64,000 bases of DNA from Pseudooceanicola antarcticus (GTDB lineage Bacteria > Pseudomonadota > Alphaproteobacteria > Rhodobacterales > Rhodobacteraceae): assembly GCF_900215355.1 (NCBI RefSeq), contig NZ_OBEA01000005.1, forward strand, positions 310,001-374,000, written 5' to 3'. A program made the translations under genes and the position numbers. This document shows positions 1 to 64,000 of this stretch, one piece after another. Numbering within the stretch: the stretch's first letter is position 1; the number at the start of each line of letters is the position of its first letter. The notes beneath the pieces were generated by a model. It made no database searches. It worked only from the letters and a program-made list of their open reading frames with translations, and had not been told where the DNA came from.

Positions 1-78
1 GGCCAGGTTGTCGCCCTCGCGGTAGAAATAGCGCCCGCCGCTTTCGCCCTCTTCAAGGCTGATCTCCAAGTCGCTCAT
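1..78 (-). CDS. N-terminal fragment of a probable GNAT-type N-acetyltransferase
   Basis: Only the first 26 codons are inside the window; the gene runs off the left edge. The translation begins MSDLEISLEEGESGGRYFY, which resembles the start of the short GNAT proteins (about 90 residues) common in Alphaproteobacteria that open with a strand followed by a GRY(F/V) turn. The ATG at 78 is preceded on the minus strand by an AAGGACC stretch that can serve as ribosome-binding site. Family assignment rests on this short stretch and is tentative; a full-length sequence would settle it. Confidence 0.45.
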   Translation of the reverse strand, partial: MSDLEISLEEGESGGRYFYREGDNLA

Positions 79-149
79 CTGGGGGTCCTTTCCCTGGCAC
101 AGCTTCCCTCCGACTTGCGCACTGGCGCGCTTTCGCGCAAGGGGAGGCC

Positions 150-1325
150 ATGGAATTCGACACGATCATCCTTGGCGCCGGGGCCGCCGGCCTGATGTGC
201 GCCGCCCATTGCGGCGGCCGCGTGCTGCTGGTGGATCACGCCAAGCGGGCCGGAGAGAAGATCCGCATCTCAGGCGGCGGGCGCTGCAACTTCACCAATA
301 CCGGCACCGGGCCGGGCAACTTCCTGTCGCAGAACCCGCATTTCGCCAAGTCAGCCCTGGCGCGCTACACGCCCTGGGATTTCGTCTCGCTGGTCAGCGA
401 GCATGGCATCGCCTGGCACGAGAAGACCCTGGGCCAGCTCTTCTGCGACGACAGCGCGAAGCAGATCGTCGCCATGCTGACCGGGCTCTGCGACAGCGCA
501 GGCGTCAAGCTGGCGCTCGAGACCTCGGTCGAGGCGGTCCGCCATGGGCCCGAGGGCTACAGGGTCTCGCTGTCTGAACGCGGGGCTGCGCGCCAGGTCA
601 CGGCGCGGCGGCTGGTGGTGGCGACGGGGGGCAAGTCGATCCCCAAGATGGGCGCCACAGGGCTGGCCTATGACATCGCCCGCCAGTTCGGGCTGGGCTT
701 GACCGAGACCCGCCCCGGCCTCGTGCCCTTCACCTTCCCCGAAGGGCGCTTCTCGGCGCTCTCGGGCCTGTCGCTGCCCTCTCGGGTGACGGCCGCGCGC
801 AGCTTCGACGAGGCGCTGCTCTTCACCCACCGTGGGCTCTCGGGACCCGCGGTGCTGCAGGCCTCCTCATACTGGCGCGAGGGAGAAGCGATCTCGGTCA
901 ACCTCTTCCCCGGTGCCGATCCCTTCGCACGCCTCAGGCAAGCGCGCAGCGAGGCCGGGCGACGCAGCCTGACCCGCAGCCTCGACGCGCTGATGCCGGC
1001 GCGGCTGGCGGATTTCCTGGCTTCCGAATGGGGGCTGTCGGGCAATCTCGCCGATCAGTCCGACAAGGCGCTCGGCGCGCTCTGCGAGCGCCTGACCGGC
1101 TGGCAGCTGGTGCCCTCGGGCAGCGAGGGCTACCGCACGGCGGAGGTCACCCTCGGCGGGGTCGACACGGAGGGGCTCGACAGCCGCACGATGGAGGCAA
1201 AGGCGCAGAGCGGTCTGCATTTCATCGGTGAATGCGTCGATGTGACGGGCTGGCTGGGCGGCTACAACTTCCAGTGGGCCTGGGCCAGCGCCATGGCCTG
1301 CGCCGAGGCCCTCAGGGCCGGCTGA
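150..1325 (+). CDS. BaiN/YhiN (HI0933)-family NAD(P)/FAD-dependent oxidoreductase
   Basis: A 391-residue flavoprotein. The N-terminus has the FAD-binding Rossmann motif GAGAAGLMCA (residues 9-18), followed by the family signature RISGGGRCNFTN near residue 40; the C-terminus has GGYNFQWAWASAMACAEAL, where the FAD isoalloxazine end is normally held. Length fits the HI0933 family (about 390-400). Members are soluble flavin oxidoreductases of poorly defined substrate; the BaiN name comes from bile-acid work in clostridia and should not be taken as its role here. It is convergent with murD, separated by a hairpin-rich gap. Start: GGGGAGGCC lies just upstream of ATG 150. Confidence 0.85.
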   Translation: MEFDTIILGAGAAGLMCAAHCGGRVLLVDHAKRAGEKIRISGGGRCNFTNTGTGPGNFLSQNPHFAKSALARYTPWDFVSLVSEHGIAWHEKTLGQLFCDDSAKQIVAMLTGLCDSAGVKLALETSVEAVRHGPEGYRVSLSERGAARQVTARRLVVATGGKSIPKMGATGLAYDIARQFGLGLTETRPGLVPFTFPEGRFSALSGLSLPSRVTAARSFDEALLFTHRGLSGPAVLQASSYWREGEAISVNLFPGADPFARLRQARSEAGRRSLTRSLDALMPARLADFLASEWGLSGNLADQSDKALGALCERLTGWQLVPSGSEGYRTAEVTLGGVDTEGLDSRTMEAKAQSGLHFIGECVDVTGWLGGYNFQWAWASAMACAEALRAG

Positions 1326-1337
1326 GGAAGCGGCGGC

Positions 1338-1386
1338 GGCGGGGTAAGCCCCGCCCTACCGCCAAAGGTGGCTTGGCACCCACCCT
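1338..1386. repeat. Convergent-gene hairpins with a dispersed 20-bp element
   Basis: Between the BaiN-like gene and murD. A perfect hairpin GGCGGGG-TAAG-CCCCGCC lies at 1338-1355. Next to it, 1367-1386 reads GGTGGCTTGGCACCCACCCT, which recurs exactly, in inverse orientation, at 29856-29875 after another gene end. Both can fold and sit at 3' ends, so a role in bidirectional termination or 3'-end stability is plausible, though there is no T-run. Confidence 0.5.
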
Positions 1387-1436
1387 AGGCCTCGGGCAGG
1401 CCTCGGAAAGCTGCGTAGGGGGAAGGATATCCCACC

Positions 1437-2852
1437 TTACCCCTGCGCCTGGCCACCCAACACCGCCTCGACCTGGGCCGCGAAATCCTCTCCGCGCCGC
1501 TCGAAGCTGTCGTATTGGTCGAAACTGGCCGCAGCCGGAGCCAGCAGCACGGTTTCGCCCGGCTCGGCCTCGGCAGCCGCCCGCGCCACGGCGGTCGCCA
1601 TGTCGGTACAGACCTCGGTCTCGACCCCGGTCAGCTGCATGGCGAAATCGGCGGCCTCGCGGCCGATGACATAGGCCTTCATCACCTCGCCGGTATCGCC
1701 GAGCAGCGGCCCCAGCCCGCCTTCCTTCTGCAGCCCGCCGCAGATCCAGCGGATGCGCTTGAAGGCCCGCAGCGCCTGCTTGGCGCTGTCGACATTGGTG
1801 GCCTTGCTGTCGTTCACGAAGGTCACCCCCCCCGCCTCGGCGATCCGCTGAGAGCGATGCGGCAGCCCCCCGAAGCTGTGGAAGGCCGCCTCGATCACAC
1901 GCGGCGCAAGTCCGATGGTGCGCACCACCGCGTAGGCGGCGCAGGCGTTCTGGTGGTTATGGGCGCCGGGCAGCCCCTTCACCTCGCGCAGGTCGATCGA
2001 ACTGACCTGCCGCCCCTTGCGGTATTCCGACAGGAACCCCTTGCGGGCATAGACCAGCCAGCCCGGCCCGGTCAGCTTGCGGGCAGAGGAGACCCGGATC
2101 ACCCGGTCATCCTCGGGCGCGACCGAAAGCTGTCCGGCCAGGAACAGGCCCTCGGGCTCGTCCACGCCGATCACGGCACGATCCGGCCCGCCCTCGGCGA
2201 AGAGCCGGCGCTTGGCGGCGAAATAGCCCCCCAGCCCGGCGTGCCGGTCCAGGTGATCGGGCGAGAGATTGGTGAAGACCGCCACGTCCGGCGTCAGGGA
2301 ACGCGCCAGGTCGGTCTGGTAGGATGACAGTTCCAGCACCACCACGCCACCATCGGCGGGCGGGTCGATGTCCAGCACGCCGCGCCCGATATTGCCCGCC
2401 AGCTGCACGTCACGGCCCACGTGCTCCAGCACATGGGCGATCAGCGCCGAGGTCGTGGACTTGCCGTTCGAGCCGGTGACGGCCACCACCTTGGGCGGCG
2501 TGTCGAGCTCGGCCCAGTCGCCCTGCCCGAAGGAGCGGAAGAAGAGGCCGATGTCATTGTCCACCGGCACGCCCGCCTCGAGCGCGGCGGCGATGGCGGG
2601 ATGGGGGGCGGGGTAGAGATGCGGGATACCCGGAGAGGTGACCAGGCAGGCCACGCCCTCGAAGGCTTCGGGCCGGGACAGCTTGCGCAGCTCGATCCCC
2701 TCGGCCTCCGCGATTTCGGCGGCACGGGGACCATCATCCCAGGCCACCACCTCGGCCCCGCCCTCGCGCAGGGCGCGCACCGTGGCAAGGCCGGAGCGGC
2801 CAAGACCCAGAACCGCCACCGTCTGGCCTTCGAAACCCTGAACAGGAATCAT
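1437..2852 (-). CDS. murD: UDP-N-acetylmuramoyl-L-alanine--D-glutamate ligase
   Basis: Cytoplasmic Mur ligase adding D-glutamate to UDP-MurNAc-L-Ala in peptidoglycan precursor synthesis. The 471-residue product has an N-terminal Rossmann-like UDP-binding domain ([14 protein letters not shown], about residues 12-25), the ATP-binding GSNGKST loop near residue 127, the central LSPDHLDRH segment and the C-terminal VNDSKATN motif of the glutamate-ligase domain. Length is normal. It is the last dcw gene visible in the cluster; mraY lies about 210 bases upstream, with a palindromic repeat between them. The usual downstream partners ftsW, murG and murC do not follow within the 1.4 kb available. Confidence 0.97.
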
Positions 2853-2941
2853 CTGCTACTCCCTTGATCTGCGAATGAAGAGTGATGCCGCCCCGCGCCG
2901 GGATGCAAGGGGGGCGCCCGTACCGGGCGCGGCCTCCGGCG

Positions 2942-3042
2942 GCAGTATTTTCAGCCATCGGATGGGAAGACCTCTTTCCCCTATCCGATGGCTGAAAATA
3001 CTGCGGGGGGAGTCAGCCTGCTGACGGGGGGCAGAGCCCCCC
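2942..3042. repeat. Composite palindromic repeat between mraY and murD
   Basis: Two 22-base arms that are perfect inverse complements (2942-2963 and 2983-3004; core GCTGAAAATACTGC, outer half ATCCGATG) enclose a 19-base loop. Twenty bases further a perfect GGGGGGC-AGA-GCCCCCC hairpin follows (3026-3042), with a small GTCAGcctGCTGAC-like hairpin between. Both units recur through the window. Here the element sits inside the dcw operon, between two co-directional genes, so if transcribed it could act as a partial terminator or mRNA stabiliser. Confidence 0.8.
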
Positions 3043-3059
3043 TGCCCCCCAATGGCCCC

Positions 3060-4142
3060 TCAGCGCAGTTTCAGCGTGGCGAGGCCGACCATGGCGAGGA
3101 TCAGCGAGATGATCCAGAAGCGGATCACGATGGTCGGCTCGGCCCAGCCCTTCTTCTCGTAGTGGTGATGGATCGGGGCCATCAGGAAGACCCGCTTGCC
3201 GGTGCGCTTGAAGTAGAGCACCTGGATGATCACCGAGAGCGCCTCGACCACGAAGAGGCCGCCGACGATGCCCAGCACGATCTCGTGCTTGGTGGCCACC
3301 GCGATGGCGCCGAGCGAGCCGCCAAGGGCGAGCGAACCGGTGTCGCCCATGAAGACCGCCGCCGGCGGAGCGTTGTACCACAGGAAGCCCAGGCCGCCGC
3401 CGATCAGGCCCGCGACGAAGATCACGATCTCGCCGGTGCCGGGGACGTAGTGCAGGCCGAGGTATTCGGTGAAGGTGGTGTTGCCGACGAAATAGGCGAT
3501 GATGCCAAGCGCGCCCGAGGCGATCATCACCGGCATGATCGCCAGTCCGTCCAGCCCGTCGGTCAGGTTCACCGCATTGGCGGAGCCCACGATGACGAAC
3601 ATGGCGAAGGGCACGAAGAACACCCCGAGGTTCAGCAGCACATCCTTGAAGACCGGCAGCGCCAGCGCGTATTGCAGCTCTTCGGGGTGGAACCAGCTGG
3701 CCCAGAGTGAGGCCACCAGCGCGATGAGGAAGCCCAGCAGAAGCCGCATCTTGGCCGAGACCCCCTTGGTGTTCTGCTTCGACACCTTGGCATAGTCATC
3801 GGCGAAGCCGATCAGCCCGAAGGACAGGGTGACGAAGAGCACCAGCCAGACATAGGCATTGTCCCAGCGGGCCCAGAGCAGGGTCGAGGTGGTCAGCGCG
3901 CCGACGATGAGGAGCCCCCCCATGGTGGGCGTGCCGGCCTTGGCCAGGTGGGTCTCGGGGCCGTCATCGCGGATCGGCTGCCCCTTGCCCTGGCTGCGCC
4001 GCAGCACGTTGATCAGCCGCGGTCCGAAGAAGAAGCCGAAGAGCAGCGCCGTCAGGAAGGCTCCGCCCGCGCGGAAGGTGATATAGCGGAAGAGGTTGAA
4101 CAGGTCTCCGCCATCCGAAAGGGCGGTCAGCCAGTAAAGCAT
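3060..4142 (-). CDS. mraY: Phospho-N-acetylmuramoyl-pentapeptide-transferase
   Basis: Integral inner-membrane enzyme that transfers phospho-MurNAc-pentapeptide to undecaprenyl phosphate, making lipid I. The 360-residue protein shows about ten hydrophobic segments, the aspartate pair in GFADDYAKV (near residue 115), the [13 protein letters not shown] motif near residue 190, [13 protein letters not shown] near residue 265 and the family signature [10 protein letters not shown] near the C-terminus. Length is typical. It follows murF by about 50 bases on the same strand. Start codon ATG 4142 has AAAGGACC upstream. Confidence 0.97.
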
Positions 4143-4192
4143 CGAAGTGAGGTCCTTTCCGGGGGGCCGTCAGCGGCCGGATCATGTGGCCG

Positions 4193-5623
4193 TCAGTCGT
4201 CGGCGGGATGGCTCAGTTTGCGCAGGGCGTCAACCACGGTGGACACCTTCGAGCCCTTGGAGCCCTTGACCAGCACGACATCGCCGGCGTCCACCAGCCG
4301 CAGCGCCTGTTCGGCCAGCGGTCGGGCGGTCTTGCAGAAGCGGCCGCGGGCATGATCGGGCAGCGCATCGTAGAAGGGCTGCATCCGCTCGCCCACGCAA
4401 TGCACCAGGTCGATCTGCTTGAGCGCCGGGTGCGAGGCCAGGCCAGCGTGCAGCTCCAGCTCGGTCTCGCCCAACTCCAGCATCTCGCCCAGCACGGCGA
4501 TGCGGCGGCCATGGGCGTGGCGGCCTAGGTTGTCGCGCGGCCGGGCGGCGGCCAGCACGTCGAGCGCTGCGCCCATGGAAGCCGGGTTGGCATTGAAGGC
4601 ATCGTCGATGAGCTCGAAGGAAAGCGCCCGCTCCAGCGGGTCCAGCACCCGTTGCTGGCGCAGCCCGCGTCCCGCAGGCGGCACCCAGCGACCCAGGGCC
4701 GCCAGCGCCAGGGCGCGATCCAGTCCCAGCACATGTGCCGTGGCCAGCACCGCCAGCGCATTGAGCGCGAAATGCCGCCCCGCCGCCTGTACCTTCCAGG
4801 TCATGGGTGTGCGCCAGGCGCGGGCCTCGCAGACCAGGCAATCCTCGGCCAGGGTGACCTTCAGCAGGCGGTGGTGGCAATGGCGACTCTCGCCGAAGCG
4901 CAGGACCTTCGCACCGGCCCTACGGGCCGCCTCGACCAGGATCGGGGTGGTGGGCAGATCGCCGTTGATCACCGCCACGCCGCCGGGCTCCAGCCCTTCG
5001 CAGATCGAGCCCTTCTCGCGGGCGATGCCCTCGAGGTTCTCGAAGGCTTCGAGGTGGGCGGCAACAACGGTGGTGATGATCGCCACGTCGGGCCGCGCCA
5101 GCCGGGTCAGCGGCGCGATCTCTCCGGGGTGGTTCATGCCGATCTCGATCACCGCAAGTTCGGTGTCGCGCGGCATCCGCGCCAGGGTCAGCGGCACGCC
5201 CCAGTGGTTGTTGTAACTGGCCTCGGCGGCATGGGTCTTCTTCTGCCCCGAGAAGACATCGCGCAGCATTTCCTTGGTCGAGGTCTTGCCCGCCGAGCCC
5301 GTCACCGCCACCACCCGACCCGAGATCCGGGCACGGGCGGCACGGGCCAGGCCCTCGAGACCTTCCAGCACATCGCCGACGATCAGCAGCGGCGCATCCG
5401 GGGCCACGCCCTCGGGCACATGGGTCACCAGCGCCGCGGCGGCGCCCTTCTCCAGGGCCTGGGCCACGAATTCATGGCCATCGCGCGCGGCCTTCAGCGC
5501 CACGAAGAGATCGCCTGCAACCAGGGTGCGGGTGTCGATCGAAACGCCCTCTGCCTGCCAGTCTCCGCGCGCCTCGCCGCCGGTGGCGGCAGCGGCCTCT
5601 GCCGCGGTCCAGAGCACGCTCAT
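4193..5623 (-). CDS. murF: UDP-N-acetylmuramoyl-tripeptide--D-alanyl-D-alanine ligase
   Basis: Adds D-Ala-D-Ala to UDP-MurNAc-tripeptide, the last cytoplasmic precursor step. The 476-residue protein has the Mur-ligase ATP loop GSAGKTSTKE (about residue 109), YNNHWGVPLT, the IEIGMNHPGEI segment and the DDAFNANP motif typical of MurF. Its start overlaps the murE stop by four bases (ATGA), implying translational coupling; mraY follows. Confidence 0.96.
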   Translation of the reverse strand: MSVLWTAAEAAAATGGEARGDWQAEGVSIDTRTLVAGDLFVALKAARDGHEFVAQALEKGAAAALVTHVPEGVAPDAPLLIVGDVLEGLEGLARAARARISGRVVAVTGSAGKTSTKEMLRDVFSGQKKTHAAEASYNNHWGVPLTLARMPRDTELAVIEIGMNHPGEIAPLTRLARPDVAIITTVVAAHLEAFENLEGIAREKGSICEGLEPGGVAVINGDLPTTPILVEAARRAGAKVLRFGESRHCHHRLLKVTLAEDCLVCEARAWRTPMTWKVQAAGRHFALNALAVLATAHVLGLDRALALAALGRWVPPAGRGLRQQRVLDPLERALSFELIDDAFNANPASMGAALDVLAAARPRDNLGRHAHGRRIAVLGEMLELGETELELHAGLASHPALKQIDLVHCVGERMQPFYDALPDHARGRFCKTARPLAEQALRLVDAGDVVLVKGSKGSKVSTVVDALRKLSHPADD

Positions 5624-7134
5624 GCGAGCCTCCCGTCCAGCGCCGCCACGGCGACCGAGGCCTGTTCGACATCGTCGAAGGGATAGACCACGTCGCCGAC
5701 GGTCTGGCCGGTCTCATGGCCCTTGCCGGCGATGAGCAGCGCGTCGCCGGGGCCGAGCGCATCGACGGCGCGCAGGATCGCCTCGGCACGGTCGCCCACC
5801 TCGAGCGCGCCGGGGCAGCCCATCAGGATCGCCTGCCGGATCGAGGCCGGATCTTCCGAGCGCGGGTTGTCGTCGGTGACGATGACCAGATCGGCATTCT
5901 CCGCCGCCGCCTGCCCCATCAGGGGCCGCTTGGTGCGGTCACGGTCGCCGCCGGCGCCCACGACGCAGACGATACGGCCCATCACATGCGGGCGCAGCGC
6001 CTTCAGTGCGGTGGCCACCGCATCGGGGGTATGGGCGTAGTCGACGTAGATGCCCGCGCCATTGTCGCGGGTGGCGGCCAGCTGCATGCGGCCGCGCACG
6101 CCCGAGAGCTGGGGCAGCACCGAGAAGACCTCTTCCGGGGCCTCTCCGGTCAGCAGGGCAAGGCCCGCCGCCAGCAGGACGTTCTCGCCCTGGAAACCGC
6201 CAATGAGGTCGAGACCGACCTGGTACTCGATACCGTTGAAGGCCACGCGCAGCACCTGGCCGCCGGGGGTGAAGCGGCGTCCGATCAGCCGCATCTCGGC
6301 CTCGGGTGCCTCGCCCACGGTCAGCACGTCGAGGCCGCGCTCTTCGGCCTGCAGGGCCATGTCGGCACCGCGCGCGCCGTCGAGGTTGATCACCGCGTGG
6401 CCCTCGGGCGAGAGCACGCGGGTGAAGAGGCTGGCCTTGGCGTCGAAATACTCGGCGAAGGAGGCGTGGTAGTCGAGGTGATCCTGGGTAAGGTTGGTAA
6501 ACCCGCCCGCCTGCAGCACCACCCCGTCAAGCCGCCGCTGCGACAGGCCATGAGAGCTGGCCTCCATCGCGCAATGGGTGATCCCATGGGCGGCCGCCTC
6601 GGACAGGACGCGGTGCAGGGTGATCGGCTCGGGCGTGGTATGGGCCAGCGGCATGGTGAAATCGCCCTCGACCCCGGTGGTGCCGAGATTGATGGCCGAA
6701 TGGCCAAGCCCCTGCCAGATCTGGCGCAGGAAGGTGGCGACCGAGGTCTTGCCGTTGGTGCCGGTGACGGCGGCCATGATGCGGGGCTGGGCCCCGAACC
6801 AGAGCGCGGCGGCACAGGCCAGGGCCTGGCGCGGGTCCTCGGCGACGACCAGGGCCACATCGGCCCCGGCCAGGGCCTCGGCGGCAATCCGCGCGCCCTC
6901 GGCATCGGTCAGCACGGCGATGGCGCCCATGCGCAGGGCGGCGGGGATGAATTCGGCGCCGTGGATTCGGGTACCGGGCATGGCGGCAAAGAGATAACCC
7001 GTGCGCACCTCGCGGCTGTCGACGGCCAGGCCGGTGATCCGGGCTTCGGCACCGCCTCGGGCGGTCAGCCCCAGCTCGGTCAGGCTCTTGCCGGGTATCG
7101 TGCCCCCTGCGCCCATGCCGGTCTTTTCTGCCAT
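5620..7134 (-). CDS. murE: UDP-N-acetylmuramoyl-L-alanyl-D-glutamate--2,6-diaminopimelate ligase
   Basis: Adds the third stem-peptide residue. The 504-residue protein carries the ATP loop GTNGKTS, the ASSHGL segment and DDNPRSEDP; the DNPR tetrad is the known determinant for meso-diaminopimelate rather than lysine, as expected for a Gram-negative wall. It is preceded by ftsI with an 83-base gap and overlaps murF by four bases. The chosen ATG gives the usual length. Confidence 0.96.
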   Translation of the reverse strand: MAEKTGMGAGGTIPGKSLTELGLTARGGAEARITGLAVDSREVRTGYLFAAMPGTRIHGAEFIPAALRMGAIAVLTDAEGARIAAEALAGADVALVVAEDPRQALACAAALWFGAQPRIMAAVTGTNGKTSVATFLRQIWQGLGHSAINLGTTGVEGDFTMPLAHTTPEPITLHRVLSEAAAHGITHCAMEASSHGLSQRRLDGVVLQAGGFTNLTQDHLDYHASFAEYFDAKASLFTRVLSPEGHAVINLDGARGADMALQAEERGLDVLTVGEAPEAEMRLIGRRFTPGGQVLRVAFNGIEYQVGLDLIGGFQGENVLLAAGLALLTGEAPEEVFSVLPQLSGVRGRMQLAATRDNGAGIYVDYAHTPDAVATALKALRPHVMGRIVCVVGAGGDRDRTKRPLMGQAAAENADLVIVTDDNPRSEDPASIRQAILMGCPGALEVGDRAEAILRAVDALGPGDALLIAGKGHETGQTVGDVVYPFDDVEQASVAVAALDGRLA

Positions 7135-7217
7135 CCGCCTTCGCCTTTCCGGGCAACTGCCCCTGCCCCCCGCCGGGCTGGCGGTTGGGTCGACCCTGTC
7201 ACCGGCCGCTCCGGCGC

Positions 7218-8999
7218 TCAGTTCGATGTCAGGGTTATATCAGCCGTCCGGTCGGGTTCAATCAGCGGCCGCAGCCCAAGCAGCGGTCCGATGCGCCGGA
7301 TCGCCTCGGCGGCGACCGGCACGGCGGTCCAGCCTGCGGTGCGGCGGTCCTCGCCGTAGATGTAGGTCTCGGCCTCGTCGAGCATCAGCACCAGGGTGTA
7401 TTTCGGATCGGAGGCGGGGAAGATCGACGCGAAGGTCGAGATCGTCCGGTCCTCGTAGTAGCCGCCCGTGGGCTTTACCTTGTTGGCCGTGCCGGTCTTG
7501 CCGGCGACCTCGTAGCCCTCCACTTCGCCGAAGGAGGCCGTGCCCTCGGTGACCACCTCGCGCAGCATCTGCTGCACCTCGCGGGCGGTGGTCTCGGACA
7601 TCACGCGGCTGCCCTCGGGCGCGCCGTGGCGCTTCAGCAGCGTCGGCTTCAGGAGCCGCCCGCCATTGCCGATCGCCGCATAGGCTGCCGCGACATTCAT
7701 CAGCGAGACCGACATGCCGTGGCCATAGGAGACGGTCATGGTGGTCAGCTCGGACCAGTTGGACTGGACATCGGGGCGCGCGGCGCCGGCCTCGGGCAGT
7801 TCCAGCGGAGAGGACTCCATCATGCCCAGGCGGCGCAGGAAGGCCTGGTGGCGCTCGATGCCGATCTGCTGCGCCAGCCGCGCGGTGCCGATGTTCGAGC
7901 TCTCGACCAGGATCTTGCGCACGTCGGCTTCCTTGCCGAGGTAGTGGTCATCGCGGATGCGGAAGCGGCCCCATTGGATCGGGCCGCGAATGTCGATCAT
8001 CGTGTCGGGCTTGGCGATCCCCTCTTCCAGAACCTCGGCGATGGTGAAGGCCTTGAAGACCGAGCCCAGCTCGTAGACGCCCTGTACCGCGCGGTTGAAG
8101 AGCGGGCTGTCGTCGGGGTGGCCCGAGGTCGGGGCATGGGGGCGGTCGTTGGGGTCGAAGTCGGGCAGGCTGACCAGCGCCAGCACCTCGCCCGTGTCCA
8201 CGTCCATCAGCACCGCAGCGGCGCCCTTGGCCTTCATCAGCTTCATGCCGCCCGAGAGCACCTGCTCGAGCGCCGCCTGCACGGTCAGATCGACCGAGAG
8301 CTGCAGCGGCACGTCGGCCCGGCTGGGATCAGAGAGCTGCTGGTCGAACTCATGCTCCAGCCCGCCGACGCCACGGATCTCGGCCGACTGGGTGCCCTCG
8401 CGGTCAAAACCGGCGCCCCCCAGGAGGTGGGCGGCCACGGGACCATTGGGATAGAGCCGCATCTCGCGGCGGGCAAAGAGCAGGCCCGGCTCGCCGATGT
8501 CATGCACCAGCTGCCGCTGTTCGGGCGACAGGGTGCGGCGCAGCCAGTAGAACTTGCCGTTGCCGGTGAAGCGCCGCTTCAGCGTCTCTTCGTCCATCTC
8601 GGGGAAGATGCGGGCCAGCTCGCGCGCCGCGCGCTCGGGCTGGATCATCTGATGGGGATGGGCGTAGAGCGCCGAGGTCTCCATGTTGGTGGCCAGCAGG
8701 CGACCTTCACGGTCGGTGATATCGGCGCGGGTCGCGGCCACCACCGGCGTGGCGGAAGCGGCACGCGGCTCGGCGGCATCCGAGGCCGCCATGACCCCCA
8801 TGCGCAGCCCGATCACCGAGAAGGCGCAGAAGAAGGCAATGCCCAGCACCGACAGGCGGGTCTGGGCACGGGCACGGGCCTGGTCGCGCATCACCTCGTG
8901 ACGCATGCGGATGTTCTCGCGCTCGATCACGTCGGGGTTCTCGCCCCTGGCGCGGGCGTCGAGGATACGGGCCAGCGGGCGCAGCGGGGTCCGGGTCAT
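7218..8999 (-). CDS. ftsI: Peptidoglycan transpeptidase FtsI (PBP3)
   Basis: Division-specific class B penicillin-binding protein cross-linking septal peptidoglycan. The frame is open for 761 codons, but the first part merely shadows ftsL in another frame; the real start is ATG 8999 ([14 protein letters not shown]), which overlaps the ftsL stop as ATGA and gives 593 residues, a normal size. One membrane segment (about residues 45-66, LSVLGIAFFCAFSVIGL) is followed by the dimerisation domain and the transpeptidase domain with SVFK (active serine), SSNIG and KTGTANK motifs. Periplasmic, anchored at the divisome. Confidence 0.95.
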   Translation of the reverse strand: MTRTPLRPLARILDARARGENPDVIERENIRMRHEVMRDQARARAQTRLSVLGIAFFCAFSVIGLRMGVMAASDAAEPRAASATPVVAATRADITDREGRLLATNMETSALYAHPHQMIQPERAARELARIFPEMDEETLKRRFTGNGKFYWLRRTLSPEQRQLVHDIGEPGLLFARREMRLYPNGPVAAHLLGGAGFDREGTQSAEIRGVGGLEHEFDQQLSDPSRADVPLQLSVDLTVQAALEQVLSGGMKLMKAKGAAAVLMDVDTGEVLALVSLPDFDPNDRPHAPTSGHPDDSPLFNRAVQGVYELGSVFKAFTIAEVLEEGIAKPDTMIDIRGPIQWGRFRIRDDHYLGKEADVRKILVESSNIGTARLAQQIGIERHQAFLRRLGMMESSPLELPEAGAARPDVQSNWSELTTMTVSYGHGMSVSLMNVAAAYAAIGNGGRLLKPTLLKRHGAPEGSRVMSETTAREVQQMLREVVTEGTASFGEVEGYEVAGKTGTANKVKPTGGYYEDRTISTFASIFPASDPKYTLVLMLDEAETYIYGEDRRTAGWTAVPVAAEAIRRIGPLLGLRPLIEPDRTADITLTSN

Positions 9000-9367
9000 T
9001 CTCCTGCCCCCGCCTGGTCCGCGGCCGGTCCCAGAGAGGAGACATCCACGGGATTGTTGAAGACCACCTCGGGCGCCGCTATCGGCGGGAAGCGAACCTG
9101 GGAGATCTTGCCGAACTGCTGCGGGTCGAGCGGTTGCAGCTGCAGGTCGGGAAAGTTGATCTCGGCCAGGTCCCGCAGGCGGTCGGGGCGGTTCAGATAG
9201 GCCCATTCGGCGCGCAGCATGGAAAGCCGGGTGCGCGCCTCGGCGATGTCGCCCTGCAGCTCTTCCGAGCGGGAGATTGCGGATTGGGTCTCGTAGTTTT
9301 CGCGGTAGGCCCAGAAGGCCAGACCGATCACGCAGAGAGCGGAGGCCAGATAGAGAAAGGTTCTCAT
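8996..9367 (-). CDS. ftsL: Cell division protein FtsL
   Basis: A 123-residue bitopic protein: one N-terminal membrane helix ([18 protein letters not shown]) followed by a short leucine-rich coiled coil ([25 protein letters not shown]) and the [10 protein letters not shown] segment typical of FtsL. In the divisome it scaffolds FtsB/FtsQ and activates FtsWI. Position between rsmH and ftsI and ATGA overlaps on both sides (with rsmH at 9364-9367, with ftsI at 8996-8999) are the standard dcw arrangement; primary sequence alone would be a weak identifier. Confidence 0.9.
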
Positions 9368-10395
9368 CGTCTTTTTCCCCTGTTCTTTCCGGCGGCCTGC
9401 GCGCCCGGCATGCCCAGGGCGGCGCGGTCGATGTCTTCGGCGGGCTTGGCGGTGCGAATGCCGACGCGCAGGCGGGCCGAGCGAGACCGGGGGTTCTCTT
9501 CAAGCTCCTGGTCGTCGGGACCGATGCCCTTCTTGGTGTTCTGGGTGAAGGCGGCCTCCTCGGCCTCCTGCACCGGCGCGTAGCGGTTGACGTTGCCCGA
9601 ATGGCCGGTGCGCAGCTGGAAGAAGCGCTTGACCATGCGGTCCTCGATAGAATGGAAGCTGACCACCGCCAGCTGCCCGCCGGGCTTCAGCGCCCGTTCG
9701 GCGGCCATCAGGCCCTCGGCCAGGGCACCATATTCATCGTTCACCGCGATACGCAGCGCCTGGAAGGTCCGCGTCGCGGGGTGGCTCTGCCCCGGCTTGC
9801 CCCGGCCAAGCGCGCGCTCGACCAGGTCGGCCAGCTGCAGCGTGGTCTCGAAGGGCGCGTCGGCGCGGGCACGGGTGATGAACTTGGCGATGCGGCGCGA
9901 GGCGCGCTCTTCGCCGTAGAGATAGATGATGTCGGCCAGTTCGGCCTCTTCCAGGTCGTTGACCAGGTCGGCGGCCGAGGGCCCCTCCTGGCTCATCCGC
10001 ATGTCGAGCGGGCCGTCCTTCATGAAGGAAAAGCCCCGTTCGGCAAGGTCGAGCTGCATGGAAGAGACGCCAAGGTCCAGCACCACGCCGTCCAGCCCCT
10101 CGGGGGCGTGTTCGGCGGCGACCTCGTCGAGATTGGCGAAATTGTTCTGCACCACCTGCAGCCGGTCGCCGTAGCCGCCGGCCCAGCCTGCGGCCATCTC
10201 GAGAGCCATCGGGTCGCGGTCGATGCCGATCACCCGGTCGGCACCCGCTTCAAGCAGGCCGCGCGCATAGCCGCCGGCACCGAAGGTGCCGTCGATCCAG
10301 GTGCCGGACACGGGAGAGACCGCCTTCAGCAGCGGCCGCAGCAGGACGGGGACATGCGGTGCCCCGGCGCCCGAGGTGGAGGGACCGCCAGCCAT
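9364..10395 (-). CDS. rsmH: 16S rRNA (cytosine(1402)-N(4))-methyltransferase
   Basis: SAM-dependent enzyme (formerly MraW) modifying C1402 in the ribosomal P site. The 343-residue protein shows [10 protein letters not shown] near the start, the SAM loop [23 protein letters not shown], and [11 protein letters not shown] with PLDMRM further on. Slightly longer than the usual 310-330 because of C-terminal basic extension ([10 protein letters not shown]). It lies three bases after the mraZ stop and overlaps ftsL, so it belongs to one transcript with mraZ. Confidence 0.96.
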
Positions 10396-10398
10396 GGC

Positions 10399-10953
10399 CT
10401 AGCCCCCTTCCACGGCAGCGGCACTGCGCCGCTTGCGGATCTTGTCGAAGACGGCCTGGGTGTTGACCCGGCCATTGCGGATCTGCAACGAGCCCTCCTC
10501 GGTCAGCGCTTCCGCCTTCGCGGCGCGGCTGGCCTGGAACTTCTCGGGCTTCCAGATCTCGAAGGTCTTGCCACGCCCGACGAAGGTCAGCGGCTCTCCC
10601 GGCGCGACGCCGATCTTGTTGCGCAGCACCGCCGGAAGGACGATGCGGCCGGAGTCGTCGATGGAGAAATCCTGCGCCTGGGTCTGGTACCAGTCGATGA
10701 AGGCGTCGGTCTCGGGGTCGCCCTGCTCCATCTCGTCGATGAGCTCGTCGATCTCGGCCATGGCCTCGACCGTGTAGCATTCGACGCAATCTGCAAGGTG
10801 GTCGCCGTAGACCGCGATCATCTGGACGTTGCGGCCGGTGTCCCAATCGGGATCCTGGGATTCAAGCACGGACCGGAAGCGGGCGGGAATCGAGACCCGC
10901 GCCTTGGAGTCGAGCTTCAACTCCTCTTCACCTCTGAACCGCCGTGCTCGCAA
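10399..10953 (-). CDS. mraZ: Division/cell wall cluster transcriptional repressor MraZ
   Basis: First gene of the dcw cluster; MraZ is an AbrB-like DNA-binding protein that in other bacteria represses its own operon. Two MraZ/SpoVT repeats are seen: RFRGEEELKLDSKARVSIPA near the N-terminus and DFSIDDSGRIVLPAVLR around residue 95, each with the SxGRVxIP-type core. The frame opens with TTG at 10953; the first ATG in frame would remove the first repeat, so TTG is preferred. The 184-residue length is somewhat above the usual 140-170. Long untranslated leader upstream. Confidence 0.9.
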   Translation of the reverse strand: MRARRFRGEEELKLDSKARVSIPARFRSVLESQDPDWDTGRNVQMIAVYGDHLADCVECYTVEAMAEIDELIDEMEQGDPETDAFIDWYQTQAQDFSIDDSGRIVLPAVLRNKIGVAPGEPLTFVGRGKTFEIWKPEKFQASRAAKAEALTEEGSLQIRNGRVNTQAVFDKIRKRRSAAAVEGG

Positions 10954-11010
10954 AACTCTGCCGGCCCTCTTTAACCCAGGATTGAAAACTTGCGCCTATT
11001 GCGCGACCCT

Positions 11011-11225
11011 GAAACGGAAAGCGGCGGATAGGACTGCTGCCACTGCCCTATCCGCCGTCCCTCGTCCCGTTTCCGGGTTGTCCGACTGCGCGCGGCCACC
11101 TGGGGGGATGTCTGCTCGCCCCGCACGCCGGATCTCAGTATTCTGATGAAGGGGGCTGCCTGTATTACTAACTGCCTAGAGCTTCGGGATCTTGCGTCCC
11201 TTGGTGCCCCGTTTCATCTGCAATC
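11011..11225 (-). ncRNA. Candidate UpsM-like leader sRNA upstream of mraZ
   Basis: In Rhodobacter sphaeroides the dcw cluster is preceded by an unusually long 5' leader that yields the abundant sRNA UpsM, ended by a partial terminator just before mraZ (established knowledge). Here the corresponding place holds a perfect 11-bp hairpin, arms CGGCGGATAGG (11022-11032) and CCTATCCGCCG (11047-11057), followed in the minus direction by CTTTCCGTTTC, 68 bases before the mraZ TTG. The interval contains no gene. The 5' boundary given is a guess based on the R. sphaeroides distance; no clear promoter was found. Confidence 0.4.
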
Positions 11226-11589
11226 ATGAATGGCATGGGACCGCATGGTTATCAATAGGTTTCTGTGGGATTGGACGGAAAATCTTGTGATTCAGATGGT
11301 CTAAACACAAGACCTTGAGGAGTCGAGAGCGAAAATCCCGGCTCAATTTGCGCCCCTCAGCCTTCAACATACCAGATATTGCGGTTCAAACCCTGACAGG
11401 CAGGGCCTCCCATCCGATCCCACGAGAATCCAGAATTTTCCCGTCACACCGGCTGAAGGCGCGCTCGACCGGCGCCAGAGAGGCGATCACGGCCCCTCCC
11501 GGCGGCGCGAGCGACAGTGATTCGTGCTTGCCTGCCCTCTTCCAGGGCAGCCAGACCGGCCAGATCCCGCCCGCCGAGGGCCGGACAGC
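11226..11589. other. Non-coding stretch between the mraZ leader and the mrp terminator
   Basis: No credible gene. Reading frames present lack ribosome-binding sites and family resemblance. The right part is lower in GC around 11200-11360 and probably contains the dcw promoter on the minus strand, but no convincing -35/-10 pair could be chosen by eye. Nothing else recognisable. Confidence 0.6.
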
Positions 11590-11611
11590 AAAAGGGGCCC
11601 GCGTGGGCCCC
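11590..11611 (-). terminator. Rho-independent terminator after mrp
   Basis: On the minus strand GGGGCCC-ACGC-GGGCCCC (11594-11611) is followed by TTTT. It lies about 80 bases after the mrp stop. Seven GC pairs and a four-base loop make this the clearest terminator for mrp. Confidence 0.7.
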
Positions 11612-11689
11612 TCTCGTCTCTCTCTATAAATGCAGTCTCTATATATACAGTCCGCCAGGGCGCCCGCCCGAGACGGCCTGCAGAGAGGC

Positions 11690-12778
11690 TCAGACCAGCC
11701 CGGCCTCGATCAGCCGGTCCGCCAGGTCATGATAGGCCCGGGCCTGCACGCCGCCTTCCAGGGCCACCGGGCGACCGCTGTCGCCCGCCAGACGGGTCTC
11801 GAGATCCAGCGGCAGGCTGCCCAGCAGGGGCACGCCCAGCTTCTGCGCCTCGGCGGCCACGCCGCCATGGCCGAAGGGATGGGCCTCGTGGCCACATTCG
11901 GGACAGATGAAAGAAGACATGTTCTCGATCATGCCGAAGAGCGGCACCTTCAGGGTCTGGAACATGTCGATGGCCTTGCGGGCATCCAGCAGCGCCACGT
12001 CCTGCGGCGTCGAGACCACGATGGCACCATCGAGCGAGGACCTTTGGCCCAGGGTCAGCTGCACATCGCCGGTACCGGGGGGAAGGTCGATCAGCAGCAC
12101 GTCGAGCTCGCCCCATTGCACCTGGGTCAGCAGCTGCTGCATCGCCCCCATGAGCATCGGGCCACGCCAGACCACGGCCTTGCCCTCGTCCAGCATGTTG
12201 CCGATGGACATCATCGTGACGCCATGGGCGTGCAGCGCCTCGATGTGCTCGCCGTCGGGCGAGGCGGGGCGCTTGTCGCAGCCCATCATGCGGGGCTGGG
12301 AGGGTCCGTAGATATCGGCGTCGAGCAGACCCACCTTCTTGCCCTTGGCAGCCAGCGCCACGGCGAGGTTGGACGAGACGGTCGACTTGCCGACACCCCC
12401 CTTGCCCGAACCTATGGCGATGATGTGCTTCACCCCCTCGGGGCGCATGGCCGTGGTGGTGGGCTTGGGGTGACCGCCCATCTTCAGGCTGGGCGGAGCG
12501 CTCTGCGGCGGGGGCGGCGGCGCTGCGCGCTCTTCATGGGCGGTCAGCGCCGCGGCAACGCGGGTGACTCCGGGCAGCGCGGCGACGAGCTCTTCCGAGG
12601 CGGCGCGGATCGCCTCCATCTTGCGGGCGGTGGCGGGATCGGGCGCCTCGATCACGTAGCGCACCTGGCCCGCGTCGATGGTTAGGGCGCGGATCATGTC
12701 GCGGCTGACGAGATTGCCGCCGTCGGGCAGGGTCAGCCTTTGCAGCTCTCCCAGGATCTGGTCACGAGTGACGGGCAC
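11690..12778 (-). CDS. mrp: Mrp/ApbC-family iron-sulfur cluster carrier ATPase
   Basis: P-loop ATPase that holds and transfers Fe-S clusters in the cytoplasm. The N-terminus has a MIP18/DUF59-type domain (residues 1-80), then a proline-rich linker, then the deviant Walker A GSGKGGVGKST near residue 125, DADIYGPSQPRMM, and the C-terminal ENMSSFICPECG segment whose CxxC binds the bridging cluster. Start: GTG 12778 with AAGGAGA five bases upstream gives 362 residues; the open frame extends 37 codons further to 12889 but lacks a ribosome-binding site. Single-gene unit ended by the hairpin at 11594-11611. Confidence 0.93.
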   Translation of the reverse strand: MPVTRDQILGELQRLTLPDGGNLVSRDMIRALTIDAGQVRYVIEAPDPATARKMEAIRAASEELVAALPGVTRVAAALTAHEERAAPPPPPQSAPPSLKMGGHPKPTTTAMRPEGVKHIIAIGSGKGGVGKSTVSSNLAVALAAKGKKVGLLDADIYGPSQPRMMGCDKRPASPDGEHIEALHAHGVTMMSIGNMLDEGKAVVWRGPMLMGAMQQLLTQVQWGELDVLLIDLPPGTGDVQLTLGQRSSLDGAIVVSTPQDVALLDARKAIDMFQTLKVPLFGMIENMSSFICPECGHEAHPFGHGGVAAEAQKLGVPLLGSLPLDLETRLAGDSGRPVALEGGVQARAYHDLADRLIEAGLV

Positions 12779-13351
12779 GGTTGTCTCCTTCAGGTCCTTT
12801 CCGCCCCGCGCGACGGGCGCGGGCGGCTTCGGGCCTAAGGTGCGCATTTTGACGGCAGGGACAAGGGCCGCCCCGGCGCAACCCCGCACAATCGGACCTC
12901 CCCCCCCATTCCACGCGGGCCGCCCCCATGGCGATCACGCTGGCGCGGCGCGAATGCTGCATCGCAGCAAAATTTGACCTCTCAAGGCCTTCAGCCCCCC
13001 TGTTTGCGCCGTACCCCCGAGGCGGCCCGGGGCTGATCGGTTCTGTAAGTGCTCAAATGATAATCGTGACCCTACGTCACAAGGGGGTTCTTGTTTATAA
13101 GGGGTTTGTTCACATTCTGCCCGGATTCTGTGCAGAGCGCCCCCCGCGCTATTAGGTCAACGCCTCTTATGCACTTGCTGCATAGCGGCGTTGTAGAACC
13201 GGCGATTGTGCATTCGCAGCAAATGGGGGAAAAGAGGATCAACAGCGGCGGCAATGAATGCTCGCAAGTTAGCGCCAACGCGGCGCAGAGCTTCGGAGCC
13301 CCGCAATAGACACGAACGTCTACCGAGACCGTTACGTAAGGATGAGTTGAA
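12779..13351. promoter_or_regulatory. Divergent intergenic region and long leader of the DUF1127 gene
   Basis: No gene seen in these 573 bases, which separate divergent mrp and the DUF1127 gene. An imperfect inverted repeat spans 13158-13193: outer arms CAACGCC/GGCGTTG, inner arms TATGCA/TGCATA, loop CTTGC. Heat-shock-sigma-like CTTG hexamers occur at 13090 and 13174 with plausible -10 partners (CACATT near 13111; TAGAAC at 13194). In R. sphaeroides the homologous locus is transcribed by RpoHI/RpoHII; whether either site is the promoter here is a guess. AAGGATGA precedes ATG 13352. Confidence 0.45.
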
Positions 13352-13567
13352 ATGGCATACGCAAACTACACCCAGGCCGCTCCGGCCGCTCAAGGTTTCT
13401 CCGGCATCATCGGTGGCATCGCCAACCGTTACACCCGGTATGCAAAGTATCGCCGCTGCATCAACGAGCTGTCCGCGCTCAGCAACCGTGAGCTGAAGGA
13501 CCTCGGCCTGCATCGGTCCATGATCAAGTCGGTCGCCTACGAGGAAGCCTACGGCGCCTCGGCGTAA
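13352..13567 (+). CDS. DUF1127 small basic protein, CcaF1-like
   Basis: A 71-residue basic protein. The C-terminal half, YRRCINELSALSNRELKDLGLHRSMIKSV, is the DUF1127 signature (RxxxELxxLsdreLkDiGl). In R. sphaeroides the DUF1127 protein CcaF1 is an RNA-binding protein encoded directly upstream of the four CcsR sRNAs, co-transcribed with them, and involved in their maturation and in RNA turnover. Here the same order is seen: this gene ends at 13567 and the first CCTCCTCCC hairpin starts 14 bases later, with no promoter visible between, so one precursor transcript is likely. Function by synteny is inferred but strong. Confidence 0.88.
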   Translation: MAYANYTQAAPAAQGFSGIIGGIANRYTRYAKYRRCINELSALSNRELKDLGLHRSMIKSVAYEEAYGASA

Positions 13568-13576
13568 CGACACCTG

Positions 13577-13655
13577 GGATCAGTCGGCCCTCTCCTCCTC
13601 CCTGGGCCCACTGAGACTGGCGACGGTGCCTCTCCTCCTCCCTGGCACCGTCGCA
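13577..13655 (+). ncRNA. CcsR/cuckoo RNA copy 1
   Basis: Two successive hairpins, each presenting TCTCCTCCTCCCT in the loop. Hairpin 1: arms 13581-13590 and 13604-13613 (CAGTcGGCCC/GGGCCcACTG, one mismatch), motif CCTCCTCCC at 13594-13602. Hairpin 2: arms GCGACGGTGCC (13620-13630) and GGCACCGTCGC (13644-13654), motif at 13634-13642. The loop is complementary to a Shine-Dalgarno sequence, the defining trait of this RNA family. Ends are estimates from the hairpin limits. Confidence 0.85.
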
Positions 13656-13680
13656 CCTAACATCGGAGCACATGCTCCAA

Positions 13681-13759
13681 CAGTTCGCCGCCCTCTCCTC
13701 CTCCCTGGGCGGTGATGTCAGGACCGGCGGGAGCTCTCCTCCTCCCTGCTCCCGCCGGA
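13681..13759 (+). ncRNA. CcsR/cuckoo RNA copy 2
   Basis: Hairpin 1: CCGCCC (13688-13693) and GGGCGG (13707-13712) with CCTCCTCCC at 13697-13705. Hairpin 2: CCGGCGGGAGC (13724-13734) and GCTCCCGCCGG (13748-13758) with the motif at 13738-13746. Nearly identical to copy 4, including the CAACAGTT lead-in and the linker, so the two look like products of a recent duplication. Confidence 0.85.
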
Positions 13760-13770
13760 CACTGACCAAG

Positions 13771-13848
13771 AATACGGTCGCTCTCTCCTCCTCCCTGAGC
13801 GCCCGTTGTATCCCGGAGATGCCTCTCCTCCTCCCTGGCATCTCCGGA
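13771..13848 (+). ncRNA. CcsR/cuckoo RNA copy 3
   Basis: Hairpin 1: CGCTC (13779-13783) and GAGCG (13797-13801), the weakest stem of the array, with CCTCCTCCC at 13787-13795. Hairpin 2: CCGGAGATGCC (about 13813-13823) and GGCATCTCCGG (13837-13847) with the motif at 13827-13835. The stem sequences differ from copies 2 and 4 while the loop is invariant. Confidence 0.82.
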
Positions 13849-13882
13849 CATCATTCCGGGGTCGTTCCACAGGTCCGAGCCC

Positions 13883-13964
13883 AACAGTTTCGCCGCTCTC
13901 TCCTCCTCCCTGAGCGGTGATGCCAAGACCGGCGGGAGCTCTCCTCCTCCCTGCTCCCGCCGGA
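13883..13964 (+). ncRNA. CcsR/cuckoo RNA copy 4
   Basis: Hairpin 1: CCGCTC (13893-13898) and GAGCGG (13912-13917) with CCTCCTCCC at 13902-13910. Hairpin 2: CCGGCGGGAGC (13929-13939) and GCTCCCGCCGG (13953-13963), motif at 13943-13951, same stem as copy 2. Relative to copy 2, hairpin 1 shows a paired change (CCC/GGG to CTC/GAG), which keeps base pairing. Confidence 0.85.
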
Positions 13965-13977
13965 CGCTTGGCCCAGA

Positions 13978-14064
13978 TACGCCGGTCCTCTCCTCCTCCC
14001 TGGACCCGCGTTAGATGACGGCGGCGCTCTCTCCTCCTCCCTGAGCGCCGCCGTTTTCATTTTC
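13978..14064 (+). ncRNA. CcsR/cuckoo RNA copy 5, ending in the array terminator
   Basis: Hairpin 1: GGTCC (13984-13988) and GGACC (14002-14006), motif CCTCCTCCC at 13992-14000. Hairpin 2: twelve-base arms ACGGCGGCGCTC (14018-14029) and GAGCGCCGCCGT (14043-14054), motif at 14033-14041, followed by TTTCATTTTC. The last hairpin is thus both an anti-SD hairpin and the intrinsic terminator of the whole transcript. Confidence 0.85.
14018..14064 (+). terminator. Terminator of the DUF1127-cuckoo RNA transcript
   Basis: Twelve-bp perfect stem with a 13-base loop and a T-rich tail (TTTCATTTTC). It is the only one of the ten hairpins in the array that is followed by a T-run, which fits one polycistronic precursor processed into five RNAs. 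Confidence 0.8.
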
Positions 14065-14123
14065 AAAAACATGTGCTTGGGAAGAAGTGGGCTCCGCGCC
14101 CTCGGCCGCGCTGCGCGCGCCCT

Positions 14124-14324
14124 CACCCCCGGAGTACTTTCAGCCTGGTGATGATGCAGGGGTGACGGTGCCCGGCACGGCGCCCTCCCTATGCAACAGG
14201 AGCGTGCCACGCCCTTCATGGAAAAGGCGGGCGCCCTTCCGCCCTGCCCCATGCGCATCACCAGGCTGAAAATACTCCGGGGGTGAATTGAGCCCGCGAG
14301 GGCTCAAGAGGGGGCAGAGCCCCC
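14124..14324. repeat. Composite palindromic repeat, CATCACCAGG variant
   Basis: Arm 14124-14153 and its inverse 14256-14285 (core GGCTGAAAATACTCCGGG, outer half CATCACCA) enclose about 100 bases with no gene. One arm has GTACTTT where the other has AAAATAC, so pairing includes a G-U. A GGGGGC-AGA-GCCCCC hairpin follows at 14310-14324. It separates the RNA array from the convergent helicase gene; with the flanks, 14065-14411 contains nothing else recognisable. Confidence 0.75.
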
Positions 14325-14411
14325 TACCCGCACCTTCGCCGCATCAAGAGAGTGACGAAATTGAACCGTGCCGCCGCGTCTCGCGTCTTGGGCACGGCCC
14401 CCTGCCCGGCT

Positions 14412-16955
14412 TCAGAAGGGCACGTCGTCCGGGTTGGTGACGAATTTCGCCACCACCTTCTTCACCCCGGCCTTGTCGAAGGAGATCTCGAGCTTGTCAC
14501 CCTCGACGCCGACGATCTCGCCGTAGCCGAATTTCTGGTGGAAGACGCGCTCACCCACCGTGTGGGACGAGGTCGCCGTCATGTCGATGACCGAGCCGCG
14601 GGTTTCGCGGGGCTGGCTGACGGGGCGGTCGCTGGCGCGAGCCTGCATGCGCTTCCAGCCGGGGGAATTGTAGACATTGGCCTCGGTCATGCGCTTTTCC
14701 ATGCCCGATTGCACCGAGCCGCCCGAGGCCGCGCCAAAGCCGCCGCCGTAAAGGCCCGGCGGCGTCAGCACCTCGACATCCTCTTCCGAGAGCTCGTCGA
14801 TGAAGCGCGAGGGCAGCTGGCTTTGCCATTGCCCGAAGACCCGGCGATTGCCCGCGAAGGAGATCGTGCAGATTTCCTCGGCGCGGGTGATGCCCACGTA
14901 GGCCAGGCGACGCTCTTCCTCGAGTCCCTTCAGGCCCGATTCGTCCATCGAGCGCTGCGAGGGGAAGAGCCCGTCTTCCCAGCCCGGCAGGAAGACCACC
15001 GGGAATTCCAGCCCCTTGGCCGCATGCAGGGTCATGATCGAGACCTTGGCCTCGGCATCATCGCTCTCGTTGTCCATGATCAGGCTGACATGTTCGAGGA
15101 AACCCTGCAGATTCTCGAAGTTCTCCAGCGCCTTGACCAGTTCCTTGAGGTTCTCGAGCCGCCCCGGCGAATCCGGGTTCTTGTCGTTCTGCCACATCTC
15201 GGTGTAGCCGGATTCGTCTAGGATCTGCTCGGCCAGTTCGATATGGCCGAAGGGGGCCAGCGGGCGGTCCTCGTCCAGGATCACGTCGTCCTCGTCCGCC
15301 AGGGCCGCGGCGGAGTAATGCAGCCGCGCGACCTCGTGCCAGCGATCGATCTGGTCGACGAAGAGCGACAGCTGCGCCGCCCCCTTGCCGGTAAGCCCCT
15401 GATCCTGCAACAGGATACGCGCCCCATCCAGCAGCGAAGTGCCATTGGCCCGCGCCGTCATCTGGATCTTCTGCTGCGCCTTGTCGCCCAGCCCCCGTTT
15501 CGGCTGGTTGACGATACGCTCGAAGGCCAGATCGTCAGCGGGCGAGGTCACCAGGCGGAAATAGGCCATGGCATCGCGGATCTCGAGCCGTTCGTAGAAT
15601 CGCGGGCCGCCGATGACGCGGTAGGGCAGGCCGATGGTCAGGAAGCGGTCCTCGAAGGCGCGCATCTGGTGCGAGGCGCGGACGAGAATCGCCATATCGT
15701 CGGGCGAATAGGGTCGCAATCCGCGCGTGCCCTTCTCCAGCGCCTCGATCTCGTCACCGATCCAGCGCGCTTCCTCGTCGCCGTCCCAATGGCCGATCAG
15801 GCGCAGCTTCTCGCCGTCGGGCTTGTCGGTCCAGAGCGTCTTGCCGAGGCGATTCTCGTTGCCCGAGATCACCGAGGAGGCCGCCGCCAGGATATGCGGC
15901 GTCGAGCGGTAGTTCTGTTCCAGCCGCACCGTCTTGGCGCCGGGAAAGTCCTTTTCAAAGCGCAGGATATTGCCCACCTCGGCACCCCGCCAGCCGTAGA
16001 TCGACTGGTCGTCATCGCCGACGCAGCAGATGTTCTTGTGGCCACCCGCCAGCAGCCGCAGCCACATGTACTGGGCCACGTTGGTATCCTGGTACTCGTC
16101 CACGAGGATGTACTTGAACCAGCGCTGGTACTGCTCCAGCACGTCCGGATGGGCCTGGAAGATGGTCACCATGTGAAGGATGAGGTCACCAAAGTCGACG
16201 GCATTCAGTTCCATGAGGCGCTGCTGATACTGCTCGTAGAGCTCCGTTCCCATGCTATTGAAAGCAGAAGCTTCGGAAGCGGGCACCTTTCCTGGCGTCC
16301 AACAACGGTTTTTCCAATGATCGATGAGACCCGCCAGCTGCCGCGCTGGCCAGCGCTTCTCATCTATGTTGGCGGCAGCGATCACTTGTTTGAGCAAGCG
16401 AATCTGGTCGTCGGTGTCTAGAATGGTGAAATTGGATTTTAGGTGCGGTCCATCCTGCGAGGTTGAGCGCGCGCGCTCTACATTCACTCCCAGATCTTCC
16501 AGGATAGCATTCGGATGTGACTTCAACTCCCGAGCACTGATCTCTTTCAAGGTTACGAGCTCTGCATGGCGACGCAACAGCTTCACGCAGATAGAGTGGA
16601 ACGTTCCCATCCATGGAATCGGGGCCTTGATGTCGAAAGGCGTGACTGCAAGACGGTCCTTCATTTCCTTGGCAGCCTTGTTGGTAAAAGTAACTGCCAA
16701 TATTTCGTTTGGGCGAGCACGACCAGTCGAGATGAGATGTGCTACCCGGGCCATCAGGGCCTTGGTCTTGCCCGTCCCCGCCCCCGCCAGCATCAGCACG
16801 GGGCCGTCTAGGGCCTCCACCGCCTCGCGCTGCGCGGGGTTCAGATCGTCCAGGTAGGTCGTCGGGCGCGACGCCTGCATGGCACGCTGCGACAGCGGCG
16901 TGCGGGCGGGCTTGCTGGCCGCCTCGAAGGCGTCATCTTCGGAAAAACTGCTCAT
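14412..16955 (-). CDS. UvrD/PcrA-type superfamily 1 DNA helicase with an internal insertion
   Basis: ATP-dependent 3'-5' helicase of nucleotide excision and mismatch repair. Start ATG 16955 (MSSFSEDDAFEAAS) gives 847 residues, longer than typical UvrD (about 720-780); the frame opens 23 codons earlier. Motifs: Walker A GAGTGKT (residues 58-64), TFTNKAAKEM, GTFHSI, DEYQDTN (Walker B region), GDDDQSIYGWRGA, QNYRST, and MTLHAAKGLEFPVVFLPGWEDGLFP, with a C-terminal Tudor-like tail. Between RRHAELV and LKSNFTILDTDDQ (residues about 135-171) lie roughly 37 residues that other UvrD proteins I know lack. DNA coding residues about 71-234 is clearly poorer in GC than both flanks, suggesting recombination from another source. 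The motifs remain intact, so the gene is probably functional. Confidence 0.93.
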   Translation of the reverse strand: MSSFSEDDAFEAASKPARTPLSQRAMQASRPTTYLDDLNPAQREAVEALDGPVLMLAGAGTGKTKALMARVAHLISTGRARPNEILAVTFTNKAAKEMKDRLAVTPFDIKAPIPWMGTFHSICVKLLRRHAELVTLKEISARELKSHPNAILEDLGVNVERARSTSQDGPHLKSNFTILDTDDQIRLLKQVIAAANIDEKRWPARQLAGLIDHWKNRCWTPGKVPASEASAFNSMGTELYEQYQQRLMELNAVDFGDLILHMVTIFQAHPDVLEQYQRWFKYILVDEYQDTNVAQYMWLRLLAGGHKNICCVGDDDQSIYGWRGAEVGNILRFEKDFPGAKTVRLEQNYRSTPHILAAASSVISGNENRLGKTLWTDKPDGEKLRLIGHWDGDEEARWIGDEIEALEKGTRGLRPYSPDDMAILVRASHQMRAFEDRFLTIGLPYRVIGGPRFYERLEIRDAMAYFRLVTSPADDLAFERIVNQPKRGLGDKAQQKIQMTARANGTSLLDGARILLQDQGLTGKGAAQLSLFVDQIDRWHEVARLHYSAAALADEDDVILDEDRPLAPFGHIELAEQILDESGYTEMWQNDKNPDSPGRLENLKELVKALENFENLQGFLEHVSLIMDNESDDAEAKVSIMTLHAAKGLEFPVVFLPGWEDGLFPSQRSMDESGLKGLEEERRLAYVGITRAEEICTISFAGNRRVFGQWQSQLPSRFIDELSEEDVEVLTPPGLYGGGFGAASGGSVQSGMEKRMTEANVYNSPGWKRMQARASDRPVSQPRETRGSVIDMTATSSHTVGERVFHQKFGYGEIVGVEGDKLEISFDKAGVKKVVAKFVTNPDDVPF

Positions 16956-17179
16956 GCCCCCAAGAATAGCGAAATCGCGCGGCGAGGGAAAGAGACGTTC
17001 CCATTCCGTTCCGCCCATTGGCAAGGCAGCGCGACCCTTTGTGCAATCAAGCTATTCGCTGAGCGGGATAATTGTTCATGCAAATTATATTCGCGGTTGC
17101 GCTGCGTTGCGGCATCGCGTTTCCTGTTAACCAGGGCGGAGAGACCGTCGACCAATAGCCTGCATCACGGGGAGCAGAC

Positions 17180-20100
17180 ATGGCCGAATTCCAGAAGATT
17201 CTCATAGCAAACCGGGGCGAGATCGCCATCCGGATCATGCGCGCGGCAAACGAGATGGGCAAAAAGACAGTTGCCGTCTATGCCGAGGAGGACAAGCTGG
17301 GGCTGCATCGCTTCAAGGCTGATGAGGCCTATCGCATCGGCGAGGGGCTGGGTCCCGTCGCGGCCTATCTCTCGATCGAGGAGATCATCCGGGTGGCCAA
17401 GTCCTCGGGCGCGGATGCGATCCATCCGGGCTATGGCCTGCTGTCCGAAAATCCCGAGTTCGTCGATGCCTGCGACGCGGCGGGCATCACCTTCATCGGC
17501 CCCAAGGCCGCGACCATGCGGGCGCTTGGCGACAAGGCCAGCGCGCGGAAGGTCGCCATCGAGGCCGGCGTGCCCGTCATTCCCGCGACCGAGGTGCTGG
17601 GCGATGACTTCGACACGATCAAGGCCGAGGCGGCCGAGATCGGCTATCCGCTGATGCTTAAGGCCTCCTGGGGCGGCGGCGGGCGCGGCATGCGCCCGAT
17701 CGAGGGCCCGGACGAGCTGAAGGAAAAGGTGCTGGAGGGCCGCCGCGAGGCCGAGGCCGCCTTCGGCAACGGCGAGGGCTACCTCGAGAAGATGATCACC
17801 CGCGCCCGCCACGTCGAGGTGCAGATCCTGGGCGACAAGCAGGGCAACATCTACCACCTGTATGAGCGTGACTGCTCGGTCCAGCGGCGCAACCAGAAGG
17901 TGGTCGAACGCGCCCCTGCCCCCTATCTCTCGGAAGCACAGCGCGAGGAGATCTGCGAGCTGGGCCGCAAGATCTGCCAGCATGTGAACTACGAATGCGC
18001 GGGCACGGTCGAATTCCTGATGGATATGGAGACCGGCAGTTTCTACTTCATTGAGGTGAACCCCCGCGTGCAGGTCGAGCACACCGTGACCGAAGAGGTC
18101 ACCGGCATCGACATCGTACAGGCGCAGATCATGATCGCCGAGGGCAAGAGCCTGTCGGAGGCCACCGGCAAGGCCAGCCAGTACGACGTGCGCCTGACCG
18201 GCCATGCGCTGCAGACCCGGATCACCACCGAGGACCCGCAGAACAATTTCATCCCCGACTATGGCCGTATCTCGGCCTACCGGACCGCCACCGGCATGGG
18301 CATCCGCCTGGACGGCGGCACGGCCTACGCGGGCGGGGTGATCACCCGTTACTACGACTCGCTGCTGGTCAAGGTCACCGCCAAGGCGCAGACGCCCGAA
18401 AAGGCCATCGCCCGCATGGACCGCGCCCTGCGCGAGTTTCGTATCCGTGGCGTCTCGACCAATATCGCCTTCGTGCAGAACCTGCTGAAGCACCCGACCT
18501 TCCTGTCGAACCAGTATTCCACCAAGTTCATCGACACGACGCCCGAGCTCTTCGACTTCCGCACCCCCGCCGACCGCGGCACCAAGGTGCTGACCTATAT
18601 CGCTGACGTGACGGTGAACGGTCACCCCGAGACCAAGGGCCGCGCCGGTCTGCCGGAAGGCTTCAAGCTGCCCAATCCGCCCGCCCATGGTCCCGAGGTG
18701 CCCCCCGGCACCAAGACCCTGCTGGACGAGAAGGGCCCCAAGGCCGTCGCCGACTGGATGCTGGCGCAGAAGCCGCTGCTGATCACCGACACGACGATGC
18801 GGGATGGCCACCAGTCGCTGCTGGCGACGCGGATGCGGTCGATCGACATGATCAAGGCGGCGCCCTCCTATGCGGCCAACCTCTCGCAGCTCTTCTCGCT
18901 TGAATGCTGGGGCGGGGCGACCTTCGACGTGGCCTTCCGCTTCCTGCAAGAGGACCCCTGGAAGCGCCTGCGCGATATCCGCGCCGCCTGCCCCAACATC
19001 CTGACCCAGATGCTGCTGCGCGGCTCCAACGGGGTGGGCTACACCAACTACCCCGACAACGTGGTGGAAAGCTTCGTCAAGCAGGCCGCCACCGCCGGCA
19101 TGGATGTCTTCCGCGTCTTCGACAGCCTGAACTGGGTCGAGAACATGCGCGTCGCCATGGATGCGGTGGTCGAGACCGGCAAGATCTGCGAAGGCACGGT
19201 CTGCTACACCGGCGATATCCTCAACCCCGACCGCGCCAAGTACGATCTGAAGTACTACGTCGCCATGGCCAAGGAGCTCGAGGCCGCAGGCGCGCACATC
19301 CTTGGCCTGAAGGACATGGCGGGCCTCTTGAAGCCCTCCGCCGCGCGGGTGCTTATCAAGGCGCTGAAGGAAGAGGTCGGCATCCCGATCCACTTCCACA
19401 CCCATGACACCTCGGGCATCGCCGGCGCCACGATCCTGGCCGCCGCCGAGATGGGTGTCGATGCGGCCGATGCGGCGATGGACAGCTTCTCGGGCAATAC
19501 CTCGCAGCCGACCCTCGGCTCCATCGTCGAGGCCCTGGCCCATACCGACCGCGACACCGGCCTCGATATCGAGGAAATCCGCCGCATGTCCGACTACTGG
19601 GAGGCCGTGCGCAGCCAGTACGTGGCCTTCGAGAGCGGCATGCAGGCGCCGGCCTCCGAGGTCTACCTGCACGAGATGCCCGGCGGCCAGTTCACCAACC
19701 TCAAGGCGCAGGCGCGCTCCATGGGGCTGGAGGAACGCTGGCACGAGGTCGCCCATACCTATGCACAGGTGAACCAGATGTTCGGCGATATCGTGAAGGT
19801 GACGCCCAGCTCTAAAGTCGTCGGCGACATGGCCCTGATGATGGTCTCACAGGGGCTGAGCCGCGAAGAGGTCGAGGACCCCGAGCGCGACATCTCCTTC
19901 CCCGACAGCGTGATCGACATGATGCGCGGCAACCTGGGCCAGCCTCCGGGCGGCTTCCCGGCCCCGCTGGTCAAGAAGATCCTCAAGGGTGAGGCCCCCA
20001 ATACCGAACGCCCCGGCAAGCACCTGCCCCCCGTGGACTTCGACGCCGTCCGCACCGAGATCTCGCAGAAGCTGGGCGGGGCCGAGGTGGATGACGAGGA

Positions 20101-20623
20101 TCTGAACTCCTACCTGATGTATCCCAAGGTCTTCCTGGACTACGCCACCCGCCACGAGGCCTATGGCCCTGTGCGCACCCTGCCCACGAAGACCTTCTTC
20201 TACGGCATGGAACAGGGAGAGGAGATCTCGGCCGAGATCGACCCTGGCAAGACGCTCGAGATCCGCCTGCAGGCGGTCGGGGAAACCCATGAGGACGGCG
20301 AGGCGCGGGTCTTCTTCGAACTGAACGGCCAGCCCCGCGTCATCCGCGTGCCGGACCGCTCGGTCACCGGCGGTGCGGCGGCAAGGGTGAAGGCCGATCC
20401 GACCAATCCGGCCCATGTGGCCGCGCCGATGCCGGGCGTTGTGGCCTCCATCGGGGTCAGCGCCGGGCAGGAGGTCAAGCAGGGCGACCTGATCCTGACC
20501 ATCGAGGCGATGAAGATGGAGACCGGCCTGCATGCGGACCGGGACGGGGTGATCAAGGCGGTGCATGTGACCGCCGCCGCCCAGATCGACGCCAAGGACC
20601 TGCTGGTCGAATACGAAGAGTGA
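17180..20623 (+). CDS. pyc: Pyruvate carboxylase
   Basis: Biotin enzyme making oxaloacetate from pyruvate, bicarbonate and ATP (anaplerosis). The 1147-residue product has the usual order: biotin carboxylase (residues 1-455; glycine loop SWGGGGRGMRP, catalytic FIEVNPRVQVEHTVTE), carboxyltransferase barrel (from about 535; TTMRDGHQSLLATRMR, metal-site HFHTHDTSG), tetramerisation region, and C-terminal biotinyl domain with EAMKMET, the lysine near residue 1113 being biotinylated. Length matches single-chain Pyc. GGGGAGCAGAC precedes ATG 17180. Monocistronic, followed nine bases after the stop by a GGGGGC hairpin. Confidence 0.98.
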   Translation: MAEFQKILIANRGEIAIRIMRAANEMGKKTVAVYAEEDKLGLHRFKADEAYRIGEGLGPVAAYLSIEEIIRVAKSSGADAIHPGYGLLSENPEFVDACDAAGITFIGPKAATMRALGDKASARKVAIEAGVPVIPATEVLGDDFDTIKAEAAEIGYPLMLKASWGGGGRGMRPIEGPDELKEKVLEGRREAEAAFGNGEGYLEKMITRARHVEVQILGDKQGNIYHLYERDCSVQRRNQKVVERAPAPYLSEAQREEICELGRKICQHVNYECAGTVEFLMDMETGSFYFIEVNPRVQVEHTVTEEVTGIDIVQAQIMIAEGKSLSEATGKASQYDVRLTGHALQTRITTEDPQNNFIPDYGRISAYRTATGMGIRLDGGTAYAGGVITRYYDSLLVKVTAKAQTPEKAIARMDRALREFRIRGVSTNIAFVQNLLKHPTFLSNQYSTKFIDTTPELFDFRTPADRGTKVLTYIADVTVNGHPETKGRAGLPEGFKLPNPPAHGPEVPPGTKTLLDEKGPKAVADWMLAQKPLLITDTTMRDGHQSLLATRMRSIDMIKAAPSYAANLSQLFSLECWGGATFDVAFRFLQEDPWKRLRDIRAACPNILTQMLLRGSNGVGYTNYPDNVVESFVKQAATAGMDVFRVFDSLNWVENMRVAMDAVVETGKICEGTVCYTGDILNPDRAKYDLKYYVAMAKELEAAGAHILGLKDMAGLLKPSAARVLIKALKEEVGIPIHFHTHDTSGIAGATILAAAEMGVDAADAAMDSFSGNTSQPTLGSIVEALAHTDRDTGLDIEEIRRMSDYWEAVRSQYVAFESGMQAPASEVYLHEMPGGQFTNLKAQARSMGLEERWHEVAHTYAQVNQMFGDIVKVTPSSKVVGDMALMMVSQGLSREEVEDPERDISFPDSVIDMMRGNLGQPPGGFPAPLVKKILKGEAPNTERPGKHLPPVDFDAVRTEISQKLGGAEVDDEDLNSYLMYPKVFLDYATRHEAYGPVRTLPTKTFFYGMEQGEEISAEIDPGKTLEIRLQAVGETHEDGEARVFFELNGQPRVIRVPDRSVTGGAAARVKADPTNPAHVAAPMPGVVASIGVSAGQEVKQGDLILTIEAMKMETGLHADRDGVIKAVHVTAAAQIDAKDLLVEYEE

Positions 20624-20631
20624 AACAGGAT

Positions 20632-20646
20632 GGGGGCTCTGCCCCC
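20632..20646. repeat. GGGGGC-TCT-GCCCCC hairpin after pyc
   Basis: Perfect six-bp GC stem with a three-base loop directly after the pyc stop; one of eight copies in the window. Probably helps define the pyc 3' end although no T-run follows. Confidence 0.6.
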
Positions 20647-20723
20647 GTCCGCCAGGGCGGCGTTTCCCGCAGCCCGCTCAGAGGCGTCTTCAGCCGCTGG
20701 AGGGGGTAACAGGCCCCATATCC

Positions 20724-20779
20724 ATCCGACGGCCGAAAATACTGCGGGGGAGCGCCGAAGGCGCGGGGGCAGAGCCCCC
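20724..20779. repeat. Half palindromic repeat plus GGGGGC hairpin
   Basis: 20724-20751 carries ATCCGACGGCCGAAAATACT followed by GCGGGGGA, one arm of the dispersed palindrome; its partner arm is only vaguely recognisable near 20665-20690. The GGGGGC-AGA-GCCCCC hairpin follows at 20765-20779, in the same order and spacing as at 35187-35246. Confidence 0.65.
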
Positions 20780-20852
20780 TGCCCCGTCGGTCTGCCTGCG
20801 ATGGACGGTGCGGCAAGATATCTGCCGCGCCCCCTGCATCCGTCAAAGGCCG

Positions 20853-21011
20853 TCAGTCGGCCTTGCGCGCCTCGGCGGCTTTCTTCATCCGCGCCAGAAG
20901 CTCTTCCTTCGACGCCCGACCTGCCTGCTGCGCATTGCGCTCGCCGCCCTTGGGCTTGTGCTTGGGCACACCCTTGTGCGCTTTCGGCGCACCCATCTTC
21001 GAATAATCCAT
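20853..21011 (-). CDS. Conserved small lysine-rich protein of unknown function
   Basis: A 52-residue basic protein (MDYSKMGAPKAHKGVPKHKP..., ending KKAAEARKAD). CAGGAGACGACG upstream of ATG 21011 is a good ribosome-binding site, codon use is like the neighbours, and lysines cluster in the N-terminal half followed by a short amphipathic helix (SKEELLARMKKAAEA). I do not recognise a function. It lies downstream of ohrR on the same strand, 60 bases away, and may be co-transcribed with it. Confidence 0.65.
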   Translation of the reverse strand: MDYSKMGAPKAHKGVPKHKPKGGERNAQQAGRASKEELLARMKKAAEARKAD

Positions 21012-21071
21012 CGTCGTCTCCTGTGGCTCCTGGCCCTCATCCGCGGATCAAGACGCCGCAGGTTGCTGCTG

Positions 21072-21551
21072 TTACTCCGTGGCGGGTTTGCCGTCCAGCC
21101 CGGCGATCTGTCCGCGCAGCTTGCGCAGCACCTCCAGCGTGGTGTGATAATCCTCTTCGCTGAGCCCGGTGTCCTTTGCGATGCAGCCCGGCACCTCGGC
21201 CGCGGCCTCGGCTCGGGCCCGGCCCGCTTCGGTCAGGGCGATCACCACCCGGCGCTCGTCCTCCTCGGAACGGGTGCGCGTCAGCAGCCCCGCCCCCTGC
21301 ATCCGTTTCAGCAGCGGTGAAAGCGTGTTGCTCTCCATGCCCAGCAGGGCACCCAGCTCTCCGACCCCCTGGGGCTGTCCCTCGCCCTCGGGGCCGCGCA
21401 GCGTCAGCAGCACCAGGAACTGCGGATAGGTCAGCCCGATGCGCTCGAGATAGGGCGCATAGAGGCGGATGAAGCCATGGCTGGCCGCGTAGAGATTGAA
21501 ACAGATCAGCGCCTCGGTCGGCGGCAAGATCCTCTGGGTGGTCTCGGACAT
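21072..21551 (-). CDS. ohrR: OhrR-type MarR-family peroxide-sensing repressor
   Basis: A 159-residue winged-helix regulator (MSETTQRILPPTEALICFNLYAAS). The LICFNLY segment with a cysteine at residue 17 matches the redox-active cysteine of OhrR; the recognition helix region is GELGALLGMESNTLSPLLKRM and the wing TRTRSEEDERRVVIALT. It is divergent from ohr, its expected target, and the shared interval has palindromes fitting its operator. Oxidation of the cysteine by organic peroxide normally releases the repressor. ATG 21551 has GGAAGGGA upstream; the longer frame to 21695 overlaps the ohr promoter and is unlikely. Confidence 0.9.
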   Translation of the reverse strand: MSETTQRILPPTEALICFNLYAASHGFIRLYAPYLERIGLTYPQFLVLLTLRGPEGEGQPQGVGELGALLGMESNTLSPLLKRMQGAGLLTRTRSEEDERRVVIALTEAGRARAEAAAEVPGCIAKDTGLSEEDYHTTLEVLRKLRGQIAGLDGKPATE

Positions 21552-21587
21552 CGGGCATCCCTTCCTCGGATGGGTGACGCAAATTAA

Positions 21588-21669
21588 ATCGCGCGCGATC
21601 TTATCGCAAGACTTGAAACCTGGGCGACCTGCGGCCATGTATATCGCACACGATAGAATCGCACTCGAT
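21588..21669. promoter_or_regulatory. Three candidate OhrR operators
   Basis: The ohrR-ohr interval has three 12-mers of the form ATCGCRCNCGAT: ATCGCGCGCGAT (21588-21599, a perfect palindrome), ATCGCACACGAT (21643-21654) and ATCGCACTCGAT (21658-21669). The first lies 37 bases before the ohrR start, the other two are 15 bases apart centre to centre and just before ohr. Placement suits repression of both genes. Confidence 0.6.
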
Positions 21670-21684
21670 ACACAGGAGCTTCCC

Positions 21685-22110
21685 ATGTCCATCACCCCGC
21701 TCTACACCACCAAGGCAACCGCAGAGGGAGGCCGCGAAGGCCGCGCCGCCACCGCCGATGGCGCACTTGAGGTCGCGCTGGTGACGCCGAAGGAACTCGG
21801 CGGCGCCGGCGGCGCCGGCACCAACCCCGAGCAGCTTTTCGCCGCGGGCTACGCCGCCTGCTTCCTCTCGGCCCTGAAGGCCGTGGCCCGGATGCAGAAG
21901 AAGACCGTCCCCGAGGATGCCAAGGCCAACGCCGAGGTCGGCATCGGCAAGCGTGAGGATGGCGGCTTCGGCCTGACCGTCGCGCTCAGCATCGAGTTGC
22001 CCGGCCTGCCCGACGATGAGGCCGACGCGCTGATCGCCGCCGCCCACGAGGTCTGCCCCTACAGCCACGCCACCCGCGGCAATATCGACGTCAGCCTTTC
22101 CCGCGCCTGA
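21685..22110 (+). CDS. ohr: Organic hydroperoxide resistance peroxidase
   Basis: Ohr/OsmC-family thiol peroxidase that reduces organic and lipid hydroperoxides. The 141-residue protein has the two catalytic cysteines in the expected settings: YAACFLSALK (near residue 60) and VCPYSHATRGN (near residue 125), plus the arginine-containing N-terminal strand. CACAGGAGCTTCCC precedes ATG 21685. Divergent from ohrR with palindromic operators between. Confidence 0.95.
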   Translation: MSITPLYTTKATAEGGREGRAATADGALEVALVTPKELGGAGGAGTNPEQLFAAGYAACFLSALKAVARMQKKTVPEDAKANAEVGIGKREDGGFGLTVALSIELPGLPDDEADALIAAAHEVCPYSHATRGNIDVSLSRA

Positions 22111-22291
22111 TCTCTGCACCGGGGCCGCGCAGCCGGTCCCGGTGTTCCGAACCGCGGTGACAGCCGCGCCCCGCCTTCGGCAGCGAAGAACTGAGCGGCC
22201 TCCCCGGACAGTGCGGCCAGGATTGATCCGTCGTTAACTTGTGTTAACGCTTGTTGACGCAAGGGGAACCTACACGGCCGGGGGGCGGGTG

Positions 22292-22957
22292 ATGCGCGGG
22301 AAGCTGACAGTCATAGTTCTGATCATGGCCGGGCTTGGGGCCCTTTTCAGCGGTGCCGACACCAGCCCTGCGCAGCTTGCGCAGCGGGGCACCACGACGC
22401 CCGGCCTTGTCGATCCGGACAAGGTGGCGCGCGTCGCCCCTCAGTCCGCCGGGCTTTCGGCGACCGCCAGGGGCCAGCTCCACGTGGTGACGGCAAGCAG
22501 GCTCAACCTGCGCTCGGGTCCCTCGACCTCCTATCCGGTCATGATGGTTCTTCCCCAGGGGACCAATGTCTCTGTGCTGGAGCAACGGCAGGGCTGGGCC
22601 CGGCTTGGCACACAGTCAGGCTCGGCCTGGGCATCGGCGCGCTATCTCTCGCCAGTCACGGCCGCCGCACCGGGCGACCCGCTGAAGATTGCGCCCAAGC
22701 CGAAACCCAAGCGACAGGTCGCCGCCCCGAGCACAGCCGAGATCACCAGGGCCCGCAGCGATATCATCCGCCAGAGCATTGCCTCCTACCCGGGCTCCTG
22801 CCCCTGCCCCTACAATATCGACCGCGGCGGCCGCCGCTGCGGCGGGCGATCCGCATGGTCGCGGCCCGGAGGCTATGCGCCGATCTGCTATGACAGCGAT
22901 ATCAGCCAGGCCCGGCTGGCAAGTTACTTTGCCCGCAAGCGTGGCGCGGTGGACTGA
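22292..22957 (+). CDS. Secreted SH3-domain protein
   Basis: A 221-residue exported protein. N-terminal signal sequence or anchor (LTVIVLIMAGLGALFSG), a linker, then a bacterial SH3 domain (residues about 62-125: LHVVTASRLNLRSGPSTSYPVMMVLPQGTNVSVLE..., split here), and a C-terminal cysteine-containing module YPGSCPCPYN..GRRCG found in many short envelope proteins. SH3b domains often bind peptidoglycan. ATG 22292 preferred over the ORF start at 22241 because a signal peptide follows directly. Precise role unknown. Confidence 0.8.
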   Translation: MRGKLTVIVLIMAGLGALFSGADTSPAQLAQRGTTTPGLVDPDKVARVAPQSAGLSATARGQLHVVTASRLNLRSGPSTSYPVMMVLPQGTNVSVLEQRQGWARLGTQSGSAWASARYLSPVTAAAPGDPLKIAPKPKPKRQVAAPSTAEITRARSDIIRQSIASYPGSCPCPYNIDRGGRRCGGRSAWSRPGGYAPICYDSDISQARLASYFARKRGAVD

Positions 22958-23048
22958 CTTCGCGTCGGGTGAAAATTCCTCCGGTCGGCCGAAATTTCCT
23001 CTTGCAGCCGCCGGGGCTTCTTTATACATCGTGCCTCACCAAAACGGT

Positions 23049-23123
23049 GCGGGCGTAGCTCAGGGGTAGAGCATTACCTTGCCAAGGTAAGGGTCGGGCG
23101 TTCGAATCGCCTCGCCCGCTCCA
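23049..23123 (+). tRNA. tRNA-Gly(GCC), copy 1
   Basis: 75 bases with encoded CCA. Acceptor GCGGGCG pairs with CGCCCGC; D arm GCTCAGGGGTAGAGC; anticodon stem TTACC/GGTAA around CTTGCCAA with anticodon GCC; T loop GTTCGAATC. A standard cloverleaf. Confidence 0.97.
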
Positions 23124-23189
23124 ATTTGGTCCTTCTCAGGCAGCGATGCCTGAAGGGTATACCTCGGACGAAAGTCCATCGCCAAGGAA

Positions 23190-23264
23190 GCGGGCGTAGC
23201 TCAGGGGTAGAGCATTACCTTGCCAAGGTAAGGGTCGGGCGTTCGAATCGCCTCGCCCGCTCCA
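23190..23264 (+). tRNA. tRNA-Gly(GCC), copy 2
   Basis: Identical in sequence to the copy at 23049-23123, separated by 66 bases that show no gene. Likely one transcript with copy 1, a common way to raise the dose of this abundant tRNA. Confidence 0.97.
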
Positions 23265-23423
23265 ACTTCTCTCACCGAGACAACCAGTACAACGACGTCA
23301 GCCAGGCTGACGCCGCTGGTGTTCCGCATGTCGGAAGCGCATTCCTCGTGACGCAGCGACAAAGGTGACACCTCGCATCGCGCATGCCACTTCTTCCCCA
23401 AGGACATGTCACGGGAGGAAACC

Positions 23424-24401
23424 ATGAGCCTGCCCCAAGCGCTCTCTCACCTGCGTCTGCCGCTGATCGGCAGCCCGCTTTTCATCATCTCGAACCCCGA
23501 TCTGGTCATCGCCCAGTGCAAGGCGGGAATCGTCGGCTCCTTCCCGGCGCTCAATGCGCGCGAGAAGGCCGGAGACCCGATCGAGCTGGAACGCTGGCTG
23601 GTGCGGATCAACGAAGAGCTCGACCGCCACAACCAGGCCAACCCCGACAGCCCCGCCGCGCCCTATGCGGTGAACCAGATCGTGCACAAGTCGAACGTGC
23701 GGCTGGAACGCGACGTGGAGATCTGCGTCAAGCACAAGGTACCGGTCTGGATCACCTCCCTGGGGGCCCGCCCCGAGGTCAACGAGGCCGCCCATTCCGC
23801 CGGTGGCATCGTGCTGCATGACGTGATCAACGACCGTTTCGCCCGCAAGGCCATCGAGAAGGGCGCAGACGGTCTGATTGCCGTCGCAGCCGGGGCCGGC
23901 GGCCATGCCGGGGCGCTGTCGCCCTTCGCGCTGATCCAGGAGATCCGCGCCTGGTTCGACGGCCCGCTCTTCCTTTCGGGTGCCATCGCCAAGGGCGACA
24001 GCCTGCTGGCCGCGCTGGCCATGGGGGCCGACGGCGGCTATGCGGGCTCGGCCTTCATCGCCACCGAAGAGGCCAATGCCCAGGCCGCATACAAGCAGAT
24101 GATCGCCGATTGCGGCGCCTCCGATATCGTCTACTCGAACCTCTTCACCGGGGTCTGGGGCAACTACCTGAAACCCTCGGTCGCCGCGGCCGGTCTCGAC
24201 CCCGAGGCGCTGGAGATCTCCGATCCCTCGAAGATGGATTTCGGCGGGGCCAAGCCCAAGAGTTGGAAGGAAATCTGGGGCTCGGGCCAGGGCATCGGTG
24301 CCGTGGACGAGATTCTGCCCGCAGCCAAGCTCGTCGACCGCATCGAGGCCGAGTTCAAGGCCGCGCAAACGCGCCTTGCAGCGCAGTTGGGTTGGTCCTA
24401 G
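23424..24401 (+). CDS. Nitronate monooxygenase (2-nitropropane dioxygenase family)
   Basis: FMN-dependent TIM-barrel enzyme oxidising alkyl nitronates. The 325-residue protein opens with LRLPLIGSPLFIISNPDLV, carries the phosphate-binding stretches GADGLIAVAAGAGGHAG (residues about 150-166) and ALAMGADGGYAGSAFIATEEA, both family hallmarks. ATG 23424 is chosen over the frame start at 23406 because GGGAGGAA lies seven bases upstream. True substrate uncertain, since many family members act on related nitro compounds or are detoxifying. Isolated gene downstream of the tRNA pair. Confidence 0.9.
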   Translation: MSLPQALSHLRLPLIGSPLFIISNPDLVIAQCKAGIVGSFPALNAREKAGDPIELERWLVRINEELDRHNQANPDSPAAPYAVNQIVHKSNVRLERDVEICVKHKVPVWITSLGARPEVNEAAHSAGGIVLHDVINDRFARKAIEKGADGLIAVAAGAGGHAGALSPFALIQEIRAWFDGPLFLSGAIAKGDSLLAALAMGADGGYAGSAFIATEEANAQAAYKQMIADCGASDIVYSNLFTGVWGNYLKPSVAAAGLDPEALEISDPSKMDFGGAKPKSWKEIWGSGQGIGAVDEILPAAKLVDRIEAEFKAAQTRLAAQLGWS

Positions 24402-24469
24402 GGGCCCGTCCCGTCCCCGCTGCCGGCCGGGAACGCGCCGAAACGCTCAGGGATTAGCCGCTGCCCGAA

Positions 24470-24562
24470 ATCGCTCCAGGCGATTCGGGGCAGCCGCGAG
24501 AGCCCGTCACCGGCGATTTATTGATGAATTGGCCCGCTCAATTTAATTTGAGCGGGCCTTTT
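24470..24562 (+). terminator. Structured 3' region and Rho-independent terminator after nitronate monooxygenase
   Basis: A near-perfect 15-bp hairpin (24469-24503, arms around GCTGCCCGAAATCGC and GCGATTCGGGGCAGC, loop TCCAG) is followed by a strong terminator: GGCCCGCTCAA (24531-24541), six-base loop, TTGAGCGGGCC (24548-24558), then TTTTCTC. The terminator is 130 bases past the stop codon, so the 3' UTR is long and structured; it could give rise to a small RNA, but no promoter was identified. Confidence 0.7.
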
Positions 24563-24790
24563 CTCATTACTGGATGAGTGCTTTCACAATATGAGGGCTT
24601 GCTTCTATAAAGTTGTACGCGGAAAGCAGGTTCCAGTGCCGATCAAGGGCCAAATGACTGTAGGGTCAGGAAACTTTCCTGCGGGGCAATACCGCTCCGG
24701 GCTTTTCGCCAATACAATTTGTCTGCGACGGCGAGGAGACGTGGCTCTGATTCTTCTCCCGCCGTATAGGGACACGACTTTGAGGGACTG
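24563..24790. other. Upstream region of the TetR gene
   Basis: No gene seen. The short frame opening at 24591 lacks a ribosome-binding site and family resemblance. The stretch is lower in GC and probably carries the promoter of the TetR gene; TTTGAGGGACTG lies just before ATG 24791. No palindromic operator was obvious. Confidence 0.5.
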
Positions 24791-25402
24791 ATGGCAGATT
24801 GGAACGGGGAGATCGCCTCTCGCGAAGAGCTGCGGGAACGCAAACGGCGCGCGGCGCTGCGCGTGGCTTCCCGGCTTTTTAACGAAAAAGGGTATCACGC
24901 GACATCTCTGGACGAGATCGCCGACCGGATCGGCGTCACCAAGACCGCGCTTTACTACTACTTCCGCAACAAGGAAGAGCTTCTCTACGAATGTATCGAG
25001 CTCAGCCTGAAAGCCGGGGAGCGCGCCCGCGAACGCGCGCATGAGGGCGAGAGCGCCCTGGACCGCTTCAAGACGTTCTATTTCACCTTCCTGCGCGAGG
25101 TGATGGCCGATGGCGGGACCTACACCACCCGGATGAACGTGCGTGCCCTGCCCGCCCCGATGCGGGACACGATCACCGAGCGGCTCGCGGCGCTGAGCAA
25201 CCACATCGCCGAGCTGCTGGATGCCGCCGTGGCCGAGGGCAGCATGCGCCCCCTCGACAGCAAGTCGACGGCGATCTTCCTGACCTCTGCGGTCAACTGG
25301 ATGGTGGCCTACCCGCAGGAGTACCTGACGGGCCAGGTGGACAACAGCAGCGAGGCCGAGGCCTTCCTGGAACAGCTGGTCTACGGCCTGGCCACGCGCT
25401 GA
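24791..25402 (+). CDS. TetR-family transcriptional regulator
   Basis: 203 residues with a typical N-terminal helix-turn-helix (RRAALRVASRLFNEKGYHATSLDEIADRIGVTKTALYYYFRNKEEL in pieces, residues about 18-63) and an all-helical ligand-binding C-terminal domain containing the YFTFLREVMADGGTYTTRMN region. Such regulators often control acyl-CoA or multidrug genes, but the target is not evident: neighbours are a secreted protein on the other strand and nitronate monooxygenase upstream. Convergent with the 25418 gene, 15 bases apart. Confidence 0.9.
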   Translation: MADWNGEIASREELRERKRRAALRVASRLFNEKGYHATSLDEIADRIGVTKTALYYYFRNKEELLYECIELSLKAGERARERAHEGESALDRFKTFYFTFLREVMADGGTYTTRMNVRALPAPMRDTITERLAALSNHIAELLDAAVAEGSMRPLDSKSTAIFLTSAVNWMVAYPQEYLTGQVDNSSEAEAFLEQLVYGLATR

Positions 25403-25417
25403 ACGCGCGCGCCCCGT

Positions 25418-26104
25418 TCAGTTGGTGATCAGCGAATAGGAGCTGGCGACCGTGCCCCGGTTCTCGACCTCGACGGTGAAGAACTCGGACCGCGCCGGAC
25501 GCCAGCCGCAATAGGCGATGGCGCTGACATCGGTATCCGAGCAGACCAGCCGCCCCTGCGCGTCCCGGACAAAGAGGTTCAGGTCGGCATCCTTGTGCTG
25601 CGCCTCGACATAGACCTCGGCATAATCTCCGCCGACATATTCGAGCGGCGGATAACTGTCCCTGCCACTGCCCGCGATGGTCGAGATCGAATAGACCTGC
25701 CCCGAGGCCACGCCCTTGGTGCCGGCGAATCTCACGTCGTCGGCCAGCCGCGCGATGGTCTCGTTGCCATCCGACATCTCAAGGGCGCGCGCCAGCATCT
25801 GTTGCCAGGACAGGAGCCGGGTCTGAGGCACGACCCCAACCGGGGCGGGACCCTGCCGGCTGGGGGTGCGGACGATCTGCATGGCCAGCACCGACTTGCG
25901 CAGCCTTGCCGCCGCCACCGCCAACATCGGGTCGCGCAGCTCTTCCGCCGCCTCGAAGAGACGCGCCGAAAGCTCGGCATTGCGGATCACGCTTTGCCCC
26001 TGGGCCGGCGCGGCTGCCCCGGCCAGGGCCGCCAGCGCCAGCGCGCAGAGGCCCGGCAGGCCGGGGCAGAGCCGTGTCAGGCGGGTCAAGGCATGTCTCA
26101 TCAT
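25418..26104 (-). CDS. Secreted protein with a pre-peptidase-like C-terminal domain
   Basis: A 228-residue exported protein. Signal peptide LCALALAALAGAAAPAQG, a helical middle region with repeated alanines, then a C-terminal beta domain (from about residue 140: SGQVYSIST...YVGGDYAEVYVEAQHKDADLNLFVRD...FFTVEVENRG) that resembles the bacterial pre-peptidase C-terminal (PPC) fold: residues DADLNLFV are the usual 'aDLDlyv' motif. ATG 26104 is chosen because AGGAG is eight bases upstream, not the frame start at 26125. Divergent from the HtrA-like protease, which suggests a joint envelope role; substrate unknown. Confidence 0.6.
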   Translation of the reverse strand: MMRHALTRLTRLCPGLPGLCALALAALAGAAAPAQGQSVIRNAELSARLFEAAEELRDPMLAVAAARLRKSVLAMQIVRTPSRQGPAPVGVVPQTRLLSWQQMLARALEMSDGNETIARLADDVRFAGTKGVASGQVYSISTIAGSGRDSYPPLEYVGGDYAEVYVEAQHKDADLNLFVRDAQGRLVCSDTDVSAIAYCGWRPARSEFFTVEVENRGTVASSYSLITN

Positions 26105-26321
26105 CAATGCGCTCCTGGAAACCATACGGTCAGTCTTGCCCGTGCGGATTCATGTTTCAAAGGGTTTCTACGTCTTGGGCCGGGTCCGGGGGCCGGGTGA
26201 CGACACTTGTCATGTGAGTTGCCGCGAACCGCAGGATAGGCCTAGAAATTGAGATCCACTCCGGACATGGCCCCGACGATCAGCGCCCGGAGACCCTCGG
26301 CCAAGGACCGGAGCGCCCAGA

Positions 26322-27698
26322 ATGCCAGACCCCGCCATCCTGACCCGCCGCCCGCTGCCGCTGCTCGGCCGGGCCCTGCTGATTGCGGCGCTGGCGGCCT
26401 TGCCCCTTGGCGCTGCCCCCCTTGCCGAGCCGCATGCCGCCACGCCCTTGCAGGCCGAGGTGCCCCCGGAGGCGCTTGAACGCGCCCTGCGGGCCACGCT
26501 GCGGCTGACCGAGGTCGAGGACCGGCAGGTCTTCCTGGGGTCCGGCTTCGTCTACGGCACTGACCCGGTGGTGGTCACCAATGCCCATGTCTCTGCGGGG
26601 CGGCCCTGGCTGGCGGCGCATTTCGGCAGCGGTGACGCGCAATGGGTCCTGCACCTGCGGCTGCGCCTGATTGATCGCGCCCGCGACCTGGCGATCTACG
26701 ATTTCACCGAGCCTGTCTCGATGGAGCCCCTCTCCGCCGCCGCCCTGGCACCCCGGACCGGAGAGACGCTCTACGCCCTCGGTGCGCCGCTTGGCCTTCC
26801 GCAGAGCCTCAGCCGAGGCGCGCTGTCCAACCCGGCGCGGCAGGTCGAGCCCTCGGTGCCGCTGGCCTACTACCAGCACGATGCGGCGACCAACCCGGGC
26901 TCCTCCGGTGGGCCAATGCTAAACACAAACGGAGAGGTCGTGGCGGTCAATGCACGCATCGCCGATGGCTCGCGCTACTTCAACGGGGTGGCCTTTGCGA
27001 TCCCGATCGCGGTCGTCGACGCCCTGTTGGCGGGCATCCTGCCCGAGGTGCCGGAGCTGGGCCTCAGCCTGCGCCCGCTGAGCCCGCGCATGGCACGGCT
27101 TCTGGGCCACAAGCTGCCCGGCGGCGTGCTGGTCGAGGACGTGATCCCCGGCAGCCTCGCCGCAGGGGCGGGGGTGCTGCCGGGGGACATCCTGCTCTCG
27201 CTCGCGGGGCGCGAGCTGCGCCGCCCCGGCAGCCTGGCCTTCGCGCTGGAAGAACAGCGCGCCGGGCCCCTGTCCTTGCGCCTCTACCGCCCCGGCACCA
27301 CGCCCGAGGGCGACTTTCCCAAGGCGATGGAGCTGACCCTCACCCTGCCCGCCCAAAGCGCGGGCCCGGCCTCCGCCAAGACCCCCGCTCCCCAGACCCA
27401 GCCCGCGGCGCGCCGCGCGCCGACGGTCAGCGGGGTGGTGCTCGACGGGCGGCGGGTGTTGAAAGTCGCCCCCGAAAGTGCCGCCTTCATCGCCGGTCTT
27501 GCCGCAGGTGACCGGATCGAGGCGGTCAATGGCCAGTCCGCCCCGCTGCCCGACATGGCCCGCCTTCGGGGTGCCGCCCTGCTGCGCATCGCCCGCGAGG
27601 GGCGCATGCTGCATGTGCTGATTGACCCGGCCGCCCGACCGGCGCTCAACCGACCCTTGACCGGCAATGCGCTGGACCCCGACGTTATCCCCTTCTGA
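26322..27698 (+). CDS. HtrA/DegP-like periplasmic serine protease with two PDZ-like domains
   Basis: 458 residues with an export signal (LLGRALLIAALAALPLGAAPLA). The trypsin-like domain has the triad: histidine in VVTNAHVSAG, aspartate in RARDLAIYDF and serine in NPGSSGGPM (near residue 200). Two PDZ-type regions follow: LGHKLPGGVLVEDVIPGSLAAGAGVLPGDILLS and, C-terminally, VLKVAPESAAFIAGLAAGDRIEAVNG, joined by a proline-rich linker. It is the first gene of a likely operon with a response regulator (18-base gap) and a sensor kinase, an arrangement fitting envelope-stress proteolysis. GGAG lies nine bases before ATG 26322. Confidence 0.88.
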   Translation: MPDPAILTRRPLPLLGRALLIAALAALPLGAAPLAEPHAATPLQAEVPPEALERALRATLRLTEVEDRQVFLGSGFVYGTDPVVVTNAHVSAGRPWLAAHFGSGDAQWVLHLRLRLIDRARDLAIYDFTEPVSMEPLSAAALAPRTGETLYALGAPLGLPQSLSRGALSNPARQVEPSVPLAYYQHDAATNPGSSGGPMLNTNGEVVAVNARIADGSRYFNGVAFAIPIAVVDALLAGILPEVPELGLSLRPLSPRMARLLGHKLPGGVLVEDVIPGSLAAGAGVLPGDILLSLAGRELRRPGSLAFALEEQRAGPLSLRLYRPGTTPEGDFPKAMELTLTLPAQSAGPASAKTPAPQTQPAARRAPTVSGVVLDGRRVLKVAPESAAFIAGLAAGDRIEAVNGQSAPLPDMARLRGAALLRIAREGRMLHVLIDPAARPALNRPLTGNALDPDVIPF

Positions 27699-27716
27699 GC
27701 TGCCCCGGATGAGCTG

Positions 27717-28448
27717 ATGCAAGACACCCCGCGCCCCGCCCCCCGCATCCTGATCGTCGAGGACGACCTCGAGGCCGCCGAGGCCCTGCGCTCTGCAGCC
27801 CTGGATCTGGGCGCCGAAGCGCATCTGGTCGACACCTATGACGAGGGGCTGGCGCAGGCCTCCTCCGGCGGCTGGGACATCATCGTCTTCGACCGCATGC
27901 TGCCCGGCGGCGACGGGATCGACGCCATCGCCCGGATCAGGGCGGCGGGCTCCACGGCGCTGGTGATGATCGTCTCGGCCCTGGGTCGGGCCGCCAACAA
28001 GATCGAGGGGCTGGAGAAGGGCGCCGACGACTACCTCGCAAAACCCTTCGACCCAGATGAGCTGCGCGCGCGGCTGCGCGCCTTGCAGCGCCGCGCCTCC
28101 ATGGGAGGGATCGACAACGACCTGGCGGTCTTCGGCGCGCTCGAGATCCGCATGAAGGCCCGCACCGTGCACGTGGGTGCCACCCATGTGCCGGTCAGTC
28201 CCAAGGAATTCGAGCTGATCTCCTTCCTTGCCCGCAACGCCGGCGAGGTCGTGACACGGATGCAGCTGCTCGAGAACGTCTGGAACCTGCATTTCGACCC
28301 GCAGACCAATGTCGTCGACGTCCATGTGGGTCGGCTGCGGCGCAAGCTGGAACAGGCGGCGGGCCAGCCGGTCATCCATACCGAGCGCGGCGAGGGCTAT
28401 GTCTTCGACCCGGCGCGCGATGGCGCCGGCGCGGCAGGCCGGGCATGA
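27717..28448 (+). CDS. OmpR/PhoB-family response regulator
   Basis: 243 residues: receiver domain (ILIVEDDLEAAEAL at the start, phosphorylated aspartate in IVFDRMLPGGDGI, lysine in DYLAKPFDPDEL) and a winged-helix DNA-binding domain (SPKEFELISFLARNAGEVVTR, VVDVHVGRLRRKLE). Overlaps the kinase gene start by four bases, so the two are translationally coupled and form a pair. Its likely targets include the upstream protease, by analogy with other HtrA-linked systems; not shown by sequence. Confidence 0.94.
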   Translation: MQDTPRPAPRILIVEDDLEAAEALRSAALDLGAEAHLVDTYDEGLAQASSGGWDIIVFDRMLPGGDGIDAIARIRAAGSTALVMIVSALGRAANKIEGLEKGADDYLAKPFDPDELRARLRALQRRASMGGIDNDLAVFGALEIRMKARTVHVGATHVPVSPKEFELISFLARNAGEVVTRMQLLENVWNLHFDPQTNVVDVHVGRLRRKLEQAAGQPVIHTERGEGYVFDPARDGAGAAGRA

Positions 28449-29812
28449 GGCATCGCCGCGGCACGGCCTCGCTTCGGGTCACCCTGGGCATCGCGGCGGG
28501 GATCATCGTGATCTCGCTCTCTGCCATGGGGCTGCAATACCAGCTCACCGCCCGCGCCCTGGCGGCGCGGCAGGCCGAACTGCTCGAGACCGACCTTGAG
28601 GCCTTCGCGGCCAATTACCAGCAGCGCCGCATCCCCGCCCTGCGCCAGGCCATCGACTTCCGCTCGGAAACCATGGTGCCGGACGAGGCCATCTACCTGC
28701 TGCAGGACCGCGAGGGCGTGAAGCTGGCGGGCAATATCGACGGCTGGCCACTGGGCATCGCGCCCGAGGGGGCGCGTTTCGCGCCTGACCCGGTGCTGGT
28801 CTACCACCTGCCCCTGGGTCCCGGCGGCACCGAAATCGCCTATCGCGGCATCGCCCGCGAGCTGCCCGGCGGCTTCCGCTTCCTCACCGCCCGCGCCGAG
28901 ACCCCGCGCGAGGCGACCCTGGCGCGGCTGCGCGCGGTGATCCTGCCGGTGGCGGCGGGGCTGGTGGCCCTGGCGTTGCTGGCGGGCTGGCTGACCTCCC
29001 GCTGGGTGCTGGCGCGGATCGAGCGCATCAACCGGCTGGCCGACCGGGTCGCCGCGGGGGATCTCTCGGCCCGGCTGCCGGGGCAGCGCCCGGACGACGA
29101 GTTCGGCCTGCTGGAAACTCACGTCCATGCCATGCTCGACCGCATCGAGGCGCTGAACCGCGCCACGCAGAGCCTGTCGGACCTGATTGCCCATGAGCTT
29201 CGCACACCGCTCAACCGCATCCTGCAGAAGATCCGCGCCCTCGACGCCCCCGGCGAACGCAAGGCAGAGCTCGAGGCCGAGATCCACGCCACCACCCGCA
29301 CCTTCAACGCGCTGCTCGACATCTCCAGCGCCGAGGCCTCCTCGGGCACACGTCCGGGGTTCAGCCCCGTCGACCTGTCAGAGCTCGCGGCCGAGCTGGT
29401 CGAGCTCTATCAGCCGCTGGCCGAGGACAAGGGCCTGTCGCTTGGCGCCGATCTCTCTGCTGGCTGCATAGTGCTGGCAGAGCGCAACCTGATCGCCCAG
29501 GTGCTGACCAACCTGCTCGACAATGCGATCAAGTTCTGCGCGCCGGGCGACACCATCGCCCTGTCGCTGCACCCAAGCGAGGCGCGCCACCTGATGGTGG
29601 TCGAGGACAGCGGCCCCGGCCTGCCCGCAGAGATCCGCTCCGAGGTGACCCGCCGCTTCGTCCGCGCCGAGCGCGACCGCGCGGTGCCGGGCCACGGGCT
29701 GGGTCTGGCGCTGGTGCAGGCCGTGGCCACCCACCACGGCGCCAGGCTGGCCCTGCCCGACACCGCCAAAGGCTTCAGGATAGAGATCTCCTGGCCACGG
29801 CTTGCCGACTGA
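28445..29812 (+). CDS. Sensor histidine kinase, HAMP-containing
   Basis: 455 residues. Two membrane helices (about residues 12-35, and LPVAAGLVALALLAGWLTS near 165-185) flank a periplasmic sensor region; a HAMP segment follows (RINRLADRVAAGDLSARLPG). The H-box reads LIAHELRTPLNRI (histidine near 248), then N-box LLDNAIKFC, G1 DSGPGLP and G2 GHGLGLALV. Signal unknown. Its operon position behind an HtrA-like protease suggests it reads the state of the envelope. Confidence 0.94.
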   Translation: MRHRRGTASLRVTLGIAAGIIVISLSAMGLQYQLTARALAARQAELLETDLEAFAANYQQRRIPALRQAIDFRSETMVPDEAIYLLQDREGVKLAGNIDGWPLGIAPEGARFAPDPVLVYHLPLGPGGTEIAYRGIARELPGGFRFLTARAETPREATLARLRAVILPVAAGLVALALLAGWLTSRWVLARIERINRLADRVAAGDLSARLPGQRPDDEFGLLETHVHAMLDRIEALNRATQSLSDLIAHELRTPLNRILQKIRALDAPGERKAELEAEIHATTRTFNALLDISSAEASSGTRPGFSPVDLSELAAELVELYQPLAEDKGLSLGADLSAGCIVLAERNLIAQVLTNLLDNAIKFCAPGDTIALSLHPSEARHLMVVEDSGPGLPAEIRSEVTRRFVRAERDRAVPGHGLGLALVQAVATHHGARLALPDTAKGFRIEISWPRLAD

Positions 29813-29855
29813 GCCGGGAGGCCCGGCACCTGGCGCGGCGGGCGGGCTCGGCCGC

Positions 29856-29875
29856 AGGGTGGGTGCCAAGCCACC
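29856..29875. repeat. Second copy of the GGTGGCTTGGCACCCACCCT element
   Basis: Exact inverse complement of 1367-1386. It lies between the ends of the convergent kinase and creatinase genes, preceded by a GCCGGGAGGCCCGGC hairpin at about 29813. Same context (between convergent genes) as copy 1. Confidence 0.55.
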
Positions 29876-29907
29876 CTCATCCTCTCCGACCAGGGCCCAA
29901 ATGGTGC

Positions 29908-31149
29908 TCAGCCGATGATGTTGGCCTCCGGCCCGTAGGGGAAGCGGGTGATGTTCTCGGCCCCCGCCTCGCCCACCACGAGGATGTCGTGCTCGCGGTA
30001 GCCGCCTGCCCCTGCCCTGCCCTCGGGCAGCCAGAGCATCGGCTCCATCGAGACCACCATGCCGGGCTCGAGCACCGTGTCGATATCCTCGCGCAGCTCC
30101 AGCCCCGCCTCGCGGCCATAGTAATGCGAGAGCACCCCGAAGCTGTGGCCATAGCCGAAGGAGCGATATTGCAGCAGCCCTTCCTCCGCCAGGAAGCGGT
30201 TCAGCTCGGCGCAGATCTCGGCGCAGGAGATCCCCGGCCTGATCAGCGAGAGCCCCAGCTCGTGGGTCGCCACGTTGGCCTGCCAGATGCGCAGGCTCTC
30301 GGCATCGGGCTCGCCCAGGAAGAGCGTGCGCTCCAGCGCGGTGTAATAGCCCGAGATCATCGGGAAGCAGTTCAGCGACAGGATATCGCCGCGTTCGAGG
30401 GCACGGGTGGTGACAGGGTTGTGGGCCCCATCGGTGTTGAGGCCGGACTGGAACCAGACCCAGGTGTCGCGCAGCTCGCTGTTCGGATGGGCGCGGGCGA
30501 TCTCGGCCTCCATGGCGTCGCGGCCCGCCATGGCCACGTCGATCTCGCGCACGCCTTCGCGGATTGCGGCGCGGATCGCCTCTCCGCCCAGGTCGGCGAT
30601 GCGGGCGCCTTCACGGATCAGGGCGATTTCTTCGGCGGATTTCAGCATGCGGGCCTGCATCGTCGCGGGTGCGACGTCGACCACCTCGGGCGCGCCGAGG
30701 AAGGCGGCCAGTTTCGCCGATTGCGCCAGTGTCAGGTGGTCGCCCTCGATCCCGATGCGCCGGGCACCGCCGGTGAGATCCCGCACCGCGCGCCAGTAGT
30801 TGTCGCGCTGCCAGTCGGTGTAGATGACGTTCTCGCCATGGCTGCGCCGCCAGGGCTGGCCCGCGTCGATATTGGCGCTGACCGTGGTGCAGGCGTCCTG
30901 CGTCACCACGCAGGCGTAGGGCCGCCCGAAGCTGCAATAGAGAAAGCCCGAGTAATAGGCGATGTTGTGCATCGAGGTCAGCAGCAGCACGGGCAGGTCC
31001 ATCTGCGCCATGATCCTCCTGAGCCGCGCCAGGCGCGCCTCGTATTCGGCAGCGCTGAAGGGCAGCGGGGCCTTCTCGCCATTGTGGCAGGTGAAGCTGT
31101 CGACGCGGGTGTTCAGCTGCGTGGCCAGATCAGTCTTGCGGTCGGTCAT
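29908..31149 (-). CDS. Creatinase (creatine amidinohydrolase)
   Basis: Hydrolyses creatine to sarcosine and urea. The 413-residue protein belongs to the M24 'pita-bread' fold but is far closer to Pseudomonas creatinase than to aminopeptidase P: HNIAYYSGFLYCSFGRPYA, ANIDAGQPWRR, VIYTDWQRDNYW, WFQSGLNTDGAHNPVTTR, GYGHSFGVLSHYYGREAG, and AGGYREHDILVV are all in the right order, and the usual M24 metal ligands are absent as in creatinase. The GAHNP histidine and the two conserved glutamates of the active site appear present. Monocistronic; no sarcosine oxidase or urease gene is visible nearby. Confidence 0.95.
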   Translation of the reverse strand: MTDRKTDLATQLNTRVDSFTCHNGEKAPLPFSAAEYEARLARLRRIMAQMDLPVLLLTSMHNIAYYSGFLYCSFGRPYACVVTQDACTTVSANIDAGQPWRRSHGENVIYTDWQRDNYWRAVRDLTGGARRIGIEGDHLTLAQSAKLAAFLGAPEVVDVAPATMQARMLKSAEEIALIREGARIADLGGEAIRAAIREGVREIDVAMAGRDAMEAEIARAHPNSELRDTWVWFQSGLNTDGAHNPVTTRALERGDILSLNCFPMISGYYTALERTLFLGEPDAESLRIWQANVATHELGLSLIRPGISCAEICAELNRFLAEEGLLQYRSFGYGHSFGVLSHYYGREAGLELREDIDTVLEPGMVVSMEPMLWLPEGRAGAGGYREHDILVVGEAGAENITRFPYGPEANIIG

Positions 31150-31187
31150 GAGGTCATCCTCGTCCAGAGACCGGACGGAATGCCCCC

Positions 31188-31240
31188 GCCCGGTTTAACG
31201 TCCGGGCGTGCAGGACAGGCGCCCGTGGATCTGCCACGGG
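31188..31240 (-). promoter_or_regulatory. Two hairpins in the creatinase leader
   Basis: Upstream of creatinase on the minus strand, CCCGTGG-loop-CCACGGG (31222-31240) is followed by GCCCGG-eight-base loop-CCGGGC (31188-31207), ending about 39 bases before the start codon. No T-run follows. They may be leader structures or chance in GC-rich DNA. No known riboswitch consensus was recognised. Confidence 0.35.
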
Positions 31241-31360
31241 TGTGCGCCGGATACTCGCGCCGACGCCATCGGCGCGCGGGTCACGGGGCTATCTAGCCGC
31301 AGCGCCGCCACCCCAGCAAGCGCCGCCGCGACATGGGGTGCGGCAAAACCGGCCCGCTGC

Positions 31361-32440
31361 CTAGAGCGTCACCACGTGGTTGTCCCAGGCCCGCTCTGCA
31401 CGGGTGAAGGGCTGGAACTCAGTCGCGGTGGCATGCCAGACGCCGCCCAGCCCGTCGGTGGCCAGGAAGCCTTCGGGCCCGGCGGCCAGCCCGCAGATGT
31501 CGGGGCGGTGGTGGCTGGTGACGAAACGCGCCTCGCGGTCGAAGACATGCAGCCGCCCGCCGCGCGGGCTGGTGATGCCGAAATACTGCCCGTCGCCCGA
31601 AAGCGCCACCGAGCCCGCGTAGCCCTGCATGGCCAGTTGCTCGCCCAGCGGGGCCTCGGCCAGCTTCGCCGCCGACCAGCCGCGCCGGTGCAGGCCCAGG
31701 AGCGGCGGCGCATCCATCGCATCGCCCTGCCACTGCATGGCAAAGCCTATCAGCCCGTCCGCGCCGCGCGCCAGGTGGCGGATCGAGTTCAGGTGCAGCT
31801 CGGGATCGAGAAAAACCTGGTCCAGCAGGGCCCCCTCAGGCGAGACATAGGCCAGCGAGGGCTTCATCTCGGGCAGGTTCAGCTTGCCCCGCCCGTCGTC
31901 CACGCGCGGATCGGTCCGGATGCCGCCATTGGCCACCGCAAGCGAGCCGTCGGGCATCAGCAGCGCCTCATGGGGGCCGATGCCATGGGTCTCGATCTCG
32001 CCTACCCGCCGGTAGCCCTCCGAGCGCGCCCAGAGGCCGATCTTGCCGCGCGCGGTGATGTAGTCGTTCTCCAGCGTGGCCAGGATATCGCCGCCCTTAA
32101 GGAAGGTCCCATGCCCCATGAAGTGCCGCCCCTCGGGGCTTTCCAGCCGGTGCAGCACCTCGCCGCGGGCGCAGTCGATGACCAGCGCGAAGGTACCGGG
32201 GCGGCGGGCGAACCCCACGGCCTCTGGCGCCACGGGATGGGCCGCCCCCGCATGGCCCCGCCCCGGCAGCGGCACGCGGAAGACGTCATGGCCCAGGAAG
32301 TCGATGCCGAAGAGCGCGTGCTGACCCGAGGGCTCCCGCGCGCAGGCCAGGAAGGCCGGAGAGCCCGCATCGGCCCAGCTCAGCCGGGGGGTCAGGGCAG
32401 AGGCCGCCATGGCGGCAAGAAAGGCACGGCGGGTGGTCAT
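31361..32440 (-). CDS. DUF1513 secreted protein, iron-operon associated
   Basis: 359 residues beginning MTTRRAFLAAMAASALTPRLSWA, a twin-arginine-type export signal, so it is likely folded before secretion. The rest looks like a beta-propeller (repeated GxxxxLATLENDYIT, DGSLAVANGGIRTDPR, LNLPEMKPSLAYV motifs) typical of DUF1513. Family members are encoded downstream of imelysin and di-haem genes, as here: one base separates its start from the stop of the imelysin gene. Function unknown; an accessory role in periplasmic iron handling is inferred from context only. Confidence 0.82.
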   Translation of the reverse strand: MTTRRAFLAAMAASALTPRLSWADAGSPAFLACAREPSGQHALFGIDFLGHDVFRVPLPGRGHAGAAHPVAPEAVGFARRPGTFALVIDCARGEVLHRLESPEGRHFMGHGTFLKGGDILATLENDYITARGKIGLWARSEGYRRVGEIETHGIGPHEALLMPDGSLAVANGGIRTDPRVDDGRGKLNLPEMKPSLAYVSPEGALLDQVFLDPELHLNSIRHLARGADGLIGFAMQWQGDAMDAPPLLGLHRRGWSAAKLAEAPLGEQLAMQGYAGSVALSGDGQYFGITSPRGGRLHVFDREARFVTSHHRPDICGLAAGPEGFLATDGLGGVWHATATEFQPFTRAERAWDNHVVTL

Positions 32441-32441
32441 C

Positions 32442-33443
32442 TCAGTCTCCGTCGGCGGAATTGAACCCGGCGGTCAGGCCGAAATGCGCGCCGATCTCGC
32501 CCTGCACATCCACCTGCACGGCCCGGATGCGCTGTTGCAGGATCTCGACCTTGAGCCGCCCCGAGGGGTCCTCGACCCCGGCCAGGACCGGGTCCTGCAG
32601 CGCGGCGATATGGTCCAGCACATCGGCGAAACCGGCCTCGGTCACCGGCATCGCCTCGGGCGCCATGAGACTGCGCGCCAGCGCCCGCAGACCCAGCATC
32701 GAGGCCTCGACATTGCGCAGCGACCGGCCAGAGCGGCGTGCCTCGGCGCGCGCCGGGCGGGGACGCTCGAAGGTGCCTAGCGGGCGGCCCAGTCGCTGGT
32801 CCGCGTTGAACTCGAGCCCGGTCAGCAGCGCGGTATAGAGAACCCGGGTGGCCTCGCCCTGCGACAGGTAGGTGGAATTGCCCGGCGCGCCCGCGCTCAT
32901 CAGCAACGGCGCGGCCTCGGTCCGCCAGTCGCTGTCGATCTCGGCGGCCATGCGCGCCAGATCGGCGCTGATCGCCTGGACCAGGCGGCAGGTATAGTCC
33001 GCCTCGCCATAGCCCGCGAACTGCGGATCATAGAGCAGCCGCTCCAGCGCGAAGAAGCCGCGCGCGGCGACCGAAAGCTCGTGGAACTCGTCGGGCTGAT
33101 CGACGATCGGGTCCGCATCGGCGATCAGCCCGGCCAGCATCCGCGGGGTGAAGCCCTTCTTGTCGGGCCAGAAGGCGATGGCATTGACACGGCCATCGAC
33201 CTCGAGCGGGCCGAAGCGCAGATGCGCGATCTGCAGCCAGGCATCGAACGCCTCGTCATAGGCCGCGACCATCCCGGCGCCCGGCAGGCAATTGCCCCGC
33301 GCCTCTTCGGCCAGCGCCTCGGCGGCCCCGGCGAAGGCGCCGGTGGCGGGCAGCACGTAGCCCTCGACAGCCTCTTTCACCCCGGCCTGACAGGGCGCGG
33401 CCAGGCCAAGGGCAAAGGCGGTGATGACGGCGGTCAGGCGCAT
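32442..33443 (-). CDS. Imelysin-family periplasmic protein (second copy)
   Basis: 333 residues starting at ATG 33443 (MRLTAVITAFALGLAAPCQA signal peptide); the 515-codon open frame upstream is a shadow of the di-haem gene. Imelysin (IrpA/ICMP, peptidase M75-type) features: central HxxxE-like FFALERLLYDPQFAGYG, duplicated helical bundle, RVLYTALLTGLEF. The family is iron-regulated and now thought to bind rather than cleave. Start overlaps the stop of the di-haem gene by one base; DUF1513 follows one base after the stop, forming a three-gene unit. Confidence 0.85.
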   Translation of the reverse strand: MRLTAVITAFALGLAAPCQAGVKEAVEGYVLPATGAFAGAAEALAEEARGNCLPGAGMVAAYDEAFDAWLQIAHLRFGPLEVDGRVNAIAFWPDKKGFTPRMLAGLIADADPIVDQPDEFHELSVAARGFFALERLLYDPQFAGYGEADYTCRLVQAISADLARMAAEIDSDWRTEAAPLLMSAGAPGNSTYLSQGEATRVLYTALLTGLEFNADQRLGRPLGTFERPRPARAEARRSGRSLRNVEASMLGLRALARSLMAPEAMPVTEAGFADVLDHIAALQDPVLAGVEDPSGRLKVEILQQRIRAVQVDVQGEIGAHFGLTAGFNSADGD

Positions 33444-35029
33444 CAGAGATCCTCCAGGAAGGCAATCAGGGCGGCCCGGTCGGCGGGCGCCATGTCGATG
33501 ACCTGCTGGCGCGAGGCCTCGGCCTCGCCACCATGCCACAGCACCGCCTCGAGAAGCGAGCGGGCGCGGCCATCGTGCAGGTAATGGCTGTGGCCGTTGA
33601 CCTGCGGTGTCAGACCAATGCCCCAGAGCGGCGGGGTCTTCCATTCGCGGCCCGAGGCGCGGCCCTCGGGGCGGTTGTCGGCCAGACCCTCGCCCATGTC
33701 GTGCAGCAGCAGGTCGGTATAGGGCCAGATCAGCTGGAAGCTCTGCGCCACCTCGCCCGGCAGCCGGTGCGTCACATGTTTGGGCGTGTGGCAGGAGGTG
33801 CAGCCGGCAGCATGGAACATCTCCTTGCCGCGCAGCACCTGCGGATCGCCGACATTGCGGCGCTCGGGGACGGCGAGGTTGCGCGAGTAGAAGGTCACGA
33901 GCTCCAGCCCCGCCGCGTCGATCTCGGTCTCGCGCACGTCGCCGTCGCCATGAGGCGCGGCGCGGCACTCCGCCTCGGCCTCGGTGCAATCGCCCCAGGG
34001 CTGGGTGAAGAGCGGGGTCGAGATGCCGATATCGCCCGAGAAGGCCGCGGCCGATTGCTCCAGCACCGAGGGCGCGCCGGCCTTCCAGCCGAAGCGGCCC
34101 AGGGCGGGGCGCTCATGCTCGAAGCTCCAGACCATCTGCGCCCGCCCCGAGATACCGTCACCATCGACGTCCTGCGGATCGACCCTGGAAAGGATATCCT
34201 CGGCGGGAATGGCCTCGAGCAGGCCAAGGCCCAGCATCTGCGGCGCCACCCGAGGGCTGAGCATGGCGCCCGGCGCCAGCGGCCCGTAGCCCAGGTCATC
34301 GGCGCGCCATTCGGGCCGGCGCAGGCTTGCGGTCTCGCCCCCCGCCAGCTCGACGCGCTCTTCTCTCCAGCTGACGCCCAGGCGGTATTCGGCGGGCAGC
34401 CCGGCGATGCCGAAATCCTGCATCTGGCCGCCATAGGTCGGGTCGGGGCGGGTCCGCGCCCCCTCCCCCATGGGATCGCCGAGCGACAGCAGGAAGGCCT
34501 CGATCTCGGACATGGGCTGGCTCTCATGGGCCGGCACCGAGACCCGCAGGAACATCGAGACCGCATCATCCTCGGGGCCTTCGGGCGGATGGCCGCGTCC
34601 GTCCTTCAGGTGGCAGCGCTGGCAGGAGCGCGCGTTGTAAAGCGGCCCCAGCCCGTCGCTGGCACGTGTCGAACTGGGCGAGCTGACCCAGAGCTTGCGG
34701 AAGAGCCCATTGCCCAGCTTGAAATCCATCTCCTCTTCAAAGGAGAGGTTCTCGGAGCTCTGGCTGAAGGCGTCGGCATCGCTGCGCGCCCGCGTGGTGG
34801 CCGCCCCGCCAGGGTTCTGCTCGAACCGCTCGGGCTTCGTGAAATCCTCGGTCAGCGCCGTGACCGAGGCGATGCGCGCCGCCTCTTCGGCCGTGCGCGG
34901 CAGCACCTGCAGGACCGGCTCGAAGAGCACCTCGGGCAGCGGCGGGCTTTCGGCGCGCGCCGCGGGCGACAGCGCTACCCCGGCCAGAAGAAGTGCAGAG
35001 AGAGAACGAATACCGAAGCTCGGGGTCAT
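33443..35029 (-). CDS. Di-haem oxidoreductase-like protein (DUF1111)
   Basis: 528 residues with a signal peptide (LSALLLAGVALSPAARA). Two CxxCH haem sites: CQRCH in YNARSCQRCHLKDGRGHP (near residue 138) and CTSCH in AAGCTSCHTPKHVTH (near residue 408), as in the DUF1111/'thiol oxidoreductase' family. Periplasmic redox protein, first gene of the unit with imelysin and DUF1513. A role in iron oxidation or reduction at uptake is suggested by context. A CTGA-N9-TCGG box lies about 60 bases upstream of its start. Confidence 0.88.
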   Translation of the reverse strand: MTPSFGIRSLSALLLAGVALSPAARAESPPLPEVLFEPVLQVLPRTAEEAARIASVTALTEDFTKPERFEQNPGGAATTRARSDADAFSQSSENLSFEEEMDFKLGNGLFRKLWVSSPSSTRASDGLGPLYNARSCQRCHLKDGRGHPPEGPEDDAVSMFLRVSVPAHESQPMSEIEAFLLSLGDPMGEGARTRPDPTYGGQMQDFGIAGLPAEYRLGVSWREERVELAGGETASLRRPEWRADDLGYGPLAPGAMLSPRVAPQMLGLGLLEAIPAEDILSRVDPQDVDGDGISGRAQMVWSFEHERPALGRFGWKAGAPSVLEQSAAAFSGDIGISTPLFTQPWGDCTEAEAECRAAPHGDGDVRETEIDAAGLELVTFYSRNLAVPERRNVGDPQVLRGKEMFHAAGCTSCHTPKHVTHRLPGEVAQSFQLIWPYTDLLLHDMGEGLADNRPEGRASGREWKTPPLWGIGLTPQVNGHSHYLHDGRARSLLEAVLWHGGEAEASRQQVIDMAPADRAALIAFLEDL

Positions 35030-35082
35030 CGAGGTGACCTTTCCTGGGAATTGCCCTTGAAGAATGGCCCCGACTTGCCACT

Positions 35083-35108
35083 CCTACCTGAGCAATTCAA
35101 TCGGAAAT
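35083..35108 (-). promoter_or_regulatory. Candidate iron-responsive box upstream of the DUF1111 operon
   Basis: Contains CTGAGCAATTCAATCGG (35087-35103), fitting the pattern CYGA-N9-TCGR shared with the imelysin (37526) and hemP (50613) promoters. The minus-strand reading TTTCCGATTGAA also matches TTTCCGAATGAA at the imelysin promoter. Confidence 0.5.
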
Positions 35109-35186
35109 ACCGTCTCCCTCCCGCGACAGAGCGTCCCGCCGCCCGGACAAGCCCCGGTCCGGCACGGTGCGACGCCCCCCGCCCCC

Positions 35187-35246
35187 ATCCGACGGCCGGA
35201 AATACTGCGGGGGAGTCCGCCGCAGGCGGGCGGGGGCAGAGCCCCC
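35187..35246. repeat. Half palindromic repeat plus GGGGGC hairpin
   Basis: 35187-35214 holds ATCCGACGGCCGGAAATACT with GCGGGGGAG, one arm only. It is followed by GGGGGC-AGA-GCCCCC at 35232-35246. No gene is seen in 35030-35329, which besides this repeat holds the iron box and the bfr terminator. Confidence 0.65.
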
Positions 35247-35257
35247 TGCCCCGAACG

Positions 35258-35283
35258 TGAAAAGGAGGCCCGAAGGCCTCCTT
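35258..35283 (-). terminator. Rho-independent terminator after bfr
   Basis: Minus strand AAGGAGGCC-TTCG-GGCCTCCTT (35262-35283) with a stable TTCG loop, followed by TTTCACG. Located 47 bases after the bacterioferritin stop codon. Confidence 0.8.
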
Positions 35284-35329
35284 CCCGATCTTGCCGGCAG
35301 ATCTTCCTGCCGGGCCATGTGCGGTGGCC

Positions 35330-35815
35330 TTACTCCGCCTGATCCGCAGAAGAGGCGTTGAGCAGGCCGTATTTCTCGGCGCCCAGGCTCTCGTAGAGAT
35401 CCAGCTGGGTTTCGAGGAAGTCGATATGGCCCTCTTCATCGGTCATCAGCTCCTCGAAGAGGTTCTTGGTGACGTAGTCGCCGACGCTCTCGCAATACTC
35501 GCGCGCTTCCTTGTAGAGCGCACGGGCATCGTGTTCGCCGGCCAGGTCGGCCTCCAGCGTCTCCTTCAGGTTCTCGCCGATCCGCAGGCTGTCCAGCTTC
35601 TGCATGTTCGGGTGACCTTCCAGGAAGATGATGCGGTCGACCAGCTTGTCGGCGTGGTGCATCTCCTCGATGCTCTCGGCGCGCGACTTGGCCGCGATCT
35701 TGCCGAAGCCCCAGTCATCCTGCAGTCGATAATGCAGCCAGTACTGGTTGATGGCGGTCAGTTCGCTGCGGAGCGCTGCGTTAAGGTACTCAATAACCTT
35801 TGCGTCGCCTTTCAT
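35330..35815 (-). CDS. bfr: Bacterioferritin
   Basis: 161-residue haem-containing iron-storage protein that assembles into a 24-mer. Ferroxidase ligands are visible: glutamate in [18 protein letters not shown] and H in [13 protein letters not shown], later glutamates in [11 protein letters not shown] and [14 protein letters not shown]; the haem methionine is in [12 protein letters not shown] (residue 52 region). ATG 35815 has GAAAGGAGA upstream; the frame continues upstream to 35872 but that part is shadow. Its first 26 bases overlap the bfd coding region. Confidence 0.95.
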
Positions 35816-36056
35816 CGGAAGTCTCCTTTCCGGGCGCGCGGCGGAGGCCGCGCAGAATTTCAGGTACCTCAAAACTATCGCAATCGCGCATCGTGTCCAT
35901 GAATAGCGGCAAACATCCTCCGCAGTCGGCCTTCTTGCCCAGGGCGCGATAGATCTTGCCGGGGGTAATGATGGTCTCGGGGTCGGAGGCGCGCATCCAG
36001 TCCACCGCGGCGCGGATGTCTCGGTCGGTGATCGACTGGCAATGGCAGATCATCAT
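35790..36056 (-). CDS. bfd: Bacterioferritin-associated ferredoxin
   Basis: An 88-residue [2Fe-2S] protein: CHC near the N-terminus ([15 protein letters not shown]) and CGGC ([14 protein letters not shown]), the C-x-C...C-x2-C set of Bfd/NifU-type domains, which delivers electrons to bacterioferritin for iron release. It is longer than the canonical 60-70 residues because the C-terminus ([19 protein letters not shown]) runs 26 bases into the bfr gene. Either ATG of the pair at 36056/36053 may start it. Downstream of imelysin by 81 bases. Confidence 0.85.
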
Positions 36057-36137
36057 GGCAGGTACCTCGGGCTCAGATGTGCCGGGCGGCGGCAGGCGCC
36101 ACCCGGCTTGTCCTGTCGGGGCCTGTGGCCCTCGGGA

Positions 36138-37406
<1,269 letters not shown>

Positions 37407-37518
37407 GAAGATCCCTCGGTTATCTAAGTCTTTGTCGGGCGGTCTGCCTGCAAGGGCCGGCGCCTCGCCGAGGTCCGGTCCCGAGTCACCTGCTTTTCTG
37501 ACCAAATCGCTCAACCAA

Positions 37519-37547
37519 GTCAATCCCGACTATTTCATTCGGAAATG
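37519..37547 (-). promoter_or_regulatory. Candidate iron-responsive box upstream of imelysin
   Basis: CCGACTATTTCATTCGG (37526-37542) is a CCGA-N9-TCGG palindrome with an AT-rich core. The adjacent GTCAATC also recurs at the hemP promoter (GTCAATCCGACTA at 50607), making these two sites alike over about 17 positions. Possible reader: an iron-sensing regulator such as IscR/Irr acting on the 'Iron-Rhodo-box'; identity unproven. Confidence 0.55.
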
Positions 37548-37738
37548 ACAATTGCCGGAACCTGCCGTCCGCCGGGCCCGCCTGCGCAGCCCCGCGCCGC
37601 CGGGGCAGAGATTTCCCCCGCCGCGGGACATTTCCGACCTGGCGCGGATGCTTCACGACATCGGCGAAAGAGAGGGGCTTGGCAGGGTGGTTTTCGCCGT
37701 GCTTCGCTCGTCCGGACGACCAAAGCCGGAGCCTGGCC

Positions 37739-39790
37739 ATGACCAAGCGCACATCTCGTGACCCCCTTCTGCAGCCCTATCAGCTCAAGCATCTGACGCT
37801 GAAGAACCGGATCATGACGACCGCGCATGAGCCCGCCTATACCGAGGACGGCCTGCCCAAGGAGCGCTACCGCGCCTATCATGAGGAACGCGCCAGGGGC
37901 GGCGTCGGCATGGTGATGACAGCCGGCTCGGCGGTGGTCTCGCGCGACAGCCCGGCGGCCTTCGGCAATATCCTGGCCTGGAAGGACGAGGTGACCCCCT
38001 GGATGGCGAAGCTGGCCGAGGCCTGCCACGCCCATGGCTGCGCGGTGATGATCCAGCTCACGCACCTGGGCTGGCGCACCCGCTGGGACGTTGGCGACTG
38101 GCTGCCCGCCGTGGCCCCCGGCCCGGCCCGCGAACCGGCGCACCGGGCCTTCCCGAAGGTCATGGAAGACTGGGACATTGCCCGCATCATCGAGGACTAC
38201 GCCGATGCCGCCGAGCGCATGCAGGCCGCCGGGCTCGACGGGATCGAGCTGGAGGCCTACGGCCACCTGATGGATGCCTTCTGGTCACGCCAGCTGAATG
38301 CGCTCGACGGGCCCTACGGCGGCAGCGACCTGGACAGCCGGATGAAATTCTCTCTCGACGTGCTGCAGGCGATCCGCGACCGGGTGGGGCCTGAGTTCAT
38401 CGTCGGGCTGCGCTACACGGCAGATGACCTCGTCGAGGGTTCGATCTCCGAGGCCGAGGGGATCGAGATCGGCCGCCGCCTGAAGGCCACGGGACAGGTG
38501 GATTTCCTCAACGTGATCCGGGGCCGCGTGGATACCGAGCCACGGCTCACCGATGTGATCCCGGTGCAGGGCATGACCTCGGCACCGCACCTGGATTTCG
38601 CCGGCAAGATCCGCGCCGAGGTGGGTCTGCCCACTTTCCACGCCGCCCGCATCCCCGACGTGGCCACGGCCCGCCACGCGGTGGCCGAGGGCAAGCTGGA
38701 CATGGTCGGCATGACCCGCGCCCATATCGCCGATCCGCATATCGTGGCCAAGATCATGGCGGGCCAGGAAGACCGCATCCGCCCCTGCGTCGGCGCCACC
38801 TATTGCCTCGACCGGATCTACCAGGCGGGGGGTGCGCTCTGCATCCACAATGCCTCAACCGGCCGCGAGCTGGAGCAGCCGCATGTGATCGAGAAGGCCG
38901 CGACACCCCGCAAGGTGGTGGTGATAGGCGCCGGTCCCGGAGGGCTGGAAGCCGCCCGCGTCGCCGCCGAGCGCGGCCATGCAGTGACCGTGCTGGAAGC
39001 CGCGGACCAACCCGGTGGCCAGATCCGCCTGCTGGCGCAATCGCAACGGCGCTCCGAGATGATCGGCATCATCGACTGGCGCATGGCGCAATGCGAGGAG
39101 CTGGGCGTCGCCTTCCATTTCAACACTTTCGCCGAGACCGACGAGGTGCTGGCCCTCTCTCCCGACCTCGTGGTCCTGGCCACCGGCGGCCTGCCCCAGG
39201 TCGAGGTGCTGCCCGGCGGCGGTCTGGCGCTATCGCCATGGGAGGTGATCTCGGGCGAGGCCAAGCCCTCGGGCCGGGTGCTGGTCTATGACGAGGCCGG
39301 CGACCACGCGGGCGTTCAAGCCGCAGAGCTGCTGGCGAAGGCCGGCGCGGAGGTCGAGCTGATGAACCCCGAACGCGGCATCTCGCCCGAGGTGCTGGGG
39401 ATGAACTTCGTGCCCTACATGCGCGCCCTGCAGGCGCATGACGTGACCTTCACCGTCGGCCGCCGCCTGGCCGCGCTGGAGCGCGCGGGCAACGGGCTGA
39501 AGGCGGTGATCGGCACCGACTACTCGACGGCCACCTACGAGGCGCTCTTCGATGCGGTGGTGATCAATGCCGGCACCCTGCCGATGGATGATCTCTATTT
39601 CGAGCTGAAACCCCTGTCGCGGAACCTCGGCGAGGTCTCGCAAGCGGTGCTGGTCGCGGCGCGGGGCTATCCCTTCCCGCAGCGCGCGCCGGACGCCGCC
39701 TTCGATCTCGTCCGGATCGGAGACGCGGTCGCCTCGCGCAATATCCATGCGGCAATCTACGAAGCGCTCAGGCTGATGCGGCTGAGCTGA
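37739..39790 (+). CDS. Trimethylamine-dehydrogenase-like flavoenzyme (N-methylproline/dimethylglycine demethylase type)
   Basis: 683 residues: an FMN-binding old-yellow-enzyme barrel (residues 1-370; LKNRIMTTAHEPAYTEDG, GIELEAYGHLMDAFWS), a cluster segment (RPCVGATYCLDRIYQAGG...LCIHN) and a C-terminal FAD/NAD domain (VVVIGAGPGGLEAARVAAERGH). Homologues (DgcA, N-methylproline demethylase) remove methyl groups from methylated amino acids. Only three cysteines stand at the 4Fe-4S site; the second of the usual CxxCxxxC is alanine, perhaps a subfamily trait. ATG 37739 has GGAGCCTGG upstream. Neighbouring creatinase, which yields sarcosine, hints at methylamine-type catabolism. Confidence 0.85.
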   Translation: MTKRTSRDPLLQPYQLKHLTLKNRIMTTAHEPAYTEDGLPKERYRAYHEERARGGVGMVMTAGSAVVSRDSPAAFGNILAWKDEVTPWMAKLAEACHAHGCAVMIQLTHLGWRTRWDVGDWLPAVAPGPAREPAHRAFPKVMEDWDIARIIEDYADAAERMQAAGLDGIELEAYGHLMDAFWSRQLNALDGPYGGSDLDSRMKFSLDVLQAIRDRVGPEFIVGLRYTADDLVEGSISEAEGIEIGRRLKATGQVDFLNVIRGRVDTEPRLTDVIPVQGMTSAPHLDFAGKIRAEVGLPTFHAARIPDVATARHAVAEGKLDMVGMTRAHIADPHIVAKIMAGQEDRIRPCVGATYCLDRIYQAGGALCIHNASTGRELEQPHVIEKAATPRKVVVIGAGPGGLEAARVAAERGHAVTVLEAADQPGGQIRLLAQSQRRSEMIGIIDWRMAQCEELGVAFHFNTFAETDEVLALSPDLVVLATGGLPQVEVLPGGGLALSPWEVISGEAKPSGRVLVYDEAGDHAGVQAAELLAKAGAEVELMNPERGISPEVLGMNFVPYMRALQAHDVTFTVGRRLAALERAGNGLKAVIGTDYSTATYEALFDAVVINAGTLPMDDLYFELKPLSRNLGEVSQAVLVAARGYPFPQRAPDAAFDLVRIGDAVASRNIHAAIYEALRLMRLS

Positions 39791-39804
39791 GGGAGAGGGC
39801 GTAG

Positions 39805-39905
39805 GGGGGCTCTGCCCCCGTCGCTGCGCGACTCCCCCGCAGTATTTTCAGCCATCGGATAGGGAAAAGAGCCACTTACATCTATCCGACGGCCTGAAAT
39901 ACTGC
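39805..39905. repeat. Composite palindromic repeat after the demethylase-like gene
   Basis: GGGGGC-TCT-GCCCCC hairpin (39805-39819) followed by arms 39839-39861 and 39883-39905 (core CAGTATTTTCAG, outer CATCGGATA; inverse copy has small changes GGCCTGAAAT). It sits between convergent genes and is a mirror image of the order at 2942-3042. The rest of 39906-40002 shows a weak GGTGC/GCACC hairpin and nothing else. Confidence 0.75.
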
Positions 39906-40002
39906 CGCCGGAGGCATCCGACAGATGCCGTGAGAGAGCCGTCCGCCCTGAAGCGCGGCCCGCGGCCAAACCCCTAGGGTGCTTGCAGTGCACCTTCCCG
40001 GT

Positions 40003-40224
40003 TCAGGCCTCGGCGGGCCGCCGCACGAATTGCGCCGCCTCCAGCACCAACGGATCAAGCCCCGCCCCGCCTGCATCCACATGGGCAAAGAACTGCGCCC
40101 GCATGCGCGGCTCCCAGAAGTCGTTGAGGTGGGCGGCCAGTCGCTCGGCGCCATCCGCGCCGGGCTGGGTCTTGAAGAAGGTGGCGATCTGGTTCGCCAT
40201 CATGGTCAGTTTCTCAGGCGACAT
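40003..40224 (-). CDS. fdsD: NAD-dependent formate dehydrogenase delta subunit
   Basis: 73 residues starting at ATG 40224 (MSPEKLTMMANQIATFFKTQPGADGAERLAAHLNDFWEPRMR). The KLxxMANQIAxFF...AxHLxxFWxPxMR pattern is the FdsD family signature. FdsD is a small subunit needed for activity of the FdsABG complex. It overlaps the end of fdhD by 11 bases and is the last gene of the operon. Confidence 0.93.
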   Translation of the reverse strand: MSPEKLTMMANQIATFFKTQPGADGAERLAAHLNDFWEPRMRAQFFAHVDAGGAGLDPLVLEAAQFVRRPAEA

Positions 40225-41029
40225 GGGTTTCTCCTTCACCGATCCGCTCGGCGTGGGCGTAGATGTCGAAACCGCCCGCACGGGCGAAGGCGGCCAGGGT
40301 GAGGCCCGCGCCCTCGGCCAGGCGCACCGCATGGGCCGTCGGGGCCGAGACCGCGATCAGCGCCGTGCAGCCGACCTGGGCGGCCTTCTGCACCAGCTCG
40401 ACCGACAGCCGCGAGGTCATGACGAAGGCGCCCGCGCCGGGGTCGATCCCCTGCCCCGCCAGCGCACCGATCAGCTTGTCGAGCGCATTGTGCCGCCCCA
40501 CGTCTTCACGCGCGGCGAGCAGGCCCTCTCCCGGCCGCAGGAAGCCCGCCGCGTGGACGGCGCGGGTGCGGTCGTGCAGGGGCTGTCGGTCGCGCAGCAG
40601 CTCGGCGGCGCTTGCAACCTCGGCCGAGGTGAAGCGCGGACCGGGGCCGACCTGCGGCACGCTGCGCGCGGCCTCGGCCAGCGAGTCGATGCCGCAGAGA
40701 CCACAGCCCACGGGGCCCATCATGGCGCGACGGCGCGCGGTCAGGGCCTCGCCCCGGTCCTCGGCCAGCCACATGCGGCACTCGGTGCCCTCACCGTGTT
40801 CGACAACCTCCAGGCTCTTGATGTCGGAGGGTTTCCCGATGATCCCCTCGGAAAGCGAGAAGCCAAGCGCGAAATCCGCAAGATCCTGCGGCGAGGCCAT
40901 CATCACCGCCTGCGTGCTGCCGTCGTAGACCAGCGCCACAGGCCATTCCTCGGGCAGCGCGCGAGAGACCTCGCGCGTGCCTTCGGCACCCCAGCTGAGG
41001 CCCGGCAGGCTGCGGACGGGCTTTGCCAT
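40214..41029 (-). CDS. fdhD: Formate dehydrogenase accessory sulfurtransferase FdhD/FdsC
   Basis: 271-residue protein that binds bis-MGD and delivers sulfur to the molybdenum cofactor of formate dehydrogenase. Motifs: DFALGFSLSEGII, the cysteine pair GPVGCGLCGIDSL (near residue 118), EDVGRHNALDKLIG and SRLSVELVQKAAQVG. Start ATG 41029 shares its A with the fdsA stop codon, so translation is coupled; longer frame upstream is shadow. In fds operons this gene is also called fdsC. Confidence 0.94.
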   Translation of the reverse strand: MAKPVRSLPGLSWGAEGTREVSRALPEEWPVALVYDGSTQAVMMASPQDLADFALGFSLSEGIIGKPSDIKSLEVVEHGEGTECRMWLAEDRGEALTARRRAMMGPVGCGLCGIDSLAEAARSVPQVGPGPRFTSAEVASAAELLRDRQPLHDRTRAVHAAGFLRPGEGLLAAREDVGRHNALDKLIGALAGQGIDPGAGAFVMTSRLSVELVQKAAQVGCTALIAVSAPTAHAVRLAEGAGLTLAAFARAGGFDIYAHAERIGEGETHVA

Positions 41030-43914
41030 CACTCGGCCGCCGGCAGGATGCGGCGGGATTGCTCGGCCTGTGCCGCGTAGCGCTCCTGCCAGTCCGAGGG
41101 GCCGTTGGACAGGCCGACCTGCACCGCCGTCACCTTGTATTCCGGGCAGTTCGTCGCCCAGTCCGAGAAGTCGGTGGTGATCACGTTGGCCTGGGTATCC
41201 GGGTGGTGGAAGGTCGTGTAGACCACGCCCGGACTGACCCGTTCCGAGAGCTTCGCGCGCAGCGAGGTCTCGCCCGAGCGCGAGGCAAGCCGCACCCAGT
41301 CGCCCTCCTTCACGCCGCGCACTTCGGCGTCGTGGGGGTGGATCTCGAGCACGTCTTCCTGGTGCCAGGTTGAGTTCTCGGTCCGCCGCGTCTGCGCGCC
41401 GACATTGTATTGCGACAGGATGCGGCCCGTCGTCAGCAGCAGCGGGAAGCGCGGGCCGGTCTTTTCCTCGGTCGCCACGTATTCGGTGACGATGAAGCGC
41501 CCCTTGCCGCGCACGAAGCCGTCCACGTGCATCAGCGGCGTGCCGTCGGGGTGGGCCTCGTTGCAGGGCCACTGCACGCTGCCCTTCTCTTCCAGCACGT
41601 CGTAGCTGACGCCCGCGAAGGAGGGCGTGGTCAGGGCGATCTCTTCCATGATCTGCGCCGGGTGGGTGTAGTGCCAATTGGCGCCCATGGCGTTGGCCAG
41701 CAATTGCGTGACCTCCCAGTCGGCATAGCCGGCCTTCGGCGCCATGACCTCGCGCACGCGGTTGATGCGGCGCTCGGCGTTGGTGAAGGTGCCGTCCTTT
41801 TCGAGGAAGGTCGATCCGGGCAGGAAGACATGGGCGTAGTTTGCCGTCTCGTTCAGGAAGAGGTCATGGACGATGACACACTCCATCGCCGCCAGACCGG
41901 CCGAGACATGCTTGGTGTCGGGATCGGACTGCAGGATATCCTCGCCCTGGCAGTAGAGGCCCTTGAAGGTGCCATCCACGGCGGCGTCCAGCATGTTGGG
42001 GATGCGCAGGCCCGGCTCGGGGTCGATCTCGACGCCCCAGGCCTTCTGGAAGACCTCGCGGACCTCCGCGCCCTTCACGTGGCGATAGCCCGGCAGCTCG
42101 TGGGGGAAGCTGCCCATGTCGCAGGACCCTTGCACGTTGTTCTGCCCGCGCAGCGGGTTCACGCCGACACCCTCGCGGCCGACGTTGCCGGTGAGCATGG
42201 CAAGGTTGGCGATGCCCATGACGGTGGTCGAGCCCTGGGAGTGCTCGGTGACGCCCAGGCCATAGTAGATGGCCCCGTTGCCCCCGGTGGCGAAGGTACG
42301 GGCGGCGGCGCGCAGCACGTCGGGGTCGACGCCGGTCAGCACGAAGGTCGCCTCGGGCGAATGCCGCTCGTCGCTGATGAATTCGGCATAGGAGAGGTAC
42401 TCGTCCCAGTCGCAACGCTCGCGGATATAGGCCTCGTCCGCCAGACCCTCGGTGACGATCACATGGGCCAGCGCGCTGACCACGGCGACGTTGGTGCCGG
42501 GGCGCAGCTGCAGGTGGTGGTCGGCGGCGATATGGGCCGATTTCACCAGGTCGATCTTGCGCGGGTCGATGACGATCAGCTTGGCGCCCTCGCGCAGCCG
42601 CTTCTTCATGCGCGAGCCGAAGACCGGATGCGCATCGGTGGGGTTGGCGCCGATGACCACGATCACGTCGGTCTTCTCGACCGAGTCGAAATCCTGGGTG
42701 CCCGCCGAGGTGCCGAAGGTCTGGCCGAGGCCATAGCCCGTGGGCGAATGGCAGACCCGCGCACAGGTGTCGGTGTTGTTGTTGCCGAAGACGGCACGGG
42801 CCAGCTTCTGGACCAGGTAGGTTTCCTCGTTGGTGCAGCGGCTTGAGGTGATGACGCCGATGGACTTCTGCCCGTAAGCCTCTTGAATCCCACGCATCTT
42901 CTTGGCGGCAAAGCCAAGCGCCTCTTCCCAGGAAACCTCCTGCCAGGGTTCGTCGATCCGCTCGCGGATCATCGGTTTCAAGATGCGGTCGGGGTGGTCG
43001 GCATAGCCATAGGCGAAGCGCCCCTTGACGCAGGAGTGCCCACGGTTGGCCTTGCCGTGCTTCCAGGGCACCATGCGCACCAGCTGGTCGCCGTTCAGCT
43101 CGGCCTTGAAGGAACAGCCGACACCGCAATAGGCGCAGGTGGTGACGACCGAGCGTTGCGGCACGCCCATCTCGATCACCGATTTCTCCTGCAGGGTCGC
43201 GGTCGGGCAGGCCTGCACGCAGGCCCCGCAGCTGACGCAATCACTTTCCAGGAAGTTCTCGGCCCCCACCGAAACCCGGCTGTCGAACCCGCGCCCCTCG
43301 ATGGTCAGCGCGAAGGTGCCCTGCACCTCTTCACAGGCGCGGACGCAGCGGTTGCAGACGATGCACTTGCTGGGATCATAGGTGAAATAGGGGTTGCTGT
43401 CGTCCTTGGGCAGCCATTCGGGATTGGGCTGGCCCGAGGTATCGCGGGTGGCAAAGTGGTTGGCCTTCTCGGGCGCCGCGTCATAGCGCACTTCGCGCAG
43501 GCCGACGACCCCGGCCATGTCCTGCAGCTCGCAATCGCCATTGGCGGCGCAGGTCAGGCAGTCCAGCGGGTGATCGGAGATATAGAGCTCCATCACCCCC
43601 TTGCGCATCCGCTGCAGCTTCTCGGACTGGGTGCGCACCACCATGCCCTCGTGCACCGGCGTGGTGCAGGAGGCAGGCGTGCCGCGCCGCCCCTCGATCT
43701 CGACCACGCAGAGGCGGCAGGAGCCGAAGGCCTCGAGGTTGTCGCTGGCGCAGAGCTTGGGGATATCCAGCCCCGCCTCCGCCGCAGCGCGCATGACCGA
43801 GGTGCCCTCGGGCACCGTGACCTTGGCGCCGTCAATGGTCAGATGCACCGGCTTGCCCGACTTGGCGGGGGTGCCCATGTCCTTGTCATCCCAGGGTATG
43901 ATGAAGTCTTTCAT
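41029..43914 (-). CDS. fdsA: NAD-dependent formate dehydrogenase alpha (catalytic) subunit
   Basis: 961-residue molybdenum or tungsten bis-MGD enzyme oxidising formate to CO2. N-terminal NuoG-like part: 2Fe-2S (CASDNLEAFGSCRLCVVEI), His-Cys cluster (HPLDCLTCAANGDC), two 4Fe-4S (CIVCNRCVRAC, CVSCGACVQAC) and CAYCGVGCS. Catalytic part has NNNTDTCARVCHSPTG, with the cysteine ligating the metal and the following histidine. Cytoplasmic, no Tat signal. Follows the DUF4287 gene by three bases. Confidence 0.97.
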   Translation of the reverse strand: MKDFIIPWDDKDMGTPAKSGKPVHLTIDGAKVTVPEGTSVMRAAAEAGLDIPKLCASDNLEAFGSCRLCVVEIEGRRGTPASCTTPVHEGMVVRTQSEKLQRMRKGVMELYISDHPLDCLTCAANGDCELQDMAGVVGLREVRYDAAPEKANHFATRDTSGQPNPEWLPKDDSNPYFTYDPSKCIVCNRCVRACEEVQGTFALTIEGRGFDSRVSVGAENFLESDCVSCGACVQACPTATLQEKSVIEMGVPQRSVVTTCAYCGVGCSFKAELNGDQLVRMVPWKHGKANRGHSCVKGRFAYGYADHPDRILKPMIRERIDEPWQEVSWEEALGFAAKKMRGIQEAYGQKSIGVITSSRCTNEETYLVQKLARAVFGNNNTDTCARVCHSPTGYGLGQTFGTSAGTQDFDSVEKTDVIVVIGANPTDAHPVFGSRMKKRLREGAKLIVIDPRKIDLVKSAHIAADHHLQLRPGTNVAVVSALAHVIVTEGLADEAYIRERCDWDEYLSYAEFISDERHSPEATFVLTGVDPDVLRAAARTFATGGNGAIYYGLGVTEHSQGSTTVMGIANLAMLTGNVGREGVGVNPLRGQNNVQGSCDMGSFPHELPGYRHVKGAEVREVFQKAWGVEIDPEPGLRIPNMLDAAVDGTFKGLYCQGEDILQSDPDTKHVSAGLAAMECVIVHDLFLNETANYAHVFLPGSTFLEKDGTFTNAERRINRVREVMAPKAGYADWEVTQLLANAMGANWHYTHPAQIMEEIALTTPSFAGVSYDVLEEKGSVQWPCNEAHPDGTPLMHVDGFVRGKGRFIVTEYVATEEKTGPRFPLLLTTGRILSQYNVGAQTRRTENSTWHQEDVLEIHPHDAEVRGVKEGDWVRLASRSGETSLRAKLSERVSPGVVYTTFHHPDTQANVITTDFSDWATNCPEYKVTAVQVGLSNGPSDWQERYAAQAEQSRRILPAAE

Positions 43915-43917
43915 GGC

Positions 43918-44133
43918 TTACCCTTCCGCTTTCCATGCGGCCAGCTCATGCGCCACCAGCGCATTGGCGTGACCATGTCCAAGCCCGTGAACCGGCTTCA
44001 GGACGGCCACGATCTCCATGTGTTTCTTGTCGCGATGCTGCCGGATGATCTCTTTCCAGTGCTCGATCGGCTGGCCATACTTGGCCTCGATCGACGGGAA
44101 ATAGGACGCCGGACCTTTGACCTTGTCGCTCAT
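43918..44133 (-). CDS. DUF4287 small protein embedded in the fds operon
   Basis: 71 residues: MSDKVKGPASYFPSIEAKYG then PIEHWKEIIRQHRDKKHMEIVAVLKPVHGLGHGHANALVAHELAAWKAEG. The SYFPSIEKKYG..HW pattern is the DUF4287 signature. Start overlaps the fdsB stop by four bases and stop is three bases before fdsA, so it is clearly part of the operon. Classic fds operons go straight from fdsB to fdsA. Function unknown; the location suggests help in assembling or regulating the complex. Confidence 0.85.
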   Translation of the reverse strand: MSDKVKGPASYFPSIEAKYGQPIEHWKEIIRQHRDKKHMEIVAVLKPVHGLGHGHANALVAHELAAWKAEG

Positions 44134-45635
44134 TCCGCAGCCTCCTTCACCTGGCCGAACTCCTCGGGGAAGGCTTCCAGCGCGGAAAGCACCGGGTAGG
44201 GCGTGAAGCCGCCAAGCGCGCAGAGCGAGCCGTCTTTCATCACCTCGCAGAGGTCGGTCAGCACCTCGACCGCCGCACCGTCACCGGCCTTGATCCGATC
44301 CAGCGTCTCGACACCGCGCACGGCGCCGATCCGGCAGGGAGTGCACTTGCCGCAGCTCTCGACAGCGCAGAATTCCATGGCGAAGCGCGCCATGCCCAGC
44401 ATGTCGGCACTGTCGTCGAAGACTACCACGCCCGCATGGCCGATCAGCCCGCCCTGCCCGTCGAACTCTTCATATCCGAAGGGCGTGTCGAACTTCTCGC
44501 GCCCGAAGTAGGCGCCCAGAGGCCCGCCGATCTGCACCGCCTTGACCGGACGGCCCGAGGCCGTGCCGCCGCCGATCTCCTCGACCAAGTCGCCAAGGGA
44601 CATGCCGAAAGCGGTCTCGAACAGCCCGCCGTGCTTCACGTTGCCCGCGATCTGCACCGGGATCGTCCCGCGCGACCGTCCTAGGCCGAAGTCGGCGTAA
44701 TGCGCAGCGCCCTTCTCGAAGATCACCGGCACGGTGGCGAGGCTGATCACGTTGTTGACCACCGTCGGACGGCCCAGGAAGCCCTCCAGCGCCGGCAGCG
44801 GCGGCTTAGCGCGGACCACGCCGCGCTTGCCCTCAAGCGAGTTCAGCAGGCTGGTTTCCTCACCGCAGACATAGGCGCCCGCGCCGACGCGGACCTCCAT
44901 GTCGAAGGCGCGGCCCGAGCCCAGGACGTCGCCGCCCAGCACCCCGGCCGCGCGGGCCAGCTCGATGGCGCGGCGCATAACGGCGACGGCGTCGGGGTAT
45001 TCCGAACGGGTGTAGACATAGCCCTGGGTCGCGCCAGTGCAGAGCCCGGCGATCGCCATGCCCTCGATCAGGCAGAAGGGGTCGCCCTCCATGATCATGC
45101 GGTCGGCGAAGGTGCCGCTGTCGCCCTCGTCGGCATTGCAGACAATGTACTTCTGATCCGCATGGGCCATCCGCACGGTGTCCCACTTGATGCCGGTCGG
45201 GAAGCCCGCGCCGCCACGACCCCGCAGGCCCGAGGCTTTCATCTCGTCGATCATCTGCTCGCCGCTCAACCCGAGCGCGCGGCGCAGACCGGCCAGCCCG
45301 CCATGGGCCTCGTATTGCGCCAGGTCCAGCGGGTCGATGATACCGCAGCGCTGGAAGGTCAGGCGGGTCTGTTTCGCCAGGAAGGGGATTTCCTCGGTCA
45401 GCCCGAGGCTGGGGATGTCGCCCGCCAGGATCGCCGGGATATCGCCGGGCGCCACGGGGCCCCAGGCCTCGCGGCCCTGGCCACGGTCGATCTCCAGCAG
45501 CGGCTCCAGCCAGACCATGCCACGAGAGCCGACGCGGGTCAGCGGGGTGTCGCCAAGCGCCTCTTTCAGTGCGGCCGCCACCGCCTCCGATCCAAGCGCC
45601 TTGGCGGCGGCGTCCTGAGACAGGTAAACCTTCAT
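44130..45635 (-). CDS. fdsB: NAD-dependent formate dehydrogenase beta subunit
   Basis: 501-residue NuoF-like subunit holding FMN, NAD and a 4Fe-4S cluster. The N-terminal part is thioredoxin-like (as in fused NuoE/F forms), then SGLRGRGGAGFPTGIKW (FMN/NADH loop), CNADEGDSGTFADR, GAGAYVCGEETSLL, and the ligand set ESCGKCTPCR with a later cysteine. Start ATG 45635 overlaps the fdsG stop (ATGA). Transfers electrons from FdsA to NAD. Confidence 0.96.
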   Translation of the reverse strand: MKVYLSQDAAAKALGSEAVAAALKEALGDTPLTRVGSRGMVWLEPLLEIDRGQGREAWGPVAPGDIPAILAGDIPSLGLTEEIPFLAKQTRLTFQRCGIIDPLDLAQYEAHGGLAGLRRALGLSGEQMIDEMKASGLRGRGGAGFPTGIKWDTVRMAHADQKYIVCNADEGDSGTFADRMIMEGDPFCLIEGMAIAGLCTGATQGYVYTRSEYPDAVAVMRRAIELARAAGVLGGDVLGSGRAFDMEVRVGAGAYVCGEETSLLNSLEGKRGVVRAKPPLPALEGFLGRPTVVNNVISLATVPVIFEKGAAHYADFGLGRSRGTIPVQIAGNVKHGGLFETAFGMSLGDLVEEIGGGTASGRPVKAVQIGGPLGAYFGREKFDTPFGYEEFDGQGGLIGHAGVVVFDDSADMLGMARFAMEFCAVESCGKCTPCRIGAVRGVETLDRIKAGDGAAVEVLTDLCEVMKDGSLCALGGFTPYPVLSALEAFPEEFGQVKEAAE

Positions 45636-46123
45636 GCCGCGCCCTCCAGAGCCTTCTCCAGCCCCTCGACAGAGGCCCGCCCGATCAGCTGGCCGTCCAG
45701 CATCGCGGCGGGCGCACAGGCGCAGAGCCCAAGGCAATAGACCGCCTCGACCGTCACCCGGCTGTCCGCCGTGGTGCCGTGATCCTCGAGACCCAGAAGC
45801 GAGAGCATCCGCGCCGTCAGCGCTTCGGCGCCCATGGACTGGCAGGCCTCGGCCCGGCAGATCTTCAGCACGTGCTTGCCGGCGGGCGCCTTGCGGAAAT
45901 CATGGTAGAAGGAAATCACCCCGGTGACCTCGGCGCGGGTCAGGTTCAGCGCCTCTGCCAGCAGGGGCACGGCATTGGCCGGCACGAAGCCGAAGGCGCC
46001 CTGGATCTCGTGCAGCATCGGCAGCAGCGGACCTTCGGCCGAAAGATACTTTTCGATCAAGGGTTTGATCTCGGCATCCGCGACCTGGGGCAGGTCTTGC
46101 GGAAGGCTTGGCTGCGAAGTCAT
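45632..46123 (-). CDS. fdsG: NAD-dependent formate dehydrogenase gamma subunit
   Basis: 163-residue NuoE-like thioredoxin-fold protein with a 2Fe-2S cluster: CRAEACQSMG and YCLGLCACAP supply the four cysteines. First gene of the operon fdsG-fdsB-DUF4287-fdsA-fdhD-fdsD. GGGAGGAG lies before ATG 46123. The upstream 88 bases hold inverted repeats likely bound by the LysR regulator. Confidence 0.95.
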   Translation of the reverse strand: MTSQPSLPQDLPQVADAEIKPLIEKYLSAEGPLLPMLHEIQGAFGFVPANAVPLLAEALNLTRAEVTGVISFYHDFRKAPAGKHVLKICRAEACQSMGAEALTARMLSLLGLEDHGTTADSRVTVEAVYCLGLCACAPAAMLDGQLIGRASVEGLEKALEGAA

Positions 46124-46166
46124 AGACTCCTCCCTTCGCTGGCTTTGCCGCCCCTTTGCGCCGGTT

Positions 46167-46219
46167 TTGATGCAAAATCAATATCGCATTTCCGTCATTC
46201 GATTGATTTTCTCAATCAA
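46167..46219 (-). promoter_or_regulatory. Candidate FdsR binding sites
   Basis: TTGAT-GCAAA-ATCAA (46167-46181) and TTGATT-TTCTC-AATCAA (46203-46219) share TTGAT/ATCAA arms; the second overlaps the end of fdsR. LysR regulators bind T-N11-A dyads, which both sites satisfy. Position before fdsG suits activation of the operon. Confidence 0.5.
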
Positions 46220-47102
46220 ACTCCTGCGCGGCCAGCCCCTCTGCGGTGTCCAGAAGCGCCTGCAGGACCGGGGTATGGGGCGCCTGGTAGGGGGCGACCA
46301 GGCCCACCGTCGGCCCCTCCCCCGCCGCGACGGGGATCGAGACCAGCTCTCGCCCCGAGACGAGGTAGCGCGCCAGTTCCACCGGCAGCACGGTCGCCAG
46401 CCCGGCCTGTTCGACATGGCTGACCAGCACCACGGTCGAGTTCGATTCCAGGCTGGTCTCGGGGATGATCCCGGCCTCCATGAAGGCGCGGTTGACGATG
46501 CGGCGGTTCTGCATGTCGGGGCTGAGCAGGCACAGCTCCTGCCCGGCGAAATCCGCCCAGTCCAGCTGCGCCTTCGCCGCCAGCGGATGGTCCGGCCCGC
46601 AGATCGCCGCGTAGCGCTCGCGGTAGAGCGGCGCGGTCGAGACATGGCCCAGGGGCTCGTTGTCGAGATAGGAGATACCGGCGTCGACCTCGAAGTTCTC
46701 CAGCATGGTCAGGATCTCGGTCGAGGTGCGGCTCTGGATCGAGAAGGCGACGCCGGGGTGGCTCTCGCGGAAGACCGAGGCCAGGCGCGAGGCCCATGTC
46801 AGCGCGGTCGGGATGACGGCGATCCGCAGGTTGCCCGAAAGCCCCTCGCGGGCAAAGCGCATCTCTTCGCGCAGCCGCCGGGTGTCCCCGACGATCTGGC
46901 GCGCCCGCACTAGCGCCCGCTGCCCTTCCGGCGTCAGCCCGCCGAAACGCGAGCCGCGCAGCACCAGCTTGACCCCCAGCTGGTCCTCCAGCTGCCGGAT
47001 GCCGGTCGAGAGAGAGGGCTGTGTGATGCCGAGGCTCTCGGCAGCGCGGCCAAAGTGCTGTTCCCGCGCCAGGGCGATGAGCATTTCCAGTTTCGCAATC
47101 AT
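46212..47102 (-). CDS. LysR-family regulator of formate dehydrogenase
   Basis: 296 residues from ATG 47102 (MIAKLEMLIALAREQHFGRAAESLGITQPSLSTGIRQLE in pieces), preceded by AGAGGAC. N-terminal winged HTH, then effector domain with SGNLRIAVIPTALTWA and later YLDNEPLGHVSTAPLYRERY. It sits directly upstream of and co-directional with fdsG, as FdsR in other fds loci, so control of that operon is likely (inferred). The 1077-base open frame upstream to 47288 is shadow. Confidence 0.85.
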   Translation of the reverse strand: MIAKLEMLIALAREQHFGRAAESLGITQPSLSTGIRQLEDQLGVKLVLRGSRFGGLTPEGQRALVRARQIVGDTRRLREEMRFAREGLSGNLRIAVIPTALTWASRLASVFRESHPGVAFSIQSRTSTEILTMLENFEVDAGISYLDNEPLGHVSTAPLYRERYAAICGPDHPLAAKAQLDWADFAGQELCLLSPDMQNRRIVNRAFMEAGIIPETSLESNSTVVLVSHVEQAGLATVLPVELARYLVSGRELVSIPVAAGEGPTVGLVAPYQAPHTPVLQALLDTAEGLAAQEFD

Positions 47103-47160
47103 CTCATGTCCTCTGGCGGCGCCCCTGCGGCCCCCGGGCGCCCTCCGCTGTCGGAGAATG

Positions 47161-47274
47161 CCTCCGGCGGGCGTATTTTCAGCCCGGTGATGCAGCGGGC
47201 CCAATATCATCACCAGGCTAGAAATACCTCCGGGGGGAGGGGCTCCGCAAGGAGCGCCGGGGGGCAGCGCCCCC
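47161..47274. repeat. Composite palindromic repeat, CATCACCAGG variant
   Basis: Arms 47161-47192 (TATTTTCAGCCCGGTGATG) and 47208-47237 (CATCACCAGGCTAGAAATAC) separated by 15 bases, then GGGGGC-AGC-GCCCCC at 47260-47274. Intergenic region 47103-47438 between divergent fdsR and the MaoC-Pta gene contains only this and presumably promoters. Confidence 0.75.
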
Positions 47275-47438
47275 TGCCCCCTCGACACGCGCGAAAGGCC
47301 GGGCGCTGCACTGCCCGTTCCGCAAGCGACGGGTGCGGGCCCAAGGGGCTGGCGCAGATCCCTCTTTGTGCTGCGGTTTGATCCATGTCACGGTTTCTGC
47401 ACCCAATTCTGCCAGCTTGCCGCAAAAAGGGACACAGG

Positions 47439-48830
47439 ATGCTGATCGAGAACAAGACCTTCGACGAGCTGAGCATCGGCCAGAGCGCCGAGCTGAAGCG
47501 GCTTTGTACCCAGGACGACCTGATCGTCTTTGCCAATGTCTCGGGCAATCACAACCCGATGCACCTCTTCGACCACGACGGCGATGGCGATGGCCAGAAC
47601 GAGGCCGTGGCACCGGGGCTCTACCTCGGCTCGATCATCTCGGCGGTGCTGGGCAACATCCTGCCGGGCGCGGGCACGCTCTACCTGTCGCAGAGCCTGG
47701 TCTTCCACGACCGCGCCCATGCGGGCGAAGAGCTGGTGGCCAAGGTCACGGTCACCGCCAAGGATCCGGCCACCCGCTGCGTGACCCTTGCCACCGAGCT
47801 GCGCCGCCCAGGCGATGACGCGCTGATCCTCTCGGGCGAGGCCAGGGTCGAGGCGCCGAGGGTGAAGATCCACCGCAATGCCGCCGATGTGCCCGGCCTG
47901 ATCCTGCAGAGGCACCGGCACTTCGAGAAGATCCTCGAGCTCGCCGCGCCGCTGCCGGCCCTGAAGACCGCCGTGGTCTGCCCCGAAGAGCCGAACTCCC
48001 TCGGCGGCGCGCTGCTGGCCCGGCGGCACACGCTGATCGAGCCCATTCTCGTTGGGAGCGCCGCGAAGATCGCCGCCACCGCCGCCGAGCTGGGCGAAAG
48101 TCTCGACGGTATCGAGGTCATCGACCTGCCCTCGCACCGCGACGCTGCCGCGCGTTCCGTCGCGCTCGTCAACGAGGGCCGGGCCCAGGCGCTGATGAAG
48201 GGCCATCTGCATACGGACGAGCTGCTGCGCCCCGCGCTCGACAAGGCAACCGGGCTGCGCGCGGGGCGGCGCTTTACCCATATCTTCGTCATGGATGTGC
48301 CGGGGCTGGCCCACCCCCTGCTGGTGACCGATGCGGCGATCAACATCTCGCCGGACCTGAAGACCAAGGTGGATATCGTGCAGAACGGCATCGACCTCGC
48401 GCTTTCGCTGGGGATCGAGGTGCCAAAGGTCGGTGTGCTTTCGGCGGTCGAAACGGTGAACCCCGACATCCCCTCTTCCCTGGATGCGGCGCTGTTGTCG
48501 AAGATGGCCGAGCGCGGCCAGATCCGCGGCGGGCTGGTGGACGGCCCCCTGGCCATGGACAATGCGGTCGATCTCTCCGCCGCGCGCACCAAGGGCATCA
48601 CCTCTGAGGTGGCCGGCCGCGCCGAGGTGCTGGTGGTGCCCAACCTCGACGCCGGCAACATGCTGGCCAAGCAGCTGACCTATATTTCCCATGCCGAGGG
48701 CGCGGGGCTGGTGCTGGGCGCGCGGGTGCCGATCATCCTCAATTCCCGTGCCGATGACGACATGGCGCGGCTCGCCTCCTGCGCCGTGGCCGCGCTGCAC
48801 GACGTCCGCATCCGGGGGCTGCGCGCATGA
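47439..48830 (+). CDS. MaoC-like hydratase/phosphate acetyltransferase fusion
   Basis: 463 residues. N-terminal hot-dog MaoC domain (residues 5-150; FANVSGNHNPMHLF is the hydratase-2 type motif) and C-terminal PTA/PTB domain (residues 160-460; ALMKGHLHTDELLRP, MDVPGLAHPLLVTDAAINISPDL, GLVDGPLAMDNAV). Second domain moves acyl groups between CoA and phosphate; substrate may be acetyl or larger. Overlaps ackA by four bases, so an acyl-CoA to acyl-phosphate to acid plus ATP route is likely. Start ATG 47439 chosen: AAAAAGGG upstream. Confidence 0.92.
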   Translation: MLIENKTFDELSIGQSAELKRLCTQDDLIVFANVSGNHNPMHLFDHDGDGDGQNEAVAPGLYLGSIISAVLGNILPGAGTLYLSQSLVFHDRAHAGEELVAKVTVTAKDPATRCVTLATELRRPGDDALILSGEARVEAPRVKIHRNAADVPGLILQRHRHFEKILELAAPLPALKTAVVCPEEPNSLGGALLARRHTLIEPILVGSAAKIAATAAELGESLDGIEVIDLPSHRDAAARSVALVNEGRAQALMKGHLHTDELLRPALDKATGLRAGRRFTHIFVMDVPGLAHPLLVTDAAINISPDLKTKVDIVQNGIDLALSLGIEVPKVGVLSAVETVNPDIPSSLDAALLSKMAERGQIRGGLVDGPLAMDNAVDLSAARTKGITSEVAGRAEVLVVPNLDAGNMLAKQLTYISHAEGAGLVLGARVPIILNSRADDDMARLASCAVAALHDVRIRGLRA

Positions 48831-49999
48831 ACGGCCACCTGCTTGTGCTGAACGCGGGCTCCTCCTCGCTGAAGTTCGGTCTCTTCACCGCCGGGCCGGA
48901 GCCCATGGCCCTGGCCACAGGCCTTGTCGAGCGGATCGGCGGCGCAGCAGAGCTGCACCTGAAGCAGGCCGGGGGCGCGGTGATCGCCGACGGCCCTCTG
49001 GGCCCTCGCGGAGCCAGCCACCAGGGCGCGCTGGAGGCCGCGCTCGAGCCGCTGCTCAAGGCCCACCCCGGTACCGCGATCCGCGCCGTCGGTCATCGCA
49101 TCGTCCATGGCGGGCGCAACTACGCCGAGCCGGTCGAGCTCACGGACCAGGCGCTGTCCTACCTGCAGGAGCTGGTGCCCTTCGCGCCCCTGCACCAACC
49201 GCACAACCTGGCCGGGGTCGCTGCAGCGCAGGCGGCCTTTCCACAGGCGCGTCAGATCGGTTGTTTCGACACCGCCTTCCACCGCCACCACCCCTTCGTC
49301 AACGACACCTTCGCCCTGCCCCGCCGCTTCTACGAGAAGGGCGTGCGCCGCTACGGCTTCCACGGGCTTTCCTACGATTACATCGCCGGCCACCTGAAGC
49401 AGATGGCGCCGCTGCTGTACCAGGGGCGGGTGGTGGTGGCGCACCTGGGCAATGGCGCCTCGATGTGCGGGCTTCTGTCCGGGCGTTCGGTGGCCTCCAC
49501 CATGGGTTTCTCGGCACTGGACGGGCTGCCCATGGGCACGCGCTCGGGCCAGGTCGATCCCGGCGTGCTGCTCTACCTGATGGAGCAGGAGCAGATGACC
49601 CCGGCGCAGATCTCGGAGCTGCTCTACCTTGAAAGCGGGCTGAAGGGCATGTCGGGGATCGGCTCGGACATGCGGGCGCTTCTGGGCTCGGACAACCCCC
49701 ATGCGGCGGAGGCGATCGAGTACTTCTGCTTCCGCGCCCGGCGCGAACTGGGCGGGCTGGCGGCGGCGCTCGAGGGGCTGGATGCGCTGGTGTTCACCGG
49801 CGGTATCGGAGAGAACGCGGCAGAGATCCGGGCGCGGATCTGCCGCGGCATGCAGTGGCTGGGGATCGAGCTGGACGAGCGCGCCAATGCCGCCAGCGCC
49901 CCCGTGATCTCGGGCGAGCTTAGCCGGGTGCGCGTCCTGGTGGTGCCGACGAATGAAGAGCTGGTGATTGCCCGCGCAGCGGCGCGGCTGTCCCGCTAG
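48827..49999 (+). CDS. ackA: Acetate kinase
   Basis: 390 residues; acetyl phosphate + ADP to acetate + ATP. Motifs: LVLNAGSSSLKFGL, HRIVHGGRNY, GCFDTAFHRHHPF, HLGNGASMCGL, and FTGGIGENAAEIR near the C-terminus. Follows the MaoC-Pta gene with ATGA overlap. The family also includes propionate and butyrate kinases; motif set is best for acetate. Confidence 0.94.
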   Translation: MNGHLLVLNAGSSSLKFGLFTAGPEPMALATGLVERIGGAAELHLKQAGGAVIADGPLGPRGASHQGALEAALEPLLKAHPGTAIRAVGHRIVHGGRNYAEPVELTDQALSYLQELVPFAPLHQPHNLAGVAAAQAAFPQARQIGCFDTAFHRHHPFVNDTFALPRRFYEKGVRRYGFHGLSYDYIAGHLKQMAPLLYQGRVVVAHLGNGASMCGLLSGRSVASTMGFSALDGLPMGTRSGQVDPGVLLYLMEQEQMTPAQISELLYLESGLKGMSGIGSDMRALLGSDNPHAAEAIEYFCFRARRELGGLAAALEGLDALVFTGGIGENAAEIRARICRGMQWLGIELDERANAASAPVISGELSRVRVLVVPTNEELVIARAAARLSR

Positions 50000-50021
50000 G
50001 TCGCGGCCCGCCCCCCTGGCG

Positions 50022-50047
50022 CCAACCATCGGGGCCAACCATCGGGG
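50022..50047 (+). repeat. Short tandem repeat after ackA
   Basis: CCAACCATCGGGG occurs twice in tandem (50022-50034, 50035-50047). A GC-rich hairpin (CGCCGGGGGCGGTCCGCCCCCCGG) follows near 50108 as probable end of the ackA unit and the convergent hemP unit. No gene in 50000-50180. Confidence 0.5.
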
Positions 50048-50180
50048 CCATCCGCCCTGGACAGTCGCGTGGGGGGCAGTCACGTGGGCCAGCCGCGGGA
50101 GCTGGGGCGCCGGGGGCGGTCCGCCCCCCGGCCCGAGGGGGCTCGATGCCCCCGCAGTGACGCCCCCCCCGGCAACCGGA

Positions 50181-50342
50181 CTACTTGGTCAGGATCAGCT
50201 TGCCTGCGCGGGTGATCCGCAGGGTATAGACCTGGTCGTTCAGCACGATATGGGCCGTGGACCCGCCCTGGGTCAGCTCCTGCGCAGAGTGCTGCGGCAC
50301 CGAGGCCAGCAAGCTTGCCTGGTCGGTCTTCTCTGGGATCAT
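50181..50342 (-). CDS. hemP: Hemin uptake protein HemP
   Basis: 53-residue protein: ...GGSTAHIVLNDQVYTLRITRAGKLILTK. The Y-x-L-R-I/L-T-x-x-(G/N)-K-L-I-L-T-K ending is the HemP/HmuP family signature. HmuP/HemP promotes expression of haem uptake genes under iron limitation and is itself iron-regulated. No haem receptor is adjacent in the window. Start ATG 50342 overlaps the stop of the upstream micro-ORF (ATGA). Confidence 0.88.
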   Translation of the reverse strand: MIPEKTDQASLLASVPQHSAQELTQGGSTAHIVLNDQVYTLRITRAGKLILTK

Positions 50343-50509
50343 CGCGTCGTTTCCTTCCATTCCAACCGGTCCAGCAGATCTTCAAGCCCCGCGTGGCCAC
50401 CCTCGGGGCCCTCGAAGAGCTTCGCCAGAAGCTCGACCGGGCGGAAAAGCTCGGCCTCTTCAGGCCGCGAGGCCCTGCGTGGCAGGGGGCGGATCAGGTC
50501 TCTGGGCAT
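50339..50509 (-). CDS. Small protein overlapping and preceding hemP
   Basis: 56 residues (MPRDLIRPLPRRASRPEEAE..., ending LEDLLDRLEWKETTR), overlapping hemP by four bases; codon use matches neighbours and AAGGGACACCCCCGG lies before the ATG at 50509. Predicted as an alpha-helical, charged protein without membrane segment. I do not recognise a family. Coupling to hemP suggests it belongs to the iron response. Confidence 0.65.
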   Translation of the reverse strand: MPRDLIRPLPRRASRPEEAELFRPVELLAKLFEGPEGGHAGLEDLLDRLEWKETTR

Positions 50510-50606
50510 CCGGGGGTGTCCCTTGTCATCCCGCGATCAGAGGTCGCGGTCTTCATGCCCCCTGCGGGGCGCTACGGGCCTAAAGCTGACTGATACGATC
50601 AGGAAT

Positions 50607-50630
50607 GTCAATCCGACTAATTTGCTCGAC
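50607..50630 (-). promoter_or_regulatory. Candidate iron-responsive box upstream of hemP
   Basis: CCGACTAATTTGCTCGA (50613-50629) fits CYGA-N9-TCGR, about 100 bases upstream of the micro-ORF start; GTCAATCCGACTA matches GTCAATCCCGACTA upstream of the imelysin gene. Independent link of hemP to iron strengthens the case. Confidence 0.55.
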
Positions 50631-50699
50631 TTTACCAGCCCTGAGCCTGAGAGCCTTCGCCCGTCGGTTGGGCACTCAGCGGGCAATCCACCCCAGAAG

Positions 50700-50723
50700 T
50701 TTCTTGACGCGTCAGTCAAGAAA
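50700..50723. promoter_or_regulatory. Perfect inverted repeat upstream of the polyamine transporter
   Basis: TTTCTTGAC-GCGTCA-GTCAAGAAA, nine-base arms around six bases. It lies 147 bases before the substrate-binding protein gene and overlaps a TTGAC -35-like hexamer, so it looks like an operator rather than a terminator (no T-run). Bases 50724-50869 contain no gene. Confidence 0.5.
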
Positions 50724-50869
50724 AGCCTTTCATGATCCCGTTACAAGATCGTCATCTTCCGGAGTCACTCGGAGCATACTGCGGGCCTACCCGCTGGGCC
50801 CGCTGCTCTGATACCGGCGCCGGGCCGATAGACGGCATTACACATTCGCACCACCAACAGGGGTTCAAC

Positions 50870-51991
50870 ATGACCATTACTCGTCGTACCGCGCTGCAGC
50901 TGACCGCTGGCGCCGTCGCCGCTCCGGCCATCCTGCGCGCCACCGATGCGCTGGCCTCCTCGGGCACCGTCAAGGTCTTCGCCTGGCAGGATTACATCCA
51001 GCCCAATATCGCAGAGAAGTTCGAGGCCGACACCGGCATCACCCTCGAGCTGACCACCTTCGGCTCCAACGACGAAGCCGAATCGACCGTGCGCGCCAAT
51101 GGCGGCAAGGGCTTCGACGTGGTCTTCCCCTCGATCACCAATGTCTCGAACTACGTCGACGACGACGGCGAGCATTTCTTCCAGCCGGTCCCCGAGGCCG
51201 TGAACATGGATGCCGTGATCCCCTCGTTCCTGCGTGACAGCGCCGCCCTGGGTGGCGTGCAGATGGGCAACCAGGTCGCCCTGCCCTTCGACTGGGGCAC
51301 CGAGGGCATCACCCTGAACCGCGCCGCGCTGCCCGTTTCGGATGCCGACCTGTCCTATGGCCACCTCTTCGCCGATGGCACCGAGGGCAAGGCCGCCTTC
51401 CGCCAGAAGTCCGCGCTGATCGGCGTCGGCCTCTACCTCGACGCCATGGGCGAGATCGACAGCAACCGCATGCTGGACGTCTACAAGTCCGAGGAAGACG
51501 CCCGCCGTGTCTTCGGCGCCATCGTCGAATACATGGTCGCCAACAAGGACCACTTCGGCGCCTTCTGGAACAACGGCACCGAGGCCACCGCGGCCTTCAA
51601 GGACGCCGGCTGCATCATCGGCCAGACCTGGGACACCACCGGCCTGCTGCTGAACCGCGAGAACCCCGATTTCGTCTACCGCGCGCCGAAGGAAGGCATC
51701 ATCACCTGGCTCGACAGCTTCGCCATGCTGCGTGGCGCCGAGAACCAGGAACAGGGCGTGGCCTTCATGAACTTCATGCTGCAGCCGGAAGTGGGCGGCA
51801 TGTTCGCCAACAACACCGGCTACAACTCGGCCGTCGCCGGTGCTGCCGAATTCGCCAGCGACGAGTTCAAGGCGCAGTTCAACGAGACCTACACCGCAGA
51901 GGTGCTGTCCAACATGTGGTGGTGGCAGTCCGACACCCCGTTCTACGCTCCCGTCGTGAACGAGATGGTCGAGATCATCACCAACGCCTGA
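50870..51991 (+). CDS. ABC transporter substrate-binding protein (spermidine/putrescine type)
   Basis: 373 residues; Tat-like/Sec signal MTITRRTALQLTAGAVAAPAILRATDALA. PotD/PotF-like fold: VKVFAWQDYIQPNIAEKFEADTG, then DVVFPSITNVSNYVDDG-like hinge and WWWQSDTPFY near the end. Probably binds a polyamine or related cationic substrate in the periplasm. GGGGTTCAAC lies before ATG 50870. A strong terminator follows, so it can be made in excess over the membrane parts. Confidence 0.88.
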   Translation: MTITRRTALQLTAGAVAAPAILRATDALASSGTVKVFAWQDYIQPNIAEKFEADTGITLELTTFGSNDEAESTVRANGGKGFDVVFPSITNVSNYVDDDGEHFFQPVPEAVNMDAVIPSFLRDSAALGGVQMGNQVALPFDWGTEGITLNRAALPVSDADLSYGHLFADGTEGKAAFRQKSALIGVGLYLDAMGEIDSNRMLDVYKSEEDARRVFGAIVEYMVANKDHFGAFWNNGTEATAAFKDAGCIIGQTWDTTGLLLNRENPDFVYRAPKEGIITWLDSFAMLRGAENQEQGVAFMNFMLQPEVGGMFANNTGYNSAVAGAAEFASDEFKAQFNETYTAEVLSNMWWWQSDTPFYAPVVNEMVEIITNA

Positions 51992-52000
51992 TCGCGTTTG

Positions 52001-52037
52001 GGGGAGCGCCCGGCGTCTGTCCGGGCGCTCCCCTTTT
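52001..52037 (+). terminator. Terminator/attenuator after the substrate-binding protein gene
   Basis: GGGGAGCGCCCGG (52001-52013), seven-base loop, CCGGGCGCTCCCC (52021-52033), then TTTTCAC. Lies between the binding protein and ATPase genes on the same strand; partial read-through would give the usual excess of binding protein. Confidence 0.85.
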
Positions 52038-52075
52038 CACATGCAGCCCCCCTGCCCGCGTCGGAGCCTCCGGCG

Positions 52076-52097
52076 GCAGTATTTGGGGCCATCGGAT
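52076..52097. repeat. Single arm of the dispersed palindrome
   Basis: GCAGTATTTGGGGCCATCGG followed by AT; a degenerate arm with GGGG replacing TCAG. No partner arm nearby. Located between the terminator and the ATPase gene. Confidence 0.55.
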
Positions 52098-52165
52098 AGA
52101 AGCAGGGCCGGGCAACGGCCCGCAGCGGCGCGCCCTCCGGCGGGCCATCAGCAACGGGGACAACC

Positions 52166-53281
52166 ATGGCCGAGGCGACATTGCGCGGACAGGACGTGCA
52201 TCTGGAAGCGATGCAGGTGACCTATCCCAACGGGTTCACTGCCGTTCAGCCCACGGATCTGCATATCCGCGCGGGCGAGTTCTTTTCCATCCTCGGCCCC
52301 TCGGGCTGCGGCAAGACGACGATCCTGCGCACGGTCTCGGGCTTCGTCGAGCCGACCCATGGCAAGGTGCTGATCGGCGGTGCCGACATGCGCGGCACCG
52401 GCCCCAACGGTCGCCCGACGGCTCTGATCTTCCAGAACCTCGCCCTCTTCCCGCTGATGCCGGTCTGGGAAAACGTGGCCTTCGGCCTTGAGGCCCGCGG
52501 CGTCGGCAAGGCCGCCCGCCGCCAGAAGGCCCAGGAGCTGCTGGAGCTGGTGGCGCTTGGCGACCAGGGCGAGAAGCTGCCCTCGGAGCTTTCGGGAGGG
52601 CAGCGCCAGCGCGTCGCCATCGCGCGGGCGCTGGCGGTCGAGCCTGCGGTTCTGCTGCTGGACGAGCCGCTTTCGGCGCTGGATCTGAAGCTGCGCCAGC
52701 ACATGCGCGCCGAGCTGCGCGAGATCCAGCAGAAGACCGGCGTGACCTTCATCTACATCACCCATGACCAGGGCGAGGCGCTGACCATGTCCGACCGCAT
52801 CGCGGTGATGAACGCGGGCGTGATCGAACAGGTGGGCTCGGGCGACGAAATCTATTCCGATCCCGCCTCGGCCTTCGTGGCCAGTTTCGTGGGCGAAGTG
52901 AACAGTTTTCCCGGACGCATTGCCTCCGTGGAGGGGGACATGGCGCAGATCGACACCGCCTCGGGCCAGCTGCTGGCGCGCAATCCGCGCGGGCTGGCGG
53001 CGGGCGACGCGGCGATCCTCTTCGTACGCCCCGAACAGTTGGGCTTCGGCCCGCATGAAAACAGCTTCACCGCCGCCCTCAAGCGGCGCGACCTGGAAGG
53101 CGCTTTCATCAACTACGAGTTCGTCACCGGGACCGGCCAGAGCCTGGTGCTGCACCAGACGAACCACGGCGCGCCCTCGGGCGAGATGACCGAGGCGGAG
53201 GTGGGCTTTGCCGCCGCCTCGGCGCTGGTGCTGCCCGAGGGCGCCATGGCGCGCACCGGCCGGGAGCTCGCGGCGCAATGA
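52166..53281 (+). CDS. ABC transporter ATP-binding protein (PotA type)
   Basis: 371 residues: Walker A GPSGCGKTT (near residue 50), Q-loop ALIFQNLALFPLM, signature LSGGQRQRVAIARAL, Walker B LLLDEPLSALD, H-loop ITHDQGEAL, and a C-terminal TOBE-like domain (FVRPEQLGF). Energises the polyamine-type importer. Ends with a four-base overlap (53278-53281) with the first permease gene. Confidence 0.93.
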   Translation: MAEATLRGQDVHLEAMQVTYPNGFTAVQPTDLHIRAGEFFSILGPSGCGKTTILRTVSGFVEPTHGKVLIGGADMRGTGPNGRPTALIFQNLALFPLMPVWENVAFGLEARGVGKAARRQKAQELLELVALGDQGEKLPSELSGGQRQRVAIARALAVEPAVLLLDEPLSALDLKLRQHMRAELREIQQKTGVTFIYITHDQGEALTMSDRIAVMNAGVIEQVGSGDEIYSDPASAFVASFVGEVNSFPGRIASVEGDMAQIDTASGQLLARNPRGLAAGDAAILFVRPEQLGFGPHENSFTAALKRRDLEGAFINYEFVTGTGQSLVLHQTNHGAPSGEMTEAEVGFAAASALVLPEGAMARTGRELAAQ

Positions 53282-54702
53282 AGGACCTGGTGCGCGGATA
53301 TGGCCGCGGTCTGACGGCGCTCTTCTTTGCCGCCGCCCTGGGCTGGGGGCTGATGCTGATCATCCTGCCCCAGCTTACCATGCTGGAGCGCGCGGTGACC
53401 GCCCCCGCCCGGCAGCTCGACAGCTCCATCGCCCGGCGGGTCATGCTGGACGCGGGCACCTGCATCTCGGTCCTGGGCACCTACCAGCCGGCCGAGGAAG
53501 AGGCCCCCGCCGAGACCGGCGCTCTTGCCATTCCCTCCATGGGCGGTGCCTCCGGCGGCATGGCGGTGCCTTCGATGGGCGGCTCTTCGGGCGGTATGGC
53601 CGTGCCCTCGATGGGCAATGCCACGGCGGATCAGGCCACCCGGCCCTATATCCTGCAATGCGACCGCGCCACGACCCACACCCGGCTGGTGCGCGACACC
53701 GGCGCCGAGGCCGAGTATCTCGACACGCTCTACGGCGCCCCGTCGCTCTCTGTCGACGACAGCCTGCCGCTGGATCAGCAGATTGCCCAGGCCGAAGAGA
53801 TCGCCGAGGTGGCGCGGGCGCTCTTCCAGCGCCTGCAGGAGGAGGAGGCCAATGCCTTCCCCTATACGCTCGACAACTTCGAGACCCTCGCCGCGCCGCG
53901 CCTGATCCCCATGTCCGCCGAGGCCAGGGCCGAAGAGGACCAGCTGTTCTCGAACCGGCTGCTGAGCCTCGCCGGGCTGCGCTACGAGCAGGACGGCCAG
54001 GTCTACGAGCGCATCGGCCTCGTCACCCTGACCCGCACCATCGTCTTTGCCCTGATGGCCACCGCCCTGGCGCTGGTGCTGTGCTATCCCATCGCCTACA
54101 AGGTCGCGCTGGCCGCGCCGCCGAAACAGGCGCTGTGGCTCTTCCTCGGGCTGATCATCCCCTACACCATCGTCGAGCTGATGCGGGTCTATGCCTGGAC
54201 GACGATCATCGACAACCAGGGCCTGATCAACTCGGTGCTGAGCTGGGCGGGGGTGATCAGCGATCCGATCCAGTTCAAGCGCTTCCCCGGCACGATCTTC
54301 CTGGTGATCGTCTATACCTACGTGCTGTTCATGGTCTTCCCGATCTACAACGTCATGTCGACGCTCGACAAAAACCAGATCGAAGCGGCCAAGGACCTGG
54401 GCGCCAGCGCCGTGCGGGTGCATCGGCGGGTGATCATCCCCCATTCCAAGCCCGGCATCGCGGTCGGCTGCATCGCCACCTTCATGCTGTCTGCCGGGGC
54501 CTTTTCGGTGCCGCGCATCATCTCGCGCGGGTTGCAGGCCGAGTGGTTCAGCCAGACGATCTACAACAAGTTCTTCGAGAGCGAGAATTCCAACGTCGGC
54601 GCCGCCTACAGCTTTGGTTACACGCTGATCTGCTTTGCGCTGGTGGCGCTCTTCATGTGGGCCATGCGGACCCGCCTGAAAGACTTTGCGAGGGTGCAGT
54701 AA
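53278..54702 (+). CDS. ABC transporter permease with a large inserted periplasmic region
   Basis: 474 residues, versus about 280-310 for a normal PotB. The first membrane helix is at residues 12-36; the second only starts near residue 252. Between lie about 215 residues with a tandem repeat PSMGGxSGGMAV (residues 86-109, coded by two 36-base units at 53533-53604, plus a partial third), a cysteine (LQCDRATTHTRL) and helical segments (QQIAQAEEIAEVARALFQRL). The C-terminal half is an ordinary permease with the EAAKDLGASAVRVHRRVIIP loop that contacts the ATPase. Whether the insertion is widespread in this group I cannot tell. Confidence 0.9.
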   Translation: MKDLVRGYGRGLTALFFAAALGWGLMLIILPQLTMLERAVTAPARQLDSSIARRVMLDAGTCISVLGTYQPAEEEAPAETGALAIPSMGGASGGMAVPSMGGSSGGMAVPSMGNATADQATRPYILQCDRATTHTRLVRDTGAEAEYLDTLYGAPSLSVDDSLPLDQQIAQAEEIAEVARALFQRLQEEEANAFPYTLDNFETLAAPRLIPMSAEARAEEDQLFSNRLLSLAGLRYEQDGQVYERIGLVTLTRTIVFALMATALALVLCYPIAYKVALAAPPKQALWLFLGLIIPYTIVELMRVYAWTTIIDNQGLINSVLSWAGVISDPIQFKRFPGTIFLVIVYTYVLFMVFPIYNVMSTLDKNQIEAAKDLGASAVRVHRRVIIPHSKPGIAVGCIATFMLSAGAFSVPRIISRGLQAEWFSQTIYNKFFESENSNVGAAYSFGYTLICFALVALFMWAMRTRLKDFARVQ

Positions 54703-54835
54703 TGGTTGAACTGGCGCTGTATCAACGGGTGTACGGATTTGCAGAGGGCAACGCCCGTCGAACCGCGGGTTCGCTTCGGGCGAAACGGGGCGGGACCCAC
54801 CGCAATCGTGCTCTTCAACCTACCGGAGCCCAGGC

Positions 54836-55669
54836 ATGAGATCCGATCGCCTTCTGACCGCCTACACCTGGGCCTTCCTGGTCTTCATGTTCGGCCCGCT
54901 GCTGCTGATGGTGATCTCGTCCTTCAACGACGCCTCGCCGCCCTCGGTGACCGAATGGAACGGCCTCACCGGCAAGTGGTACGCCTTCTTCTGGATGCCG
55001 GAAGAGACCCTGCGCGCCGATCCGGTGCTGCGCTCGCTGGACCGCGACCGCTTCGTTTCCTGCTTCGGCAATTCGGTGAAGGTCGCCACCATGGTGGTGC
55101 CGCTGTCGCTTCTGCTGGGCCTCGCGGGTGCCGTGCTGCTGACCCGCTGGCGCTCGAAGGCCAACGGGGTGCTGTGGTGGGTGCTTCTGTCGCCGATGCT
55201 GGCACCGGGTGTGGTGCTGGGCCTCTCGGCGCTGGTCTTCTGGGGCAGGCTTGGCATCAACGCGGGCCTCTTCACCATCGTCATGGCACAGGTGACCTTC
55301 ATTGCCGGCTACCCGATGCTGATCCTAATGGCTCGCCTGCAACGCCAGCCCATCGAGCTTGAGGAAGCGGCCCTCGACCTCGGCGCCTCGCCCTGGCGGG
55401 TGTTCCGCCGGCTGACCCTGCCCTACCTGGCCCCGGCGCTGATCTCGGCGGGAGTCATCGCCTTCATGGCCTCGATGGAGAACTACAACACGACGATGTT
55501 TGCCAAGGGCGGCTCCTGCACCCTGGCCACCGAGATCGGCGCCATGGGCCGCAACCCCAATGGGCACCCGCCGGTGATCAACGCCGTCGGCACGATCATC
55601 ATCGCCATCACCGTGGCCGCCGCGCTCGCCCATACCTTCCTGTTGCGGCGCGAGGGCAAGGAAGAGTAA
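54836..55669 (+). CDS. ABC transporter permease (PotC type)
   Basis: 277 residues with six hydrophobic segments and the EEAALDLGASPWRVFRRLTLP ATPase-contact loop, so the inner-membrane partner of the 53278 permease. GGAGCCCAGGC lies just before ATG 54836. The 133-base gap behind the first permease contains a palindrome CGAACCGCGGGTTCG near 54758 but no convincing gene. Confidence 0.9.
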   Translation: MRSDRLLTAYTWAFLVFMFGPLLLMVISSFNDASPPSVTEWNGLTGKWYAFFWMPEETLRADPVLRSLDRDRFVSCFGNSVKVATMVVPLSLLLGLAGAVLLTRWRSKANGVLWWVLLSPMLAPGVVLGLSALVFWGRLGINAGLFTIVMAQVTFIAGYPMLILMARLQRQPIELEEAALDLGASPWRVFRRLTLPYLAPALISAGVIAFMASMENYNTTMFAKGGSCTLATEIGAMGRNPNGHPPVINAVGTIIIAITVAAALAHTFLLRREGKEE

Positions 55670-55678
55670 CCCTTTTCC

Positions 55679-56383
55679 ATGAGCACCCCGAAGATCACCG
55701 CGCGCTGCCACCCCGCGCTGGAACCGCTGCTGCCGAAGCCCGTTCCGGCGCGGCGCGCCCTGCCCGACTGGCTGCGCGAGATGCCCTCAGAGGCGCCTTC
55801 GGAGGTGCTGGAGGGGGCCATGGTGCGGACGGTGAAGCACTGCCCGCCCTTCCTCGATGCGCTTGGCCTTGGCGTGATGATCCCGCTGGCCTGCGATCTG
55901 CATTTCGACAAGGGCGCGGTGAGCTGGGACTGGGAGGTGCCCGCGCTGCCCGACACGCTGATTTCCCGCGCGCCCGTCGGCGTGCATGTACCGGAACAGG
56001 CGACAGGCGCGCCCTGGCAGCTGGCGGTCAACTCGGTGCTGAAGTTCATGAACTTCTGGACGCTGGAGGTGCCTTCGGGCTGGTCGCTGCTCTTCACCCA
56101 TCCGATGAACCGCGAGGACCTGCCCTTCCGCACCCTCTCGGGCGTGGTCGACTGCGACCTGTTCCGCGACGGCTACGTGCATTTCCCCGCGCTCTGGAGC
56201 GCGCGCGACTTCACCGGCACCCTGCCCGCCGGCACGCCGGTGGCGCAGGTGATCCCGGTGCAGGCAGAGGCCATGGGGCTGGAGGTCGGCGTGATGGACA
56301 CGGCGCAGGTCTCTGCCAACCGGGCCGTCCAGGAGGAACTGGGGACCGAGACCGGGGTCTACCGCAAGCGCTACCGGCGCTAG
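55679..56383 (+). CDS. Conserved protein of unknown function in the transporter operon
   Basis: 234 residues, nine bases after the permease stop. No signal peptide or membrane segment. Aromatic- and proline-rich sequence (LPKPVPARRALPDWLREMP, MVRTVKHCPPFLDALGLGVMIPL, FMNFWTLEVPSGWSLLFTHPMNR, YVHFPALW) suggests a cytoplasmic beta-rich fold, perhaps double-stranded beta-helix. I do not recognise a characterised family. Position implies a link to the imported compound, but no catalytic motif can be defended. Confidence 0.6.
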   Translation: MSTPKITARCHPALEPLLPKPVPARRALPDWLREMPSEAPSEVLEGAMVRTVKHCPPFLDALGLGVMIPLACDLHFDKGAVSWDWEVPALPDTLISRAPVGVHVPEQATGAPWQLAVNSVLKFMNFWTLEVPSGWSLLFTHPMNREDLPFRTLSGVVDCDLFRDGYVHFPALWSARDFTGTLPAGTPVAQVIPVQAEAMGLEVGVMDTAQVSANRAVQEELGTETGVYRKRYRR

Positions 56384-56419
56384 GCAGCGCGGAGGTCGGC
56401 CCTCAGGGGCAATCCGACC

Positions 56420-57070
56420 TCAGCGGGTCAGTTGGATCTCGGGGGCGATCAGCCGGGCGATGCGCTCTGATCCGATCTTCGACGGATGCAGGCGGTCGCC
56501 GGCAAAGAGCGACAGGTCCGAGGGATCGAAGACGTCATCCATGTCGACCAGGCTGACCCCCGGATCGCGCGCCGCCATGCGCGCCAGTCGCGCCGCGAGG
56601 TCCCGGTAGGTCGCAGAGCATTCGGTGCCCGCGTAGCGCGGCGAGGTATAGTAATCGGCCCAGACCACCCGCGCGCCCGACTGCCGCAGATCCGCCACCA
56701 GCGCCGGGATCGCGCCCTGGGCTCCGTCTTCCGAGATCAGCCTGCCCAGCACCGCATCGCAATCGGTGCAGTCGCAGCCGGTGCTCAGGTCATTGGCGCC
56801 CCCGTTCAGCACCACCCATTCGGCGCTGACCCCACCAAGCTGGTTGGGAATGTTGAGCGGCCCGACACCGCCCATGACCTCTGCCAGCGGCAGCGAAACG
56901 TCTCCGACCGGGGTGCCCAACCGGGCCTCCAGCGCATCGGCCACCGAGGCCCCGGCGCTGCGGTTCCAGGCCATGACGGAATCTCCGGCGACGACCACGC
57001 GCGCGCCATCGGGGACACCCCGCCCACAGGCCGAGAGGAAGAGCAGGGAGAGAAGGATCAGGATACGCAT
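56420..57070 (-). CDS. SGNH/GDSL hydrolase lipoprotein
   Basis: 216 residues from ATG 57070; N-terminal ILILLSLLFLSACGRG is a lipobox signal, so membrane-anchored. Hydrolase blocks: VVAGDSVMAWNRS (nucleophile Ser), NGGANDLS (Asn), and DRLHPSKIG (catalytic Asp-His). Cysteine pairs in CDCTDC are unusual. Substrate (acyl or acetyl ester) unknown. Convergent with the 55679 gene. Confidence 0.85.
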   Translation of the reverse strand: MRILILLSLLFLSACGRGVPDGARVVVAGDSVMAWNRSAGASVADALEARLGTPVGDVSLPLAEVMGGVGPLNIPNQLGGVSAEWVVLNGGANDLSTGCDCTDCDAVLGRLISEDGAQGAIPALVADLRQSGARVVWADYYTSPRYAGTECSATYRDLAARLARMAARDPGVSLVDMDDVFDPSDLSLFAGDRLHPSKIGSERIARLIAPEIQLTR

Positions 57071-57148
57071 GGGGCAGATACTGGACCGCCCGGTGCCCAT
57101 ATCAAGTCACATGCCCGTGGGCCCGAGAGGCCCTCATGGCCCGCGCGT

Positions 57149-57703
57149 TCACAGGTCGAGGCTGAGCCGCCCCTTCGCGACCCGCGTCAACGCCTTCAAC
57201 GCCTCGGCCCGCGCGCCCTTGCGGGACCAGAGCGCCGCGGCCTCGGGCTCTGCCTCGGGCAGGCCCAGCTCGGCGGCGGCCCGGTAGCGCAGGGCGTCGA
57301 TCTCGGCGGTTTGCCCGGCCAGCGGGGCGAGCGCCTCGCGCACCGCTGCATGATCGGCCAGCCGCGTGGCGATGCGGGCGAGGTTCAGCCGGGCATCGGC
57401 ATCCGACGGGTCCAGCGCCATGGCCCTGGCAAAGCCCTGCTGCGCCGCCGCAAGGTCGCCCAGCTTCAGCTCGGTGCGGCCCAGCTCGAACCAGGCATGG
57501 GCATGGCTCGGGGCCGCGGCCAGCGCGCGGCGCAGCCAGGTGCGGGCGGCGGGCCACTGCCCGCGCTCCATCTTCACCCGACCGAGATTGTAGAGCAGTG
57601 CCGCGTCCGCGGGCGCCTTCCTGGCCAGCCGAGACAGGATCTCGTCTGCCGTCTTCCAATCCCCGGCCCCCAGGGCGCGATTGAGCTTTTCCACGCTGGA
57701 CAT
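57149..57703 (-). CDS. Tetratricopeptide-repeat protein
   Basis: 184 residues. At least three TPR units (LLYNLGRVKMERGQWPAARTWLRRALAAAP; AWFELGRTELKLGDLAAAQQGFARAMALDP, residues about 35-100, each written in part) with alanine at the consensus positions. No signal peptide; a cytoplasmic scaffold of unknown partner. Downstream of nothing obvious, 78 bases from the SGNH gene on the same strand. Confidence 0.8.
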   Translation of the reverse strand: MSSVEKLNRALGAGDWKTADEILSRLARKAPADAALLYNLGRVKMERGQWPAARTWLRRALAAAPSHAHAWFELGRTELKLGDLAAAQQGFARAMALDPSDADARLNLARIATRLADHAAVREALAPLAGQTAEIDALRYRAAAELGLPEAEPEAAALWSRKGARAEALKALTRVAKGRLSLDL

Positions 57704-57797
57704 GCGTTCTTGTGCTTGCGCGGCGGGCCAAAATCAAGCCTGTCATGAAAGCATCGCGTGGGCCCTCTAGCAGGGGCCGAAAGACGAGGAGATCCCC

Positions 57798-58718
57798 ATG
57801 GCGCTGACAGCCTTCACCCGCCCCGGCCGCTTCTGGCGCGGCAACCTGCACACCCACTCCAACCTCTCGGACGGCGCGCTGGAGCCCGCCGAGGTGTGCC
57901 GCCGCTACAAGGCGGAAGGCTATGACTTCATCGCCCTGACCGATCACTTCATTGGCCTCTATGGCTATCCGGTGGCCGATACCCTGCCCTTCCGGGACGA
58001 GACCTTCACCACCCTCCTGGGCGCCGAGCTGCATTCGGGCGCCATGCAGAACGGAGAGCTCTGGCATATCCTGGCGGTCGGCCTGCCCGCCGATTTCGCC
58101 CCTGCCGATGCGCCCCATTTCCGCCCCGTCGAGGGCCAGGAGACCGGCCCCGAGATCGCCGCCCGCGCCGTGGCCGCCGGGGCCTTCGTCGCCGTGGCCC
58201 ATCCCCAGTGGTCGGGCCTGACGCTGTCGGATGCGCGCAGCATCGAGGCGGCGCACGCGGTCGAGATCTACAACCACGGCTGCGCCATGGGCTGCGACCG
58301 CGCCGACGGGTTCTCCATCGCCGACCTGCTGCTGAGCGAGGGCCGCAAGCTGTCGCTCATCGCCACCGATGACGCCCATTTCACCGAGCCCGACCATTTC
58401 GGCGGCTGGGTCATGGTGAAGGCGGAAGAGAATACGCCCGAGGCGCTTCTTGCCGCGCTGAAGGACGGCGCCTTCTATTCGACCGAAGGCCCCGAGCTGC
58501 GCGGCGTCGAGCTTGGGGACTCTGCCGTGACCGTCGAGAGCTCCGCGGCCGCCTCGGTCATCCTGCAAGGCCATGGCTCTGCCGCCGTGGCGGCGCATGG
58601 AGAAAGCCTGACCCGCACCGAGGTGCCGCTGGCCCGCTTCGCCAATTCGCCCTGGCTGCGGGTCACGGTGATCGACCGGGCGGGCAAACGCGCCTGGTCC
58701 AATCCGATCTGGCTCTGA
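57798..58718 (+). CDS. PHP-domain phosphoesterase
   Basis: 306 residues. The four metal-binding motifs are visible: HTHSNLSDG (near residue 18), LTDHF, AHPQW and TDDAH, so a metal-dependent phosphoesterase of the PHP/PolX-related group. AGGAGATCCCC precedes ATG 57798. Substrate unknown (nucleoside phosphate or polymer); no polymerase domain present. Confidence 0.88.
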   Translation: MALTAFTRPGRFWRGNLHTHSNLSDGALEPAEVCRRYKAEGYDFIALTDHFIGLYGYPVADTLPFRDETFTTLLGAELHSGAMQNGELWHILAVGLPADFAPADAPHFRPVEGQETGPEIAARAVAAGAFVAVAHPQWSGLTLSDARSIEAAHAVEIYNHGCAMGCDRADGFSIADLLLSEGRKLSLIATDDAHFTEPDHFGGWVMVKAEENTPEALLAALKDGAFYSTEGPELRGVELGDSAVTVESSAAASVILQGHGSAAVAAHGESLTRTEVPLARFANSPWLRVTVIDRAGKRAWSNPIWL

Positions 58719-58835
58719 CCGATCTCGCCCCGGCGGCGGTCCCCGGCCCGCCAGCGCCGGATCGCAACGGCAGACTTGCGCCATGGCCGTTCCCCCCTCA
58801 GGCTTTCCCCCAGAGGAGAGACCCGGAGGACCGCC

Positions 58836-60455
58836 ATGGCAAAGCTGCCTGCCCGCGACCGTCTTGCCACCCACGAGGTGACGAACCAGCCCCCCGCCGA
58901 GGGCGACCGGGATCTCTGGGCCTGTGACAGCGTGCTGCGCGAGGCCATCGCCCGCGAGGGCGGCCGGGCCGAGACGCTGTCCCCCTATGCCGCCACCCTC
59001 GGCCTTGCCGAGACCCGAGAGACGGGCCGCGCCGCCAATGAGCACCCGCCCGAGCTGAAGCTCTTCGACCGCGCGGGGCGGCGGCTGGACGAGGTCTCGT
59101 TCCACCCTGCCTATCACCGGATGATGACGCTTTCGGCCGAGGCCGGCTATGCCGCCCTGCCCTGGGACGGCGCGGCGGGTGGTCATGTCACCCATGCGGC
59201 GATGGTCTATCTCGCCTCGCAGGTCGAGCCGGGCCATTGCTGCCCGCTGACCATGACCTATGCCGCGACCCCCGCCCTTCGGGCCGCGCCCGGGATCGCC
59301 TCGGACTGGGTGCCGAGGCTCACGGCACGCGCCTATGACCCCCGCCCCCTGCCGCTTGCCCGGAAAAGCGCCGCCACCCTCGGCATGGCGATGACCGAGA
59401 AACAGGGCGGCTCGGACGTGCGCGCCAACGCCACGGTGGCAGAGCGCGAGGGCGATCACTACCGGCTGACCGGGCACAAGTGGTTCTGCTCGGCGCCGAT
59501 GTCGGACGGGTTCCTGACCCTTGCGCAGGCCCCCGAGGGGCTGACCTGCTTCCTCGTCCCCCGCTGGCTGGAGGGCAGCCGCAATGCGATCCAGATCCAG
59601 CGGCTGAAGGACAAGCTGGGCAATCGCTCCAATGCCTCGGCAGAGATCGAATACGACAACACGCTGGCCCTGCGCATCGGAGACGAGGGGCACGGGGTGC
59701 GCACCATCATCGAGATGGTGCACCACACGCGACTGGACACGGCCATGGCCCCCGCCGGGCTGATGCGCGCCGCGCTTTGCGAGGCGCTCTACTGGACCCG
59801 CCACCGCAGCGCCTTCCAGCGCCGGTTGATCGACCAGCCGCTGATGCAGGCGGTGCTGGCGGACCTGGCGCTGGACGTGGAAGCCGCTCTGGTGCTGGGG
59901 CTCCGCGTGGCCCGCGCCTTCGACGTCGACAGCCCCGAGGACCGCGCTTTCGCCCGCATCGGCGTGGCACTGGCCAAGTTCCACTCCAACAAGCGCGCGC
60001 CCCTGGTCACCTACGAGGCGATGGAGGCCCTGGGCGGCATGGGCTACGTCGAAGACACCCCCCTGCCGCTGCTCTACCGCGAAGCGCCATTGAACGGGAT
60101 CTGGGAGGGCTCGGGCAATGTCATCTGCCTCGACATCCTGCGCACCCTGGCGAAGGAGCCCCTGGCCGCCGAGACCCTGCGCGCCGAACTGCAGGCCGCA
60201 ACCGGCAGCGACCCCCGGTATGACGCCGCGCTGAAGGCCCATCTGGCGCGCTGGCCTGCCCTGCCGCCCGAGGCCGAGGCGCGCTGGTTCGCCGAAAGAT
60301 TGGCGCTTCTGCTGCAGGCGTCGCTGCTGATCCGCCATGCGCCGGGGGCCGTCTCCGATGCCTTCGCCGCCACCCGGCTGGCGGGCGAGTCCGGCCGGAT
60401 CGCCGGCACCATGGGGGCCTGCGATTCGGCCGCCATCCTGGCGCGGGCCGGCTAG
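58836..60455 (+). CDS. AidB-like acyl-CoA dehydrogenase
   Basis: 539-residue flavoprotein. Motifs: GMAMTEKQGGSDVRAN, LTGHKWFCSAPMSDGFL, RLDTAMAPAGLMR, YEAMEALGGMGYVED with the final ACAD glycines, and GSGNVICLDILR. Arrangement and length (about 540) fit AidB rather than the 380-residue short-chain ACADs. AidB protects DNA during alkylation in E. coli; here only family membership is clear. GGAGGACC lies before ATG 58836. Overlaps the TetR gene by four bases at its 3' end. Confidence 0.88.
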   Translation: MAKLPARDRLATHEVTNQPPAEGDRDLWACDSVLREAIAREGGRAETLSPYAATLGLAETRETGRAANEHPPELKLFDRAGRRLDEVSFHPAYHRMMTLSAEAGYAALPWDGAAGGHVTHAAMVYLASQVEPGHCCPLTMTYAATPALRAAPGIASDWVPRLTARAYDPRPLPLARKSAATLGMAMTEKQGGSDVRANATVAEREGDHYRLTGHKWFCSAPMSDGFLTLAQAPEGLTCFLVPRWLEGSRNAIQIQRLKDKLGNRSNASAEIEYDNTLALRIGDEGHGVRTIIEMVHHTRLDTAMAPAGLMRAALCEALYWTRHRSAFQRRLIDQPLMQAVLADLALDVEAALVLGLRVARAFDVDSPEDRAFARIGVALAKFHSNKRAPLVTYEAMEALGGMGYVEDTPLPLLYREAPLNGIWEGSGNVICLDILRTLAKEPLAAETLRAELQAATGSDPRYDAALKAHLARWPALPPEAEARWFAERLALLLQASLLIRHAPGAVSDAFAATRLAGESGRIAGTMGACDSAAILARAG

Positions 60456-61030
60456 CCCAGCAGAATCCGCCGCGCCGCGCGCTGCATTTCGGTGATGTAT
60501 TCCTGCTGCGACCAGCCGCAGGTCTCGCAGAGACGCACCCAGCTCTCGACCGACAACAGCGCCCAGAGCAGGTCCGTGGCACGCTCTTCCGAGAGCCCCC
60601 CGGCCAGCTGCCCATCCCGCGCCAGAGCGGCGACGGCGGCGGCGCAGCCCTGCCGCACGGCCTCCATCCGTCCTTGCCAGGCGGCCCGCGCCTCGGCGTC
60701 GCTCTCCTGCATGGCCATCAGCGCGCGGGACACGCCGCGGATCTCGGGAATGTAGTTGCCCCAGGCACTTACGAAGGCCGCAAGCCGCGTCTCGCCGTCT
60801 TCGGCCGCCCGGCTCTCGGCCAGTCGCGCATCGACATCCTTCACCGCATCCACGTGGCGCGTCACCGCCACCAGCAGCTCGGCCCGGCTCGGGAAGTGCA
60901 GGTAAAGCGCCTGCCGCGAGATCCCGGCGGCGCGGGCGAAATCCGACATGCGCGTGGGGCTCCCCCCGGCCTCCAGCAGCTTCCAGGCGGTATCGAGGAT
61001 TTTTCGGCGGGTGGGATTCTCACTTGACAT
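60452..61030 (-). CDS. TetR-family transcriptional regulator
   Basis: 192 residues: N-terminal HTH (KILDTAWKLLEAGGSPTRMSDFARAAGISRQALYLHF in pieces) and a helical C-terminal domain. Divergent from the NmrA-like/DUF1772 pair, with two palindromes in the shared promoter, one of which overlaps its own start codon; autoregulation and control of the pair are therefore likely. Effector unknown. Confidence 0.9.
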   Translation of the reverse strand: MSSENPTRRKILDTAWKLLEAGGSPTRMSDFARAAGISRQALYLHFPSRAELLVAVTRHVDAVKDVDARLAESRAAEDGETRLAAFVSAWGNYIPEIRGVSRALMAMQESDAEARAAWQGRMEAVRQGCAAAVAALARDGQLAGGLSEERATDLLWALLSVESWVRLCETCGWSQQEYITEMQRAARRILLG

Positions 61031-61064
61031 GACGTCAAGGTATCGGCGATTGACATGATGTCAA
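61024..61064. promoter_or_regulatory. Two candidate operators of the 60452 TetR regulator
   Basis: TTGACATGACGTCAA (61024-61038) and TTGACATGATGTCAA (61050-61064) are near-identical palindromes (arms TTGAC/GTCAA), centres 26 bases apart, with a half-site GTGTCAA at 61074-61080. The first covers the TetR start codon. Confidence 0.75.
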
Positions 61065-61101
61065 CTTTACACCGTGTCAAGCAAACCTGAAAGGACTCCC
61101 C

Positions 61102-61755
61102 ATGCCTGCTCCCTCTGCCACCCCGGCCCGCGTCATCGTCTTCGGTGCCACAGGCTCGATCGGCCGCCTCGCCGTCGATGAGCTTCTGGCCCGCGGCCAC
61201 GGGGTCACCGCCTTCGCCCGCCACCCCGAAACGCTGGCCCGTCAGGATCCGAAACTGCATCTGCACGCCGGAGACGTATTGGACCCCGAGGCCGTTGCCC
61301 GCGCCATGGAAGGCCAGCAGGCGGTGGTGATCACGCTCGGCGCCGGGCGCAGCCTGCGCTCGCGGGTGCGCTCTGAAGGCACCCTGGTGATCATCCGTGC
61401 CATGCAGGCGCGCGGCATCCGCCGCCTGGTCTGCCAATCGACCCTCGGCGCCCACGAAAGCTGGTCGAACCTGAACTTCTACTGGAAACGCATCATGTTC
61501 GGAGGCCTCCTGCGCGCCGTCTTCCGCGACCACGAGCGGCAAGAGGACATGGTCCGCGCCTCGGGGCTCGACTGGACCATCGTCCGCCCCTCGGCCTTCA
61601 TCGAAGGCCCCGCCGATGCCGCCTACCTCGAGGATGTGCCGCCGCGCCGCCGGGGCCTTGCCCTGACCATCCCCCGCGCCGTCATCGCCCGTTTCCTCGG
61701 GCGCCAGCCCGGCGAGGCCCGCTACCTGGGCCGTGCCGTCGGCATCAGCCAGTGA
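61102..61755 (+). CDS. NmrA/SDR-like NAD(P)-binding protein
   Basis: 217 residues; N-terminal Rossmann VIVFGATGSIGRLAVDELLARGHGV, then a SDR-a-type sequence without the YxxxK catalytic pair clearly visible, so NmrA-like nucleotide sensor or atypical dehydrogenase. First gene under the TetR operators; the DUF1772 gene follows after ten bases. Confidence 0.82.
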   Translation: MPAPSATPARVIVFGATGSIGRLAVDELLARGHGVTAFARHPETLARQDPKLHLHAGDVLDPEAVARAMEGQQAVVITLGAGRSLRSRVRSEGTLVIIRAMQARGIRRLVCQSTLGAHESWSNLNFYWKRIMFGGLLRAVFRDHERQEDMVRASGLDWTIVRPSAFIEGPADAAYLEDVPPRRRGLALTIPRAVIARFLGRQPGEARYLGRAVGISQ

Positions 61756-61765
61756 GGATCAGCCC

Positions 61766-62236
61766 ATGCTCATCCCCCTCGCCACCGGCATTGCCTCTCT
61801 CCTCGTCTCGGGCGTCTTCCTCAGCTTTTCGGACTTCATCATGCGCGGCTTCCTGCAGGCCCCCGACCGCGCAGGCGCGGCGGCGATGCAGGGGCTGAAC
61901 CGCACCGTCTACCGCTCGCTCTTCATGGTGCTGCTGATCGGCCTGGTGCCGCTCTCGGCCCTGCTGGCACTGGCGGGGATCATGGGCCTGCTGCCCGGCA
62001 CCCCGCTGCTGGTGCTGGCAGCATTGCTCTACCTGGGCGGCGTCATGGCGGTGACAGGGCGCGGCAACGTGCCAATGAACCAACACCTCGACGGGCTCTC
62101 GCCCGAGGCGCCCGAGACCCGCATCTACTGGCAGCGCTACGCCCGCGTCTGGACGCGGCTCAACCACATCCGCACCGCCTCCAGCTTCGCCGCCGGCCTG
62201 CTATGGATCGCCGCAGCCCTGCCGCCCGCACCCTGA
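61766..62236 (+). CDS. DUF1772-family small membrane protein
   Basis: 156 residues, four membrane helices (IATGIASLLVSGVFLSFSDF-like start, LFMVLLIGLVPLSALLALAGI, PLLVLAALLYLGGVMAV, FAAGLLWIAAAL). Family also called anthrone-oxygenase-like; the N-P-x-N-x-x-L motif (NVPMNQHLD) is present. Start ATG 61766 with GAGGATC upstream. Co-transcribed with the NmrA-like gene; joint oxidation/detoxification role is conceivable. Confidence 0.8.
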   Translation: MLIPLATGIASLLVSGVFLSFSDFIMRGFLQAPDRAGAAAMQGLNRTVYRSLFMVLLIGLVPLSALLALAGIMGLLPGTPLLVLAALLYLGGVMAVTGRGNVPMNQHLDGLSPEAPETRIYWQRYARVWTRLNHIRTASSFAAGLLWIAAALPPAP

Positions 62237-62237
62237 T

Positions 62238-62307
62238 CATCACCAGGCTGAAAATACTCCGGGGGTGAATTGGGCCCGGAACGGGCACAAGAGGGGGCAG
62301 CGCCCCC
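62238..62307. repeat. Half palindromic repeat (CATCACCAGG variant) plus GGGGGC hairpin
   Basis: 62238-62267 carries CATCACCAGGCTGAAAATAC then TCCGGGGGTG, identical over this stretch to 14256-14285; GGGGGC-AGC-GCCCCC follows at 62293-62307. It starts two bases after the DUF1772 stop. Confidence 0.7.
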
Positions 62308-62324
62308 TGCCCCCTTCGCCAAAG

Positions 62325-62351
62325 AAAAACGCGCCCGGAGGACCGGGCGCG
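62325..62351 (-). terminator. Rho-independent terminator of the phytase-like gene
   Basis: Minus strand CGCGCCCGG-TCCT-CCGGGCGCG (62330-62351) followed by TTTTTC. It lies 24 bases after the stop codon at 62376. Confidence 0.85.
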
Positions 62352-62375
62352 TTCGCATTCACGTGGCAGGCAGGC

Positions 62376-64000
62376 TCAGAGCTTGCCGATCGAGAAGAAC
62401 ATCGTCTCGCCCGAGTGGTCATCCACACCGTCATTGTCGGTCGAGATCCAGGCGGTGCCGTCCTCCATGATGGCCAGCCCCTCGACCTTGTCGATAACAT
62501 AGCCGCCAGTCGCCTTGAGGTCGGGGAGCAGGTCGCGGACCTCTTCCTTGGCGACCACCGGCAGTTCGCCGTCCAGCGGCGCGGGCACCATCTGCGCGGC
62601 GGGGATGCGATAGACCTTCTTGGTCACCGCCGCATCGCCGATCTGGTTGTCGCGCTCGATTACGTAGAACCAGTCGCCATGGGCCACGATCTCGGAAAGA
62701 CCCACCCAGCCGGTGGCAGGTTCGGCCTTCTCGTAGAGCACGGCGCCCCAGGTCCCGGTCTCGGTGTTGTAGGCCACCAGCTTGACGTGGTTCCTGGGAT
62801 CGTCCTTCCACTCACGCTGCACGGCCATCCACAGGGTATCTCCGACCCGGGTGATGCCCTCGAAGCCAAAGCGCTTCTCCACCGCCATCAGCTCGGCCGG
62901 CAGACCCACCTCGTCCTCGATCTCGCCATCGGCACCGACGTGATAGAGCGCATGGGGCACGACCCGGTCGGTACGACCTTCCGAGGCGATCCAGAAACCG
63001 CCCTCTCCATCCAGGGTGATGCCTTCCATGTCCAGCTTCTGCGCCGGCTGACCGGCGCGGGTGACGCGGATCACCTCGACGATGCGGGCCGGGGTCTGGC
63101 TGGGGTCGATCCTGAAGATCGAGGGCTGCATGGCATAGAAGCTGTCGTTCACGGCCCAGATGAATTCGCCGTCGGCCACCATGCCGGAGTTCGCACCCCA
63201 GCCGACCGGCTTGCCATTCTCGGAAAGCCCGGCAGAGGTCAGCATCGGGTAGCTGGCCGGCGCCTGCTGGTACTCGAAGATCATCACATGGGCGCGCACG
63301 CCGCCATCCTCGACCAGGTCTTCCTCGTTGGCCGAAACCAGGAGGTTGCGCTCGGGGATGGTCACATAGCCCTCCGGTCCGATGCCCGAGGGCAGCAGCT
63401 GGGTCAGCACCGGCGCGGTCGGGTCGGTGACATCGTAGACCCCGACGATCGAGGACCGCTCGGCGCCGACGAAGACCATGGGCGTGCCGGCAAAACTGCC
63501 GAAGGTCACCGACTCGGGCTCGACGCCCTTGTTACCCGAACGCTTCTCGGGATAGTGGCCCGCCTCGATCACGGCGTATTCGAAGGACACGCCGCTTTCG
63601 TAGACGACAGAGCCATCCTTGGCGAAGATCGTCCACCCGCGCGAGCCGCCGTCCATGTCGCCCTCGTTGGCGATGGCGAAGTGATCGTCGTCGATCCACT
63701 TGACCGCATCGGGTTCCCGCAGGCGACCGGGCTGGGAGGCGTTGAAGGTCAGCGCCCTTTCCTCGTCCACGTCGATGCCGTCAAGGTCGACAGCCCCGGC
63801 AGAGAAGTGGTTCAGGATCTCGCCGTCCCGGTCGACGATGATCAGGTGGTTGTTCTCCTGCAGCGTGATCACGGTCTCGCCCAGGGCATTGATGTCGACG
63901 AACTCGGGCTCGGGATCTTCCGGCGCGATCTCGGCCAGGCCGGTCAGCACGACGTGCTTCAGGCTCGCGCAGTCCAGCGCCATGCCGTCGGTGCCGACCA
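62376..64000 (-). CDS. Phytase-esterase-like secreted beta-propeller protein, N-terminus outside window
   Basis: At least 541 codons; the reading frame stays open through the right edge (codons before MALDCASLK read VGTDG), so the true start lies outside. Beta-propeller with repeated DGIDVDEE, DAVKWIDDDHFAIANEGD, EPESVTFGSF, GPEGYVTIPERNLLVSANEED, MEGITLDGEGGFWIASEG and KVEGLAIMEDGTAWISTDNDG. Conserved DG/EG loops match the 'esterase-like activity of phytase' family. Likely calcium-dependent and exported. Complete gene needed for signal peptide. Confidence 0.75.
   Translation of the reverse strand, partial: VGTDGMALDCASLKHVVLTGLAEIAPEDPEPEFVDINALGETVITLQENNHLIIVDRDGEILNHFSAGAVDLDGIDVDEERALTFNASQPGRLREPDAVKWIDDDHFAIANEGDMDGGSRGWTIFAKDGSVVYESGVSFEYAVIEAGHYPEKRSGNKGVEPESVTFGSFAGTPMVFVGAERSSIVGVYDVTDPTAPVLTQLLPSGIGPEGYVTIPERNLLVSANEEDLVEDGGVRAHVMIFEYQQAPASYPMLTSAGLSENGKPVGWGANSGMVADGEFIWAVNDSFYAMQPSIFRIDPSQTPARIVEVIRVTRAGQPAQKLDMEGITLDGEGGFWIASEGRTDRVVPHALYHVGADGEIEDEVGLPAELMAVEKRFGFEGITRVGDTLWMAVQREWKDDPRNHVKLVAYNTETGTWGAVLYEKAEPATGWVGLSEIVAHGDWFYVIERDNQIGDAAVTKKVYRIPAAQMVPAPLDGELPVVAKEEVRDLLPDLKATGGYVIDKVEGLAIMEDGTAWISTDNDGVDDHSGETMFFSIGKL

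Follow-up and report, generated by a model that had tools for sequence, protein, structure and literature searches.

A conserved five-unit cuckoo/CcsR RNA array behind a DUF1127 gene in Pseudooceanicola antarcticus, with a putative LsrB/VtlR-type promoter element

The hairpin array found downstream of a DUF1127 gene in the window (the whole 64,000-nucleotide stretch of Pseudooceanicola antarcticus DNA analysed here) is confirmed as a cuckoo/CcsR locus of the CIN1 type; it is real, conserved, and of a known kind. In the explanation that we consider to be well supported, this is a five-unit locus, probably activated by a regulator of the LsrB/VtlR type and cut into RNAs that would block translation under stress. 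The functional locus extends upstream to approximately position 13170. The new and testable part is a putative LsrB-type promoter link in Rhodobacterales, which goes beyond the earlier note on this DNA and is proposed here on the basis of the promoter sequence, where the regulator is predicted to bind. The features of the locus are listed in Table 1.

Table 1. Features of the DUF1127–cuckoo locus (positions are those of the window).
Feature	Position	Strand	Characteristics
Putative LsrB/VtlR-type site TGCA-N6-GCAT (TGCACTTGCTGCAT)	13170..13183	+	Same form as the LsrB site reported for the NfeR1 promoter (PMC10746234)
Conserved box TGCATAGCGGCGTTG	13179..13193	+	Overlaps the TGCA-N6-GCAT site
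−35-like element TTGTGC	13206..13211	+	Within conserved ATTGTGCAnnYGCAGCA
DUF1127 protein, CcaF1-like, 71 aa	13352..13567	+	Pfam PF06568, 53.1 bits (cut-off 23.3)
Cuckoo unit 1	13586..13654	+	Stems of 5 and 11 bp; RF02791, 49.8 bits
Cuckoo unit 2	13685..13758	+	Stems of 9 and 11 bp; RF02791, 41.3 bits
Cuckoo unit 3	13779..13847	+	Stems of 5 and 11 bp; RF02791, 37.2 bits
Cuckoo unit 4	13890..13963	+	Stems of 9 and 11 bp; RF02791, 41.8 bits
Cuckoo unit 5	13984..14055	+	Stems of 5 and 13 bp; RF02791, 39 bits
Last hairpin and T-rich tract	14017..14064	+	Likely also an intrinsic terminator

The stems of the array span positions 13586–14055 on the plus strand. All ten hairpins are perfect, stand in five pairs, and present the same 13-nt loop, UCUCCUCCUCCCU (written also as TCTCCTCCTCCCT); the stems measure 5, 11, 9, 11, 5, 11, 9, 11, 5, and 13 bp in order, with zero mismatches. 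The earlier note had described ten motif copies, each looped out in its own hairpin and arranged two by two, within 13577–14064. Both the arrangement and the range hold, the stems being followed by a T-rich tract; given this tract 3′ of the last hairpin, the latter probably also ends transcription. Exact CCTCCTCCC occurs ten times in the window, on the plus strand only (13594–14041), and its one-mismatch copies in the rest of the window are as frequent as expected by chance. In the 4.23-Mb assembly (97.41% complete), CTCCTCCTCCCTG has ten copies, every one of them in the array, and the reversed control has zero. The distance between loops is 40–41 nt inside a pair and 49, 63, or 75 nt from pair to pair. 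These spacings are mostly not multiples of three, and coding frames across the array were set aside. We take the array loops to be an imitation of the 3′ end of 16S rRNA.

When units 1–5 were folded singly, the z-scores were −5.8, −5.0, −7.0, −6.4, and −7.9, and for each of the five units, none of 200 shuffles folded as well as the unit itself. The ten hairpins are retained in the fold of the whole region. The second stem is identical between units 4 and 2. A plain duplication of a 205-nt unit was also considered; the registers agree, but an ungapped comparison over 190 nt gives an identity of just 0.65, and therefore no recent duplication is claimed for the window array. Just 3′ of the array, at 14115–14300, there is an inverted repeat with sub-threshold covariance matches on both strands. 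Matches to MIR1437 (both strands) and MIR810 (one strand) at 14095–14300 were far below the cut-offs and were taken as this downstream repeat, which is outside the array. Frames sharing the EYFQPGD string are found at this repeat and, near positions 2600–2900 of L210, beside the LsrB-like gene described below, which suggests a dispersed repeat element.

Three comparison loci, one from a MAG (L059) and two from Pseudooceanicola marinus LMG 23705 (L061) and SY-2-17 (L060), were picked by the DUF1127 protein and not by the loops. Against L059, L061, and L060 alike, 0 of 130 loop positions are changed; the stems show 1, 8, and 9 changes over 179 positions, and the linkers 25, 57, and 58 changes over 219 positions, respectively. 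Among the 89 base pairs compared, changes on both sides with pairing kept number 0 (L059), 3 (L061), and 3 (L060), with one pair broken in each comparison; both P. marinus arrays exceed the window array in length, and the matching of units in these alignments is the aligner's choice. Over 133 distinct instances of the loop, collected from 44 loci, pairs 2–11 form in 69–95% of cases, compared with shuffle means of 42–73% and 23–68% for slid partners, while pair 1 is nearly fixed and uninformative (90% paired versus 91% in shuffles). Because the loops are unchanged and the stems covary, what is kept is the loop sequence and the pairing of the stems, not the stem sequence; variable yet paired stems are what is expected of cuckoo RNAs. 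The claim that the loops are invariant and the stems vary is borne out by the compensating stem changes in orthologues, and the exposed anti-Shine-Dalgarno (anti-SD) loop is strongly constrained.

All five units match the Rfam family RF02791 (CcsR1), with scores of 37.2–49.8 bits and E-values from 6.8e-11 to 3.8e-7. The family search proposed in the earlier note was thus positive for every unit; however, none of them reaches the gathering score of 65.3 bits, and for this reason the locus is filed as a cuckoo/CIN1-type locus and not as a strict member of RF02791. Across the order Rhodobacterales (390 genomes), RF02791 matches with E ≤ 1e-4 were found in 342 genomes, compared with 0 of 14 controls, so the hairpins are conserved in relatives. 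The gathering score is passed by 12 of the 390 genomes, and the other 330 matching genomes lie below it; the Rfam cut-off for CcsR1 therefore hides most such RNAs in Rhodobacterales. The paired-loop pattern was found in 352 of the 390 genomes, its reversed control also matching in some. This pattern is missing from all eight sampled genomes of genus g8 (G007, G009, G029, G069, G079, G119, G167, and G244), an apparent loss of the system. The family ar14 (RF02344) gave 57.1 and 48.3 bits, below its gathering score of 58.8. The 6C RNA (RF01066) likewise has two hairpins with C-rich loops; it was rejected, as its best match in the window scores 32.8 bits, below the cut-off of 47. In the literature, a cuckoo RNA is described as having neighbouring hairpins whose loops all carry CCUCCUCCC, and the window units have this structure.

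The DUF1127 gene, which the earlier note had placed upstream of the array, is recognised by Pfam well above the cut-off (Table 1). Its last sense codon is separated from the first CCTCCTCCC by 29 nt, and the encoded protein is 89% identical to that of a Rhodobacteraceae MAG and 74–75% identical to those of two genomes labelled Pseudooceanicola marinus. A short DUF1127 gene directly upstream is a mark of CIN1 loci. Such a frame was found in 64 of the 80 loci examined, the window included; these loci were the first listed pattern matches, genomes picked for large arrays, and the best RF02791 scores, so the array sizes in this sample lean high. In the other 16 loci, a DUF1127 frame was not detected; six of them carry the promoter box described below, 68–189 nt ahead of the first loop. 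Several arrays with the box close upstream and an undetected DUF1127 frame (L018, L067, L072, L142, L145, L151, L215, L228, L236, and L242) look like stand-alone sRNA genes. Near the second DUF1127 gene of the genome (L041), no box was found within two mismatches, and the loop motif is nowhere in the genome outside the array. For YjiS, also a DUF1127 protein, the literature passages report that RNA binding was not found.

The 64 DUF1127-linked arrays contain from 1 to 23 loops, with a median of 8; this is the outcome of the comparison of copy number across Rhodobacterales that the earlier note had called for. More than ten loops are present in 23 of these arrays and exactly ten in seven, the window being among the latter. 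Five units are thus on the large side and ordinary, neither exceptional nor record-setting. When loci were retrieved by the promoter element, two of 30 had more than ten loops within 1.4 kb. The counts are 12 and 14 loops in the two P. marinus-labelled genomes and, among genus-mates, 6 in G207 and 12 in G307. In one of the P. marinus loci (L060, 3552–3725), two adjacent units with their linkers are nearly identical by eye, which is likely a recent tandem duplication and can explain 14 loops compared with 12 in the other P. marinus genome. Arrays of 20–23 cuckoo loops were observed in a single genus, g15 (L076 in G152; L073 and L075 in G114 and G015), far more than in R. sphaeroides with its four units.

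When the DUF1127 upstream regions of seven loci were aligned, one strongly kept block stood out, the box; its consensus over 62 box loci is YATGCRnWTKCTGCATRGCnGCATTG. With at most one mismatch and within 600 nt upstream, the box is present in 56 of the 64 DUF1127-linked arrays (40 exact, with 0.16 expected from shuffles), the box having been derived from some of the same loci in which it was then counted. Some of the eight arrays lacking it at this threshold show a looser form by eye. A TTGTGC-like element was found in 54 of the 62 box loci, at a distance of 12–13 nt in 53 of them, and a −10-like hexamer lies 16–18 nt past this element in 38 of the 54. The window is not among these 38 loci, and a −10 hexamer of the relatives' form was not found in it. 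The composite element TGCATRGCNGCNTTG-N6-14-TTGTGCA occurs in 201 of the 390 genomes of the order and in none of the controls, once per genome among the matches listed; in its exact form, it is missing from 189 genomes, including G207 of the same genus. In all 30 loci fetched by this composite element, CCTCCTCCC is located within 600 nt downstream, compared with one of 30 within 600 nt upstream. At least two CCTCCTCCC motifs within 1.4 kb are present in 28 of these loci and a single motif in the other two, a DUF1127 frame is present in 26, and CCTCCTCC, used as a control, was found on the opposite strand downstream in none. Other exact matches of the box in the P. antarcticus genome (L121, L122, and L124) have C at a consensus A/G position and were taken as chance matches.

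The TGCA-N6-GCAT form has one plus-strand match in the window, at the site given in Table 1, and three minus-strand matches, one of which overlaps the same place. Of the 62 box loci, 53 have a TGCR-N6-GCAT overlapping the box, and 38 have TGCA-N6-GCAT there. The start of the site is 36 nt from the start of TTGTGC; if the latter is the −35 element, the site would therefore start near −71. In S. meliloti, LsrB is reported to bind TGCA-N6-GCAT at −72 to −60 of the NfeR1 promoter and to activate NfeR1 (PMC10746234). For VtlR, the published motif is CAATGCAGCCATGCA (PMC12595884) or, in another form, GCAT-N3-TG-N3-T (PMC7486931). The window box agrees with TGCATGGCTGCATTG, the reverse complement of CAATGCAGCCATGCA, at 12 of 15 positions, with an exact match in L072, and it is one position off GCAT-N3-TG-N3-T.

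The genome encodes one clear LsrB/VtlR-like protein (G000:C6:110508-111371, 361 bits), the next LysR protein scoring 159.5, so a regulator suited to such control is present. The profile used was built from eight of 18 LysR-type proteins found in 30 trxB neighbourhoods across the class. These 18 proteins were presumed to be LsrB/VtlR partly by their N-terminus; the other basis for the naming was the synteny of LsrB/VtlR with trxB (PMC7486931). In each of the 24 genus and family members searched, the profile gave one strong match of at least 352 bits. Over the first 65 residues, the LsrB-like protein shares 76–82% identity with six relatives from the class, and overall 44–45%. Unlike in Rhizobiales, its gene does not adjoin trxB; the neighbour there is an Lrp/AsnC-type gene, and a loose LysR pattern found nothing in 10 kb around trxB. 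Its cysteines are at positions 163 and 189 (the ORF being counted without the first Met), and by number, in an unaligned comparison, it has none at 144 and 273, the positions named for Agrobacterium LsrB as a redox sensor. In one published account, LsrB is called unique to Rhizobiales (PMC11975290). Given that LsrB activates an RNA with the same loops in Sinorhizobium, a shared LsrB-to-anti-SD-RNA circuit is proposed. We lean towards the view that control of the DUF1127–cuckoo arrays across Rhodobacterales lies with an LsrB/VtlR-type regulator whose regulon centres on one operon, and that this is an old alphaproteobacterial circuit with one fast-changing array in place of the separate sRNAs of Rhizobiales.

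According to the preferred explanation, the locus would give a single transcript starting near 13240 and ending at the last hairpin. Stress would raise its transcription through a LysR regulator of the LsrB/VtlR type, predicted to bind at 13170–13183, perhaps together with RpoH. The transcript would encode the CcaF1-like DUF1127 protein, and its 3′ part would probably be cut by RNase E, with the help of this protein, into five RNAs of approximately 80–90 nt; the role of a maturation factor is carried over from CcaF1 by analogy. Each RNA would show two UCUCCUCCUCCCU copies able to pair with purine-rich Shine-Dalgarno regions, and under stress such pairing would keep a set of mRNAs from being translated. 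In a search for targets, AGGGAGGAGG was found outside the array at nine genome sites, compared with five in the reversed control. Three of the nine sites are located 5–7 nt before the ATG of a frame of 152–398 aa, and two further sites each precede a TTG, the frames there being 50 and 57 aa long. Exact 10-nt loop complements are associated with a periplasmic binding protein (L102), an extradiol dioxygenase-like protein (L095), and a protein that matches no Pfam family (L099); with the complement before the ATG, these three are candidate targets, as leads only.

The reading that the repeat is due to chance or sequence bias and lacks RNA function can be ruled out, its probability being negligible. 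The motif is short and of low complexity, and its one-mismatch matches in the rest of the window are no more frequent than by chance; however, the restriction of CTCCTCCTCCCTG to the array, the order-wide RF02791 matches, the constraint and stem covariation found in orthologues, and the fold z-scores with their shuffles all contradict it. It is improbable that the hairpins, instead of being free sRNAs, act as a cis element within the DUF1127 mRNA, whether for 3′ protection, for attenuation, or as a sponge of the encoded protein. Their position in the 3′ region of the DUF1127 gene in most loci and the reported RNA binding by CcaF1 (PMC10253847) are consistent with such an element, but the box precedes the loops in six loci where a DUF1127 frame was not detected, and the CcsR RNAs of R. 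sphaeroides are reported to be processed and to act on flhR (PMC10253847, PMC8307010).

The control of the locus and the meaning of its size admit other readings. It is rather unlikely, though by no means negligible, that, in the same cuckoo locus, a different regulator binds the element or the element is for the most part a stress-sigma (RpoHI/RpoHII) promoter, the LsrB-like protein having other targets. The R. sphaeroides operon is reported to have a promoter of this type (PMC10253847), so control may not be due solely or mainly to LsrB; −10-like YATNTT and CCCATGTT forms occur in many relatives, and the cysteine positions of the LsrB-like protein and the place of its gene away from trxB point in the same direction. 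On the other hand, the TGCR-N6-GCAT form coincides with the box in most box loci, the reverse-complemented VtlR motif is exact in L072, the N-terminal part of the regulator is far better conserved than the whole, and S. meliloti LsrB binds this very form at the NfeR1 promoter (PMC10746234), all of which argues for the LsrB/VtlR link. That copy number is a dose, with added hairpins raising the amount of anti-SD loops per transcript, is compatible with the preferred explanation and seems a tenable, if somewhat doubtful, addition to it. The identity of the loops in all ten hairpins, the counts of 12 and 14 in the two P. marinus genomes, and the range of 1–23 loops fit dose tuning; nevertheless, the range fits neutral unit turnover equally well, recombination between similar units giving the same picture, and the three loops of NfeR1 are reported to be redundant (PMC10746234). 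The arrays of the order provide a natural copy-number series for asking whether sRNA arrays act by dose.

The promoter element offers a testable regulator for CcsR-type RNAs, for which the published passages name control by RpoHI/RpoHII only, and an LsrB link would bring together the published work on R. sphaeroides and on Sinorhizobium (further sources drawn on are PMC3927594, PMC8625941, PMC12501420, PMC12218461, and PMC7143759). The closest known system is ccaF1-CcsR1-4, the CIN1 locus of R. sphaeroides, which likewise has a 71-aa DUF1127 gene, tandem CcsR RNAs, and a 3′ terminator (PMC10253847). Its genes are reported to be co-transcribed and processed by RNase E with the DUF1127 protein (PMC10253847), and flhR is a target of CcsR1-4 (PMC8307010). 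The kinship with it claimed in the earlier note is upheld, with five units here compared with four behind ccaF1 (PMC10253847); the differences are this number, the scores below the gathering threshold of the CcsR1 model, and the LsrB-type element, which the literature passages on the R. sphaeroides locus do not mention. The NfeR1/ar14 family of S. meliloti has identical CCUCCUCCC loops and a TGCA-N6-GCAT promoter (PMC10746234), but NfeR1 is one RNA with three hairpins and its own promoter, whereas here ten hairpins in five pairs follow a DUF1127 gene. The anti-SD loops of NfeR1 are described as silencing mRNAs in a redundant manner (PMC10746234). AbcR1 and AbcR2 (ar15) also expose anti-SD motifs in unpaired regions, and AbcR1 is under LsrB/VtlR in Rhizobiales (PMC7486931, PMC10746234); however, each AbcR RNA is described with two CU-rich motifs and no array of identical loops. 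The window locus is thus larger than the R. sphaeroides model case, and it carries the putative site of a regulator type that has so far been studied in rhizobia and their relatives.
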